A DNA stretch of 40,436 nt from NCBI RefSeq assembly GCF_014698335.1, contig NZ_JACJSV010000046.1:1-40436 (forward strand), given 5' to 3'. Shown piece after piece: positions 1 to 40,436 of the stretch. The stretch comes from Microcystis viridis FACHB-1342 (GTDB taxonomy: Bacteria > Cyanobacteriota > Cyanobacteriia > Cyanobacteriales > Microcystaceae). The number at the start of each line of letters is the position of its first letter. Position 1 is the stretch's first letter. The notes below the pieces were generated by a model. The model was not told the DNA's origin. It did not search any database and saw only the letters and a program-made list of their open reading frames with translations. The position numbers were made by a program, and so were the translations under genes.

Positions 1-377
1 ATATAGTAAGCTGTTTCTTCATAAGTTTTATCCCCGCGACTACCCCTTCTTTCTACTTTAATAATTCGGCGCAGATTTTCAAACCCTTGTCTTTCATTTT
101 TCCTCACTTTAAAAACTTCTATTTTTCTTGATATTTTTCGTCCATGACTATTATCTTGTTTGAGAAAGCAACTTTCTGGCTTTGAGGAATTACTCAGGTC
201 TTGTATTCGCTGATAAAGATTTTTCTGATTTCCTTTAACGGTGATAACATAATCATTTTTACTCTTGATTATTAAGCTGATTGTTTTTTTCTGACAGTGT
301 AAAGCATCGCCAGTAAAAACTTTATTTTGGAGAGAGCAATCCTCAATTATAGCTTGCCCTTCGTCGATTTCAGACAC
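1..377 (-). pseudogene. ISAs1-family transposase fragment
   Basis: Read on the minus strand this is an open frame whose product contains FTGDALHCQKKT and DYVITVKGNQ, both characteristic of the DDE core of ISAs1/H-repeat type transposases. The frame can begin at a GTG (377-375). An in-frame TAA lies two codons upstream, so the N-terminal domain normally preceding the DDE core is missing. The other end runs off the window, so C-terminal integrity is unknown. It is most likely a 5'-truncated remnant rather than an active gene. Family assignment is from motif recognition only. Confidence 0.7.
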
Positions 378-780
378 TTTTTATTCCTGAGTAGTGTTTT
401 TTGTGTGTAAGCTTGTAGTCTTATGCTTTGAGGCTATTAGCCTACTTTTGTCGTTTCTTTGCTAGGTCAGGCAACACCCCAACCCAAGAACAAAGGGAGA
501 CAACGTTTTTTTACACATTTCTCTTCCCACAAATGTATCAAAAAATACAATTTAAGAAATCTTTACATTCTTCTCCCCAACTAACGATTCAGATTTTGGT
601 TTTTTTGGTTGTACTGATAGCGATCGCCACCCGCGCCGCTAGGTTAGGCAACACCTTAACCCAACACCAAAGGTGGACGACGACAGCTTACACAACACCT
701 ATTCTTTGGGGAATCTATCTTGAGAATGATTTGAAATATGCTAACTTGGAAGATTATCACGATCGCATCTAGTCAGTACC
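378..780. repeat. Intergenic stretch with two degenerate direct repeats
   Basis: No convincing gene is seen here. Two related segments of about 44 bases lie at 462-505 and 639-682. Both begin CTAGGT(C/T)AGGCAACACC, continue with an AACCCAA core and end near GACGACG/GACAACG. A HIP1 octamer lies near 620. A 114-residue open frame spans both repeat copies, but its product is low-complexity and is explained by the repeats, so it is not called. Confidence 0.45.
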
Positions 781-993
781 ATGAGTGAAATTAGCATCGG
801 GGGAAAAGTCCGTCTGATTGCCATTCCCCCTTACCTGAAAACCGCCGATCCCATGCCTATGTTACGGCCGCCGGATCTGCTCAATATCGACGATATAGGC
901 ACGGTTATTGATCGCCGGCCGGGGGGTTATTGGGGTGTAAAATTCGATCGAGGCTCATTTCTGCTCGATAGCAAATATTTAGAGGTCATTTAA
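781..993 (+). CDS. sipA: SipA-like regulator (DUF3148, NblS/Hik33-interacting)
   Basis: This is a 70-residue protein with the conserved core KTADPMPMLRPPDLL followed by RRPGGYWGVKFDRG and a C-terminal LLDSKYLEVI. That pattern matches the small SH3-like DUF3148 family, which includes Synechocystis Ssl3451 and Synechococcus SipA. In those organisms SipA binds the membrane histidine kinase NblS/Hik33 and stimulates its autophosphorylation, linking it to high-light, cold and nutrient stress responses. Length is normal for the family. It faces the ligase gene that ends at 1125. The kinase is not in this window. Identification is by sequence recognition. Confidence 0.8.
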   Translation: MSEISIGGKVRLIAIPPYLKTADPMPMLRPPDLLNIDDIGTVIDRRPGGYWGVKFDRGSFLLDSKYLEVI

Positions 994-1124
994 ACCAGTT
1001 AAGTGCATCGCAGTCAAGACAACTTTTAACCAAGGTAAAACTATCGGTCATTGGCTGCCAGAAACTGCCTGCTTGGATGATTAAATCTCTCAGACAAAAA
1101 ATTATACCCAGTAAATCAGTCTAG

Positions 1125-2723
1125 TTATATCCAAGTGATCGGTAATCCAGAATAATAACCTAAATTTATGGAACTAGGCTCTGTTTCCCAATCTAAAACC
1201 TGTTCCACACGCTGATAAATTGCCGCCGCTTCCTCACTAGAATTGCCGATACAAGTTAACCCTAATTTACCAAATTCTGACAGCGCACCCATGAGATGAA
1301 AAACCGTTCCCGTTTTACTGCTACTATCAAAATGTAAGTGATGTTTAGCAATAATATCCATTAAATCATCGGGAAGTAAACCTTTGTATTGGGGTTTGTG
1401 GAGATTATCGGAGGCAATATAATACTTTTCTTGGTGAGGTTGACTGAAAAATAATCCAGTTTCTCGATCATATTTACCATTAGTTAAAAGTTTCAAAGTC
1501 ATAAAAGGATGGGTGGTTCCTCCTTTTCGCAGATTAATTTCGATCGCCTGTAGATCCCAGACTAAAGTTTCTGGATTTTTAACAGCGACGAAATCAACTC
1601 CATAGCGTTCAATTGCTCCCTTGGCTGCCAGAATTTCCCCTATTTTTAGACCTAATTCCTGTAATTGCAGGCGATAATTTTCATCAGCGGGAAAATGGCA
1701 ACCTAGATAAATTTGACCATCGGGACCCCCTAAAATTTGATCGTGAGTGGAAAGAATCTTCACTTCTCCCGTGGGTGTAATATAACCTTGCACACTCGGC
1801 GATCGCTTTTCTTCTCCTTCAATAAAAGCTTCGACAATTGCCCCTAATTCAGCAATTCTGCCAGAAAAACTGTCCCAATTTTCATCCCTTGCTTGAAAAC
1901 TCATCTTGTCTAATAGTTTAGCCAAGAGATTCATTTTCTCGCTTAAATCTAGGCTGTTACTATCAACAATTTCCCCTAAAGGACGTAAATCTAAAACTGC
2001 ATTTCCTTCTCCCGATAACCCCTCATTTAACTTCACTACCATGCGTTTTAGTTGCGGTTGACGGGACCACAAACTAGCAGCTTCGTATAACAAATCTTTG
2101 ACCGTATTTACCTGTAAACTACCGTCAGGATGGGGAATATTGCCTTGACCAAAAATCTCGCGACTGCCACTTTTAGAACCCCAATACAATAAATCTGGAC
2201 TAGAGGCAAATAAAGGAATATCTAATTGTAAAGACAATTCTCGCTCTAAATTAGTAGAATTAAAACAAACCATATAGGCCCGATCTCGACGCAACGCTTG
2301 CCGGATTCTTGCTACTAAGCGCGGTCTGTCCAGAATTTTTTGGGTTAAAGGTTGAAAAGAGTTATCGTGAGTTGTCAGTAATAACAGACGATTATTAGCA
2401 TGGGAAAAAGGAATCCCAGGCAACAATTGCAGGTAATAATCAATCACCATCCGCGAAAGTGGCTGCGCTGTTACATAGATTAAACGAGTTTTCGGGTGTC
2501 GCAATCGAATCAGAGAAAATAATAATCTTTCTTCGTAATGTAAAAACCCCGCCACTTTTTGACCGACTCTCTGATCGATACTAAAAGAAGGGATAACTAG
2601 GATATCATAATCGCATTCATCCGATTCGAGAACGTTTTCTCCCTGCCAAATCTCTTTTAATTTTTCTTGTAATTCTTGATACCGCAGCCGCTTTTCTAGC
2701 ATCAAATCTCTATCTAACAGCAT
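1125..2723 (-). CDS. PGM1-like ATP-grasp peptide ligase
   Basis: The ATP-grasp-type protein has an N-terminal Rossmann-like half (DILVIPSFSIDQRVG, then RLIYVTAQPLSRMVIDYYL). This is followed by an ATP-grasp half with VVKLNEGLSGEGNAVLDL (nucleotide-binding strand and loop), a VEAFIEGEE segment and AIEINLRKGGTTHP (metal/ATP-binding strand and loop). It resembles cyanobacterial proteins annotated as relatives of PGM1, the Streptomyces pheganomycin peptide ligase. The substrate is unknown. The frame opens at a GTG at 2876, but those first codons lie in the psaFJ terminator hairpin (2838-2870). I prefer the ATG at 2723, which has GAGGTG nine bases upstream and gives 532 residues. The gene ends convergently with sipA, 131 bases away. 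Function beyond carboxylate-amine ligation is inference. Confidence 0.75.
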   Translation of the reverse strand: MLLDRDLMLEKRLRYQELQEKLKEIWQGENVLESDECDYDILVIPSFSIDQRVGQKVAGFLHYEERLLFSLIRLRHPKTRLIYVTAQPLSRMVIDYYLQLLPGIPFSHANNRLLLLTTHDNSFQPLTQKILDRPRLVARIRQALRRDRAYMVCFNSTNLERELSLQLDIPLFASSPDLLYWGSKSGSREIFGQGNIPHPDGSLQVNTVKDLLYEAASLWSRQPQLKRMVVKLNEGLSGEGNAVLDLRPLGEIVDSNSLDLSEKMNLLAKLLDKMSFQARDENWDSFSGRIAELGAIVEAFIEGEEKRSPSVQGYITPTGEVKILSTHDQILGGPDGQIYLGCHFPADENYRLQLQELGLKIGEILAAKGAIERYGVDFVAVKNPETLVWDLQAIEINLRKGGTTHPFMTLKLLTNGKYDRETGLFFSQPHQEKYYIASDNLHKPQYKGLLPDDLMDIIAKHHLHFDSSSKTGTVFHLMGALSEFGKLGLTCIGNSSEEAAAIYQRVEQVLDWETEPSSINLGYYSGLPITWI

Positions 2724-2837
2724 GGTTTGTCCCACCTCTGGGGTTGCAGATACCTGTATCTTATCGATTTTGAGAGCCTGTCGTCTCCAGTGTCTTTCTT
2801 TTCTTAATATTCCCCAATCCCTGGGATCATTGCCATT

Positions 2838-2870
2838 AAAAAGGGATACAGTGGACTCTGTATCCCTTTT
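2838..2870 (-). terminator. Rho-independent terminator of psaFJ
   Basis: A perfect 13-base inverted repeat (arms 2839-2851 and 2858-2870, AAAAGGGATACAG with its complement) has a six-base loop. On the minus-strand transcript the right arm runs into UUUUU. It begins 19 bases after the psaJ stop, so it should end the psaF-psaJ transcript. It overlaps the extreme 5' end of the longest reading frame of the next gene. Confidence 0.85.
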
Positions 2871-2888
2871 AATCACCTGAGATTGGCT

Positions 2889-3017
2889 TTAACCTAGCGG
2901 GTGGAATAAGAGATCGGGATAAAAGCGATTGAATTCGATTAAAATCCCGGCAGTGAAAGTCAGCAGCGCCATAATTAACACGGGTGCGGACGAGAGAAAT
3001 TTAGTAAGTCCTTCCAT
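2889..3017 (-). CDS. psaJ: Photosystem I reaction centre subunit IX (PsaJ)
   Basis: This 42-residue protein starts [14 protein letters not shown], continues with one hydrophobic helix ([16 protein letters not shown]) and ends [13 protein letters not shown]. This is the conserved layout of PsaJ, a single-span thylakoid subunit of photosystem I that contacts PsaF and binds chlorophyll and carotenoid. It lies 45 bases downstream of psaF in the order usual for cyanobacteria. A GGAG-like element precedes the ATG. A strong terminator follows, so psaF-psaJ is probably a closed bicistronic unit. Confidence 0.95.
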
Positions 3018-3062
3018 CTGAGTTCTCCTAGGGAATAAAAAGTCAAGGGTTTGACACAAAAA

Positions 3063-3557
3063 TTAACGAGGGGAAACGGTAATTTCCGAATCCTTAACGG
3101 TTAATTTACCGGAAGTGGCTTCTTGTAAAGCCGCCAAGGGCCAGAGAAAACCCGTTAACATTTTGCTGAGAGCGAGGGGAACATCGATGATGATTTCCTT
3201 CATTTCGGCATCTTTGTCGTCGCGCACGGCGATTAAATAGGCCCGACCAACCCAACCGATCCAACCGGTAATGTACAGGAATAGGATGCTAGGGATAAAG
3301 AAATCGCCCATGTGGTCCCAACGACCATCAACAATTAGGTGGGGATAGCCTTCCGGTCCACAGAGAGCTTGGGAGTAGGTTTGAGCGCGTTTGGCTCCCG
3401 ATTCGGGGTCAGGAGTGGTGTTGCGGAAACTCTTCGCTTTTTGTAGGAAAGCGGGATTTTCGCTACAAGGGGTCAGATTGGACAAATCAGCCGACGCTGG
3501 AGCGGCAAAGGTGAACCAGAGGGATAGCACCAGGGCCAGAGCGAACAATTTTCGCAT
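3063..3557 (-). CDS. psaF: Photosystem I subunit III (PsaF)
   Basis: The protein has 164 residues with a Sec signal peptide ([20 protein letters not shown], cleavage expected after ASA at about residue 23). The lumenal domain [17 protein letters not shown] carries the first of two conserved cysteines; the second is in [10 protein letters not shown] membrane segment around [20 protein letters not shown] follows, and the C-terminal tail [20 protein letters not shown] is characteristic. PsaF lies on the lumenal/donor side of photosystem I. Length and order before psaJ are as in other cyanobacteria. The promoter should lie in the AT-rich 3558-3689 interval. Confidence 0.97.
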
Positions 3558-3689
3558 AAATTGTTTCCTTTTGTTACGAAATATGAAGTTCTTTGTTCAA
3601 AAAGCGAACAATTTGATCGTACACGGAAAAAATCTTACTCCGATGAGGGGTACGAGTAAAGTTTCTATTACAAAACTATACGCAAAGCT

Positions 3690-4109
3690 TCAGATCCCGG
3701 TGATATGAACCACCACTTGTCTTTGGTGACGACTCTGACGATGTTCCCAGAGATAGATACCTTGCCAGATGCCTAAAACTAATTTACCCCTAGCGATCGG
3801 GATTTGTTCCGATGTTCGGGTTAGGACCGAGCGAATGTGAGCGGGCATATCGTCTGGCCCTTCGGTAGAGTGATAGTAGAGACTGCTATCTTCCGGGACT
3901 AACTTGGCGAAGAAATTGGCCAAATCGGTGAGAACATCGGGATCGGCATTTTCTTGGATCAGCAAGGAAGCGGAGGTGTGACAGACAAATATACTGCATA
4001 ATCCCGTCGTTATGCCCGATTCGGCTACGATCGCTTCTATGGGGGCAGTGAGACGATGGAAATTCTTGGGACTGGTGGTAATCGTCAGGGATTTTTGATA
4101 TTGACGCAT
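3690..4109 (-). CDS. YjbQ/UPF0047 family protein
   Basis: This 139-residue protein of the YjbQ/UPF0047 family carries the signature CHTSASLLIQENADPDVL, then YYHSTEGPDDMPAHIRSVL and LGIWQGIYLWEHR. The family is a trimeric beta-sandwich with conserved histidines. Members have been linked to a secondary thiamin phosphate synthase activity, but the physiological role is unsettled. The reading frame extends further upstream to 4247, but that part lies inside cobA and is proline-rich. The ATG at 4109 gives the normal family N-terminus (MRQYQKSLTI) and lies 10 bases after cobA, so the two genes are probably co-transcribed. Confidence 0.87.
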   Translation of the reverse strand: MRQYQKSLTITTSPKNFHRLTAPIEAIVAESGITTGLCSIFVCHTSASLLIQENADPDVLTDLANFFAKLVPEDSSLYYHSTEGPDDMPAHIRSVLTRTSEQIPIARGKLVLGIWQGIYLWEHRQSRHQRQVVVHITGI

Positions 4110-4119
4110 GGCAACCGAA

Positions 4120-4920
4120 TCAGGGAGAAATGGGGGTGGGGGGGATTGTCCTCGATAGCAAAGGTTGTCCCGCTTGCAAGAGATCGTGAAGGTCCACCAC
4201 TGCACCGATAACAGCGATCGCTGGGGCTTCAAAGCCGGTGGCTTCAATCTGGTCCATAATCGTGCTGAAAGTACCGATTAACTGCTGTTGTTGCGGTGTT
4301 GTTCCCCAGCGAATCAGGGCGATTGGTGTTTCTGGACTTCTGCCCGCCTTGGTTAACTCGCCGATAATATGGGGTAAATTATGCACACCCATGTAAACGA
4401 CAATTGTTTCCGCACCATGGGCGATCGCTGACCAGTTAACTTGAGGACGATATTTACCCGCCATCTCGTGGCCGGTGACGAAGGTAACGGAGGAACTATA
4501 ATCGCGATGGGTGAGGGGAATACCGGCGTAGGCAGGCACGGCAATTCCTGAAGTGATCCCCGGCACGATCTCGACGCTAATTCCGGCGGTGATCAGATCG
4601 AGCATTTCTTCACCCCCGCGACCAAAAACAAAGGGATCACCTCCCTTGAGACGAACAACCACGGCATTAGTCTGGGCCTTTTGGATCAGTAAATCGGTGA
4701 TTTCCTCCTGTACCAGAGAATGACGACCGCGACGCTTACCCCCATGGATTTGTTCGGCCTTGGGGTTAATCATGGCTAGAATCGAGGGGCTGACTAGGGC
4801 ATCATAGAGGACAACATCGGCGTTTTCTAAGAGAACTTTCGCTTTTAAGGTCAACAAACCGGGATCCCCGGGACCCGCACCGACGAGATAGACCTTACCG
4901 CAACTTTCTGATTGATTCAT
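4120..4920 (-). CDS. cobA: Uroporphyrinogen-III C-methyltransferase
   Basis: The protein has 266 residues. It has the SUMT signature VYLVGAGPGDPGLLTLKA at the N-terminus, RLKGGDPFVFGRGGEE near residue 95, VPGITSGIAVPAYAGIPLTHR, and VVYMGVHNL. It transfers two methyl groups from S-adenosylmethionine to uroporphyrinogen III, forming precorrin-2 for siroheme and cobalamin synthesis. The length matches the single-domain CobA type, without the CysG or HemD fusion. The ATG at 4920 directly precedes the tetrapyrrole methylase fold. It is followed by the yjbQ-family gene after 10 bases on the same strand. Confidence 0.95.
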   Translation of the reverse strand: MNQSESCGKVYLVGAGPGDPGLLTLKAKVLLENADVVLYDALVSPSILAMINPKAEQIHGGKRRGRHSLVQEEITDLLIQKAQTNAVVVRLKGGDPFVFGRGGEEMLDLITAGISVEIVPGITSGIAVPAYAGIPLTHRDYSSSVTFVTGHEMAGKYRPQVNWSAIAHGAETIVVYMGVHNLPHIIGELTKAGRSPETPIALIRWGTTPQQQQLIGTFSTIMDQIEATGFEAPAIAVIGAVVDLHDLLQAGQPLLSRTIPPTPISP

Positions 4921-5176
4921 AGATACTGGGGAGAAAATTCTTGCTTCGATCGAATGCGCTTGATCCCTACTTTATTGTGACTGGGGCAAAATTTGGTATT
5001 TTTAGCTACAGTCACTCGGCGATCATGCGCTTTCTTCATGAAGAATTATGATCTTAACATTACTTAACCTTTAATCTAGCGATCACTCTGATCCTAAATC
5101 TTGTCTATAGAAATTCTTGGAGCTATGAGGTACAATAGAAAGCAAATAGACAAATAATAGAACTCGCCAGCTTCCT
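4921..5176. other. Intergenic region between cobA and the IS630 remnant
   Basis: This holds the divergent upstream regions of cobA (minus) and of the IS630 transposase fragment (plus). No RNA gene or clear operator is seen. The AT-rich part near 5040-5176 probably includes the left end of the insertion element, but its exact boundary cannot be placed because no matching right end remains. Confidence 0.3.
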
Positions 5177-5784
5177 ATGAGACCCTATTCTGTAGATTTT
5201 CGCCAAAAAATTATCGATGTCTGGAAGAAAGAAAAAATTTCCATTCGAGGACTAGCCCAGAGATTTGACGTGGCTAAAAGCTTTATTCAGAAGTTATTGA
5301 AGCAATATAAAGAAACAGGAGATATCCGTCCTCGTCCGCAAGGGGGAAGTCCGCCAACCAAGTTAAATAGTGAACAACTGATAATTTTAATAGAAATCAT
5401 CGAAGCTAACAATGATGCAACTCTCGAAGAATTATCAGAATTACTGTATGAAAAGACACAGGTGAAAGTCAGTAGAGCCACCCTGGGGCGGCTGACGCAA
5501 AAACTCAATTACAGTTTCAAAAAAAAACACTACACGCGGCGGAAAAAGAAAGTGACAGGGTAGAGCAAAAAAGAGTAGAATACTGGTCACAAGTGCGGGA
5601 AATTGAGGCATCAAAACTAATTTTTATCGATGAATCGGGGGTAAATTTAGCCCTTTTGAGACTCTATGCTAGAGCCTTAATTGCCCAAAGAGATCGAGAA
5701 ATAAAACCACAAAAAAGAGGAAGAAATATTTCAATAATTAGTGCTATAAGCTTAGAAAAAGTTGTCGCATTAGTCAATATATAA
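5177..5784 (+). pseudogene. IS630-family transposase, frameshifted and 3'-truncated
   Basis: The first part (5177-5563) encodes MRPYSVDFRQKIIDVWKKEK and a helix-turn-helix region (SIRGLAQRFDVAKSFIQKLL), typical of IS630/Tc1-type transposases. The DDE part follows in the -1 frame: KKTLHAAEKESDRVEQKRVE, then LIFIDESGVNL, the first catalytic Asp block, and GRNISIISAISLEKVVAL. The frames meet at a run of nine A residues (5519-5527), which could be a decay indel or a -1 slippage site. The sequence stops at 5784, well short of the remaining DDE residues, and abuts a severed PIN-toxin start codon. It is therefore a non-functional remnant. Confidence 0.8.
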
Positions 5785-5796
5785 ACGAAATAATAT

Positions 5797-6036
5797 TCAA
5801 GGCTCATTTAATAGAGATTCTAGGATTTCGGGTGTTAATCCTCTAGCTTCGGATCGATTGCTAATTTCGTCCATCAGCTTACCAAGAAAGTCCCTATCGT
5901 CTTTACTCGGCTTTCTCATCAACAGATCAATAAAAATCCGAACACGCTCTTTTTCTTCAGAGGATGCGGATTGATCGGCTGCCGCTGTTTTGGGACTGAC
6001 TTCGATCAAAATTTTGCTCATATTATTAAGGCTCAT
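5797..6036 (-). CDS. Orphan TA antitoxin-like protein; partner PIN toxin severed
   Basis: This 79-residue protein (core MSKILIEVSP, then RVRIFIDLLMRKP and ending GLTPEILESLLNEP) is a close paralogue of the antitoxin at 7696-7935, which is followed by an intact PIN toxin. Here the toxin start codon is still present at 5807-5805 with the same 11-base overlap. It encodes MSLEY as in the paralogue, then runs into the IS630 remnant at about 5791. The antitoxin is thus an orphan. Start candidates are the ATGs at 6036 and 6021. No known family name is assigned; the antitoxin role is inferred from gene order. Confidence 0.6.
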   Translation of the reverse strand: MSLNNMSKILIEVSPKTAAADQSASSEEKERVRIFIDLLMRKPSKDDRDFLGKLMDEISNRSEARGLTPEILESLLNEP

Positions 6037-6041
6037 TCTTG

Positions 6042-6107
6042 CTATGCTTCGGGGGGTTGTTTGACTAATTCGAGTGCTTGTTCATTGCTTAAGGTTAAGT
6101 TCCGCAT
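6042..6107 (-). pseudogene. Decayed copy of the shared antitoxin leader ORF
   Basis: A 21-codon frame begins MRNLTLSNEQALELVKQ and ends at a TAG. It matches the first 21 residues of the 80-residue antitoxins at 6963-7205 and 9352-9591. The TAG replaces the CAG found in the intact copies. It lies directly upstream of the orphan antitoxin, in the same place as the 24-residue leader at 7932-8006. Confidence 0.6.
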
Positions 6108-6147
6108 AGTCCATTTTTAATTTAATTATAACCAGCTAATTATGTCT

Positions 6148-6240
6148 TAATCAATATCAATTTAATATCCTTGCCATCACACCAGAACCTACGGAGGAGC
6201 TGATTACCCTTCCTTTTTATCATAAAGACTCCTTCGATCG
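6148..6240 (+). pseudogene. VapC C-terminal fragment (duplicate of 8588-8680)
   Basis: On the plus strand this reads LNQYQFNILAITPEPTEELI, then TLPFYHKDSFDR. It matches the C-terminal half of the VapC-type gene at 8387-8773 with few substitutions, then diverges. It has no N-terminal half and no antitoxin, so it is a duplicated fragment. Confidence 0.7.
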
Positions 6241-6263
6241 AGTATCGCGGGATCAACAGGATT

Positions 6264-6689
6264 TCAAGATTCTTCATCCGCAACGGGATCGATCACGAGT
6301 GCTTTAAATTCTGAGGCAGAAATTATAGTTGTCGATCCTAAATTATCTACTTCTTCAAAGTCTTTATCACCTGTGATCAAAAAGTCAGCATCACTTGTCA
6401 TCACACAAGCTAGAAATTTAGCATCCGATCGATCTCTAGGGAAATCAACGGTGCTGTGAACATCAATTAATCTAGGAACTGTATCGAAAATCCTATACCA
6501 TTCTCTTATCACTCCTTCCGACAGCTTAAACTTAGGACGGCTGACAACATCTTTATATTCAGTTAAAATAGCTTCGGAAACAATCCATTCGATTTTATTA
6601 GACTCGATCACGAATTGTATAACCGTTCTCGGCAACCTTCCTTTTAAAATTGCCGAAACTAGAATATTCGTATCGATCACGACTTTCAT
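6264..6689 (-). CDS. PIN-domain toxin (COG1569 type)
   Basis: This is a 141-residue PIN domain. The first catalytic aspartate is in KVVIDTNILVSA, the second acidic cluster is in FPRDRSDAKFLA, and the last is in LITGDKDF. PIN toxins of TA modules are Mg-dependent ribonucleases; the RNA target cannot be told from sequence. It overlaps the upstream antitoxin by four bases (ATGA), the usual sign of translational coupling. All expected catalytic residues appear present, so this may be a working toxin, unlike several neighbours. Confidence 0.82.
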   Translation of the reverse strand: MKVVIDTNILVSAILKGRLPRTVIQFVIESNKIEWIVSEAILTEYKDVVSRPKFKLSEGVIREWYRIFDTVPRLIDVHSTVDFPRDRSDAKFLACVMTSDADFLITGDKDFEEVDNLGSTTIISASEFKALVIDPVADEES

Positions 6690-6931
6690 TCGCCTCTCCG
6701 ATAGGCTTCAATTTCTGCGGCGATATCTTCTTCGGTAATATCCTGAACGCCGGGTAAGGATTGAGTTTTATCAAAGAGTTCTTTAACTTGTTGGTTTAAA
6801 GTCTGACGGTTTTGTTTGTCCGCTAAATTTAACAAAGCGTCTTTTAATAAATCTTCAACGCTGTTATAGTTTCCTGTCGCTAATTGAGAGTTAATTAATT
6901 GTTCTAATTCGGGATTTAAGGTAATATTCAT
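6686..6931 (-). CDS. ParD-like ribbon-helix-helix antitoxin
   Basis: The 81-residue protein MNITLNPELEQLINSQLATG continues YNSVEDLLKDALLNL and has an acidic tail ending EEDIAAEIEAYRRGE. The N-terminal strand plus two helices fit the ribbon-helix-helix antitoxins that pair with PIN or RelE toxins. Such proteins bind their own promoter and the toxin. The frame is open to 6988, but the ATG at 6931 gives the proper family N-terminus. It overlaps the PIN toxin by four bases. Confidence 0.75.
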   Translation of the reverse strand: MNITLNPELEQLINSQLATGNYNSVEDLLKDALLNLADKQNRQTLNQQVKELFDKTQSLPGVQDITEEDIAAEIEAYRRGE

Positions 6932-6962
6932 GGTGAAATACACTCTGTAAATTCGGTGGATA

Positions 6963-7205
6963 TTATGATGGTTCGTGAACGATTTCATCGATAAATTCTT
7001 CTTTTTCTTCTTCCGTCATGGTATCCCAATCATAGCCGCGTTCTTTGGCTACGATTCGAGCTTTGTCAATGGCGTAGTTAGACAAGGATTCCCATCGGTC
7101 CGACTGACTGAGGATGAGAATTTTATAAACTTCCTGTTTCTGGTCTTCGGGGAGTTGTTTGACTAATTCGATCACTTGTTCGTTGCTTAAGGTTAAGTTC
7201 GGCAT
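6963..7205 (-). CDS. Antitoxin-like protein, MPNLTLSNEQV family, without its own toxin
   Basis: This 80-residue protein begins MPNLTLSNEQVIELVKQLPE and ends RGYDWDTMTEEEKEEFIDEI plus a short tail. Its paralogue at 9352-9591 is followed at once by a PIN gene. Here the next gene is a different antitoxin (6686-6931), so its cognate toxin seems to have been lost or replaced. About 50 bases upstream (7206-7252) are nearly identical to those upstream of 8006 and 9591, pointing to a shared promoter. The antitoxin role is inferred from the paralogue. Confidence 0.6.
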   Translation of the reverse strand: MPNLTLSNEQVIELVKQLPEDQKQEVYKILILSQSDRWESLSNYAIDKARIVAKERGYDWDTMTEEEKEEFIDEIVHEPS

Positions 7206-7283
7206 AGGTCGCTTCTAGACACCAGCATGATTAATCAGTTTAACACGAGTCTCTAGCCGGCTCGTGGGTGGGGGGACTGATCG

Positions 7284-7706
7284 CTAACGGGAAAAGTCAT
7301 GATCTAGAAATTCTTGAATCGTTAAAATTGGGATTTCTCGAAATGGATTTAAAACTAATAGATCAGAATCGCCGCTTACAATACAGGTAGCTTGACCATC
7401 GATCGCTAGTTCTAAATACTGATTATTTTTCTCATCTCTGCAAACCTTGATTTTCTCTCGAATCACGACAATTTCCGCGGTTCTTTCTATCGCCGTTATA
7501 AATAGCCGCCTTTTTGCTGAGGAGGCATATCTATCGAATTTGGGACGATTGAAAACAGTGATCAATTCTAACAAAGTAGATTCGGACATTAAAAGCTTGC
7601 CGATATTTTGGGCTTTGTCTAATGCCTGACGAGCTTTGCCGTTTTTCGACAGAAGCGCGCTTACTAAAACGTTGGTATCGAGAATAAAAGAATATTCAAG
7701 GCTCAT
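7284..7706 (-). CDS. PIN-domain toxin
   Basis: This 140-residue PIN domain has the first aspartate in SFILDTNVLVSALL, an acidic block in CRDEKNNQYLELAIDG and the last in CIVSGDSDLLVL. It is predicted to be a toxin ribonuclease of a type II TA pair. It overlaps its antitoxin (7696-7935) by 11 bases. The same overlap survives at 5797-5807, where this type of toxin was cut off. Catalytic acids appear complete. Confidence 0.82.
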   Translation of the reverse strand: MSLEYSFILDTNVLVSALLSKNGKARQALDKAQNIGKLLMSESTLLELITVFNRPKFDRYASSAKRRLFITAIERTAEIVVIREKIKVCRDEKNNQYLELAIDGQATCIVSGDSDLLVLNPFREIPILTIQEFLDHDFSR

Positions 7707-7935
7707 TTAGTAAAGATTCTAAAATTTCGGGGGTTAATCCTCTAGCTTCCGCCTCATCACTAATTTCGTCCATTAGTTTTCTCAAGAAATCGATATCGCT
7801 GTTAACTGGCTTTCTAATTAGCAAATCGACAAGAACCCGGACGCGTTCTTGTTCCTCCGGGGATGCGGATTGATAGACTTCTGCCGCTTCGGGACTGACT
7901 TCGATCAAAATTTTGCTCATAGTATTAAGGCTCAT
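7696..7935 (-). CDS. Antitoxin-like protein paired with the PIN toxin at 7284-7706
   Basis: This 79-residue protein begins MSLNTMSKILIEVSPEAAEV and ends GLTPEILESLLNEP. It is acidic and paralogous to 5797-6036. Its frame stays open upstream to 8013, but that part is an out-of-frame reading of a separate leader ORF (7932-8006), whose TGA overlaps the ATG at 7935 (ATGA). Translation could therefore be coupled to the leader. An alternative start is the ATG at 7920. The antitoxin role follows from the 11-base overlap with the PIN gene. Confidence 0.65.
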   Translation of the reverse strand: MSLNTMSKILIEVSPEAAEVYQSASPEEQERVRVLVDLLIRKPVNSDIDFLRKLMDEISDEAEARGLTPEILESLLNEP

Positions 7936-8006
7936 TCTTGCTGTGCTTTGGGGAGTTGTTTGAATAAGTCGATAACTTGTTCGTTGCTTAAGGTTAAGTT
8001 CGGCAT
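7932..8006 (-). CDS. 24-residue leader ORF derived from the MPNLTLSNEQV antitoxin
   Basis: The frame starts MPNLTLSNEQVIDLFKQLPK and stops after AQQE. It equals the first 24 residues of the 80-residue antitoxins, with the sequence switching to the other antitoxin family exactly at the stop codon. The TGA overlaps the next ATG. It may act as a translational leader, or may simply be the scar of a recombination between modules. Confidence 0.5.
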   Translation of the reverse strand: MPNLTLSNEQVIDLFKQLPKAQQE

Positions 8007-8272
8007 AGGTCAATTCTAGACACCAGCATGATTAATCAGTTTAACACCAGTCCTTAATGGAGAAGGTTTTCGGTTCGCCTACACCTTCCGGGGTTCGATC
8101 GGTTAGAATCGAGAAATTATCGGCCTAGAAAGTCCTTTCATCTTCGCGCTTGCCGTAAAATTATGATTGTCTCTCTCCAAGAAGCTCAAGCCAAACTGCC
8201 CGAACTGATATACAATCTCAAACCGGGAGAAGAATTGTTGATTACCGATAATAATCTCCCACTAGCCAAATT
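7986..8272. repeat. Duplicated block, first copy (second at 9571-9857)
   Basis: These roughly 285 bases recur 1585 bases further on with only scattered differences. The block holds the 5' end of the MPNLTLSNEQV ORF (minus), the shared upstream region, and the first 37 or so codons of a Phd-type antitoxin (plus), so two divergent promoters are copied together. The copies diverge after about 8279 and 9861. Confidence 0.8.
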
Positions 8273-8390
8273 AATCGGGCAAACCCCCACATCTCCCCAA
8301 CGTCCGGGGCCTGGCCTATGTAAAGGAATGATTACCATCGTGGCCGATGATGAAGAACACTTACAAGACTTTGCGGAGTATCTGCATTGA
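8163..8390 (+). CDS. vapB: Phd/YefM-type antitoxin
   Basis: This 75-residue protein begins MIVSLQEAQAKLPELIYNLK, continues GEELLITDNNLPLAKLIG, and has a C-terminal tail ending DEEHLQDFAEYLH. The N-terminal half is the Phd/YefM DNA-binding fold (SLQEAQAKLPEL, ITDNNLPLAKL). The C-terminal tail is the part that wraps the toxin. It precedes a VapC-type gene with a four-base overlap (TTGA). Because that toxin carries an internal stop, this antitoxin may have no functional partner. Confidence 0.82.
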   Translation: MIVSLQEAQAKLPELIYNLKPGEELLITDNNLPLAKLIGQTPTSPQRPGPGLCKGMITIVADDEEHLQDFAEYLH

Positions 8391-8773
8391 AATGTCTAAT
8401 CGATACCCATACTCTGCTTTGGTACACACTCAACGAATCCCCACTAAGTAGCGCCGCCCATCAACTAATTATTAACCAAAATAACGAAATATTAATCAGC
8501 CCAGCATCCTATTAGGAAATCGCCATCAAAATCAGTATCGGTAAACTCATTTTACATCAATCTTACAAAGATTTTATCGACGTATGCCTTAATCAATATC
8601 AATTTAATATCCTTGCCATCACACCAGAACATACGGATGCGCTGATCACCCTTCCTTTTTATCATAAAGACCCCTTTGATCGCCTTCTGGTAGCTCAAGC
8701 CATTGTTGAAAATATTCCGATTATTAGTGTAGATACTATTTTAGATCGGTACGGTATTCAACGTCTTTGGTAG
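8387..8773 (+). pseudogene. vapC: VapC PIN toxin interrupted by an in-frame TAG
   Basis: Starting at TTG (8387) the frame reads LKCLIDTHTLLWYTLNESPL and reaches a TAG at 8513-8515. It then continues in the same frame with EIAIKISIGKLIL, LAITPEHTDALITLPFYHKD, PFDRLLVAQAI and ENIPIISVDTIL to a TAG at 8773. In this family the interrupted place is SYWEIAIK, so TGG to TAG is one substitution. Total length would be 128 residues, normal for VapC. Apart from the stop, everything including the PIN acids is intact, so inactivation looks recent, or it is a sequencing error. Confidence 0.85.
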
Positions 8774-8923
8774 GGCGATCGTTTTTCTCAACCTATCGGA
8801 AAACTCGACACTATAACCCGTTTCTAATCCCTCGATTTGATGTTTTTCTACCAATGTCCCCACGTCTCCTGCGGATAATCTTGCTTCGCGAATATCTTTT
8901 AATAAAATCCCATTGAGTAAAGT

Positions 8924-9352
8924 TCATAATTCATGGTTATTATTTCGATCTAAAAAGTCCAAAAAGTCTTTTGCTTTCACGATCTGAATATTTTGATATT
9001 CAACCAGTGAAAGAAGATGTTTGTCCCCCGTGATAATATGGGTAGCCTTGCCAGCGATCGCACATTCTATGATCATATCGTCATCGGGATCGTTGGGAAC
9101 CGCTCTCAGTTGTCTTGTTATCGGAACAAGGCTAGAAAATTGACGAATTTCCGCGATATATTCTCTAAGTCCCCGTTCAGATATTTGAAATTTCTGCTGG
9201 AGTTTTTCGGTTAATTCGTCTAAAATCTCTTGGCAGGTTACTGAAGATACCGATCCCGTCTTCGCTAACGATAAGCAGGAAAATGTAGGGCTGCTTTTAG
9301 ACAGCCAAGCAGAGATTAATATATTTGTATGAAAAACAACTACATAGGTCAC
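8924..9352 (-). CDS. PIN-domain protein with first catalytic Asp replaced by His
   Basis: This 142-residue protein matches PIN-type toxins: VVFHTNILISAWLS at the N-terminus, PNDPDDDMIIECAIAG in the middle and HIITGDKHLLSL at the end. Where paralogues have V-I-D-T-N, this one has V-F-H-T-N, so the first metal-binding aspartate is His8 (codon CAT; GAT would be one change away). Nuclease activity is probably lost or altered. It starts at GTG, overlapping the antitoxin stop by one base (TAGTG). It could survive as a regulatory partner for the antitoxin. Confidence 0.78.
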   Translation of the reverse strand: MTYVVVFHTNILISAWLSKSSPTFSCLSLAKTGSVSSVTCQEILDELTEKLQQKFQISERGLREYIAEIRQFSSLVPITRQLRAVPNDPDDDMIIECAIAGKATHIITGDKHLLSLVEYQNIQIVKAKDFLDFLDRNNNHEL

Positions 9353-9591
9353 TATTTTTCGTGAACGATTTCATCGATAAATTCTTCTCTTTCGTCTTCG
9401 GTCATAGTATCCCAATCATAGCCGCGTTCTTTGGCTACGATTCTAGCTCTTTCTGCTCCTTCATTAAATACTGGTTCCAACTGTCTCCACTGACTGAGGA
9501 TGAGAATTTTATAAACTTCCTGTTGCTGTGCTTCGGGGAGTTGTTTGACTAATTCGATCACTTGTTCATTGCTTAAGGTTAAGTTCGGCAT
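9352..9591 (-). CDS. Antitoxin-like protein, MPNLTLSNEQV family, paired with a PIN protein
   Basis: This 79-residue protein begins MPNLTLSNEQVIELVKQLPE and ends TEDEREEFIDEIVHEK. N- and C-termini are nearly identical to those of 6963-7205, while the middle (SQWRQLEPVFNEGAERARIV) differs, as expected where toxin specificity is set. It is followed with one-base overlap by a PIN gene. The 5' end lies in the duplicated block 9571-9857. The role is inferred from pairing. Confidence 0.7.
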   Translation of the reverse strand: MPNLTLSNEQVIELVKQLPEAQQQEVYKILILSQWRQLEPVFNEGAERARIVAKERGYDWDTMTEDEREEFIDEIVHEK

Positions 9592-9857
9592 AGGTCGCTT
9601 CTAGACACCAGCATGATTAATCAGTTTAACACGAGTCCTTAATGGAGAGGGTTTTCGGTTCGCCTACACCTTCCGGGCTTCGATCGGTTAGAATCGAGAA
9701 ATTATCGGACTAGAAAATCCTTTCATCTTCGCGCTTGCCGTAAAATTATGATTGTCTCTCTCCAAGAAGCTCAAGCCAAACTGCCCGAAATGATATACAA
9801 TCTCAAACTAGGGGAAGAATTGTTAATTACCGATAATAATCTCCCACTGGCAAAATT
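9571..9857. repeat. Duplicated block, second copy
   Basis: Near-identical to 7986-8272 at a constant offset of 1585 bases with no visible indel. It contains the same divergent leader/antitoxin 5' ends. Here the plus-strand Phd gene is cut short just past the end of the block. Confidence 0.8.
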
Positions 9858-9867
9858 ATCAGAATAA
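9748..9867 (+). pseudogene. Truncated Phd-type antitoxin
   Basis: The 39-codon frame begins MIVSLQEAQAKLPEMIYNLK, continues GEELLITDNNLPLAKLSE and ends at TAA. It is the N-terminal half of the antitoxin at 8163-8390. The toxin-binding tail and the VapC gene are missing, replaced by a decayed MITE-like sequence. It retains the DNA-binding half and so could still bind the shared promoter. Confidence 0.75.
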
Positions 9868-9879
9868 TAGAATGATCTC

Positions 9880-10037
9880 GCACACCTCGAAGCATAAACC
9901 TTCGCGATCAAAGAGCGAAAGTGCAAGGGTTTTAAGTCCATATTTCGATTTCTCAACGTTTGTTTCTTGCACTTTTTTGCCAAAAAAACCCCAAGCCATT
10001 TTCTAGCATGACCTCCACTGATATTTAGCAAGCCCTA
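9880..10037. mobile_element. Degenerate one-ended MITE, same family as 33913-34126
   Basis: The right end reads TTTAGCAAGCCCTAAG (10024-10039), the complement of an AGGG(T/C)TTGCT(G/A)AATA terminus. Reading inwards there is a G/T-rich stretch, then AGTGCAAGAAAC and TTGAGAAATCG, at the same spacing as in the complete MITE. An inverted AGTGCAAG pair (9920-9927, 9966-9973) is also present. No matching left terminus is found, so the element is truncated where it meets the broken Phd gene. Confidence 0.5.
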
Positions 10038-10052
10038 AGTATTAATGATCTT

Positions 10053-10772
10053 TTAAGTCCATTTAGTTAAAAAATCTTGTAGTGGCGGATATGGTATTCG
10101 TTTTAATTTACCAAAATTAGTATCTTTTTCATAATCATTATCTGCCAATGTTTCCCCTGCCCTTTGTTTTTTCCTGCCATTATTACTAATCACCTTGGGA
10201 ACATTATCAATCCATTTACCGCCAGTTTCTATCAATCGTTGATCTCTTGCTCGAATGCAATCGATCATTGAAAACACTTCAATGTCAACGATAAATGGTG
10301 AACAAAAACCATTTTCTTCTTGAAGTTGAATAGCTGCAATCAATAAAACATCTTTTTCGGCATCAATACTATCAATCGTAATATTTTCTTTTAGTCTTGC
10401 CGATGGTTCTCTTGGTGTCGGTGGTCTTTTGAGTTGTAAAGTTTTATTATCTACAAATAAACCTTTTAACTCTACTCTTTTGCCTGAAATATGAATGTAG
10501 TCGGGATAACTTTCTCGTTCTCCAATTTGACTGGGAGATTTCTCTAGTCCAATGTTTGTAATTTTTTCCTGATTTTGATAATTTAAAATTAATTGAATTT
10601 GGGGTAAAACTCCATCTAAAAGTGTGTTAACAATTACAGCCACTTGGCTAGGTTCAAATCCTTTTAGTGCTTGATCTGGAATACTCAACCAATCTATTTT
10701 TATGCCAATCAATGACTTAAAAATATTGCGTAGTGATTGAATTTCTTGTGGTGATATATCGGGCATAATCAT
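10053..10772 (-). CDS. Putative PD-(D/E)XK restriction endonuclease
   Basis: The 239-residue protein is not assigned to a named family. A PD-(D/E)XK-like core is visible: PD91 in SYPDYIHISGK, then E101-L-K103 in VELKGLF, with two possible following strands (DVLLIAAIQLQE and FIVDIEVFSMID). It overlaps the specificity-subunit gene by one base (TAATG), so the two are translationally coupled. Position as last gene of a methylase-specificity operon makes it the likely cleaving subunit. It lacks the ATPase/translocase motifs of HsdR. It is AT-rich, as is the whole operon, which suggests transfer. Alternative: an accessory protein of unknown role. Confidence 0.6.
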   Translation of the reverse strand: MIMPDISPQEIQSLRNIFKSLIGIKIDWLSIPDQALKGFEPSQVAVIVNTLLDGVLPQIQLILNYQNQEKITNIGLEKSPSQIGERESYPDYIHISGKRVELKGLFVDNKTLQLKRPPTPREPSARLKENITIDSIDAEKDVLLIAAIQLQEENGFCSPFIVDIEVFSMIDCIRARDQRLIETGGKWIDNVPKVISNNGRKKQRAGETLADNDYEKDTNFGKLKRIPYPPLQDFLTKWT

Positions 10773-11422
10773 TAATTATTTGATAAATTTGCCTGTTTCA
10801 TTATCTGTCTGCAAGTAAGAAGGTTGTGCCAAGATTGCTCTGCTAGAACTATTAAACTAGAGTTTATTTTTGTCCGTTCTTGCAATGTAGGAACGCTTAC
10901 AGGTATCTGTTCCAAATTCTCTACGCTTACTCTTGGACGTGTTCCACCACTCCCTGCTGGCATTTGATGGAGAAATAAAGCTGATTTGAGATAACACCAC
11001 CAAAAATAAGGTAGGTTATCTTTGGGTATGATCTCTACAAACTCTGAATTAATAGGATAGAATAAGGGACTATCTTTTTCGATCCAAGTTGCTTTTGGTG
11101 TTACTAAAACATTGCCAAGATAGGCTCTCATAGTGCCAAAAATTAGAGATTGTTCACCGACAACACTATATCGTCCTTTTGCCAAATAATTATCTTCTAG
11201 GACAAAGGTTAATAGTTCTCCTTTTGGAATGTTTTTATATTCTATCGGTGCAAAATGACACAAACTAATATCGCATTTATGATTGATAATTTTTTGAATA
11301 TCAACAAAATCTGATAGAGTATAACCTAATTCATTCTTTTTGTAATGATAGGGATTCCAGATACCTGCTTCTATCTTACAGGTATCTACTATTGTCAAAA
11401 AAGTATGCCCGTTTTTTTTCAT
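10772..11422 (-). CDS. Half-size HsdS-like specificity subunit (single TRD)
   Basis: The 216-residue protein has the conserved end of a type I target-recognition domain: GSGGTRPRVSVENLEQIPVS (about 157-176) followed by VPTLQERTKINSSLIVLAEQ, the start of a helical spacer. A normal HsdS (about 400 residues) has two target-recognition domains and two spacers. This has one, so it would have to dimerise and recognise a palindromic split site. It starts 11 bases after the methylase gene and overlaps the nuclease gene. DNA sequence specificity cannot be predicted here. Confidence 0.78.
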   Translation of the reverse strand: MKKNGHTFLTIVDTCKIEAGIWNPYHYKKNELGYTLSDFVDIQKIINHKCDISLCHFAPIEYKNIPKGELLTFVLEDNYLAKGRYSVVGEQSLIFGTMRAYLGNVLVTPKATWIEKDSPLFYPINSEFVEIIPKDNLPYFWWCYLKSALFLHQMPAGSGGTRPRVSVENLEQIPVSVPTLQERTKINSSLIVLAEQSWHNLLTCRQIMKQANLSNN

Positions 11423-11433
11423 TGTTTTTATAC

Positions 11434-12519
11434 TTAAATACCGAGAACTTTGGCGACTTCCTTGTTTTCTAGCAATGTTTTTAGATCGTTGCTTTCTGTC
11501 TTTTTTTGCTGATTGTTCAGGGGGATGCCAATTGAAGAAATATTAGAAAAAATCGTCTTTTTATTTATTGTATTTTTACCTTTTTTGTCCAAGACAATAA
11601 TATCGGCACGAGTCGTGGTATTTGAAGTTGATTGAAAAACGCCTTCAGGTAATATTATAACGGCAGTTAATAACCAACTTTTCTCGACACTTTGACGTAA
11701 CTTTTCGTACTCTTTATTTGAGATAATTGAATGAGGCAAAAGACAAACTAAACGTCCGTCAGGCTTTAATAACTCTAGAGCTAAATCAATAAATAGAGCA
11801 TCGCTATTTCTATAGCCTAAATTGAATAAGTCGCTTTGAGATTCTAACAAGTCTATTGGCAGTGAAAACGGTGGATTTGCTACAATGTAATCTACTTGAC
11901 CAAATAGTGTTTGAATTTCTTGATCGGGACGATAAATATTCGACGTAAATAGAGAAATATTGTGACTTTGGTTAGTATTTATTCTTAAAACTAATTCCGT
12001 TAAACAGACCAACATCTCATCTACATCATTGGCAATGAGATGACAAGGTTTATATTGCCAACGTTCTCCCGCTTCTTTTAGAAAAGTTCCACTGCCACAA
12101 GTAGGATCCATTATTAAAGCATCCGATTTAATAGGAAGCATACTGACCATTTGTTCTGCTATTGCGTGTGGGGTAAAAAACTTTCCCGTAATGTCTCTGA
12201 ATCTTTTAGCTAAAAAGTATTGATAAAAAATAGGTAGGTTTTTTCCATTGACATCGTTTTTTATCTGACAATAAATTATTTCTTGAAGAGTCTTGTCTTG
12301 AAATACAATTTCTGATAAGCATCGCCCTTTCATAATAATCTTATCGAGCTTTTTAGTAGTTTCAATGGCAAAAACATCAATGTAAGAATAGGCAATTACA
12401 TTGAATACATCTTCCCCTTCATAGCCAAACTGTCTAAAAGCTAACTCTATATCTTTCAGAGCTTTAGTTTCTAACATTCTTTTACCTCGCACTTTTTGAT
12501 CAAGATTTAGATTATACAT
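11434..12519 (-). CDS. HsdM-like N6-adenine DNA methyltransferase
   Basis: The 361-residue protein has FFTPHAIAEQMV (about 114-125), the SAM-binding motif DPTCGSGTFL (138-147), the catalytic NPPF (215-218) and ALFIDLALELLKPDGRLVCLLP. These are hallmarks of gamma-class adenine methylases of the type I HsdM/N6_Mtase family. It is shorter than most HsdM proteins (about 500). An AGGAG overlapping the stop of the upstream gene precedes the ATG at 12519; the ATG at 12477 is an alternative start. It is predicted to methylate adenine in the site chosen by the HsdS-like partner. Confidence 0.85.
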   Translation of the reverse strand: MYNLNLDQKVRGKRMLETKALKDIELAFRQFGYEGEDVFNVIAYSYIDVFAIETTKKLDKIIMKGRCLSEIVFQDKTLQEIIYCQIKNDVNGKNLPIFYQYFLAKRFRDITGKFFTPHAIAEQMVSMLPIKSDALIMDPTCGSGTFLKEAGERWQYKPCHLIANDVDEMLVCLTELVLRINTNQSHNISLFTSNIYRPDQEIQTLFGQVDYIVANPPFSLPIDLLESQSDLFNLGYRNSDALFIDLALELLKPDGRLVCLLPHSIISNKEYEKLRQSVEKSWLLTAVIILPEGVFQSTSNTTTRADIIVLDKKGKNTINKKTIFSNISSIGIPLNNQQKKTESNDLKTLLENKEVAKVLGI

Positions 12520-12531
12520 TTTGTTAATCTC

Positions 12532-13020
12532 CTAAAAACCTTCTGGCTTTAAGACAGGACGATAACGTAATTTGATAATAACAGAACCACTAAACCTAAA
12601 ACTTGATTGAAAAGCAATAAAATTGAGTTGCTGAGTCATTATTCCATTATTACAAATCTGGTTCATTATTATTTCATAATTCATTTTAAATTCAGAACCA
12701 TTTTTATCAATTAGAAATATAAAATCAGCACATCTTCTATTAGGATTGTCTCTAGATGGATCATCTTCATAACAAAAATCTTCGGTTTTATAGATAACCG
12801 AACCATTATTACACTTAATAGCGAAAAAAACGCTAGTAATTCCTGATTCTAAAACTTGACAATTATATTTTCCTTGCTGAGTTTCGATAAAACCAATTGC
12901 TTCAAACCAAGTGTTATTGATTAATCTTTGCGGCCAGTCCTCTGGACATGAATTAGCAAAAGCAGCATAGTTTTCTAAACTTATTATTATGCTTATAGCT
13001 TTTGTTAACCATTTTAACAT
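12532..13020 (-). CDS. Small uncharacterised protein leading the R-M operon
   Basis: I do not recognise this 162-residue protein. It has a lysine-containing hydrophobic N-terminus (MLKWLTKAISIIISLENYAA), ending near AFANSCPEDW, that resembles a signal peptide. The rest is rich in strand-forming residues, Asn, and several cysteines (CPEDW, YNCQV, KCNNG, FCYEDD, RRCADF, QICNN), compatible with an exported disulfide-bonded domain. The stop codon overlaps the methylase ribosome-binding site, so it is probably the first gene of the restriction-modification operon. Whether it belongs to the system or hitchhikes is unknown. Confidence 0.6.
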   Translation of the reverse strand: MLKWLTKAISIIISLENYAAFANSCPEDWPQRLINNTWFEAIGFIETQQGKYNCQVLESGITSVFFAIKCNNGSVIYKTEDFCYEDDPSRDNPNRRCADFIFLIDKNGSEFKMNYEIIMNQICNNGIMTQQLNFIAFQSSFRFSGSVIIKLRYRPVLKPEGF

Positions 13021-13061
13021 TTCAAATTTTCCTTTGCATAAGGATTAATTATAGTAGTTTT

Positions 13062-13092
13062 ATTGTAGGTTAACTTTATGTTAACCTACAAT
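13062..13092 (-). terminator. Perfect hairpin downstream of gltB
   Basis: Arms of 13 bases (ATTGTAGGTTAAC, 13062-13074, and its complement 13080-13092) have a five-base loop. It lies 14 bases beyond the gltB stop. The T-run (ATTTTTG) follows it on the plus strand rather than in the direction of gltB, so a terminator role for gltB is likely from position but not classic. Confidence 0.5.
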
Positions 13093-13105
13093 ATTTTTGT
13101 ACTAA

Positions 13106-16100
13106 CTAACTACCGCCAATCCTTGCCACATCGCGGGCGTTGGCTTCAAAGGCCGCATCGAGGGCAGAATCGCCAGTTAAACCAGAATCTAACGCCTCTT
13201 TAATACACTGCAACATCCGCTTATAATCCTTGGGCATTACTTTAACAAACTTGGGCAACATTTCTGACCAATTTGCTAAAACTAGCGCCGCTTTTTGACT
13301 ATGGGTGTAATCAGCATGGCGTTGAATTAATTCGCGTAAATCGTTGATTTCTTCCCCTTCTAAGGTCTCTAAAGCTACCATTTGGGTATTGCAACGAGTG
13401 GCGAAATCCCCTGACTCATCGAGGACGTAGGCGACACCACCACTCATTCCCGCCGCGAAATTGCGACCGGTGGGCCCTAAAACAACGACTTTACCCCCCG
13501 TCATATACTCACAGGCGTGGTCGCCAACGGACTCAACCACGGTATTAACTCCAGAATTGCGGACACAGAAACGTTCCCCAGCAACCCCAGAAATATACAC
13601 CTCACCACTGGTTGCACCGTATAAAGCCACATTACCGATGATAATATTCTCCTCGGCCACAAAAGTGGAACCTTTGGGCGGATAAACGATGATTTTGCCA
13701 CCGCTTAAACCCTTACCCACATAATCATTGGCATCCCCTTCTAACTCCAGTGTCACTCCTTTGGGAACAAAAGCACCGAAACTCTGCCCCGCGCTGCCCT
13801 GAAAATGGAGATGTACGGTATCTTCGGGTAAACCCTCCCAGTGACGTTTAGTGATTTCGTTGCCTAAAATCGTCCCCACCACGCGGTTAATATTTTTAAT
13901 CGGTAGTGTCGCCTTGACTTTTTCGCCTTTTTCAATGGCATCTTTGCATAAATCCACTAAAACGGTTATATCCAAGGACTTATCTAAACCGTGGTCCTGG
14001 GGAATCTGGCAATAACGCCCTACCTCTGCATCTACCTCCGGTTGATAGAGAATCGGAGTTAGGTCAATTCCTTTCGCTTTCCAATGTTCTACAGCCTGTT
14101 TTGGCTCTAATACATCAGTTCGCCCCACCATTTCATTTAAGGTGCGGAATCCCAATTCGGCCATAATTTCCCGCACTTCCTGGGCGATAAATTTCATGAA
14201 ATTCACCGTATATTCGGGATCTCCGATGAAATTCTTCCGTAATAACGGATCCTGGGTCGCTACCCCCGCCGGACAGGTATTAAGATGACAAACCCGCATC
14301 ATAATACAGCCTAACGTTACCAGTGGCGCGGTCGAAAAACCGAATTCTTCGGCCCCCAATAGCGTCGCTACCACCACATCGCGGCCGGTTTTCATCTGGC
14401 CATCGGTTTCCACCGCAATGCGACTGCGAAGATTATTTAACACCAATGTTTGATGGGTTTCTGCTAGTCCCAACTCCCAGGGTAAACCCGCGTGTTTAAT
14501 CGAGGTTTGGGGTGAGGCTCCGGTCCCACCATCGAAACCAGAGATTAAAACCACGTCAGCGTGAGCTTTAGCGACTCCGGCGGCGATTGTACCAACTCCC
14601 ACCTCAGAAACCAGTTTTACGCTCACTCTGGCCGCGCGATTGGCATTTTTTAGGTCATGAATCAACTCCGCTAGGTCTTCAATGGAGTAGATATCATGGT
14701 GGGGTGGGGGAGAGATTAAACCAACTCCGGGGGTGGAGTGACGGACTTTGGCAATCCAAGGATAGACTTTTTTACCCGGTAATTGACCGCCTTCGCCCGG
14801 TTTTGCCCCCTGGGCCATTTTTATCTGCAATTCTCGCGCTTGGGAGAGGTAAAGACTGGTGACACCAAAACGGCCGGAAGCTACCTGTTTAATGGCACTA
14901 TTTTTCGAGTCTCCCTGTTCATTTGTCCAAGTGTAGCGCTCGGAATCTTCGCCCCCTTCCCCGGTGTTCGACTTGCCACCGATACGATTCATGGCAATAG
15001 CGAGGGATTCGTGGGCCTCTTTGGAAATGGACCCGTAACTCATGGCCCCGGTTTTAAAGCGTTTCATAATCGCTTCAATCGGTTCCACTTCTTCGATGGG
15101 GATACTTTCCCGGTTTTTAAAGGTTAATAGTCCCCGCAGAGTGAAGAATTTTTGATTCTGTTGGTTGACCAGTTGGGAATACTGCTTAAAGAGGTCGTAT
15201 TTGCCCAATTTTACCGCTTGTTGCAGGGTATGAATGGTTTCTGGGCTAAAAAGATGGGCTTCCCCGTCCTTACGCCATTGATATTCACCGCCAATATCGA
15301 GGGTATGCACATTAACATCCCGGTCGGGGAAAGCGTGGCCATGTCTGAGTAGGGATTCTTTGGCAATAATTGCTAAATCGGCCCCTTCAATGCGGGAAGC
15401 TGTCCAAGTAAAATAGCGATCGACTACCGATCGATTTAAGCCAATAGCCTCGAATATTTGCGCCCCACGGTAGCTTTGCAGGGTAGAAATGCCAATTTTA
15501 GAGGCCACTTTAATTACGCCCTTGGTGGCGGCTTTTATGTAGTTTTTACAGGCACTCTGGTGGTCAACTCCTACCAATAATCCTTCCTCGATCATACTGC
15601 CGAGGGTGGCAAAGGCTAGATAGGGATTAATCGCACCGCAACCATAACCGAGGAGAAGGGCGTAGTGATGCACTTCCCGGGGTTCGCCGGATTCCAGGAC
15701 AAGGCCGACTCTGGTACGGGTTCCCTGCCGGATGAGGTGGTGGTGTAAACCGGCAACTGCCAGCAGTGAGGGAATCGGAGCGTGATTTTTATCGATACCT
15801 CGATCGCTTAAAATAATAATGCTCGCGCCCGCTAAAATTGCCTCGTCCACCTCTTGACAAATTGCCTCAATTGTGCTACGCATCCCCTCGACTCCCGAAG
15901 TGGGATCGAAGAGAATGGGAATAGTCACGGTTTTAAATTCGCTATTGCCCTGTAAACGCGCTAATTGGGCGTTAGTGAGGATGGGAGAGTTAAGTTTAAT
16001 CAGGTGACAGCTTTCCGGCTGCGGATCCAGGAGATTTCTCTCCGCGCCGATAGTGGTGATGGGAGAGGTGATAATTTCTTCGCGAATCGAGTCAATCGGG

Positions 16101-17680
16101 GGGTTAGTGACTTGGGCGAATAACTGCTGAAAGTAATCATAAAGCAGTTTTGGGCGATCGGACAAGACGGCTAGGGGTGTATCGGAACCCATGGAACCCA
16201 CTGCTTCCACTCCATCCCGGCCCATGGGGGCTAATAAAAGACGTAATTCTTCAAAAGTGTAACCGAAAGCGGTTTGCTGTTGGATTAGGGAAACAGAAGT
16301 TTCCGGTGGCGCAGTTTCCACAGCCGGTAAATCATCTAAATTGACTAAATTTTCGTTTAACCACTGGCGATAGGGATGAGCTTTGGCAATAGCTTCTTTT
16401 ATCTCCTCATCGGCCACGATACGACCTTCTTTCATATCCACAAGGAACATCCGGCCGGGTTGCAGACGACCTTTAAAAGCGACGCGTTCCGGTTCAATGG
16501 GTAAAACTCCCGCTTCCGATGCCATAATTACTAGGTCATCTTTGGTGACGTAGTAACGGGAAGGACGTAAACCATTGCGGTCTAACACTGCTCCCATCAT
16601 CGTACCATCGGTAAAAGCGATCGAGGCCGGACCATCCCAGGGTTCCATCAAACAGGAATGGTATTCATAAAAGGCTTTTTTCTCATCACTCATCGATTCG
16701 TGGGCCGCCCAGGGTTCAGGAATCATCATCATGACAGCGTGAGGGAGAGAACGCCCCGATAAAACCATTAATTCTAGGGCATTATCAAAAATTAAGGAGT
16801 CACTACCCTCGATATTAATAACCGGCTGGATTTTTTTGATGTCTTCCCCGAATAAGGGTGAGGCAAACATCGACTGACGGGCGTGCATCCAGTTAATATT
16901 ACCTCGCAGGGTATTAATTTCGCCATTGTGGGCAATATAACGGTAAGGGTGGGCGCGTTCCCAACTGGGGAAGGTATTGGTACTAAAACGGGAATGGACT
17001 AATCCTAAAGCACTTTGAAAGTCGGGGTCGTGTAAATCGGGAAAATAGTCACCCACCTGTACTGGCATTAATTGCCCTTTATAGACAATGGTACGACTAG
17101 AAATACTGCAAGGATACCAGTAACGATTAAAAGATTGACGACTGAGGTGGGAACGTTTGCGAATAACGTATAATTTGCGTTCAAAGGCCAGATCATCGCT
17201 TAAATTGGCATCGCGTTCGATGAAAACCTGTTCGATAAAGGGTTCGGTAGATTTGGCCGAATTGCCTAAACTGGAGTTATCCGTGGGAACATCACGCCAA
17301 CCGAGAACTTTTAACCCCTCTTCGGCGGCGATTTTCTCGAATTCCTGGCGACTTTTCCCGCGAATTTCGGCATCAGGGGCCGTGTAGAGCATTCCTACCC
17401 CGTATTGTCCCGCTGCCGGTAAGGTAAAACCTAGATTACTGGTCACTTTCCGGAAAAATAGGTCGGGGATTTGGCATAAAATACCCGCCCCATCTCCGGT
17501 ATTTTTTTCCGCACCGCACGCGCCACGGTGATCGAGGTTTAGTAAAATTGTTAAGGCTTGTTCAACAATATCGTGGGACTTTTTACCCGTTTTATGAACG
17601 ATAAAACCGACACCACAAGCATCATGTTCAAATCGGGGATCGTATAGTCCTTGTTTCCGTGGAGTTTGATTGTTATTCAT
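13106..17680 (-). CDS. gltB: Glutamate synthase large subunit (GOGAT)
   Basis: The 1524-residue protein converts glutamine plus 2-oxoglutarate to two glutamates, the second step of ammonium assimilation. The order is: short propeptide then Cys22 (HDACGVGF), the N-terminal nucleophile of the amidotransferase domain; a central domain; an FMN/2-oxoglutarate domain ([30 protein letters not shown]); cysteines for a 3Fe-4S cluster in [15 protein letters not shown] (about 1120-1135); and a C-terminal beta-helix ([20 protein letters not shown]). The beta-helix looks more like bacterial NAD(P)H-type GltB than plant ferredoxin GOGAT, but the donor cannot be settled, and no gltD lies in the window. No clear NtcA site (GTA-N8-TAC) was seen upstream. 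Confidence 0.95.
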
Positions 17681-17889
17681 CTTGTCTAATAGCCTAGCAG
17701 TCTGGAAGGGAATGGCCTAGAGGGTGAGCCAGAGTAGCGATTCTAGGTATATCAATTTTGTATCCAGACTGGACCTTCGGTCTTATATCTTAAGGAAATG
17801 TTTCGATGTGACAAGGGTTCCTTTACACCGAATCCAACTTCCGACCATTCTAGAACCTAAAAATGGGTCACGGCGATTTTTCTTGGCGA
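17681..17889. other. gltB upstream region
   Basis: A 209-base interval between gltB (minus) and the stop of the DUF5615 gene. It should carry the gltB promoter. A short GGACC/GGTC hairpin is visible near 17775. No gene or known operator is recognised. Confidence 0.3.
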
Positions 17890-18237
17890 TTAAATATATC
17901 GAACTTGGTTTCGCATTTCGTCCGCAGTCACTCGATCAAGAATAACCAGTAAACGGGTTGCGATCTCTCGCGGAGGGCGACGGACGGCAAAAATCACCCC
18001 GTAATGGGTTCGATCGGCATCGAAGTAATCGCGAACCAGTTCTTCAAAATCGGTTCGGTTGTGAGTGACTAAGGTTCTCCCCTGACTCACCGCGTGAGCG
18101 AGTTGTGCTTTATCTGTGGCGTTAAGTTGTCCCGCATCCCTCGCAGTAATCGCGTCAAACCCGCTCGCTCTCAACAACTCGGCGATTAAAACGTTAACAT
18201 CTTCATCTAGATAGAGACGGATAAAGAGATTATTCAC
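17890..18237 (-). CDS. DUF5615 PIN-like toxin
   Basis: This 115-residue protein begins MNNLFIRLYLDEDVNVLIAE, with the acidic cluster LDEDV, then ATDKAQLAHAVSQGRTLVTH and NRTDFEEL. This is the Mut7-C/DUF5615 PIN-like fold. Members are found next to DUF433 proteins as presumed TA toxins. It starts at GTG (18237) overlapping the DUF433 stop by four bases (GTGA). Ribonuclease activity is predicted from the fold; the target is unknown. Confidence 0.82.
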   Translation of the reverse strand: MNNLFIRLYLDEDVNVLIAELLRASGFDAITARDAGQLNATDKAQLAHAVSQGRTLVTHNRTDFEELVRDYFDADRTHYGVIFAVRRPPREIATRLLVILDRVTADEMRNQVRYI

Positions 18238-18515
18238 GAATTTTTTAGCAGCGGATCGATTAAGTCGTCGGGAACGCGGTTATGCTCGATATAAGCGTTA
18301 ATTTCCTCTAGATGGTCGCTGTAATAGGTCAACGCACTGAAAATCTGACTTAACGTCAGATGGGGCATTCCTAGGGGTATTTCTTCGGGAGCGACCCCCA
18401 GACGCCAAGTTTCGACGATGGCGCGGACGGGTGTACGCGTTCCTTTGATAATTGGTTCCCCGTGTAAAATCTCGTCGTCTCGAACGATATAGAGATATTC
18501 GGTCGCTTGAACCAT
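18234..18515 (-). CDS. DUF433 antitoxin
   Basis: The 93-residue protein contains HGEPIIKGTRTPVRAIVETW, then GVAPEEIPLGMPHLTLSQIF and ALTYYSDH. This is the DUF433 fold, a winged-helix-like domain of VapB-type antitoxins. GxPxIxGTRxPV is the family signature. It is coupled to the DUF5615 gene by a four-base overlap. It probably binds its promoter in the 18516-18599 interval. Confidence 0.85.
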   Translation of the reverse strand: MVQATEYLYIVRDDEILHGEPIIKGTRTPVRAIVETWRLGVAPEEIPLGMPHLTLSQIFSALTYYSDHLEEINAYIEHNRVPDDLIDPLLKNS

Positions 18516-18599
18516 CGCGGTTTTCTGGAGTGGATATCGTTTAGTTTATCGTATCGATCGAACCCCCGACTATTCCCCATAAATATCGGTTCGGTTACT

Positions 18600-18767
18600 T
18601 CAGCCACCCGATCTCACTTGCGGCGATTGTTTCGCTCTTTCTCGCCATTTTTTTGAATTTTCTGTGATTACCTCGCACATCGATCGGGCTTTTTCCGCCG
18701 CATCCCGTGCCATTTCCAGAATTTCCTCTAGTTCCCGTTCATTTAGTCCTGTTTCTTTTCCTTCCAT
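18600..18767 (-). CDS. Small hypothetical protein (55 residues)
   Basis: An uninterrupted frame begins MEGKETGLNERELEEILEMA, continues RDAAEKARSMCEVITENSKK and ends at TGA near 18600. It is strongly helical and charged, with a possible coiled coil. GGAGGG lies nine bases before the ATG. It sits between the HEPN/MNT and DUF433/DUF5615 modules on the same strand. I do not recognise it; it could be a small accessory of the TA cluster. Confidence 0.45.
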   Translation of the reverse strand: MEGKETGLNERELEEILEMARDAAEKARSMCEVITENSKKWRERAKQSPQVRSGG

Positions 18768-18856
18768 CACCTTAAACCCTCCAAGCGATTTTTAACCTTA
18801 TCAAAAATGTCGGGGTGAAGACCGAGCGGAGCAGTTTGATTGGGAAATTTCGATAA

Positions 18857-19228
18857 TTACAAGAGGTCGTGACGTATTTTCCCGAGTACCCGCTTCAAAA
18901 TCGCCAGATCCTCCCTACAAATCCGATAAATTTCCTCTGGATCGATGTCAAAATAATCGTGGGCGAGAATATTTCTGATTCCCTTAATCTCCGACCAAGG
19001 AATTTCCGGATAGCGATTCGCTAAACTCTCTGCCATTAGCCGATCGAGTCTTCTAATATTTTCACTAATCGCAATCAACATCATACTAATGCCATCCAAT
19101 CGATCGAGTCCATCATCATCGGCGATGAAATCATCGGCTTTTTGAATCCGGGTAAATCGCCGCTCGATCCGGCGGATCGCCTCTTCAAGCTCTAGTAATA
19201 ACTCGAATAGAAGCGATCGATCACACAT
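18857..19228 (-). CDS. hepT: HEPN-domain toxin HepT
   Basis: This 123-residue all-helical protein has the HEPN motif R85-N-I-L-A-H90-D-Y92 (RX4HXY). In the MntA-HepT TA system of Shewanella and related bacteria, HepT is an RNase whose tyrosine in this motif is polyadenylylated by MntA. All three residues are present here, so the pair looks functional. The start overlaps the MntA gene by eight bases. A DUF86-like N-terminal helical pair precedes the motif. Confidence 0.88.
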   Translation of the reverse strand: MCDRSLLFELLLELEEAIRRIERRFTRIQKADDFIADDDGLDRLDGISMMLIAISENIRRLDRLMAESLANRYPEIPWSEIKGIRNILAHDYFDIDPEEIYRICREDLAILKRVLGKIRHDLL

Positions 19229-19520
19229 AAATGGCCTCTCGATCGATCCGTGCCTTGAGGTAAGGATTCAGAGAATCCCGATAGCGGATCACGTCCACTT
19301 CCCGTCCGAATAGGTTCTCTAGTTCGGCTTTCAGTCTGACTCTTTTAAGCAGATCGGGGGGCATACATACCACTATATCTATATCGCTCGTCGGTCGGGT
19401 TTCCTCTCTGGCTACCGAGCCGAAAATGCCGATTCGATTGATCGCGTATCGTTCCGCTAGTTCGGGTTTCAGGGTTCGTAAACGTTCCAATATGTCGTTG
19501 GCAGTGATTTTATCTACCAT
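19221..19520 (-). CDS. mntA: MntA nucleotidyltransferase antitoxin
   Basis: The 99-residue minimal nucleotidyltransferase has the exact GSX10DXD motif: G34-S35 followed by D46-I-D48 in GSVAREETRPTSDIDIVV. A third acidic residue is probably in FGREVDVIRY. In the studied system it transfers AMP from ATP to the HepT tyrosine, neutralising the toxin. It precedes hepT with an eight-base overlap. Confidence 0.88.
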   Translation of the reverse strand: MVDKITANDILERLRTLKPELAERYAINRIGIFGSVAREETRPTSDIDIVVCMPPDLLKRVRLKAELENLFGREVDVIRYRDSLNPYLKARIDREAIYV

Positions 19521-19639
19521 CTGATTTATTCCCTTTGGTTAATTGTGCGATCGATCTCCCGATCCTGATCAAAGACTAAAACGGGCTGCCACAATCGCAC
19601 AACCCGTTCCCAATCAATTTAATTTTTAGTCCGTCAAAA

Positions 19640-20194
19640 TTACTTTTCTAGTTTCCGGCCTTTGCACAATAAACCCACCCCGGCAACGGAGAGTAAACCG
19701 AGAACCGTCGCTGGTTCGGGAACGGTGGTCAGGGAATAATTGGCGAGGACGAAGAGTTCAACAGTAGAACCGTAACTACCGTCGGAAGCGAACCCCGTAA
19801 CCACGTTCCCCGCAATGTCGTTAGAGGTGCCAAAGCCGAATAGATCATTACAATTCGTGGTGTTACAAGCGATAAAATCTAGTCCCGATCCGTCTAAGGA
19901 TAGCACCGCCTGACCCGTTAGACTACCACCAGAAAGGTTAAAAGCGTCAAAAGAACCTATGAACGGGAGGGCAGGAGCGGGAGAGCCGTTAAAGGTGGTA
20001 TTACTGATAGAACTGACGAATACCCTGTTGTTATCTGGTTGCAGGGTTCCGTCCACCGTCGCAGTGATGGTTCCTAAGCTGGAGGTGTAGGAAAAGTTAA
20101 AAGTGGCGGCACTGGCAACCGGTGCGAGGGTGGCGGTGGCTACTGTGGCGAGGGCGACGGTTAGGGGTTTGTTGAAGTATTTTTTCAGGGACAT
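19640..20194 (-). CDS. PEP-CTERM exported protein
   Basis: The 184-residue protein has a signal peptide (MSLKKYFNKPLTVALATVAT, continuing to ASA) and a Thr/Ser/Asn-rich beta-type body. The C-terminal sorting tail is VPEPATVLGLLSVAGVGLLC followed by KGRKLEK. The PEP motif, transmembrane helix and basic end are diagnostic for PEP-CTERM proteins processed by exosortase and usually linked to extracellular matrix. Body function is unknown. A run of 14 C on the plus strand (G on the sense strand) lies 40-53 bases upstream of the ATG. Confidence 0.88.
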   Translation of the reverse strand: MSLKKYFNKPLTVALATVATATLAPVASAATFNFSYTSSLGTITATVDGTLQPDNNRVFVSSISNTTFNGSPAPALPFIGSFDAFNLSGGSLTGQAVLSLDGSGLDFIACNTTNCNDLFGFGTSNDIAGNVVTGFASDGSYGSTVELFVLANYSLTTVPEPATVLGLLSVAGVGLLCKGRKLEK

Positions 20195-20233
20195 ATTCTG
20201 ACTTGAATTTGTTTAAAATCTAGCCAAATCTTA

Positions 20234-20247
20234 CCCCCCCCCCCCCC
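20234..20247. repeat. 14-base C homopolymer upstream of the PEP-CTERM gene
   Basis: Fourteen consecutive C residues on the plus strand, a tract of 14 G in the direction of the PEP-CTERM gene, centred about 46 bases before its start codon. Such tracts change length by slippage. It lies in the promoter or 5' leader. Confidence 0.9.
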
Positions 20248-20458
20248 GATTTTGTCAAGGTTGTTTCTATTTATATTTATTATGCTTTATCTAGCTATTG
20301 ATTACTCGATTGGGGATTGAGGGGGATCTGCCAAGAGAGCGGCGAAGTGGTGCGCTTTTCTGGGGTGCGGGGGGCGATCGGTAAAATTGACATACACTAT
20401 AATTATCAGAGCGATCGATGTTTATCTAAGTTAAAAACAACAATAAAACTAGCGATCG

Positions 20459-20968
20459 ATGGGCGTGATCAGTAAAGTTAAATTACGAGAGTTTTGGGAA
20501 GGCCACTCGGACGCAGAAGAAGCTCTTAGCGATTGGTATAACTTCGCTAGTAAGGCTAACTGGAAAAATTTAGTAGAGGTTCAAGGTCGCTTGCAGTATC
20601 AACCGAAACCGATTAATAACTCCCAAGAATACGAGCGATTTTTAAGCATAATTGAAGGGATGATGTCACGGGAGTTAAGCAATGACGAAGGACTATTATT
20701 CGATTTATTGGTGTTATTAGTGGAAGAATACGAGCGGAAACATTATCCGATCGCCCGAACAAATCCTACCGCTACGTTAGAATCTTTACTTGATGAATTC
20801 GATATCGATAGGGAGTGTCTTGTCGATATTTTCGGCGATCGGGATAGAGTAGAATCGGTGATAGGGGGGAAACAGGCGATCGCTCCTTCTCAAGCCGAGT
20901 CTCTAGCCGAATTTTTTAATCATTTAAGTGCGAAACTGGCGTTAAGCGCCCGTGATTTTCTCTTGTAG
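20459..20968 (+). CDS. HigB N-terminus fused to HigA-type antitoxin
   Basis: The 169-residue single ORF has two parts. Residues 1 to about 43 (MGVISKVKLREFWEGHSDAE, EALSDWYNFASKANWKNLVE) match the N-terminus of HigB toxins. From about residue 48 (YQPKPINNSQEYERFLSIIE) to the end it matches HigA antitoxins: EEYERKHYPI linker, then a helix-turn-helix with LLDEFDIDRECLVDIFGDRD and RVESVIGGKQAIAPSQ. The rest of HigB is missing, so an in-frame deletion probably joined toxin start to antitoxin. The product should bind DNA but cannot be a toxin. Confidence 0.7.
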   Translation: MGVISKVKLREFWEGHSDAEEALSDWYNFASKANWKNLVEVQGRLQYQPKPINNSQEYERFLSIIEGMMSRELSNDEGLLFDLLVLLVEEYERKHYPIARTNPTATLESLLDEFDIDRECLVDIFGDRDRVESVIGGKQAIAPSQAESLAEFFNHLSAKLALSARDFLL

Positions 20969-21130
20969 CCTCGCTTTTCCTTCGGGGACTGGGGGGGAAG
21001 ACCATATAACAAATCCTTACTTTCTTCATAACTTTAGATTAATTAAGATAATGTTACAAAACTTTATGAAAAAGGCGTAGTATGATAATTTACGCCAGTA
21101 AAGCGAACACAATAAGGAGCAACACCCATA

Positions 21131-22021
21131 ATGCAGTCGGCCGAGATGTTGCTGACAGTCCCCAAAGAGTATTTAAAAGCACCGGGGGGCTTCAACCCAA
21201 ACGTTACCATGTTTTTCAGTGCCTTGAGCCTAATAACCCTATCTACCTGTGGCTATTGGCTATGGTCCTGGCCGGACTGGATTTGTTTTAGTGCTAATGT
21301 CCTCGCTTTACATTTATCGGGGACAGTTATCCACGATGCTTCTCATAATTCTGCCCATAGCAATCGGCTATTTAATGCTATTTTAGGTCATGGTAGTGCT
21401 TTAATGCTCGGTTTTGCCTTTCCGGTCTTCACTAGAGTCCATTTACAGCACCACGCGCACGTTAACGATCCCGAAAATGATCCGGATCATTTTGTCTCCA
21501 CTGGTGGACCGTTGTGGATGATTGCGGCCAGATTTTTTTATCACGAAATCTTCTTTTTTAAGCGGCAACTCTGGCGAAAATACGAACTACTGGAATGGTT
21601 CCTCAGTCGTCTTTTTGTGGCTACCATAGTCATCGTCGCCTGTCAATACGGTTTTATCAGCTATGTGATGAATTTTTGGTTTGTTCCCGCTTTAGTGGTG
21701 GGAATTGCCCTCGGTTTATTTTTCGATTATCTCCCCCATCGTCCTTTCCAAGAGCGTAATCGTTGGAAAAATGCCCGAGTTTACCCCAGTCCCCTGTTAA
21801 ATCTGCTGATTTTAGGGCAGAATTATCATCTCGTGCATCATCTTTGGCCGTCGATTCCCTGGTACAAATACCAACCGGCATACTATGCCACTAAACCGCT
21901 TTTAGACGCAAAAGACTGTGAACAGTCTTTGGGTTTACTGCAAGGTAAGAATTTCTGGAGTTTTCTCTACGATGTCTTCCTAGGTATTCGCTTTCACTCC
22001 CATTCTTCTAAAACTTCTTGA
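21131..22021 (+). CDS. crtR: Beta-carotene hydroxylase, CrtR type
   Basis: The 296-residue membrane protein of the fatty-acid-desaturase/hydroxylase fold has three histidine clusters: HDASHNSAH (68-76), HLQHHAH (104-110) and NYHLVHH (about 230). These bind a di-iron centre. Hydrophobic spans lie around 27-65, 84-100 and 155-205. It resembles cyanobacterial CrtR, which hydroxylates carotene rings to make zeaxanthin and related xanthophylls in the membrane. AAGGAG (21114-21119) precedes the ATG at 21131, and TATGAT (21081-21086) could be the -10 box. Other desaturase relatives are possible but the N-terminal TVPKEYLKAPGGFNP is CrtR-like. Confidence 0.85.
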   Translation: MQSAEMLLTVPKEYLKAPGGFNPNVTMFFSALSLITLSTCGYWLWSWPDWICFSANVLALHLSGTVIHDASHNSAHSNRLFNAILGHGSALMLGFAFPVFTRVHLQHHAHVNDPENDPDHFVSTGGPLWMIAARFFYHEIFFFKRQLWRKYELLEWFLSRLFVATIVIVACQYGFISYVMNFWFVPALVVGIALGLFFDYLPHRPFQERNRWKNARVYPSPLLNLLILGQNYHLVHHLWPSIPWYKYQPAYYATKPLLDAKDCEQSLGLLQGKNFWSFLYDVFLGIRFHSHSSKTS

Positions 22022-22143
22022 TCTTATTTATCGTAATGATGAGGTACAAAGTTTTCATTTTAGGGAGTCGGTGGTCGATTTTGTGAGAAACTCTCTATCT
22101 GTACTGGTTTTGTTGTCAACCTGATTTTTTGAAGGAGGATTTT

Positions 22144-22461
22144 ATGAGTCAACATTGGGGAAAAGCCTTAATTTTAACAACAACTCTCTTGACAATTAAC
22201 ATCAATTATGCTAGGTCTTTAACCTTTGGTGAGGCCGTGGGTATTGGAGCGGGGGCCTTGTTAATCAACCGAGCGGTACAGGATAATAGACAACGTTATC
22301 GATTTGTGCCACCAGAGCAAGAATTTCAGCGCGGACTAGAGGACGGTTTTAACTTTGCCCGCTATGATAATCCGCGCAATTCCAGAGACTACGATGACGG
22401 TTTTATCGAGGGAAGAAGACGGCGGGAGTCGGGTTGGTCCAGTCCCAACCGGAGAAGTTAA
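22144..22461 (+). CDS. Small exported hypothetical protein
   Basis: The 105-residue protein begins MSQHWGKALILTTTLLTINI (signal-peptide-like), with a glycine/alanine stretch FGEAVGIGAGALLINRAVQD. The basic, Tyr/Arg-rich C-terminus contains YDDGFIEGRRRRESGW. A strong GGAGG sits seven bases before this ATG, which is why the in-frame ATG at 22129 is not used. I do not recognise a functional family. It ends back-to-back with the next gene, with no base between the stops. Confidence 0.65.
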   Translation: MSQHWGKALILTTTLLTININYARSLTFGEAVGIGAGALLINRAVQDNRQRYRFVPPEQEFQRGLEDGFNFARYDNPRNSRDYDDGFIEGRRRRESGWSSPNRRS

Positions 22462-23016
22462 TTATTTTTTTGGTCTGCGTCCCACTTCGGCGGTTTCTTG
22501 AATGGAAAATATCCTCAATTTGCCGTCGATGGGAGCGACTTTAGCCACCGCTTCCGATGCCACTATATAGTTATCACCCTCAGTATTGGTAATATTGACT
22601 ACCCGCTCGCGAGTGATAATCGCCATCTCGTTATTAGCAAGAATATCCACGTCCCAATTCTCAGAAAGAACCTCTATACTTTTAATATTTTTGTAGGATT
22701 CCTCTAAAAATATTTTATGTTCCGTGATGCCATCTAACTCAAAAATTTCGGTACTAGCATCGGTTTTAATGGTCAATTGCGAGGAAATAAACGGGGCATA
22801 GTGTTTGAGGATTAGGGGGATATTTTTATCTTTAATGGCGGTTTCAATGTCTTGAATCATTGCTTTAATTTCCGCTTCACTGATTTTTTGTCCCCAATCG
22901 CGATTACCCGATTGTTTCACCGGCACTATCGAGGGATTAGCATGGACAAAAGGGGGGGAGATACCGGGGAGAAGGGATAAACCGAGCAATAGAACAATTA
23001 ATTGGGGAGAACGCAT
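22462..23016 (-). CDS. Secreted NTF2-like hypothetical protein
   Basis: The 184-residue protein has a signal peptide (MRSPQLIVLLLGLSLLPGIS, cleavage near VHA). After a short linker comes a domain with EIKAMIQDIETAIKDKNIPL, then HYAPFISSQLTI and a run of strands ending RIFSIQETAEV. The helix-then-curved-sheet pattern resembles NTF2/SnoaL-like folds that bind small ligands or act as scaffolds. The family assignment is tentative. It converges exactly with the gene at 22144-22461. Confidence 0.65.
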   Translation of the reverse strand: MRSPQLIVLLLGLSLLPGISPPFVHANPSIVPVKQSGNRDWGQKISEAEIKAMIQDIETAIKDKNIPLILKHYAPFISSQLTIKTDASTEIFELDGITEHKIFLEESYKNIKSIEVLSENWDVDILANNEMAIITRERVVNITNTEGDNYIVASEAVAKVAPIDGKLRIFSIQETAEVGRRPKK

Positions 23017-23506
23017 AATTTAATAAACTTGGTAAATTCAACCCGAATCATAGCATTTTCTCGTTACCGAATAAATCCTCAAGGTGAAAGGGCTGCATCT
23101 CATAAGTAGTCGTGCAAAATAAATTTCCTAGTGAAGATGGGCAAAAGGCAGGAGGCAAGAGGTGGTTAGATATGTGTAATTAATTTTGCGGCTCTTCTAG
23201 GTTCTGTGTGATAAGTTTAACTTACAATATGATTGATCAGTCTTTGTGTCCTTTGTGTCTTTGTGTTTCGTTCCACCCCCTCGCTCTTGAGAATGTATCT
23301 TAGAATACATTTTGCCCACCAAACCTAAGAGAGCCATTTTGCTTAGGTACTTATAAATAGACTCCTCTTCCACGACCTTTATAGACTTTTTTATAACTAA
23401 TCTTTTTCTCAATTTAGTATTCAAGATATCCAGTTAAACGATAACTTTTCAAGATTTATTGTATCTTCTTTTCTAAGACTTTCTCATCCTTACCTGGTCT
23501 TTTTTG
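23017..23506. other. Intergenic region with a solitary ISL3-like terminus
   Basis: At 23190 the sequence GGCTCTTCTAGGTTCTGTGTG, followed by ATAAG, resembles the terminus of the inner MITE at 23563-23695 and the ISL3-type ends seen elsewhere here. No transposase is present. Frames in 23197-23424 and 23523-23756 have no recognisable product. The rest is AT-rich and holds nothing I can name. Confidence 0.4.
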
Positions 23507-23858
23507 GGCTCTTCGGTTTGTCTTATGCAAGGGACGGGATGATAGGAGATGAAACCCTTATAGGCTCTTCCGGTTTCTGTGTGGAAACGAAGCCTATACT
23601 GATAGTTTCTTCGGCAAAATAGTCGTAAAAGTCTTTCTCCGTCAACATTTCACGATTCCATAAGCAAAAATTATCACACAAAGTCGAGAAGAGCCGGGAC
23701 GGGATGATAGGAGATGAAACCCTTATAGAGAAAGACATTGCTGCGATATTTGTCAATTGTTTTCGATCTAGAGCGAGCTAATCAATTAAGTCTCTTGTCA
23801 GATAAGGATTTAGTCGATTTATGCCACCCGATCGAACTATACCAAGTAACGAAGAACC
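23507..23858. mobile_element. ISL3-type MITE, copy 1 (interrupted)
   Basis: The left end GGCTCTTCGGTTTGT and the right end ACCAAGTAACGAAGAACC are imperfect inverted repeats of the GGCTCTTCG type known from ISL3-family elements. The interior matches copies at 30590-30776 and 31095-31211. A second, different ISL3-type MITE is inserted at 23563-23695. No clear target duplication flanks the outer element. Confidence 0.75.
23563..23695. mobile_element. Inner ISL3-type MITE flanked by 32-base direct repeats
   Basis: A 133-base element starts GGCTCTTCCGGTTTCTGTGTG and ends CACACAAAGTCGAGAAGAGCC, which pair as terminal inverted repeats. It lies inside copy 1 of the other MITE. The 32 bases on its left (23531-23562) are repeated exactly on its right (23696-23727). 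Intact copies of the outer element have one copy of this segment. Confidence 0.75.
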
Positions 23859-23909
23859 GTGATCAGTGAACTGAAAACTCACATCTGATAACTGACTCCG
23901 GACTGCCGA

Positions 23910-24098
23910 TTACTGATTTGACATTTGGGCGGTGATTACGGTGAGATCGATCGCCCTTTCCCCCCTTCTGATTCTTAGGGGTAAAGATTGACCGATCCAG
24001 GCTTTTTCCACCATTTCCTGTAACTCAGCGCCATCGCTAACCGGTTGATTATTAGCTTTAACAATCACATCCGCGCGACGGATCCCGGCTTTTTCGGC
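23910..24098 (-). pseudogene. Duplicated 3' end of htrA (PDZ fragment)
   Basis: Near-identical to 25130-25318, the last 63 codons of htrA, at a constant offset of 1220 bases. One substitution (AGG for CGG near 24027) is apparent. It encodes the end of the PDZ domain (KAGIRRADVIVKANNQPVSD, to ITAQMSNQ) and ends in the same stop codon. It joins sequence just past the mscS stop and has no start of its own. Confidence 0.85.
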
Positions 24099-24125
24099 AT
24101 AAAACTGGTCTTCGCTTAACCCGGT

Positions 24126-24941
24126 CTATCGATTGTGTAAAACCGTGTGGGTAGCAGGAATAGGATAGCCCGCTTCACCGAAGGATTCATAGATAACCTT
24201 ATTAGTGTCAAAATAGACCTGCCAATAGTTATCGTTACTGCAATAGGGACGTACTGCTAAGAGAAGTCCGGAGGGATTAAATTCTAAAATTTCCACATCG
24301 GGAGCGGGATCAGTCAAAACATTGGGGATACGGCTAATTTTATCCTTTAACAGAGCGATCGCTTCTGGGACATTTACCCCGTGACTTAATTGAGCGGTCA
24401 ACTCCACACGACGATAGGGATTAGCGGAAAAATTTTGAATATTCCCAGAAAAAATGCTGTTATTGCCGACTACAGTTTTAATGTTGTCAGGAGTGTTAAT
24501 AGTAGTGGCAAATAAACCCAATTCGTCCACCGTGCCAGTTATACCTCCCGCAGAGACAAAATCGCCCACCTTGAAGGGACGGAACATAACTAAAAAAGCC
24601 CCGGCGGCAAAATTGGCCAACAGCCCCCCCCAGGCAGCCCCGATCGCAATACCAGTAGCGGCTAAAAGTGCGGCAAAAGAAGTGGTTTCAACGCCAAAAA
24701 AGCCCAAAATCGCCACGATCAGGACAACTTGCAGGGCAATGAGGATGAAAGAAATGATATATCTAATGATGGTAGGATCGACGTTGCCCTTCGCCAAACT
24801 GGTTTTGAGCAGATTAACCGCTAGATTAATCAACCATTTACCGATAAACCAGAGTACGATCGCCCCGATTAATTTCGCCCCGAAGCTAATCGCTAAATCC
24901 CTGATAAAGTACATTTGATTGCTAACTTGAGCCGGATCCAT
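24126..24941 (-). CDS. mscS: Small mechanosensitive ion channel (MscS family)
   Basis: The 271-residue protein has three hydrophobic segments: about 14-36 (LAISFGAKLIGAIVLWFIGK), about 60-83 (IRYIISFILIALQVVLIVAI) and the Gly/Ala-rich pore helix about 90-118 (ATGIAIGAAWGGLLANFAAG). The beta domain follows (FRPFKVGDFVSAGGITGTVD), then an alpha/beta tail. MscS opens under membrane tension and releases solutes on osmotic downshock. Length is normal for the short type. Beyond the stop lies the duplicated htrA tail. Confidence 0.93.
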   Translation of the reverse strand: MDPAQVSNQMYFIRDLAISFGAKLIGAIVLWFIGKWLINLAVNLLKTSLAKGNVDPTIIRYIISFILIALQVVLIVAILGFFGVETTSFAALLAATGIAIGAAWGGLLANFAAGAFLVMFRPFKVGDFVSAGGITGTVDELGLFATTINTPDNIKTVVGNNSIFSGNIQNFSANPYRRVELTAQLSHGVNVPEAIALLKDKISRIPNVLTDPAPDVEILEFNPSGLLLAVRPYCSNDNYWQVYFDTNKVIYESFGEAGYPIPATHTVLHNR

Positions 24942-25090
24942 AGTTATTATCCTCGCAAAGAAATAAAGCTAATTTACACACAGATTATAGGGGCGAGAGG
25001 AAAAACCGAGAACTCTCTCAAGGAAAAAAACCGATTTGGTGATGGGGAGTATTTTCAGTGAACAGTAAACAGTGAACTGAAAACTTACAT

Positions 25091-25137
25091 CTGATAACTG
25101 ATAACTGATAACTGATTACTGATTACTGATTACTGAT
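25091..25137. repeat. Heptamer tandem repeat at the htrA stop
   Basis: Six to seven copies of a 7-base unit (AACTGAT, then TACTGAT) run through the htrA 3' flank and include its stop codon. The same unit occurs near 23885-23915, 35100-35165 and 38819-38844. These are short tandemly repeated sequences of the type common in cyanobacteria. Confidence 0.8.
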
Positions 25138-26299
25138 TTGACATTTGGGCGGTGATTACGGTGAGATCGATCGCCCTTTCCCCCCTTCTGATTCTTAGGG
25201 GTAAAGATTGACCGATCCCGGCTTTTTCCACCATTTCCTGTAACTCAGCGCCATCGCTAACCGGTTGATTATTAGCTTTAACAATCACATCCGCGCGACG
25301 GATCCCGGCTTTTTCGGCGGGGGTATTGGGTAGGACTTTCACCACCAAAATTCCCGACACTTCCGGGACGATCATGGCAGAATTGGGGTTTTGATTATTA
25401 GCCCGGGCTAAATCGGGAGTTAGATTAACCATCTGCACACCGATATAGGGATGGGCCACCTTTTGACCTGATTCTAGGGTTGCTTGTAACTGTTTGGCCC
25501 GGTCGATGGGAATGGCAAAACCGATCCCCATGGCATCAGCACGAATCGCCGTATTGATGCCGATGACTTCCCCTTGGGCGTTGAGTAAAGGACCGCCGGA
25601 ATTGCCGGGGTTAATAGCGGCATCGGTTTGGATAAAATCAATGCGTTTATCGGGAATACCCGCCTTAGCCGCCGAGCGCCCGATCGTGCTAATAATTCCT
25701 AAAGTTACCGTATTATCTAGACCGACGGGATTGCCTACTGCGATCGCCCAGTCCCCCACTTGTATGGATGCGGAATTGCCCAGGACGGCCACAGGTAATT
25801 TTTCCCCTTGGGGATTAATTTTCACCACGGCTAAATCAGTGATCTCATCAGTACCGCGTACTTCTCCCTTGAAGCTACGACCATCTTTTAAAGTTACCGT
25901 TACCTTATCGGCATTATCGACCACATGGGCATTAGTTAAGATTAAACCACTGCCATCGATAATAAAACCCGATCCCTGGCCCGCCACTCGCTGCTGGGTG
26001 GGAAGACGAAACTGTTCTCCAAAAAACTCCTGAAAAAAAGGATCATCAAAAAAGGGGCTATTGGGACGAGTAATGATCGCTTCGGTGTCAATTCGCACCA
26101 CTGCCGCACCTGTGCGGGCCACTGCCTTAGCGACAAAACTTTCCGCCGTCATCTCCGGGGGAATTCTGGCCAGATCGGCGGCAGCAGTGGGCAGATTTTG
26201 AGCATTTACCGCCGCTAAACTGCTAAAACCGAGCATAACTCCCAGAAAAGTTGCCAAAGCGTGGGTAATAGTTCGCCGTAACCCTGTAGGAAGTTTCAT
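25130..26299 (-). CDS. htrA: HtrA/Deg-type serine protease
   Basis: The 389-residue protein has an N-terminal hydrophobic signal (ITHALATFLGVMLGFSSLAA) and a trypsin-like domain. The triad is His125 (LILTNAHVVDNADK), Asp155 (ITDLAVVKI) and Ser234 (INPGNSGGPLL). One C-terminal PDZ domain follows (IGVQMVNL, VSGILVVKVLPNTPAEKAGI, RRADVIV). Deg/HtrA/Hho proteases degrade or refold damaged proteins in the periplasm or thylakoid lumen. Which of HtrA, HhoA or HhoB it is cannot be told here. Its last 63 codons are duplicated at 23910-24098. Confidence 0.93.
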   Translation of the reverse strand: MKLPTGLRRTITHALATFLGVMLGFSSLAAVNAQNLPTAAADLARIPPEMTAESFVAKAVARTGAAVVRIDTEAIITRPNSPFFDDPFFQEFFGEQFRLPTQQRVAGQGSGFIIDGSGLILTNAHVVDNADKVTVTLKDGRSFKGEVRGTDEITDLAVVKINPQGEKLPVAVLGNSASIQVGDWAIAVGNPVGLDNTVTLGIISTIGRSAAKAGIPDKRIDFIQTDAAINPGNSGGPLLNAQGEVIGINTAIRADAMGIGFAIPIDRAKQLQATLESGQKVAHPYIGVQMVNLTPDLARANNQNPNSAMIVPEVSGILVVKVLPNTPAEKAGIRRADVIVKANNQPVSDGAELQEMVEKAGIGQSLPLRIRRGERAIDLTVITAQMSNQ

Positions 26300-26420
26300 A
26301 CTTTCTTTGATCTCTGAATTCTGATGTTTTAACTGTTTCTGTCTATCGGTTGACAGACCGACTATTAAAAATCTAACAAATCGATCGCTCCGTTTAAATC
26401 CAGAAATAACCGACGATTGA

Positions 26421-26450
26421 CACCAAATCCGTCTGCTGGCGGATTTGGTG
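26421..26450. repeat. Inverted repeat upstream of htrA
   Basis: CACCAAATCCG (26421-26431) and its perfect complement (26440-26450) have an eight-base loop. It lies 15 bases past the stop of the 26466-27134 gene, a position suited to a terminator on the minus strand, but no T-run follows on either strand. A related half-site (GATTTGGTGATGG) lies near 25032-25044, so it may be a dispersed repeat. Confidence 0.5.
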
Positions 26451-26465
26451 ATGGTTTGCCGTTTA

Positions 26466-27134
26466 CTAATCTCTGATCACTAGGGGCGATTGCAGGGTAA
26501 TATTTAAATCTCGATCGGGGTTAACAGAGTATAACTGCGCGGAACTACCACCGACAATTCCCGCCGTCGGTAAACCCCATCCTGCAAGGGTTCCCACGGC
26601 TGCCCCCGCTAAGACATCGAGAACTTCGATCTTGCGATCGCCCGTAAGGGCAGCGATCGCTGTGGCTGCCCCCGCACCGGCGACGGTTCCCGCTAAGATA
26701 TCTTGAGTTTTTGCCCCTTTACGCACGGTTTCAGTGGTAGTAATTAATCGCGAAGTGGCATTGAGGGGAATAGTGCGATTACCCCCATCGAGGCGAATTT
26801 CCTCGGCAATAAACCGCACACCTTGGCCCATCGCTTGTAAAGTACCCTTGACTTCACTTCCCGCTGCAATCACCACACTCCCATTCCGGTTACGAATATC
26901 TCTGGCTACGGTTAAAGTCAGAGGAATAACATCACTTTTAGAAACTAAAATTTTATCGGCTTTCTCGTAATTCAAAGGGATAACTGTTCCCGCCGGAATC
27001 GAGATTTGTTGAGCGATGAGACTTTGCCGATTAATATTACTTTGAGCGAGGACGGGAAAAGTGCCGGACGTGGAACCCATGAGCAGGGTAATCAGTAAGG
27101 CTGTACTGGCTCTGGTAACAGGATTGATAGACAT
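26466..27134 (-). CDS. Conserved exported protein of unknown function
   Basis: The 222-residue protein has a signal sequence (MSINPVTRASTALLITLLMG, cleavage near VLA). It continues SIPAGTVIPLNYEKADKILV and TLTVARDIRNRNGSVVIAAG, then a Gly/Ala-rich stretch (DILAGTVAGAGAATAIAALT) that may insert in a membrane. The AGTxIPL pattern recalls a beta-barrel or SH3-like domain seen in cyanobacterial envelope proteins. The frame opens earlier at 27158, but the ATG at 27134 gives the better signal peptide. It is divergent from the kinase gene. Confidence 0.65.
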   Translation of the reverse strand: MSINPVTRASTALLITLLMGSTSGTFPVLAQSNINRQSLIAQQISIPAGTVIPLNYEKADKILVSKSDVIPLTLTVARDIRNRNGSVVIAAGSEVKGTLQAMGQGVRFIAEEIRLDGGNRTIPLNATSRLITTTETVRKGAKTQDILAGTVAGAGAATAIAALTGDRKIEVLDVLAGAAVGTLAGWGLPTAGIVGGSSAQLYSVNPDRDLNITLQSPLVIRD

Positions 27135-27255
27135 AGCGGTTATCCTCTCAAAAAACAACAGTGAACTTTCTCTGTTTCTAGATTATTTTTTTCTGTCTGT
27201 CATGTCAGTCCCCTCCACAGGGAATTTTTTCCCTTTCTATAGGGAAAAAAGTAGA

Positions 27256-29466
27256 ATGGCAGAATTTCTGCATTTTGTCCATCGACCGCAAAAGAGAGTC
27301 GAAAAGCCTAGAATGGTAAAAAACCTCGGATTGCCATCGTCTATGGAACTCGCTGCCGGAAAAATCCTTAGTCATCGCTACCAAATTATCCGTCAATTGG
27401 GAAAAGGGGGATTCGGACAGACTTTTTTGGCCTGCGATCGCCAGTTACCCAATCAAAATCGCTGTGTGATCAAACAATTTCAACCCCAGTGCCGGAATGC
27501 CGAAACTGTAGCCATCGCTAGACGACTCTTTGAAACCGAGGCGAAAATCCTGCAAGAATTGGGCAATCATCGCCATATTCCCCGTTTATTTGCTTATTTT
27601 GAGGAAAATGGGCAATTTTTCCTCGTGCAAGAATACATTGAAGGGGAAGATTTAGCCACAGAAATTACTGCCGGTGTCTATAGGCAAAATGAAGAGAAAG
27701 TAGTGGCTTTATTAACAGAAATTCTCTCAATTCTCGAATTTGTCCATCAGAAACAGGTGATCCATCGCGATGTTAATCCCTTCAATCTTATTCGTCGCAG
27801 CCAAGATGATCAATTGGTTTTAATTGATTTTGGTGCTGTCAAACAAATTAGCACTCAAGTAGTTAAAGAAGGTAAAACCGTTTCTACAGTCGCTATCGGT
27901 ACCCCCGGTTATTTCCCCAGTGAACAGGCCCAAGGTTATCCCCGTTTTAGTAGCGATATCTATGCCACTGGTATGATTGGATTACAAGCTTTAACCGGTA
28001 AAGCTCCCCAAGATATTCCCTTGGATGCTCCCACGGGGGAAATTCTCTGGCAACATTTGGCCATGACTAGCGCCGAGTTTAGTGATGTTATCGATCGCAT
28101 GATCCGCTATGATTTTCGTCAGCGTTATACCAGCGCCAGTGAAGCATTAATCGCTCTGAGAAAATTAGGAAAAATTCATCATCTCGATCCGAAAATTACC
28201 CAGGCAGTGAAATCTCAAAGTCAAGTTGCTCGTCAAGGGAAATCTTTGCTAACAAAAATCTTGTTTGTATCGGGGACAATTGGTTTAATAGCTGGTGCTT
28301 ATCTGGGGTTTGACTATTGGCAAAATTCTCGTAATTCTCTTGGTTACTATCAACAAGGTCAGACTTTTTATCAACTCAAACGTTATACTGATGCCCTTAA
28401 TTCCTATGGTCAAGCCTTAAAAATTAATCCCGATTATCTTGAGGCATTGCAAGGAAAAGCCGATGCTTTATTGGCTTTAAAAAGATACTCGGAAGCTTTA
28501 AATACCTACGAAAAAGCTATTCAAATTAACCCAGATTCCGCTTGGCAAGCTTGGCTCGGTCGCGGGGAAGCTTTAGATAAATTAGATAAAAATCAGGAGG
28601 CTTTAGAAAGTTTTGAGCGGGTCTTATCTCTTAATCCTGCCGCTAGTCAAGCTTGGCAAGGTAAAGCCGATATTTATCTAGAACTGCAACAATATTCCGC
28701 CGCCCAAAAAGCTCTTGACAAATTGTTAACTTTTCAGCAAAATGATGCCAAAATCTGGTATAAAAAAGGCTGGTCATTACAAAATCTTGAGGATTATGAA
28801 GGGGCAGTTAAAGCCTACGATCAGGCTCTAGCGATCGAGTCAGATAATGCCTTAATTTGGTATCAAAAAGGTAATAGTTTGTATCAATTAAATAAAATTA
28901 ATAATGCTTTAGAAAGTTATAGCAAAGCCGGACAATTTAATCCCCAATTTTCCCAAGCTCACTATAGTCAAGGGATTATTCTGCAAAAATTAGGCCGCAA
29001 TTCAGAAGCTTTGGAGGCATTTACTCAAGCAACTAAAGCCAATTCTAATTATTATCAAGCTTGGTTAAATCAAGGCGCATTACTTCATCAACTGGAAAGA
29101 TTTCAAGAAGCGATCGCATCCTACGAAAAAGCTCGCCGTATTTCTTCCCGAAAATCTGAAGTTTTTATCGGTATCGGTAACGCTTGCTATCGTTTAGGCG
29201 ACTATTCCCAAGCCATAACCGCCTATCAACAGGCGATTCAAAGACAAAAAGATAACCCCGAAACCTGGAAAAGTTTAGGCAATAGTTGGTTTAAACTCGG
29301 TCAATACGAGCGAGCGATTCAAGCTTATCAAGAATCACTTCGTTATCGTTCCAATGACCAAGAAGTGCAAACACAAAAACAACTGGCAGAAACTCGCTGG
29401 CAAGAACTTCAGCAATCTCCCCAAAACCCAACCCCGAAAGTGGATAGCGAGGAACCAGTTCCCTAA
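27256..29466 (+). CDS. Serine/threonine protein kinase with TPR repeats
   Basis: The Hanks-type kinase has the glycine loop GKGGFGQTF, Lys in VIKQF, catalytic HRDVNPFN, DFGAVKQ and GTPGYFPSEQ. One transmembrane helix follows (ILFVSGTIGLIAGAYLGF), then about ten TPRs of the form YxxALxxYxxALxxNP. The extracytoplasmic or lumenal TPR part should bind partners. In the catalytic loop Asn replaces the usual Lys of HRDxKxxN. The frame is open from 27061; starts at 27256, 27313 and 27343 are possible. I chose 27256 for its upstream AGGG. It is divergent from the exported-protein gene. The substrate is unknown. Confidence 0.88.
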   Translation: MAEFLHFVHRPQKRVEKPRMVKNLGLPSSMELAAGKILSHRYQIIRQLGKGGFGQTFLACDRQLPNQNRCVIKQFQPQCRNAETVAIARRLFETEAKILQELGNHRHIPRLFAYFEENGQFFLVQEYIEGEDLATEITAGVYRQNEEKVVALLTEILSILEFVHQKQVIHRDVNPFNLIRRSQDDQLVLIDFGAVKQISTQVVKEGKTVSTVAIGTPGYFPSEQAQGYPRFSSDIYATGMIGLQALTGKAPQDIPLDAPTGEILWQHLAMTSAEFSDVIDRMIRYDFRQRYTSASEALIALRKLGKIHHLDPKITQAVKSQSQVARQGKSLLTKILFVSGTIGLIAGAYLGFDYWQNSRNSLGYYQQGQTFYQLKRYTDALNSYGQALKINPDYLEALQGKADALLALKRYSEALNTYEKAIQINPDSAWQAWLGRGEALDKLDKNQEALESFERVLSLNPAASQAWQGKADIYLELQQYSAAQKALDKLLTFQQNDAKIWYKKGWSLQNLEDYEGAVKAYDQALAIESDNALIWYQKGNSLYQLNKINNALESYSKAGQFNPQFSQAHYSQGIILQKLGRNSEALEAFTQATKANSNYYQAWLNQGALLHQLERFQEAIASYEKARRISSRKSEVFIGIGNACYRLGDYSQAITAYQQAIQRQKDNPETWKSLGNSWFKLGQYERAIQAYQESLRYRSNDQEVQTQKQLAETRWQELQQSPQNPTPKVDSEEPVP

Positions 29467-29634
29467 CTTCCGCTCTTTTTTCAGATAGTGATGCAATTCA
29501 GACTTGAATTGGCCAACCTATTGCTATAACATATAATCAATTTGCAAGAGTTCTAATTATTCACTACCAGCTAATCAGCGATCGCTATTTTAGTTCAGTA
29601 TAAAAATTCTGCGCTATCCATAGCGTGGTAGGAA

Positions 29635-30501
29635 ATGGGAGTTAGAAGACAAAACAGGATAGACTTTTCTCTAGTCCGATCGATTTTGGTGGCCATGAAG
29701 GATTTATTGGCGATTTTTAGCAAGGAATTAAGCTCTTGGTTTCGGCGCTGTTGGTTAGCGATACTCTTAACCGGCAGGGTTTTTTACTTCCTATTCACGC
29801 GCAAACCCGATTGGCGCGTCACCCAAGAACAAATGGTGGCAGCCGGGCCTGCTTCCCTGATTATTGCCATGATCACGGCTGCGGTGATCGGGATGATCTT
29901 TACTATCCAAGTGGCCCGGGAGTTCCAAGCTTTGGGTGCTGGCAGTATGGTGGGGGGAATTTTGGCCCTTGCTCTCGGTCGGGAACTCTGTCCGATTATG
30001 ATGGCGATCGTGGTAGCCGGTCGGGTAGGATCGGCTTTTGCGGCGGAAATCGGCACCATGAAGGTGACAGAGCAGATCGACGCACTCTATATGCTCAAAA
30101 CCGATCCCGTGGAATATCTGGTGCTGCCTCGTTTAATTGCCTGTTGTCTGATGGTTCCCGCTTTGAGTATTATGGCGTTGCTGATCGGTTTAGGTAGCGG
30201 TTTGCTGGTCGGCCAAAGTTTATACGGGATTGCTAATTCAGTTTTTCTCGACTCGGTTCGCGGTTTCCTGCGCGTGGGAGACGTGCTGAGTGGACCGGTT
30301 AAAGGGTTGGTTTTTGGGGCTTTAATCGCGATTATCGGCTGTAATTGGGGTTTAACGACCGATGGCGGTGCTAAAGGAGTTGGCCAAGCTACGACCGCAG
30401 CCGTAGTCACTATGCTCTTAGCGATTTTTGTATCTAATCTGCTGATGACTTGGATCTTGTTCCAAGGCTCTGGTAATAGTTCGGTTTTATTTGGACAGTA
30501 A
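29635..30501 (+). CDS. mlaE: MlaE-type ABC transporter permease
   Basis: The protein (288 residues from this start, 268 from the ATG at 29695) has five or six hydrophobic segments. The family core includes FTIQVAREFQALGAGSMVGG, ALGRELCPIMMAIVVAGRVG, AFAAEIGTMKVTEQIDAL and VLPRLIACCLMVPALSIMAL. MlaE permeases work with an ATPase and an MCE protein to move phospholipid between membranes; plant TGD1 is a relative. No MlaF or MCE gene lies beside it here. Neither start has a good ribosome-binding site. Confidence 0.9.
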   Translation: MGVRRQNRIDFSLVRSILVAMKDLLAIFSKELSSWFRRCWLAILLTGRVFYFLFTRKPDWRVTQEQMVAAGPASLIIAMITAAVIGMIFTIQVAREFQALGAGSMVGGILALALGRELCPIMMAIVVAGRVGSAFAAEIGTMKVTEQIDALYMLKTDPVEYLVLPRLIACCLMVPALSIMALLIGLGSGLLVGQSLYGIANSVFLDSVRGFLRVGDVLSGPVKGLVFGALIAIIGCNWGLTTDGGAKGVGQATTAAVVTMLLAIFVSNLLMTWILFQGSGNSSVLFGQ

Positions 30502-30503
30502 AG

Positions 30504-30589
30504 TTAAAAACGCTCATTTTCTAGCCATTGTTCTAAATCCTCTACTGACTGAAAATCTAATAAAGCTTCTCCTAAGTTTTCTAAATTTT
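30504..30589 (-). pseudogene. C-terminal stump of a DUF4351 protein
   Basis: The minus-strand frame reads NLENLGEALLDFQSVEDLEQ then WLENERF and a stop. This is the typical C-terminal DUF4351 helix pair found at the end of cyanobacterial Rpn/PD-(D/E)XK-like proteins. It is open into the MITE at 30590, where homology ends. Only about 27 codons remain. Confidence 0.65.
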
Positions 30590-30776
30590 GGCTCTTCGGT
30601 TCGTGTTATGCAATGGACGGGAGTTATAAGGGATGGAACCCTTATAGAGAAAGGCATTTAGCAATTTTTGTCAATTGTTTTTTATCTAGAGCGAACTAAT
30701 CAATTAAGTCTCTTGCCAGATAAGGATTTAGTCGATTTATGCCCCCCTATCGAACCATAACAAGTAACGAAGAGCC
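30590..30776. mobile_element. ISL3-type MITE, copy 2
   Basis: A 187-base element starts GGCTCTTCGGTTCGTG and ends CAAGTAACGAAGAGCC. Its interior is nearly the same as that of copy 1 without the inner insertion. The eight flanking bases on each side do not match, and it separates fragments of two unrelated genes. Confidence 0.75.
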
Positions 30777-30940
30777 GTATTTTTTTCCGTTTGACGCACT
30801 TGATTGATATAACCAGAAAGCAATGATAACCCGCCGATCAAACCACCTTGTCCAGTTTTAGCCTCCGCTAAAAAGTCGCCGTGCATATCATTGGAATGTA
30901 AAATCGTAAACTTTTTGAGTTTTGTTGTAGTTTCAACCAT
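30777..30940 (-). pseudogene. N-terminal stump of a 5'-nucleotidase-type metallophosphatase
   Basis: The minus-strand frame starts MVETTTKLKKFTILHSNDMH and continues GDFLAEAKTGQGGLIGGLSL, LSGYINQVRQTEKN. ILHSNDMHG is the first metal-binding motif of UshA/CpdB-type 5'-nucleotidases and cyclic phosphodiesterases. After about 55 codons it runs into the MITE; the remaining several hundred residues are absent. Confidence 0.75.
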
Positions 30941-31006
30941 GAGCCTCTCCAGTAGTTTGAGTTGATTAAATGAAAGAGATAGTTTGATTTGGGTACTGCG
31001 AACGGT

Positions 31007-31094
31007 TTAAAGCTTGGCTTTCTGAATACCGTCAGAAGCTTGGTCTGTGATTTCTTCTAGCCGATCCAGAAAAAGTTCAGCTTTTAGCAGTTTA
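31007..31094 (-). pseudogene. C-terminal stump of an unidentified gene
   Basis: The minus-strand frame reads KLLKAELFLDRLEEITDQAS then DGIQKAKL and a TAA. It is helical and coding-like, is open into MITE copy 3 at 31095, and lies upstream of the metallophosphatase stump on the same strand. I cannot identify the parent protein. Confidence 0.4.
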
Positions 31095-31211
31095 GGCTCT
31101 TCGGTTTGTGCTATGCAATGGAGGGGGGTTATAAAGGATAAAACCCTTACACAGAAAGACATTGCTTCGATTTATGCCCCCTGATCGAATCATGCCAAGT
31201 AACGAAAAGCC
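31095..31211. mobile_element. ISL3-type MITE, copy 3 (shortened)
   Basis: A 117-base copy runs from GGCTCTTCGGTTTGTG to CAAGTAACGAAAAGCC. It lacks a central segment of about 70 bases present in copy 2 (TTTTTGTCAATTG to GATTTAGTC). No target duplication is seen. Confidence 0.7.
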
Positions 31212-31518
31212 TAAGCTTATAGTATAGCATAACTCGCGCCAATCAGGATGAGAGCATCTCAAAAGCTATTGACAATTGGCCAATTTTGTGATCCTCATGG
31301 GCATTTCAGGTGATACAAGTCAATCAAAATAGTTACGAAATCTTAACATTTGGTCGATTTTTGCTTAACAATTGAGATGGCCAATTCTCCTCAAATATGC
31401 CTAAATCGCCGACTGGGTAAGCAACTCAGACAAAGTTGATTTTGTCAAAAATTGTTAAGATGCGCCACCTTGTCCTGTACTTAGATTGTGTCTAGCTACT
31501 TACAATCGGAAACAATAC
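31212..31518. other. Intergenic region without a gene
   Basis: A 307-base AT-rich stretch downstream of aat. A short inverted repeat around TTGGCCAA (31272-31279) is visible. I see no ORF, RNA gene or repeat family in it. Confidence 0.3.
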
Positions 31519-32100
31519 TTAAACAAAATGGCAATGCTTCAACAGAGCGCTTTTCAATAGGAGATGATATTCTTTTTCGGGGATAGTATAGGACCCAAAT
31601 CTAGCCAGATGGGGATTTTGCATTTGGGCATCAAATAGACAGAAATCCCGTTCTCTGAGGTGTTCAACTAACTTGACCATGGCTACCTTAGAACCATCGG
31701 GAATTTTATAAAACATCGATTCTCCGATAAAAACCCCGCGAATTGCTAAACCTAAAATCCCCCCCGCTAATTGATCCCCTTGCCAAGTCTCGAAACTGTA
31801 GGCCCAACCGGCTTGGTGTAATTGCTGATAGATTTGGATTAACTCCGGGGAAATCCAAGTCAGCGAGCGATCGGCACAACCGGCACAAACCCCAGCAAAA
31901 TCGCGGTTAATAGCCACGGTAAAGCGATTTTGATTCAAAACTCGTTTTAGGGACTTGGGATAGCTAAAACGCCGATCTAGAGGAATAAGAGCGCGATTTT
32001 TACTAGAATACCAATCCAATCGCCCCCCCTCATCAGCCATGAGAAAGTAACCGCGTGCGTATCCTTGTATAATAGAGGCGGTATCCACAACTCCCCCCAA
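31519..32100 (-). CDS. aat: Leucyl/phenylalanyl-tRNA--protein transferase
   Basis: This 193-residue protein has the family pattern: [19 protein letters not shown] at the N-terminus, [31 protein letters not shown], then [20 protein letters not shown] and [15 protein letters not shown]. Aat moves Leu or Phe from tRNA to N-terminal Arg/Lys of proteins, marking them for ClpS-ClpAP degradation (N-degron pathway). Length is typical. It is divergent from the hypothetical gene at 32135, 34 bases away, so both promoters must be compact. Confidence 0.93.
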
Positions 32101-32134
32101 GAATTCAGTCTCGTAGCCTGATCATTCTCTAATT

Positions 32135-32476
32135 ATGCCCGATCATCCCGCACCAATTCCGCCTATTACTTTACCACCGATCGAAAACCCCCAACAGGAA
32201 CAAACTTGGCTGCGCACCGCTTTGCATCGTTGGTTAGATGCGGAATTTATTCCCGAAGCTATTAACGATACTATCGCTGAACGTGCTAGTCAAATTTTTC
32301 TGCGTCAGCGTTTGGAAGGGGAAAACGATCTCGGTAACTTGGTGATTGCGATCGTTACCGAGATGCAAGCTTTTGATTTCCGCGAAAGTTTTTATAGTGA
32401 ATTTGCCATCGCTAACGCCGTTAGTGATTTAATTTTAGATAGTTTAGGGATCAATCGCTGTTGTGGGCAAAGTTAG
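32135..32476 (+). CDS. Conserved cyanobacterial hypothetical protein
   Basis: The 113-residue protein has a proline-rich start (MPDHPAPIPPITLPPIENPQ) followed by helices: TWLRTALHRWLDAEFIPEAI, NDTIAERASQIFLRQRLEGE, FRESFYSEFAIANAVSDLIL. I do not recognise a named family. Its last 30 or so codons and 3' flank are duplicated at 33857-34187, where a MITE interrupts the copy. Confidence 0.6.
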   Translation: MPDHPAPIPPITLPPIENPQQEQTWLRTALHRWLDAEFIPEAINDTIAERASQIFLRQRLEGENDLGNLVIAIVTEMQAFDFRESFYSEFAIANAVSDLILDSLGINRCCGQS

Positions 32477-32711
32477 ACAGTTTTTCTCTGCTATTGGAGT
32501 TTAATTTCTATTAGCTGCTCTGCTAATTTTTTTGTACGAATGGGGTAAGCTGCACTGCCTATTAGAAATTTTAGGACAAATGATCAAACCCTCTCTTCTC
32601 GATCATAGGCGGTCTTAACCAGTAATTTAGATAGTCAACAGCTTATTGCTTATTTAAGAAGTTAACAAAATCTTTAATCGACAAGAATTAATTGATAGTT
32701 GTTGGGAAGGT

Positions 32712-33650
32712 TTAATTAATTTCCAACCCAGCGATCTCAGCGATTGTATAGGCTGGTCTGCCTTTAACTTCTTCGTAAATTCGCCCGACGTATTCCCCTA
32801 ATATGCCAATACTGATCAATTGTACCGAACCCAAGAAAAACACAGCGATCAAGATAGTAGCTAAACCAGTAACAGGAGAGTCGGGTTGCTGTAAGCGCCA
32901 GTAGAGAACCAGTAAAGCCATCAACAGGGCAATTAAAGCAGAAAATAAGCCTAAATAAGTGGAAATACGCAGGGGAATCTTAGAAAAAGACACCAAGCTA
33001 TTAATCGCTAAAGCTAGGGATTTTTTAAAAGTGTATTTGACTTCGCCAGCAAACCGGGGATCCCGCTCAAATTTAACAGCAGTTTGTCGGAAACCAATCC
33101 AAGCGCGCAAACCGCGAATATAACGATTCCGTTCTGGCATAGAATTTAATACTTCCACCACCTGACGATCCATCAGACAAAAATCCCCCGTGTCCGCAGG
33201 GATATCCACGTCGGCTAATTGTCGCAGCAATCTATAGAAAACGTAGGCAGTTAGGCGTTTAAACCAACTTTCTTTTTTCCGTTTTGTTCTCTGGGCGTAA
33301 ACCACATGATAACCTGCTTGCCAAGACTCAATCATTTTGGGAATCAATTCCGGTGGATCTTGCAAGTCGGCATCGAGGACAACAATAACTTGACCCCTAG
33401 CGAAATTTAGTCCTGCTGTTACTGCTGCCTGATGGCCAAAGTTGCGAGCAAAGCTAATGTAACAGACCCTAGCATCTCTTTCCTGTAGTTCCCGCATTAA
33501 TTTTAAGGACCGGTCCCCACTGCCATCATTAATCAGAATCAGTTCCACAGAATCATCTAAACTATCCATGACGGCACTGACACGGCGATAGAGTTCTGGA
33601 ATGGTTTCTTCCTCGTTATAAATCGGGATAATTAGCGAATATTTCGGCAT
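32712..33650 (-). CDS. Family 2 glycosyltransferase, polyisoprenyl-phosphate type
   Basis: The 312-residue protein has the GT-A signature [40 protein letters not shown], the metal-binding [17 protein letters not shown] and [16 protein letters not shown]. Two C-terminal membrane helices follow ([40 protein letters not shown]). This is the DPM1/GtrB/ArnC layout, in which a sugar is transferred to a lipid carrier on the cytoplasmic face. The sugar and pathway are not determined; no linked polysaccharide genes are present. Confidence 0.9.
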
Positions 33651-33856
33651 TTTCGAGAGGTTGAACGGACAAAAGCCGTGTTTTTATGGCGGCCGCTACG
33701 CTAAATATTCTGCTAAAGTATCCCTTTTGTCAACTTAATAGATTACTGCTAGACAGTGCCTTTGAACTACTCTCAAGGTCGTTGAGAGCTTCCTATTTCA
33801 CGGGGGACTGCCTTAAGACGAACTTACGCCCAGCTTTTGGTCTTACATCCCCTCCA

Positions 33857-34187
33857 GAAGTTTTTATAGTGAATTTGCGATCGCTAACATCGTCAGGGAT
33901 TTAATTTTAGATAGGGTTTGCTGAATAAATTTGAAATGTAGGCAAAGTAAAGGTTTTGGGGCTTTTCTCGCGAAACAGGTGCAAGATTTTGAGAGAATCG
34001 TCGTTCAAAACCTTGCGTCTTCATCGGCCCGCGTCCTGTAGGGGCGAAGCATTCGGACAATAACCTATCGGTGAAAAGGTAGATTTTCTATCCGAATGCT
34101 TCGCCCGTACTTATTCAGCAAACCCTAGATAGTTGAGGGATTAATCGCTATTGTGGGCAAAGTTGGACAGTTTTTCTTTGCTATTGG
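33857..34187 (+). pseudogene. Duplicated 3' tail of the 32135-32476 gene, split by a MITE
   Basis: Bases 33857-33912 and 34131-34187 together match the last 90 or so bases of the 32135-32476 gene plus its 3' flank with about 10 percent differences. They are separated by the MITE at 33913-34126 and its 4-base duplication. The copy has no start codon. It ends next to the stop of the gene at 34189. Confidence 0.8.
33913..34126. mobile_element. MITE with 16-base perfect TIRs and AGAT target duplication
   Basis: A 214-base element starts AGGGTTTGCTGAATAA and ends in its exact complement. AGAT occurs directly on both sides (33909-33912, 34127-34130). The paralogous uninterrupted sequence at 32437-32440 has a single AGAT, proving the duplication. 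Internally, GGGGCGAAGCATTCGGA and its complement form a hairpin near 34041-34106. No transposase is encoded. The parent IS is not in the window. Confidence 0.92.
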
Positions 34188-34188
34188 A

Positions 34189-34971
34189 TTAAATAGCCAA
34201 GGAATGATCGACCATTGCTTGCCGACGTAAACAATTCCAGTAGGCTGCATAGAGATCCGTCTGTTGACCGCGTAGGGAAGCGATCGCAGGTGCGGCAGGA
34301 AAAGGCCAGAGACGATCAAAAACCACTTCTCGATGAGCCAGACGAAACTGTAGCAAATAAACGGAAGCAGGAGCCTGTAAATTATCCAGTAATTGCGCTG
34401 CCAGCCGATATAAAGACTTAAGACTCTCTCTTTCTAGACTAATCGGCTGACTGTAGGCATTAGGGATCATACCCTCCCCGATTACTTCACCGTATTCTAA
34501 ACCCTTAGATGTCACCGTGATCGGCAACCAAAGATCCCCAAAAGAAGAATCTCCCTGACTGGTTTTATAGTGCAGGGTATGGGCAACCCAAGCGCGTCTT
34601 TCCTCGATATCCCGACAAGCTTGATAAACTTTTTTACCCGGAAAATTCACCCAATTGGGTAATTGAATTGTTAAGGGACACCAGATTAAATTATTTTGGC
34701 CGGTTTTACCCGACTCCATTTTTGACCACAAGGAAGCCGTCCCCGTCACCTCCACCGCCAAGGATTTAGGAACCGCATTTTTTAAGGCAATCACCATTTT
34801 TTCGGTAACGGGCGATAGCCGAGACATCTGACCACTGGCTTGAGCTTCGGCATTAACGAGAATGATAACTTTGTCCATTTCTTCTTGTGGGTTGGGTAAA
34901 CTTGAACGATCAGCGGTGAGGTTGGTTAAGAATGCGAACTGACTGGGGTTCAATGCTTCTGTAGTCGCCAT
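34189..34971 (-). CDS. Conserved hypothetical protein
   Basis: The 260-residue protein begins MATTEALNPSQFAFLTNLTA and contains WCPLTIQLPNWVNFPGKKVY, RRAWVAHTLHYKT, SFGDLWLPITVTSKGLEYGE and FDRLWPFPAAPAIASL. No signal peptide or membrane helix is seen. I recognise it only as a cyanobacterial conserved protein of unknown role. The frame is open to 35010, but the ATG at 34971 gives a plausible N-terminus. Confidence 0.6.
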   Translation of the reverse strand: MATTEALNPSQFAFLTNLTADRSSLPNPQEEMDKVIILVNAEAQASGQMSRLSPVTEKMVIALKNAVPKSLAVEVTGTASLWSKMESGKTGQNNLIWCPLTIQLPNWVNFPGKKVYQACRDIEERRAWVAHTLHYKTSQGDSSFGDLWLPITVTSKGLEYGEVIGEGMIPNAYSQPISLERESLKSLYRLAAQLLDNLQAPASVYLLQFRLAHREVVFDRLWPFPAAPAIASLRGQQTDLYAAYWNCLRRQAMVDHSLAI

Positions 34972-35094
34972 GGCAAAAGCTATTTCTCTGGATTTTAGCG
35001 AATTATACAAGAACGCAACGATTTTTTACAGATTTTTTCAACAACAACCATATTGAAGGGGGCATTTTTCTTCTCCCCCTCATAGAATACCTTA

Positions 35095-35165
35095 AGTAAT
35101 CAGTGATCACTAATCAGTGATCAGTGAACTGAAAACTCAACTCTGAATAACTGGTAACTGATCAC
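35095..35165. repeat. Heptamer-type repeats downstream of pdhA
   Basis: Imperfect TGATCAGTGA and AACTGA units are arranged in tandem and inverted orientation, and resemble the repeats beside htrA (25091-25137) and near 23870. They occupy the interval after the pdhA stop and can fold into small hairpins. Confidence 0.6.
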
Positions 35166-35170
35166 TGAAA

Positions 35171-36205
35171 TTACTCGTCTTCGGCGAAAATAAAGCGAGT
35201 TAGTTCACTAGGATCGGGTTCGGGGCTAGATTCGGCAAATTTAACCGCTGCCTCGATTTCAGCTTGAATTTTCTCCTCGATTTCTTTTAATTCTTCTCTC
35301 GTGGCCAGATCTCGCTCGTAGAGGTAGGCGGCAAAGCGAGTGATCGGATCTCTTTCGCCCCAGAATTGTTTCTCGTCAGCACTGCGTAACTCGTCGGGAT
35401 CTGCTAGAGAGTGACCCCGGAAACGATAGGTTAAGGCCTCAATCAAAGTCGGCCCCTCACCGGCGCGGGCGCGGGCCACGGCTTCTCTGGCGGCGGCATG
35501 AACGGCGACCACATCCATACCGTCCACTTCCACACCGACCATACTAAAAACACTGGCTTTTTTATAGATTTCTGGTTGAGAAGTGGCTCGATCGTGGGCC
35601 ATTCCGATCGCCCACTTATTATTTTCCACCACATAGATAATCGGCAACTTCCAGAGGGCGGCCATATTCAGACACTCAAAAAACTGGCCATTATTACTCG
35701 CCCCATCCCCAAAGAAACAGACCGTTACCTGATCGGCACTGGCATCACCCATGGCTTCCCGACGGTATTTACTCTGAAAAGCCGCCCCGGTAGCGACGGG
35801 AATCCCCTCGGCCACAAAAGCATAACCCCCTAAAAGCTTATGTTCGGCGGAAAACATATGCATGGAGCCGCCCCGTCCTTTACTACAACCGGTAGCTTTG
35901 CCGAATAACTCCGCCATCACCTCTTGAGCGGGAACTCCGGCACTAAGGGCGTGGACGTGATCGCGATAGGTGCTAGAAACGTAATCTTCTCCCTGACGCA
36001 AGGCTTTAATAATACCGCTAGATATGGCTTCCTGACCGTTGTAGAGATGGACAAAACCGAACATTTTGCCGCGATAATACATTTCGGCACATTTATCTTC
36101 AAACATCCGCCCCAAAACCATATCCTCGTATAGGCGAAGACCTTCAGCTTTGGTGATAATGATGGAAGCAGGATTAAAGGTTGGTAAAGTACGTTCGGAA
36201 ATCAT
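35171..36205 (-). CDS. pdhA: Pyruvate dehydrogenase E1 component, alpha subunit
   Basis: The 344-residue protein has [20 protein letters not shown] and [18 protein letters not shown] (active-site His). The thiamin-diphosphate motif [20 protein letters not shown] ends with [11 protein letters not shown], and the phosphorylation-loop-like [15 protein letters not shown] follows. It decarboxylates pyruvate together with E1 beta, feeding acetyl-CoA synthesis. The frame is open to 36241, but the ATG at 36205 matches the usual length. pdhB is not in the window, as is normal for cyanobacteria where pdh genes are dispersed. Confidence 0.95.
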
Positions 36206-36452
36206 AGGGTCTGTAGTATCATTTAGACAACAAAAAGGCAAGGGGAGAGGAAGCGGTAGATTTTTCGAGAATTCTGGCAGTGAATTTTTTGGTCTTAAAC
36301 CAAGGGGTTCTTGGTATTTTCTCTCTCAAATCTAATCTTAGTCAGTCAGAGATTGGCTAGGATAAGATGGTATCTTGTTATTTTACTCGCTCCGCTCTCA
36401 CTTACATCATTTAATTCACTAAGGACTCTCCAGAGTTGAGGTACAGCTAACC

Positions 36453-38696
36453 GTGCGAATTCCTCTTGACTACTACAGGATATTGGGAATCCCTTTTCAG
36501 GTGAATGCCGAGCAGATTGATTTGGCCCACGCCGATCGGGGACGGCAATTGCCACGTCAAGAATACAGTCAAACAGCGATCGTTGCCCGTCAGCACTTGT
36601 TAGATGAAGCTTACCAAGTGTTAAGTGATCCAGATCGCCGTCGTGATTACGATGCCCAATTTTTCGCTCCCAATCCCCTGCTTCTCAACCCAGATAGCAG
36701 CGCCGAAAACCTCGATTCTCAGGGTGGGGAGGTGGCCGCCGCTTCCTCAGAATATCCCACTCCCCAGATTACCATTGCCCCCGCCGATCTGGTGGGAGCT
36801 TTGCTCATCCTGCAAGAGTTGGGAGAATACGAGTTAGTGATTCGTTTGGCTGAAACTTATCTAGATTTGGAGCCAACTACTCGCCCAGATATGATCTTAA
36901 CCTTGGCTTTGGCCTACGGGGAATTAAGTCGGGAATATTGGCAGGATAAAAATTATGAACAGGCGGCCAGCACCGCAGCCAAGGCCTTGATCTGCTTGGA
37001 ACAAGAACAAATGTTCCCACAAGTGGCCGGCGAGATTCGTCATGATTGCGATCGCTTGCGTCCCTACCAGGTTCTGGAATTGTTATCCCAAGAAAAAAAC
37101 CCCGGTCTTGCCCGTCAGCGGGGCTTAAATCTCTTGGAGGATATGTTGGCCGCTCGCGGTGGCATCGATGGCCAGGGCGACGATCGCTCTGGGTTGGGGG
37201 TGGATAATTTTTTACGCTTTATTCAACAGTTACGGGTTTATTTGACTCAGGCCGAACAGGAGAAAATCTGGGCAAAAGAGGCAGAACGCCCCTCGGCGGT
37301 GGGTAATTATCTGCTGGTTTATGCCTTGATTGCCCGCGGTTTCGCCCAAAAACAACCCGCCGCTATTGTGGCAGCCAGCGATCGCCTGCAGCAATTACAA
37401 AAACATCAGGATGTTTCCATCGAGCGATCGATCTGCGCCCTGCTGCTCGGTCAAACCGAACAAGCAAGCACAATTTTAGAAAAAAGTCAAGAGCAAGAAA
37501 TATTAAATTATATTAAGGAACAATCTGGGCAATCTCCCGATCTTCTACCTGGGTTATGTCGTTACGGTGAGCGTTGGTTACAAACAGAAGTTTTCTGCCA
37601 TTTTAGTGATTTAGTCGAGCGGAAAGCCTCACTCAAAGAGTATTTTGCCGAGGAAGAGGTACAAAATTATTTGGAAGAATTGTCAGGTTTTCCTGACGAA
37701 AAAGTTCCCGTGTCAGTTCAAGAAAAGGTTGGGGAACCTTTAGAATCGGAAGTAAATGTTCTCAAAACCCACACCCCCCCCACCCATTTAAACCCAGTGC
37801 CAGGAGCGACACCGATGAGGGAATCTGCTTATTCTTCCCATTCTCGTCCCCAAAAACCGTCTTTAGCTAGAGCTAACGGTGAGCGGACAGGCACTGCTGT
37901 ACCTGCCCTGAGAGCCACCCCTCAGCAGGAAACTTTCACCCCCTATACTCAGGGCAGTGTGGTGGTGACAGCAGCCGATCGTCAACCGGCACTTAATCCC
38001 CCCCGTCGTCGTCCTAGTCGCTCGCGCCACCCAGCAGCGGGCAACTCCGGGCCAGCAGCCGTAGAAACGGTAAAAACTACCCTAGTCGCACCGAAACGGA
38101 GACGACCAGTCCGCAGAAAACTACGACTCGATCGAGTGGCGATATTGGGAGTAGGATTAGTGGGAACGCTCGTGGTTTTGTCCTTGGGGGTAAAGGCAAT
38201 TGTCGATAGTCAATCTCCTTTGGCAGCCTTGCAAGGGGAACAGTTACCGATTTCTTTAAATACTCCCATACTAGAAATTCCTTCGGCTAACGCGGAGGTG
38301 ATGGAAGGGAATCCCTTAGACAAGGAAAAGGCCAAGGAGACGATTCAAGCTTGGTTAGCAGCAAAATCGGCGGCTTTTGGCAGTGAACACCAAAAAGAGC
38401 CATTGAAAGAGGTTTTAACGGGTTCAGCTTTGGAAATTTGGCAAAAACGGGCGGCGGCTTTACAGGGAAATAACTATTGGCGCTACGATCATCAAGTGGA
38501 TGTGCGATCAGTCACTAATAATGCGAAAAATCCTAATTTAGCCACGGTGGAAGCGATAGTCAACGAAAAGGCCATGTATTTCCATAATGGCAAGGAAATT
38601 GTCAATCGTTCCTATAATGAGTCCTTGAAGGTGCGCTATGATTTGGTACGGCAAGGAGATAAATGGTTGATCGAAAAAACCCAAGTCTTACCCTAA
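36453..38696 (+). CDS. zipN: Cell division protein ZipN/Ftn2 (ARC6 homologue)
   Basis: The 747-residue protein starts with a J-like domain (RIPLDYYRILGIPFQVNAEQ to EAYQVLSDPDRRRDYDAQFF) that lacks the HPD tripeptide. A long helical middle and a Pro/Arg-rich linker (about 440-560) precede one transmembrane helix (VAILGVGLVGTLVVLSLGVK, about 568-588). The C-terminal IMS domain (about 620-747, KEKAKETIQAWLAAKSAAFG, WLIEKTQVLP) follows. ZipN/Ftn2 anchors FtsZ to the membrane and recruits divisome proteins in cyanobacteria; ARC6 does so in chloroplasts. Start is GTG at 36453, with GAGG about 12 bases upstream. A terminator follows at 38750. Confidence 0.93.
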   Translation: MRIPLDYYRILGIPFQVNAEQIDLAHADRGRQLPRQEYSQTAIVARQHLLDEAYQVLSDPDRRRDYDAQFFAPNPLLLNPDSSAENLDSQGGEVAAASSEYPTPQITIAPADLVGALLILQELGEYELVIRLAETYLDLEPTTRPDMILTLALAYGELSREYWQDKNYEQAASTAAKALICLEQEQMFPQVAGEIRHDCDRLRPYQVLELLSQEKNPGLARQRGLNLLEDMLAARGGIDGQGDDRSGLGVDNFLRFIQQLRVYLTQAEQEKIWAKEAERPSAVGNYLLVYALIARGFAQKQPAAIVAASDRLQQLQKHQDVSIERSICALLLGQTEQASTILEKSQEQEILNYIKEQSGQSPDLLPGLCRYGERWLQTEVFCHFSDLVERKASLKEYFAEEEVQNYLEELSGFPDEKVPVSVQEKVGEPLESEVNVLKTHTPPTHLNPVPGATPMRESAYSSHSRPQKPSLARANGERTGTAVPALRATPQQETFTPYTQGSVVVTAADRQPALNPPRRRPSRSRHPAAGNSGPAAVETVKTTLVAPKRRRPVRRKLRLDRVAILGVGLVGTLVVLSLGVKAIVDSQSPLAALQGEQLPISLNTPILEIPSANAEVMEGNPLDKEKAKETIQAWLAAKSAAFGSEHQKEPLKEVLTGSALEIWQKRAAALQGNNYWRYDHQVDVRSVTNNAKNPNLATVEAIVNEKAMYFHNGKEIVNRSYNESLKVRYDLVRQGDKWLIEKTQVLP

Positions 38697-38749
38697 TTTT
38701 TTCCGATTAAATCCCCAAAAACTAGGCTTTAGGCTGCCTGCACACCCAA

Positions 38750-38772
38750 AAAAGGCTGCATGGCAGCCTTTT
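38750..38772 (+). terminator. Rho-independent terminator of zipN
   Basis: The perfect inverted repeat AAAAGGCTGC / GCAGCCTTTT has a three-base loop (ATG), 54 bases past the zipN stop. The T4 end gives a U-tract, and the element is nearly symmetrical. Confidence 0.8.
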
Positions 38773-39151
38773 CAGTGGGAAGTGGGGAAGTGGGGAGAAG
38801 GGAGCAGGGAGAAAAAAGCTGATAACTGATAACTGATAACTGAAGACCGACTCCTGCAAAAGCAACCTTTGTACCTCACTATTAAGATAACTTCTATATC
38901 TTTAGACTGATAAATGCTCGATTCTCTTAATATTTTTTAACATAAAATCTGCTCTTTGATTGCTGTAATTGGTTCCCTAGAAGTCAAGCTAATGAGTTAT
39001 AATCGTAGGTAGGGATCCATAGTTCTTAGAGGAAAAAAGCGGGGCAATCTCAATGTTTTGCTCACCCACAAGACCATGATTTTGATCTTTTAAAAATCTC
39101 GCATAAGTCTTTAAGAACTTTTAAAATCAGCATTCACACAGGAGGGATATT
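38773..39151. repeat. Intergenic region with G-rich and heptamer repeats
   Basis: 38777-38812 is a run of GGGAAGTGG/GGGGAGAAG-like units. 38819-38844 is a tandem of GATAACT heptamers, as near htrA. The remainder is AT-rich with a possible -10 box TATAAT at 38999-39004 that could drive the KGG gene with a leader of about 140 bases. No RNA gene is recognised. Confidence 0.5.
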
Positions 39152-39469
39152 ATGACAGGTAAGAGTAAACGCGGTTTTGCCTCTATGGATCAAGCTAAAC
39201 AAAGGGAAATCGCTAGTAAAGGTGGTAAAGCTGCTCATCAAAAAGGGACAGCCCACGAATTTACCTCCGAAGAAGCTCGCGAAGCGGGACGAAAAGGTGG
39301 TGAAGCGGTTAGCCGAGATCGGTCCCACATGGCAGCTATTGGACGGGAAGGGGGCAAAAATTCTCACAAAGGCAGTCGCAAAAACTTAAACTCCGGGGAA
39401 AATTCCCCAGTCAACGAGTCTATAGGTGAAAATTCCTCAGATTTTGGCAACTCGGAAGCAAATAGTTGA
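39152..39469 (+). CDS. KGG-repeat stress protein (GsiB/Con-10 type)
   Basis: The 105-residue hydrophilic protein contains RGFASMDQAKQREIASKGGK, EFTSEEAREAGRKGGEAVSR and MAAIGREGGKNSHKG, i.e. three KGG/EGG repeats of the stress-induced GsiB/Con-10 family. Members are small, disordered, and induced by starvation, desiccation or osmotic stress in other bacteria and fungi. The Ser/Asn-rich C-terminal third is outside the repeats. A strong AGGAGGG precedes the ATG. The exact function is unknown. Confidence 0.85.
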   Translation: MTGKSKRGFASMDQAKQREIASKGGKAAHQKGTAHEFTSEEAREAGRKGGEAVSRDRSHMAAIGREGGKNSHKGSRKNLNSGENSPVNESIGENSSDFGNSEANS

Positions 39470-39587
39470 CTTTGGTTGACTTTTTCTGGGACTGAAAGGG
39501 TTTTGGGGTGTTGGGGTTTTTAGCTAAATTCCCCATTCCCCCATTTCCCCATCCCCAATAGGGACTTGCGTAAAAATAAGATGCCAG

Positions 39588-39690
39588 CTAGGAGGGCAGA
39601 ACCGTCACATCCCATTTGGGCAAAGTTTCAGAACGCTGCCAGAAAGGTTGCAATTGTTCTAGTTCTTTAGCCAAAGGTGGTGATTCGGTA
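39588..39690 (-). pseudogene. C-terminal stump of an unidentified gene
   Basis: The minus-strand frame reads ESPPLAKELEQLQPFWQRSE, then TLPKWDVTVLPS and TAG. It looks coding but lacks a start, and merges at about 39678 with the IS1-like fragment. I cannot name the parent gene. Confidence 0.4.
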
Positions 39691-39867
39691 GGAAATTCGT
39701 TCGAGCAAGAGTTTATCAATTAATTGTTTGGTTTCGTCAGATACGGTTTTATTAGTGGGATTGATCACAAACTGACGACCACATTCTTTACACTGACGTT
39801 TCGGCTTGCCATGATGTGTAGAACCATTTTTGATGGTATGATAAGAACCACATTGGGAGCATCCCAA
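39667..39867 (-). pseudogene. IS1-like transposase N-terminal fragment
   Basis: Starting at TTG (39867) the frame encodes LGCSQCGSYHTIKNGSTHHG, KPKRQCKECGRQFVINPT and KTVSDETKQLIDKLLLERIS. The CxxC...CxxCGRQF zinc-ribbon and following helix are typical of the N-terminus (InsA-like) of IS1-family transposases. After ERIS the sequence switches to unrelated DNA and stops at 39667. The DDE part is missing. Confidence 0.7.
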
Positions 39868-40374
39868 TTATGTAATGAGTATAAATGCTCAGAAGGGTAA
39901 GAAGGCTTTTGTAGTAACGATTCTGGTTCCAATCACACAATTTAGAGAACCGTTGAAAATCTATGAACTCCCGAAAAGGCTTGCCATATAAGTATTTCGC
40001 ATCTAAGTACAATTGCTTATTGCAAAAGTGGGATGCTCCCGGGATTCTGCCCCTCCTTCGAGTAAATCTCCCATTGTGGGTATCGAAGGTATGTTGGGTA
40101 GTGATTCGGTAGTAGTGGTAAGCCATCTTGCTTATCTGGACTGAGTTGTGTAGAATATTTACTAATAAAAATAATTGCTTGATAAATGTTGGGGATTTGC
40201 TTTTTATGATTGCTATTTTTATCAATATCTTCTCTTGGATAATTAAACTTTGGTTAAATTACGATGAAGATTTAGAACATTGTCTTCTGACAAAAGATTC
40301 ACAAACTTCAACATCTTGTTGTCCTAAATGTGGTTGGGAGCATCCCAATTTTGCAATAAGTATAAATGCTTAGA
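39853..40374. repeat. Three copies of a roughly 40-base dispersed repeat
   Basis: Copies lie at 39853-39893 (+), about 40000-40040 (-) and 40334-40374 (+). The shared core is TTGGGAGCATCCCAATTTTG, then CAATAAGTATAAATGCTTAG. The GGGAGCATCCC part is itself palindromic. Open frames crossing these copies end at stop codons within them. Between the copies no gene is recognised. The final bases contain an ATG at 40430 that could start a gene beyond the window. Confidence 0.65.
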
Positions 40375-40436
40375 GACTAAAAACGTTAGCTAAGGCAAAA
40401 TAAAGAGAAACAATTAAACGGTAGAATCATGAATAC

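Follow-up and report, generated by a model that had tools for sequence, protein, structure and literature searches.

The operon described here lies on the minus strand of a 40,436-nucleotide contig of Microcystis viridis FACHB-1342, referred to below, at its full length, as the window. It comprises three tightly packed genes (Table 1), which we call M, S and R. The gap between M and S is 11 bases and the start of R overlaps S in TAATG, exactly as the original prediction from this DNA had it; the methylase motifs that it read in M (DPTCGSGTFL and NPPF) are both present, and the third protein does carry the proposed PD-X9-ELK signature, as P90-D91-X9-E101-L102-K103. The extent first assigned to the operon, 10053 to 13020, is sound for the trio and fails at its far end, where it takes in an unrelated open reading frame (ORF) of 162 aa. 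This ORF has no match in Pfam, NCBIfam or PADLOC. Among 12 Microcystis genomes it stands behind gltS in G000 and G001 only; in G003 M is found behind gltS and the ORF is absent there, and the remaining nine match the window behind gltS, over the 1.5 kb seen, neither in the ORF nor in M. A fourth subunit is thus ruled out by the absence of the ORF behind gltS in G003 and nine other genomes and by its lack of a family match, and from the pattern of presence in these aligned sequences M-S-R is the unit and the ORF a bystander. An imperfect palindrome of 33 bases lies beside the ORF. Apart from gltS (1524 aa) no ORF of the window exceeds 801 aa, and there is therefore no HsdR-sized gene within it. 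The window also encodes glutamate synthase and PsaF. Downstream of R are three PIN_3-domain ORFs of toxin-antitoxin type, and the DNA between them is repeated, three segments matching the same stretch of one relative.

Table 1. Features of the window, with positions counted from its first nucleotide
Feature	Position	Strand	Description
PIN_3 ORF 1	6264-6689	minus	toxin-antitoxin type
PIN_3 ORF 2	7284-7706	minus	toxin-antitoxin type
PIN_3 ORF 3	8924-9352	minus	toxin-antitoxin type
Repeated segment 1	near 6039-7251		matches one relative's stretch
Repeated segment 2	near 7938-8056		matches the same stretch
Repeated segment 3	near 9358-9641		matches the same stretch
R gene	10053..10772	minus	239 aa, PD-(D/E)XK endonuclease (predicted)
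S gene	10772..11422	minus	216 aa, half-size specificity subunit
M gene	11434..12519	minus	361 aa, N6 methylase subunit
162-aa ORF	12532-13020		between gltS and M; no known family
Imperfect palindrome	13061-13093		33 bases

M matches PF02384 (N6_Mtase, E 3.9e-27) and is a gamma-class (NPPF) N6-adenine methylase subunit, conserved among the loci that share the window's gene layout (class I, below). S, encoded by a gene of its own, matches Methylase_S (E 1.4e-6), and its model consists of one TRD and one C-terminal helix. In a structure comparison this model aligns to one half of the PacII S protein (residues 10-186 of 369), so that the single TRD claimed for the HsdS-like protein is borne out by a fold that is half an HsdS. 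A decayed copy is seen in a genus-mate (G001; locus L196, 125-763), where M is present, the S frame keeps about 173 residues before running into a different, foreign C-terminal end, and R was not found; behind this copy lie small ORFs of HTH and HigB-like type, their functions guessed from sequence.

In R, residues P90, D91, E101, L102 and K103 are invariant in all 28 rows of alignment A3, which is the alignment that was folded and equals alignment A2 minus L017, L031 and L035. P90 and D91 are nearly invariant in the 31 rows of A2, where L017 and L031 contain unread bases; L018, L036-L039 and L001-L007 are in neither alignment. The AlphaFold model of R places ExK on strand 99-107 and D91 just before strand 92-94, and R has its PD...(D/E)xK at the core sheet, as the PD-(D/E)XK superfamily requires. 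The model resembles EcoRV-like Type II enzymes (SwaI, HincII), and restriction enzymes of nine different names make up 49 of its 50 VIA rows, with middling Z. A Type I system that has lost its HsdR is ruled out by this predicted fold of R together with the one-TRD S.

Sequence searches place R in no family: there is no match in the PDB, none in Pfam, NCBIfam or PADLOC at E<=0.1, and only a single Pfam match below 0.1 (at 0.065) among 31 R relatives. Foldseek and a BFVD fold search with the R model likewise return no match at E<=0.001. This want of a family match and the weak Foldseek E-values are what one could cite for regarding R as something other than a nuclease, with M-S an orphan methylase beside an unrelated third gene. 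We consider this very improbable, given that R is linked to M and S across phyla, that PD...ExK is invariant and nearly every VIA row names a restriction enzyme, and that an orphan methylase would not cause the loss of sites described below. R is very likely the cutting enzyme of the system, judged from its sequence and predicted structure. Assignment of R to a non-nuclease family, which had been named in advance as a result that would overturn the proposal, did not come true: the predicted fold is EcoRV-like and PD...ELK is invariant.

R is rare among close relatives of its host, occurring in 3 of 59 genomes of near kin and in 3 of 386 cyanobacteria (the window's own genome included in both counts); Microcystis sp. 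LSC13-02 has an R that is 98% identical. Farther afield, a profile scan of genome contigs found R at 32 genome loci across many phyla, two of them archaeal MAGs, many of these loci being MAG contigs that could be mis-binned. A separate profile scan gave three viral contigs with R, and it is also present in six Streptococcus phage records. Plasmids searched by tblastn yielded no match, and a scan of viral sequences with the single protein confirmed none of seven candidates. M, S and R are syntenic in 25 of the 32 genome loci, in two layouts. Ten loci (L008-L015, L017, L018) have collinear, full-length M-S-R as in the window (class I), and L016, in which S is only a fragment beside M and R, is counted with this layout. 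In class II, M-S is divergent from an HTH gene and R; this arrangement is found at 15 genome loci (L019, L021-L024, L026-L029, L031-L035 and L037), with the HTH gene before R in all 15, and also at L006, from a phage record. Crocosphaera watsonii WH 8501 is among the carriers, and Sporofaciens musculi has an R of class II. In the viral loci L041 and L042, M-S is convergent with R and there is no HTH match. Six genome loci are without intact M and S: L020 has two M fragments, L025, L030 and L036 lie near contig ends, R is split over two frames in L038, and L039 holds an R fragment only; viral L040 is also without them. The other result named in advance as damaging, that the trio would not be conserved, has thus not materialized, full M-S accompanying R at 25 of 32 genome loci. 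Three single loci deserve mention. L040 carries an intact R relative (5986-6789) among the phage-like genes of a viral contig of 51.7 kb; neither M nor S is matched within about 6 kb of this R, which is perhaps a phage-borne orphan restriction enzyme. At L031, in a Nitrososphaera MAG, the HTH regulator and R form one ORF (317-1282) in a stretch that has unread bases. At L006 a gene for a PvuRts1I-like/SRA modification-dependent nuclease (3324-4163) adjoins S, and this Streptococcus phage record also carries tet(O).

Avoidance in genomes is the basis on which we infer the recognition site, which is most likely GACNNNNGTC, the PshAI site (GACN4GTC). We scanned all 512 split palindromes made of a trimer, 3-10 free bases and the complement. 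GACN4GTC has the lowest O/E of the 512 in pooled stretches of three cyanobacterial carriers (13 for 106; sixth by z), ranking first in G000 (6/65) and G189 (2/26) and ninth in G134 (5/16); in genomes without R it ranks second in G002 (7/40) and 210th in G073 (20/22). Low values for GACN3GTC and GACN6GTC are shared by cyanobacterial carriers and by cyanobacteria that have no R. The BsaBI site GATN4ATC was rejected on its counts in these three carriers (327/301, 138/126 and 95/121), as was the AhdI site GACN5GTC (41/65, 9/26 and 7/16). G134 is the only genome of its genus; nine of its 47 remaining GACN4GTC sites read GACTTTAGTC (contig C44, 2426-3897) and recur mostly every 103-104 bases, in the manner of a tandem repeat.

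Depletion specific to N4 (GACN4GTC against GACN5GTC) is found in 5 of 26 other carrier genomes. Four of the five are from Lachnospiraceae, with counts of 7/484, 6/322, 10/376 and 59/588, and the fifth, with 89/664, is the cyanobacterium of L030. There is no such depletion in the other 21 (N4/N5 0.68-1.46), which include every one of the seven class I genomes from outside the cyanobacteria (G418-G424) and also G443, with a contig (L037) that bears the same Lachnospiraceae label as the four depleted genomes; recent acquisition, errors of binning or genuine exceptions may account for these 21. Further contrasts come from comparisons with relatives, where rankings among 150 family genomes and among 24 genomes, like those for genera g41 and g57, were read off tables. 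Two of 150 genomes in the G433 family carry R, and these two carriers have 6 and 10 GACN4GTC sites whereas the other 148 have at least 36. Random labelling, with kinship ignored, would put both carriers in the two lowest places of 150 once in 11,175 draws; G433 and G435 were known beforehand to be low, so only the contrast with the other 148 genomes is new. In 366 kb of G433, GACN4GTC (4 for 39.4; other spacings 24-47) comes first both among the 512 palindromes and among 32,768 trimer pairs. The class I carrier G027 has 36 sites for 701 of the reversed-pattern control, the lowest of 24, while its genus-mate G033, without R, has 275 for 599.

At the same time, avoidance is genus-wide in Microcystis and in g41, where genomes without R (34/634 in G002, 53/1132 in G278) show the same scarcity of the site as carriers do (40/732 in G000, 53/748 in G189). 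In genus g57, G197, G287 and G295 have only 8, 13 and 9 GACN4GTC sites in 5.7-6.3 Mb, with no R relative found, and because the site is nearly absent there without R, its loss is probably due to another system with the same site. Avoidance without R in these three genera, and the 21 undepleted carriers of 26, favor a reading in which the trio is of the kind we propose below but recognizes another site, the avoidance having been left by other systems in the same genomes. This we hold to be unlikely, since depletion is specific to carriers in two unrelated groups (both carriers lowest of 150; G027 versus G033) and to the exact spacing, and since blind scans arrived at GACN4GTC twice.

The three proteins diverge together. 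Identities to the window's R, M and S among class I loci are 79, 66 and 73% at L009, 65, 49 and 50% at L012, and 60, 43 and 40% at L017, and R, M and S of class II diverge together likewise. S is best conserved in its TRD part and least in its C-terminal helix, and no TRD switching was seen within a class. Freely varying TRDs next to R and M that remain similar are usual in Type I systems. Because S co-diverges with R and M here, whereas TRDs vary freely in Type I, S and R look locked to one site, their specificity fixed unlike that of Type I. An R that has no site recognition of its own and docks on M2S2, forming a minimal Type I-like restriction complex without a translocase, would suit the Type I-like character of M and S, the tight coupling of the S and R genes in class I, and the finding that R is more conserved than S in every comparison with a full S, as expected of a shared nuclease subunit. 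Nevertheless, between classes R is 44-51% identical as against 27-31% for M and 19-24% for S (6 of 18 class II loci), so that no single M-S surface constrains it; TRDs do not switch within a class, though they would be free to if S alone set the specificity; the predicted fold of R is that of self-sufficient Type II enzymes; and the REases of known Type 1½ systems are described in PMC4081073 as separate and Type IIP-like. We therefore judge docking to be decidedly unlikely, and R that reads its own site remains our preferred reading.

In the R, M and S trees (the R tree omitting L035 and L037) a branch with full support separates the two classes, and its length in changes per column is 1.2 in R, 6.1 in M and 10.0 in S. 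Three class II S proteins were tested against Pfam and gave no match at E 0.01; class II S is tied to class I S by profile comparison only (hhalign probability 82.6, E 9.6e-6). An attractive idea, plausible though somewhat short of probable on these comparisons, is that the whole methylation module (M-S) was exchanged beside an unnamed REase family that is locked on GACN4GTC and retained this site throughout. Such an exchange would explain both the identities of R and S between classes and the three branch lengths. If it is true, GAC is the half-site of two far-diverged S lineages alike, and M-S was replaced while the nuclease stayed in place, with no self-destruction. Alternatively, the two modules may go back to old common descent with faster change in M and S, because the M and S branches are saturated, M and S outpace R within class I, and the two S groups show profile kinship.

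Overall, we believe it highly probable that the trio is a Type II R-M system of the 'Type 1½' or Type IIH kind, with an M2S2 methylase, an independent REase and GACN4GTC as the most likely site. Synteny, the R and S folds and the avoidance of GACN4GTC lend support to the original prediction that M, half-S and the small nuclease work jointly on a split palindrome. The general pathway can be outlined by analogy. Two M and two half-S, numbers taken from AhdI, would assemble into an M2S2 methylase that would modify a base in each half of the symmetric split site, presumably adenine as in AhdI. R would act apart from this methylase as a PD-(D/E)XK enzyme of Type IIP-like kind, probably homodimeric, that would read the same site on its own, without M and S, and cut it when unmethylated, with no ATP-driven translocation. 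The cut would fall inside the gap and, if R resembles the blunt cutters EcoRV, HincII and SwaI in this, might leave blunt ends.

Regardless of the specific mechanism, the system is ordinary in kind, and its points of interest are a widespread unnamed REase family and the possible exchange of M-S under a fixed site. A conserved unnamed family, present in bacteria, archaeal MAGs and phage contigs, becomes a putative restriction enzyme with a predicted site, and it provides natural systems for studying how a restriction nuclease remains in step with a bipartite methylase that is independent of it. Provided that the site is right, carriers should be easier to enter for DNA that lacks GACN4GTC. Some carriers have lost the site almost completely (6 in 3.3 Mb), a strong example of the avoidance of a restriction site. 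In the literature we found neither the R family nor its two partners nor avoidance of GACN4GTC described; REBASE, outside this search, may hold them. A search for GACN4GTC itself gave two papers, PMC3874165 and PMC1274295, the latter on the regulation of nitrogen oxide metabolism.

Among known systems, Type I R-M shares with the trio the families of M and S and an S that folds like one HsdS half; it differs in that the window has a one-TRD S, a small, EcoRV-like R and no HsdR, and in that TRDs look fixed here and are variable there. SwaI, HincII and EcoRV share with R the predicted fold and PD...ExK, at identities of only 9-12% in structural alignments. The sites of these three enzymes are continuous. 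The trio has the separate gamma-class M (NPPF) and S genes and the single-TRD S of Type IIH, and its third gene, by motif and predicted fold, fits a separate Type IIP-like REase. What had been called an unusual combination is thus an already published organisation, that of AhdI, PshAI and BsaBI. AhdI is described in the accessible part of PMC4081073 as a Type IIP-like REase with a 2M+2S methylase, 'Type 1½' and later Type IIH, a label now rare; in that of PMC2878638 its S is 25 kDa and its M 60 kDa. It resembles the window trio in this REase and in an M2S2 methylase with half-S, and resembles class II, rather than the window, in having a regulator of transcription, according to the title of a cited paper. 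It differs in its site, GACN5GTC, in its larger M (the 361-aa M of the window is about 40 kDa), and in its regulator, for which the window operon has no gene. The AhdI regulator is a C protein. A study of R-M systems in bloom-forming cyanobacteria, PMC8262939, uses 'IIH' for single polypeptides, unlike PMC4081073, and neither PshAI nor hsdS occurs in its available text. M.BsaBI, M.PshAI and M.AhdI are each given as two gamma-M and two S in the accessible sections of PMC3874165, whose Table 3 has M.PshAI as two gamma-M and two [GAC] with the site GAC N4 GTC. Compared by this description, with the kinship of R.PshAI set aside, PshAI has the separate M and half-S of the window trio and the same site that we infer for it.
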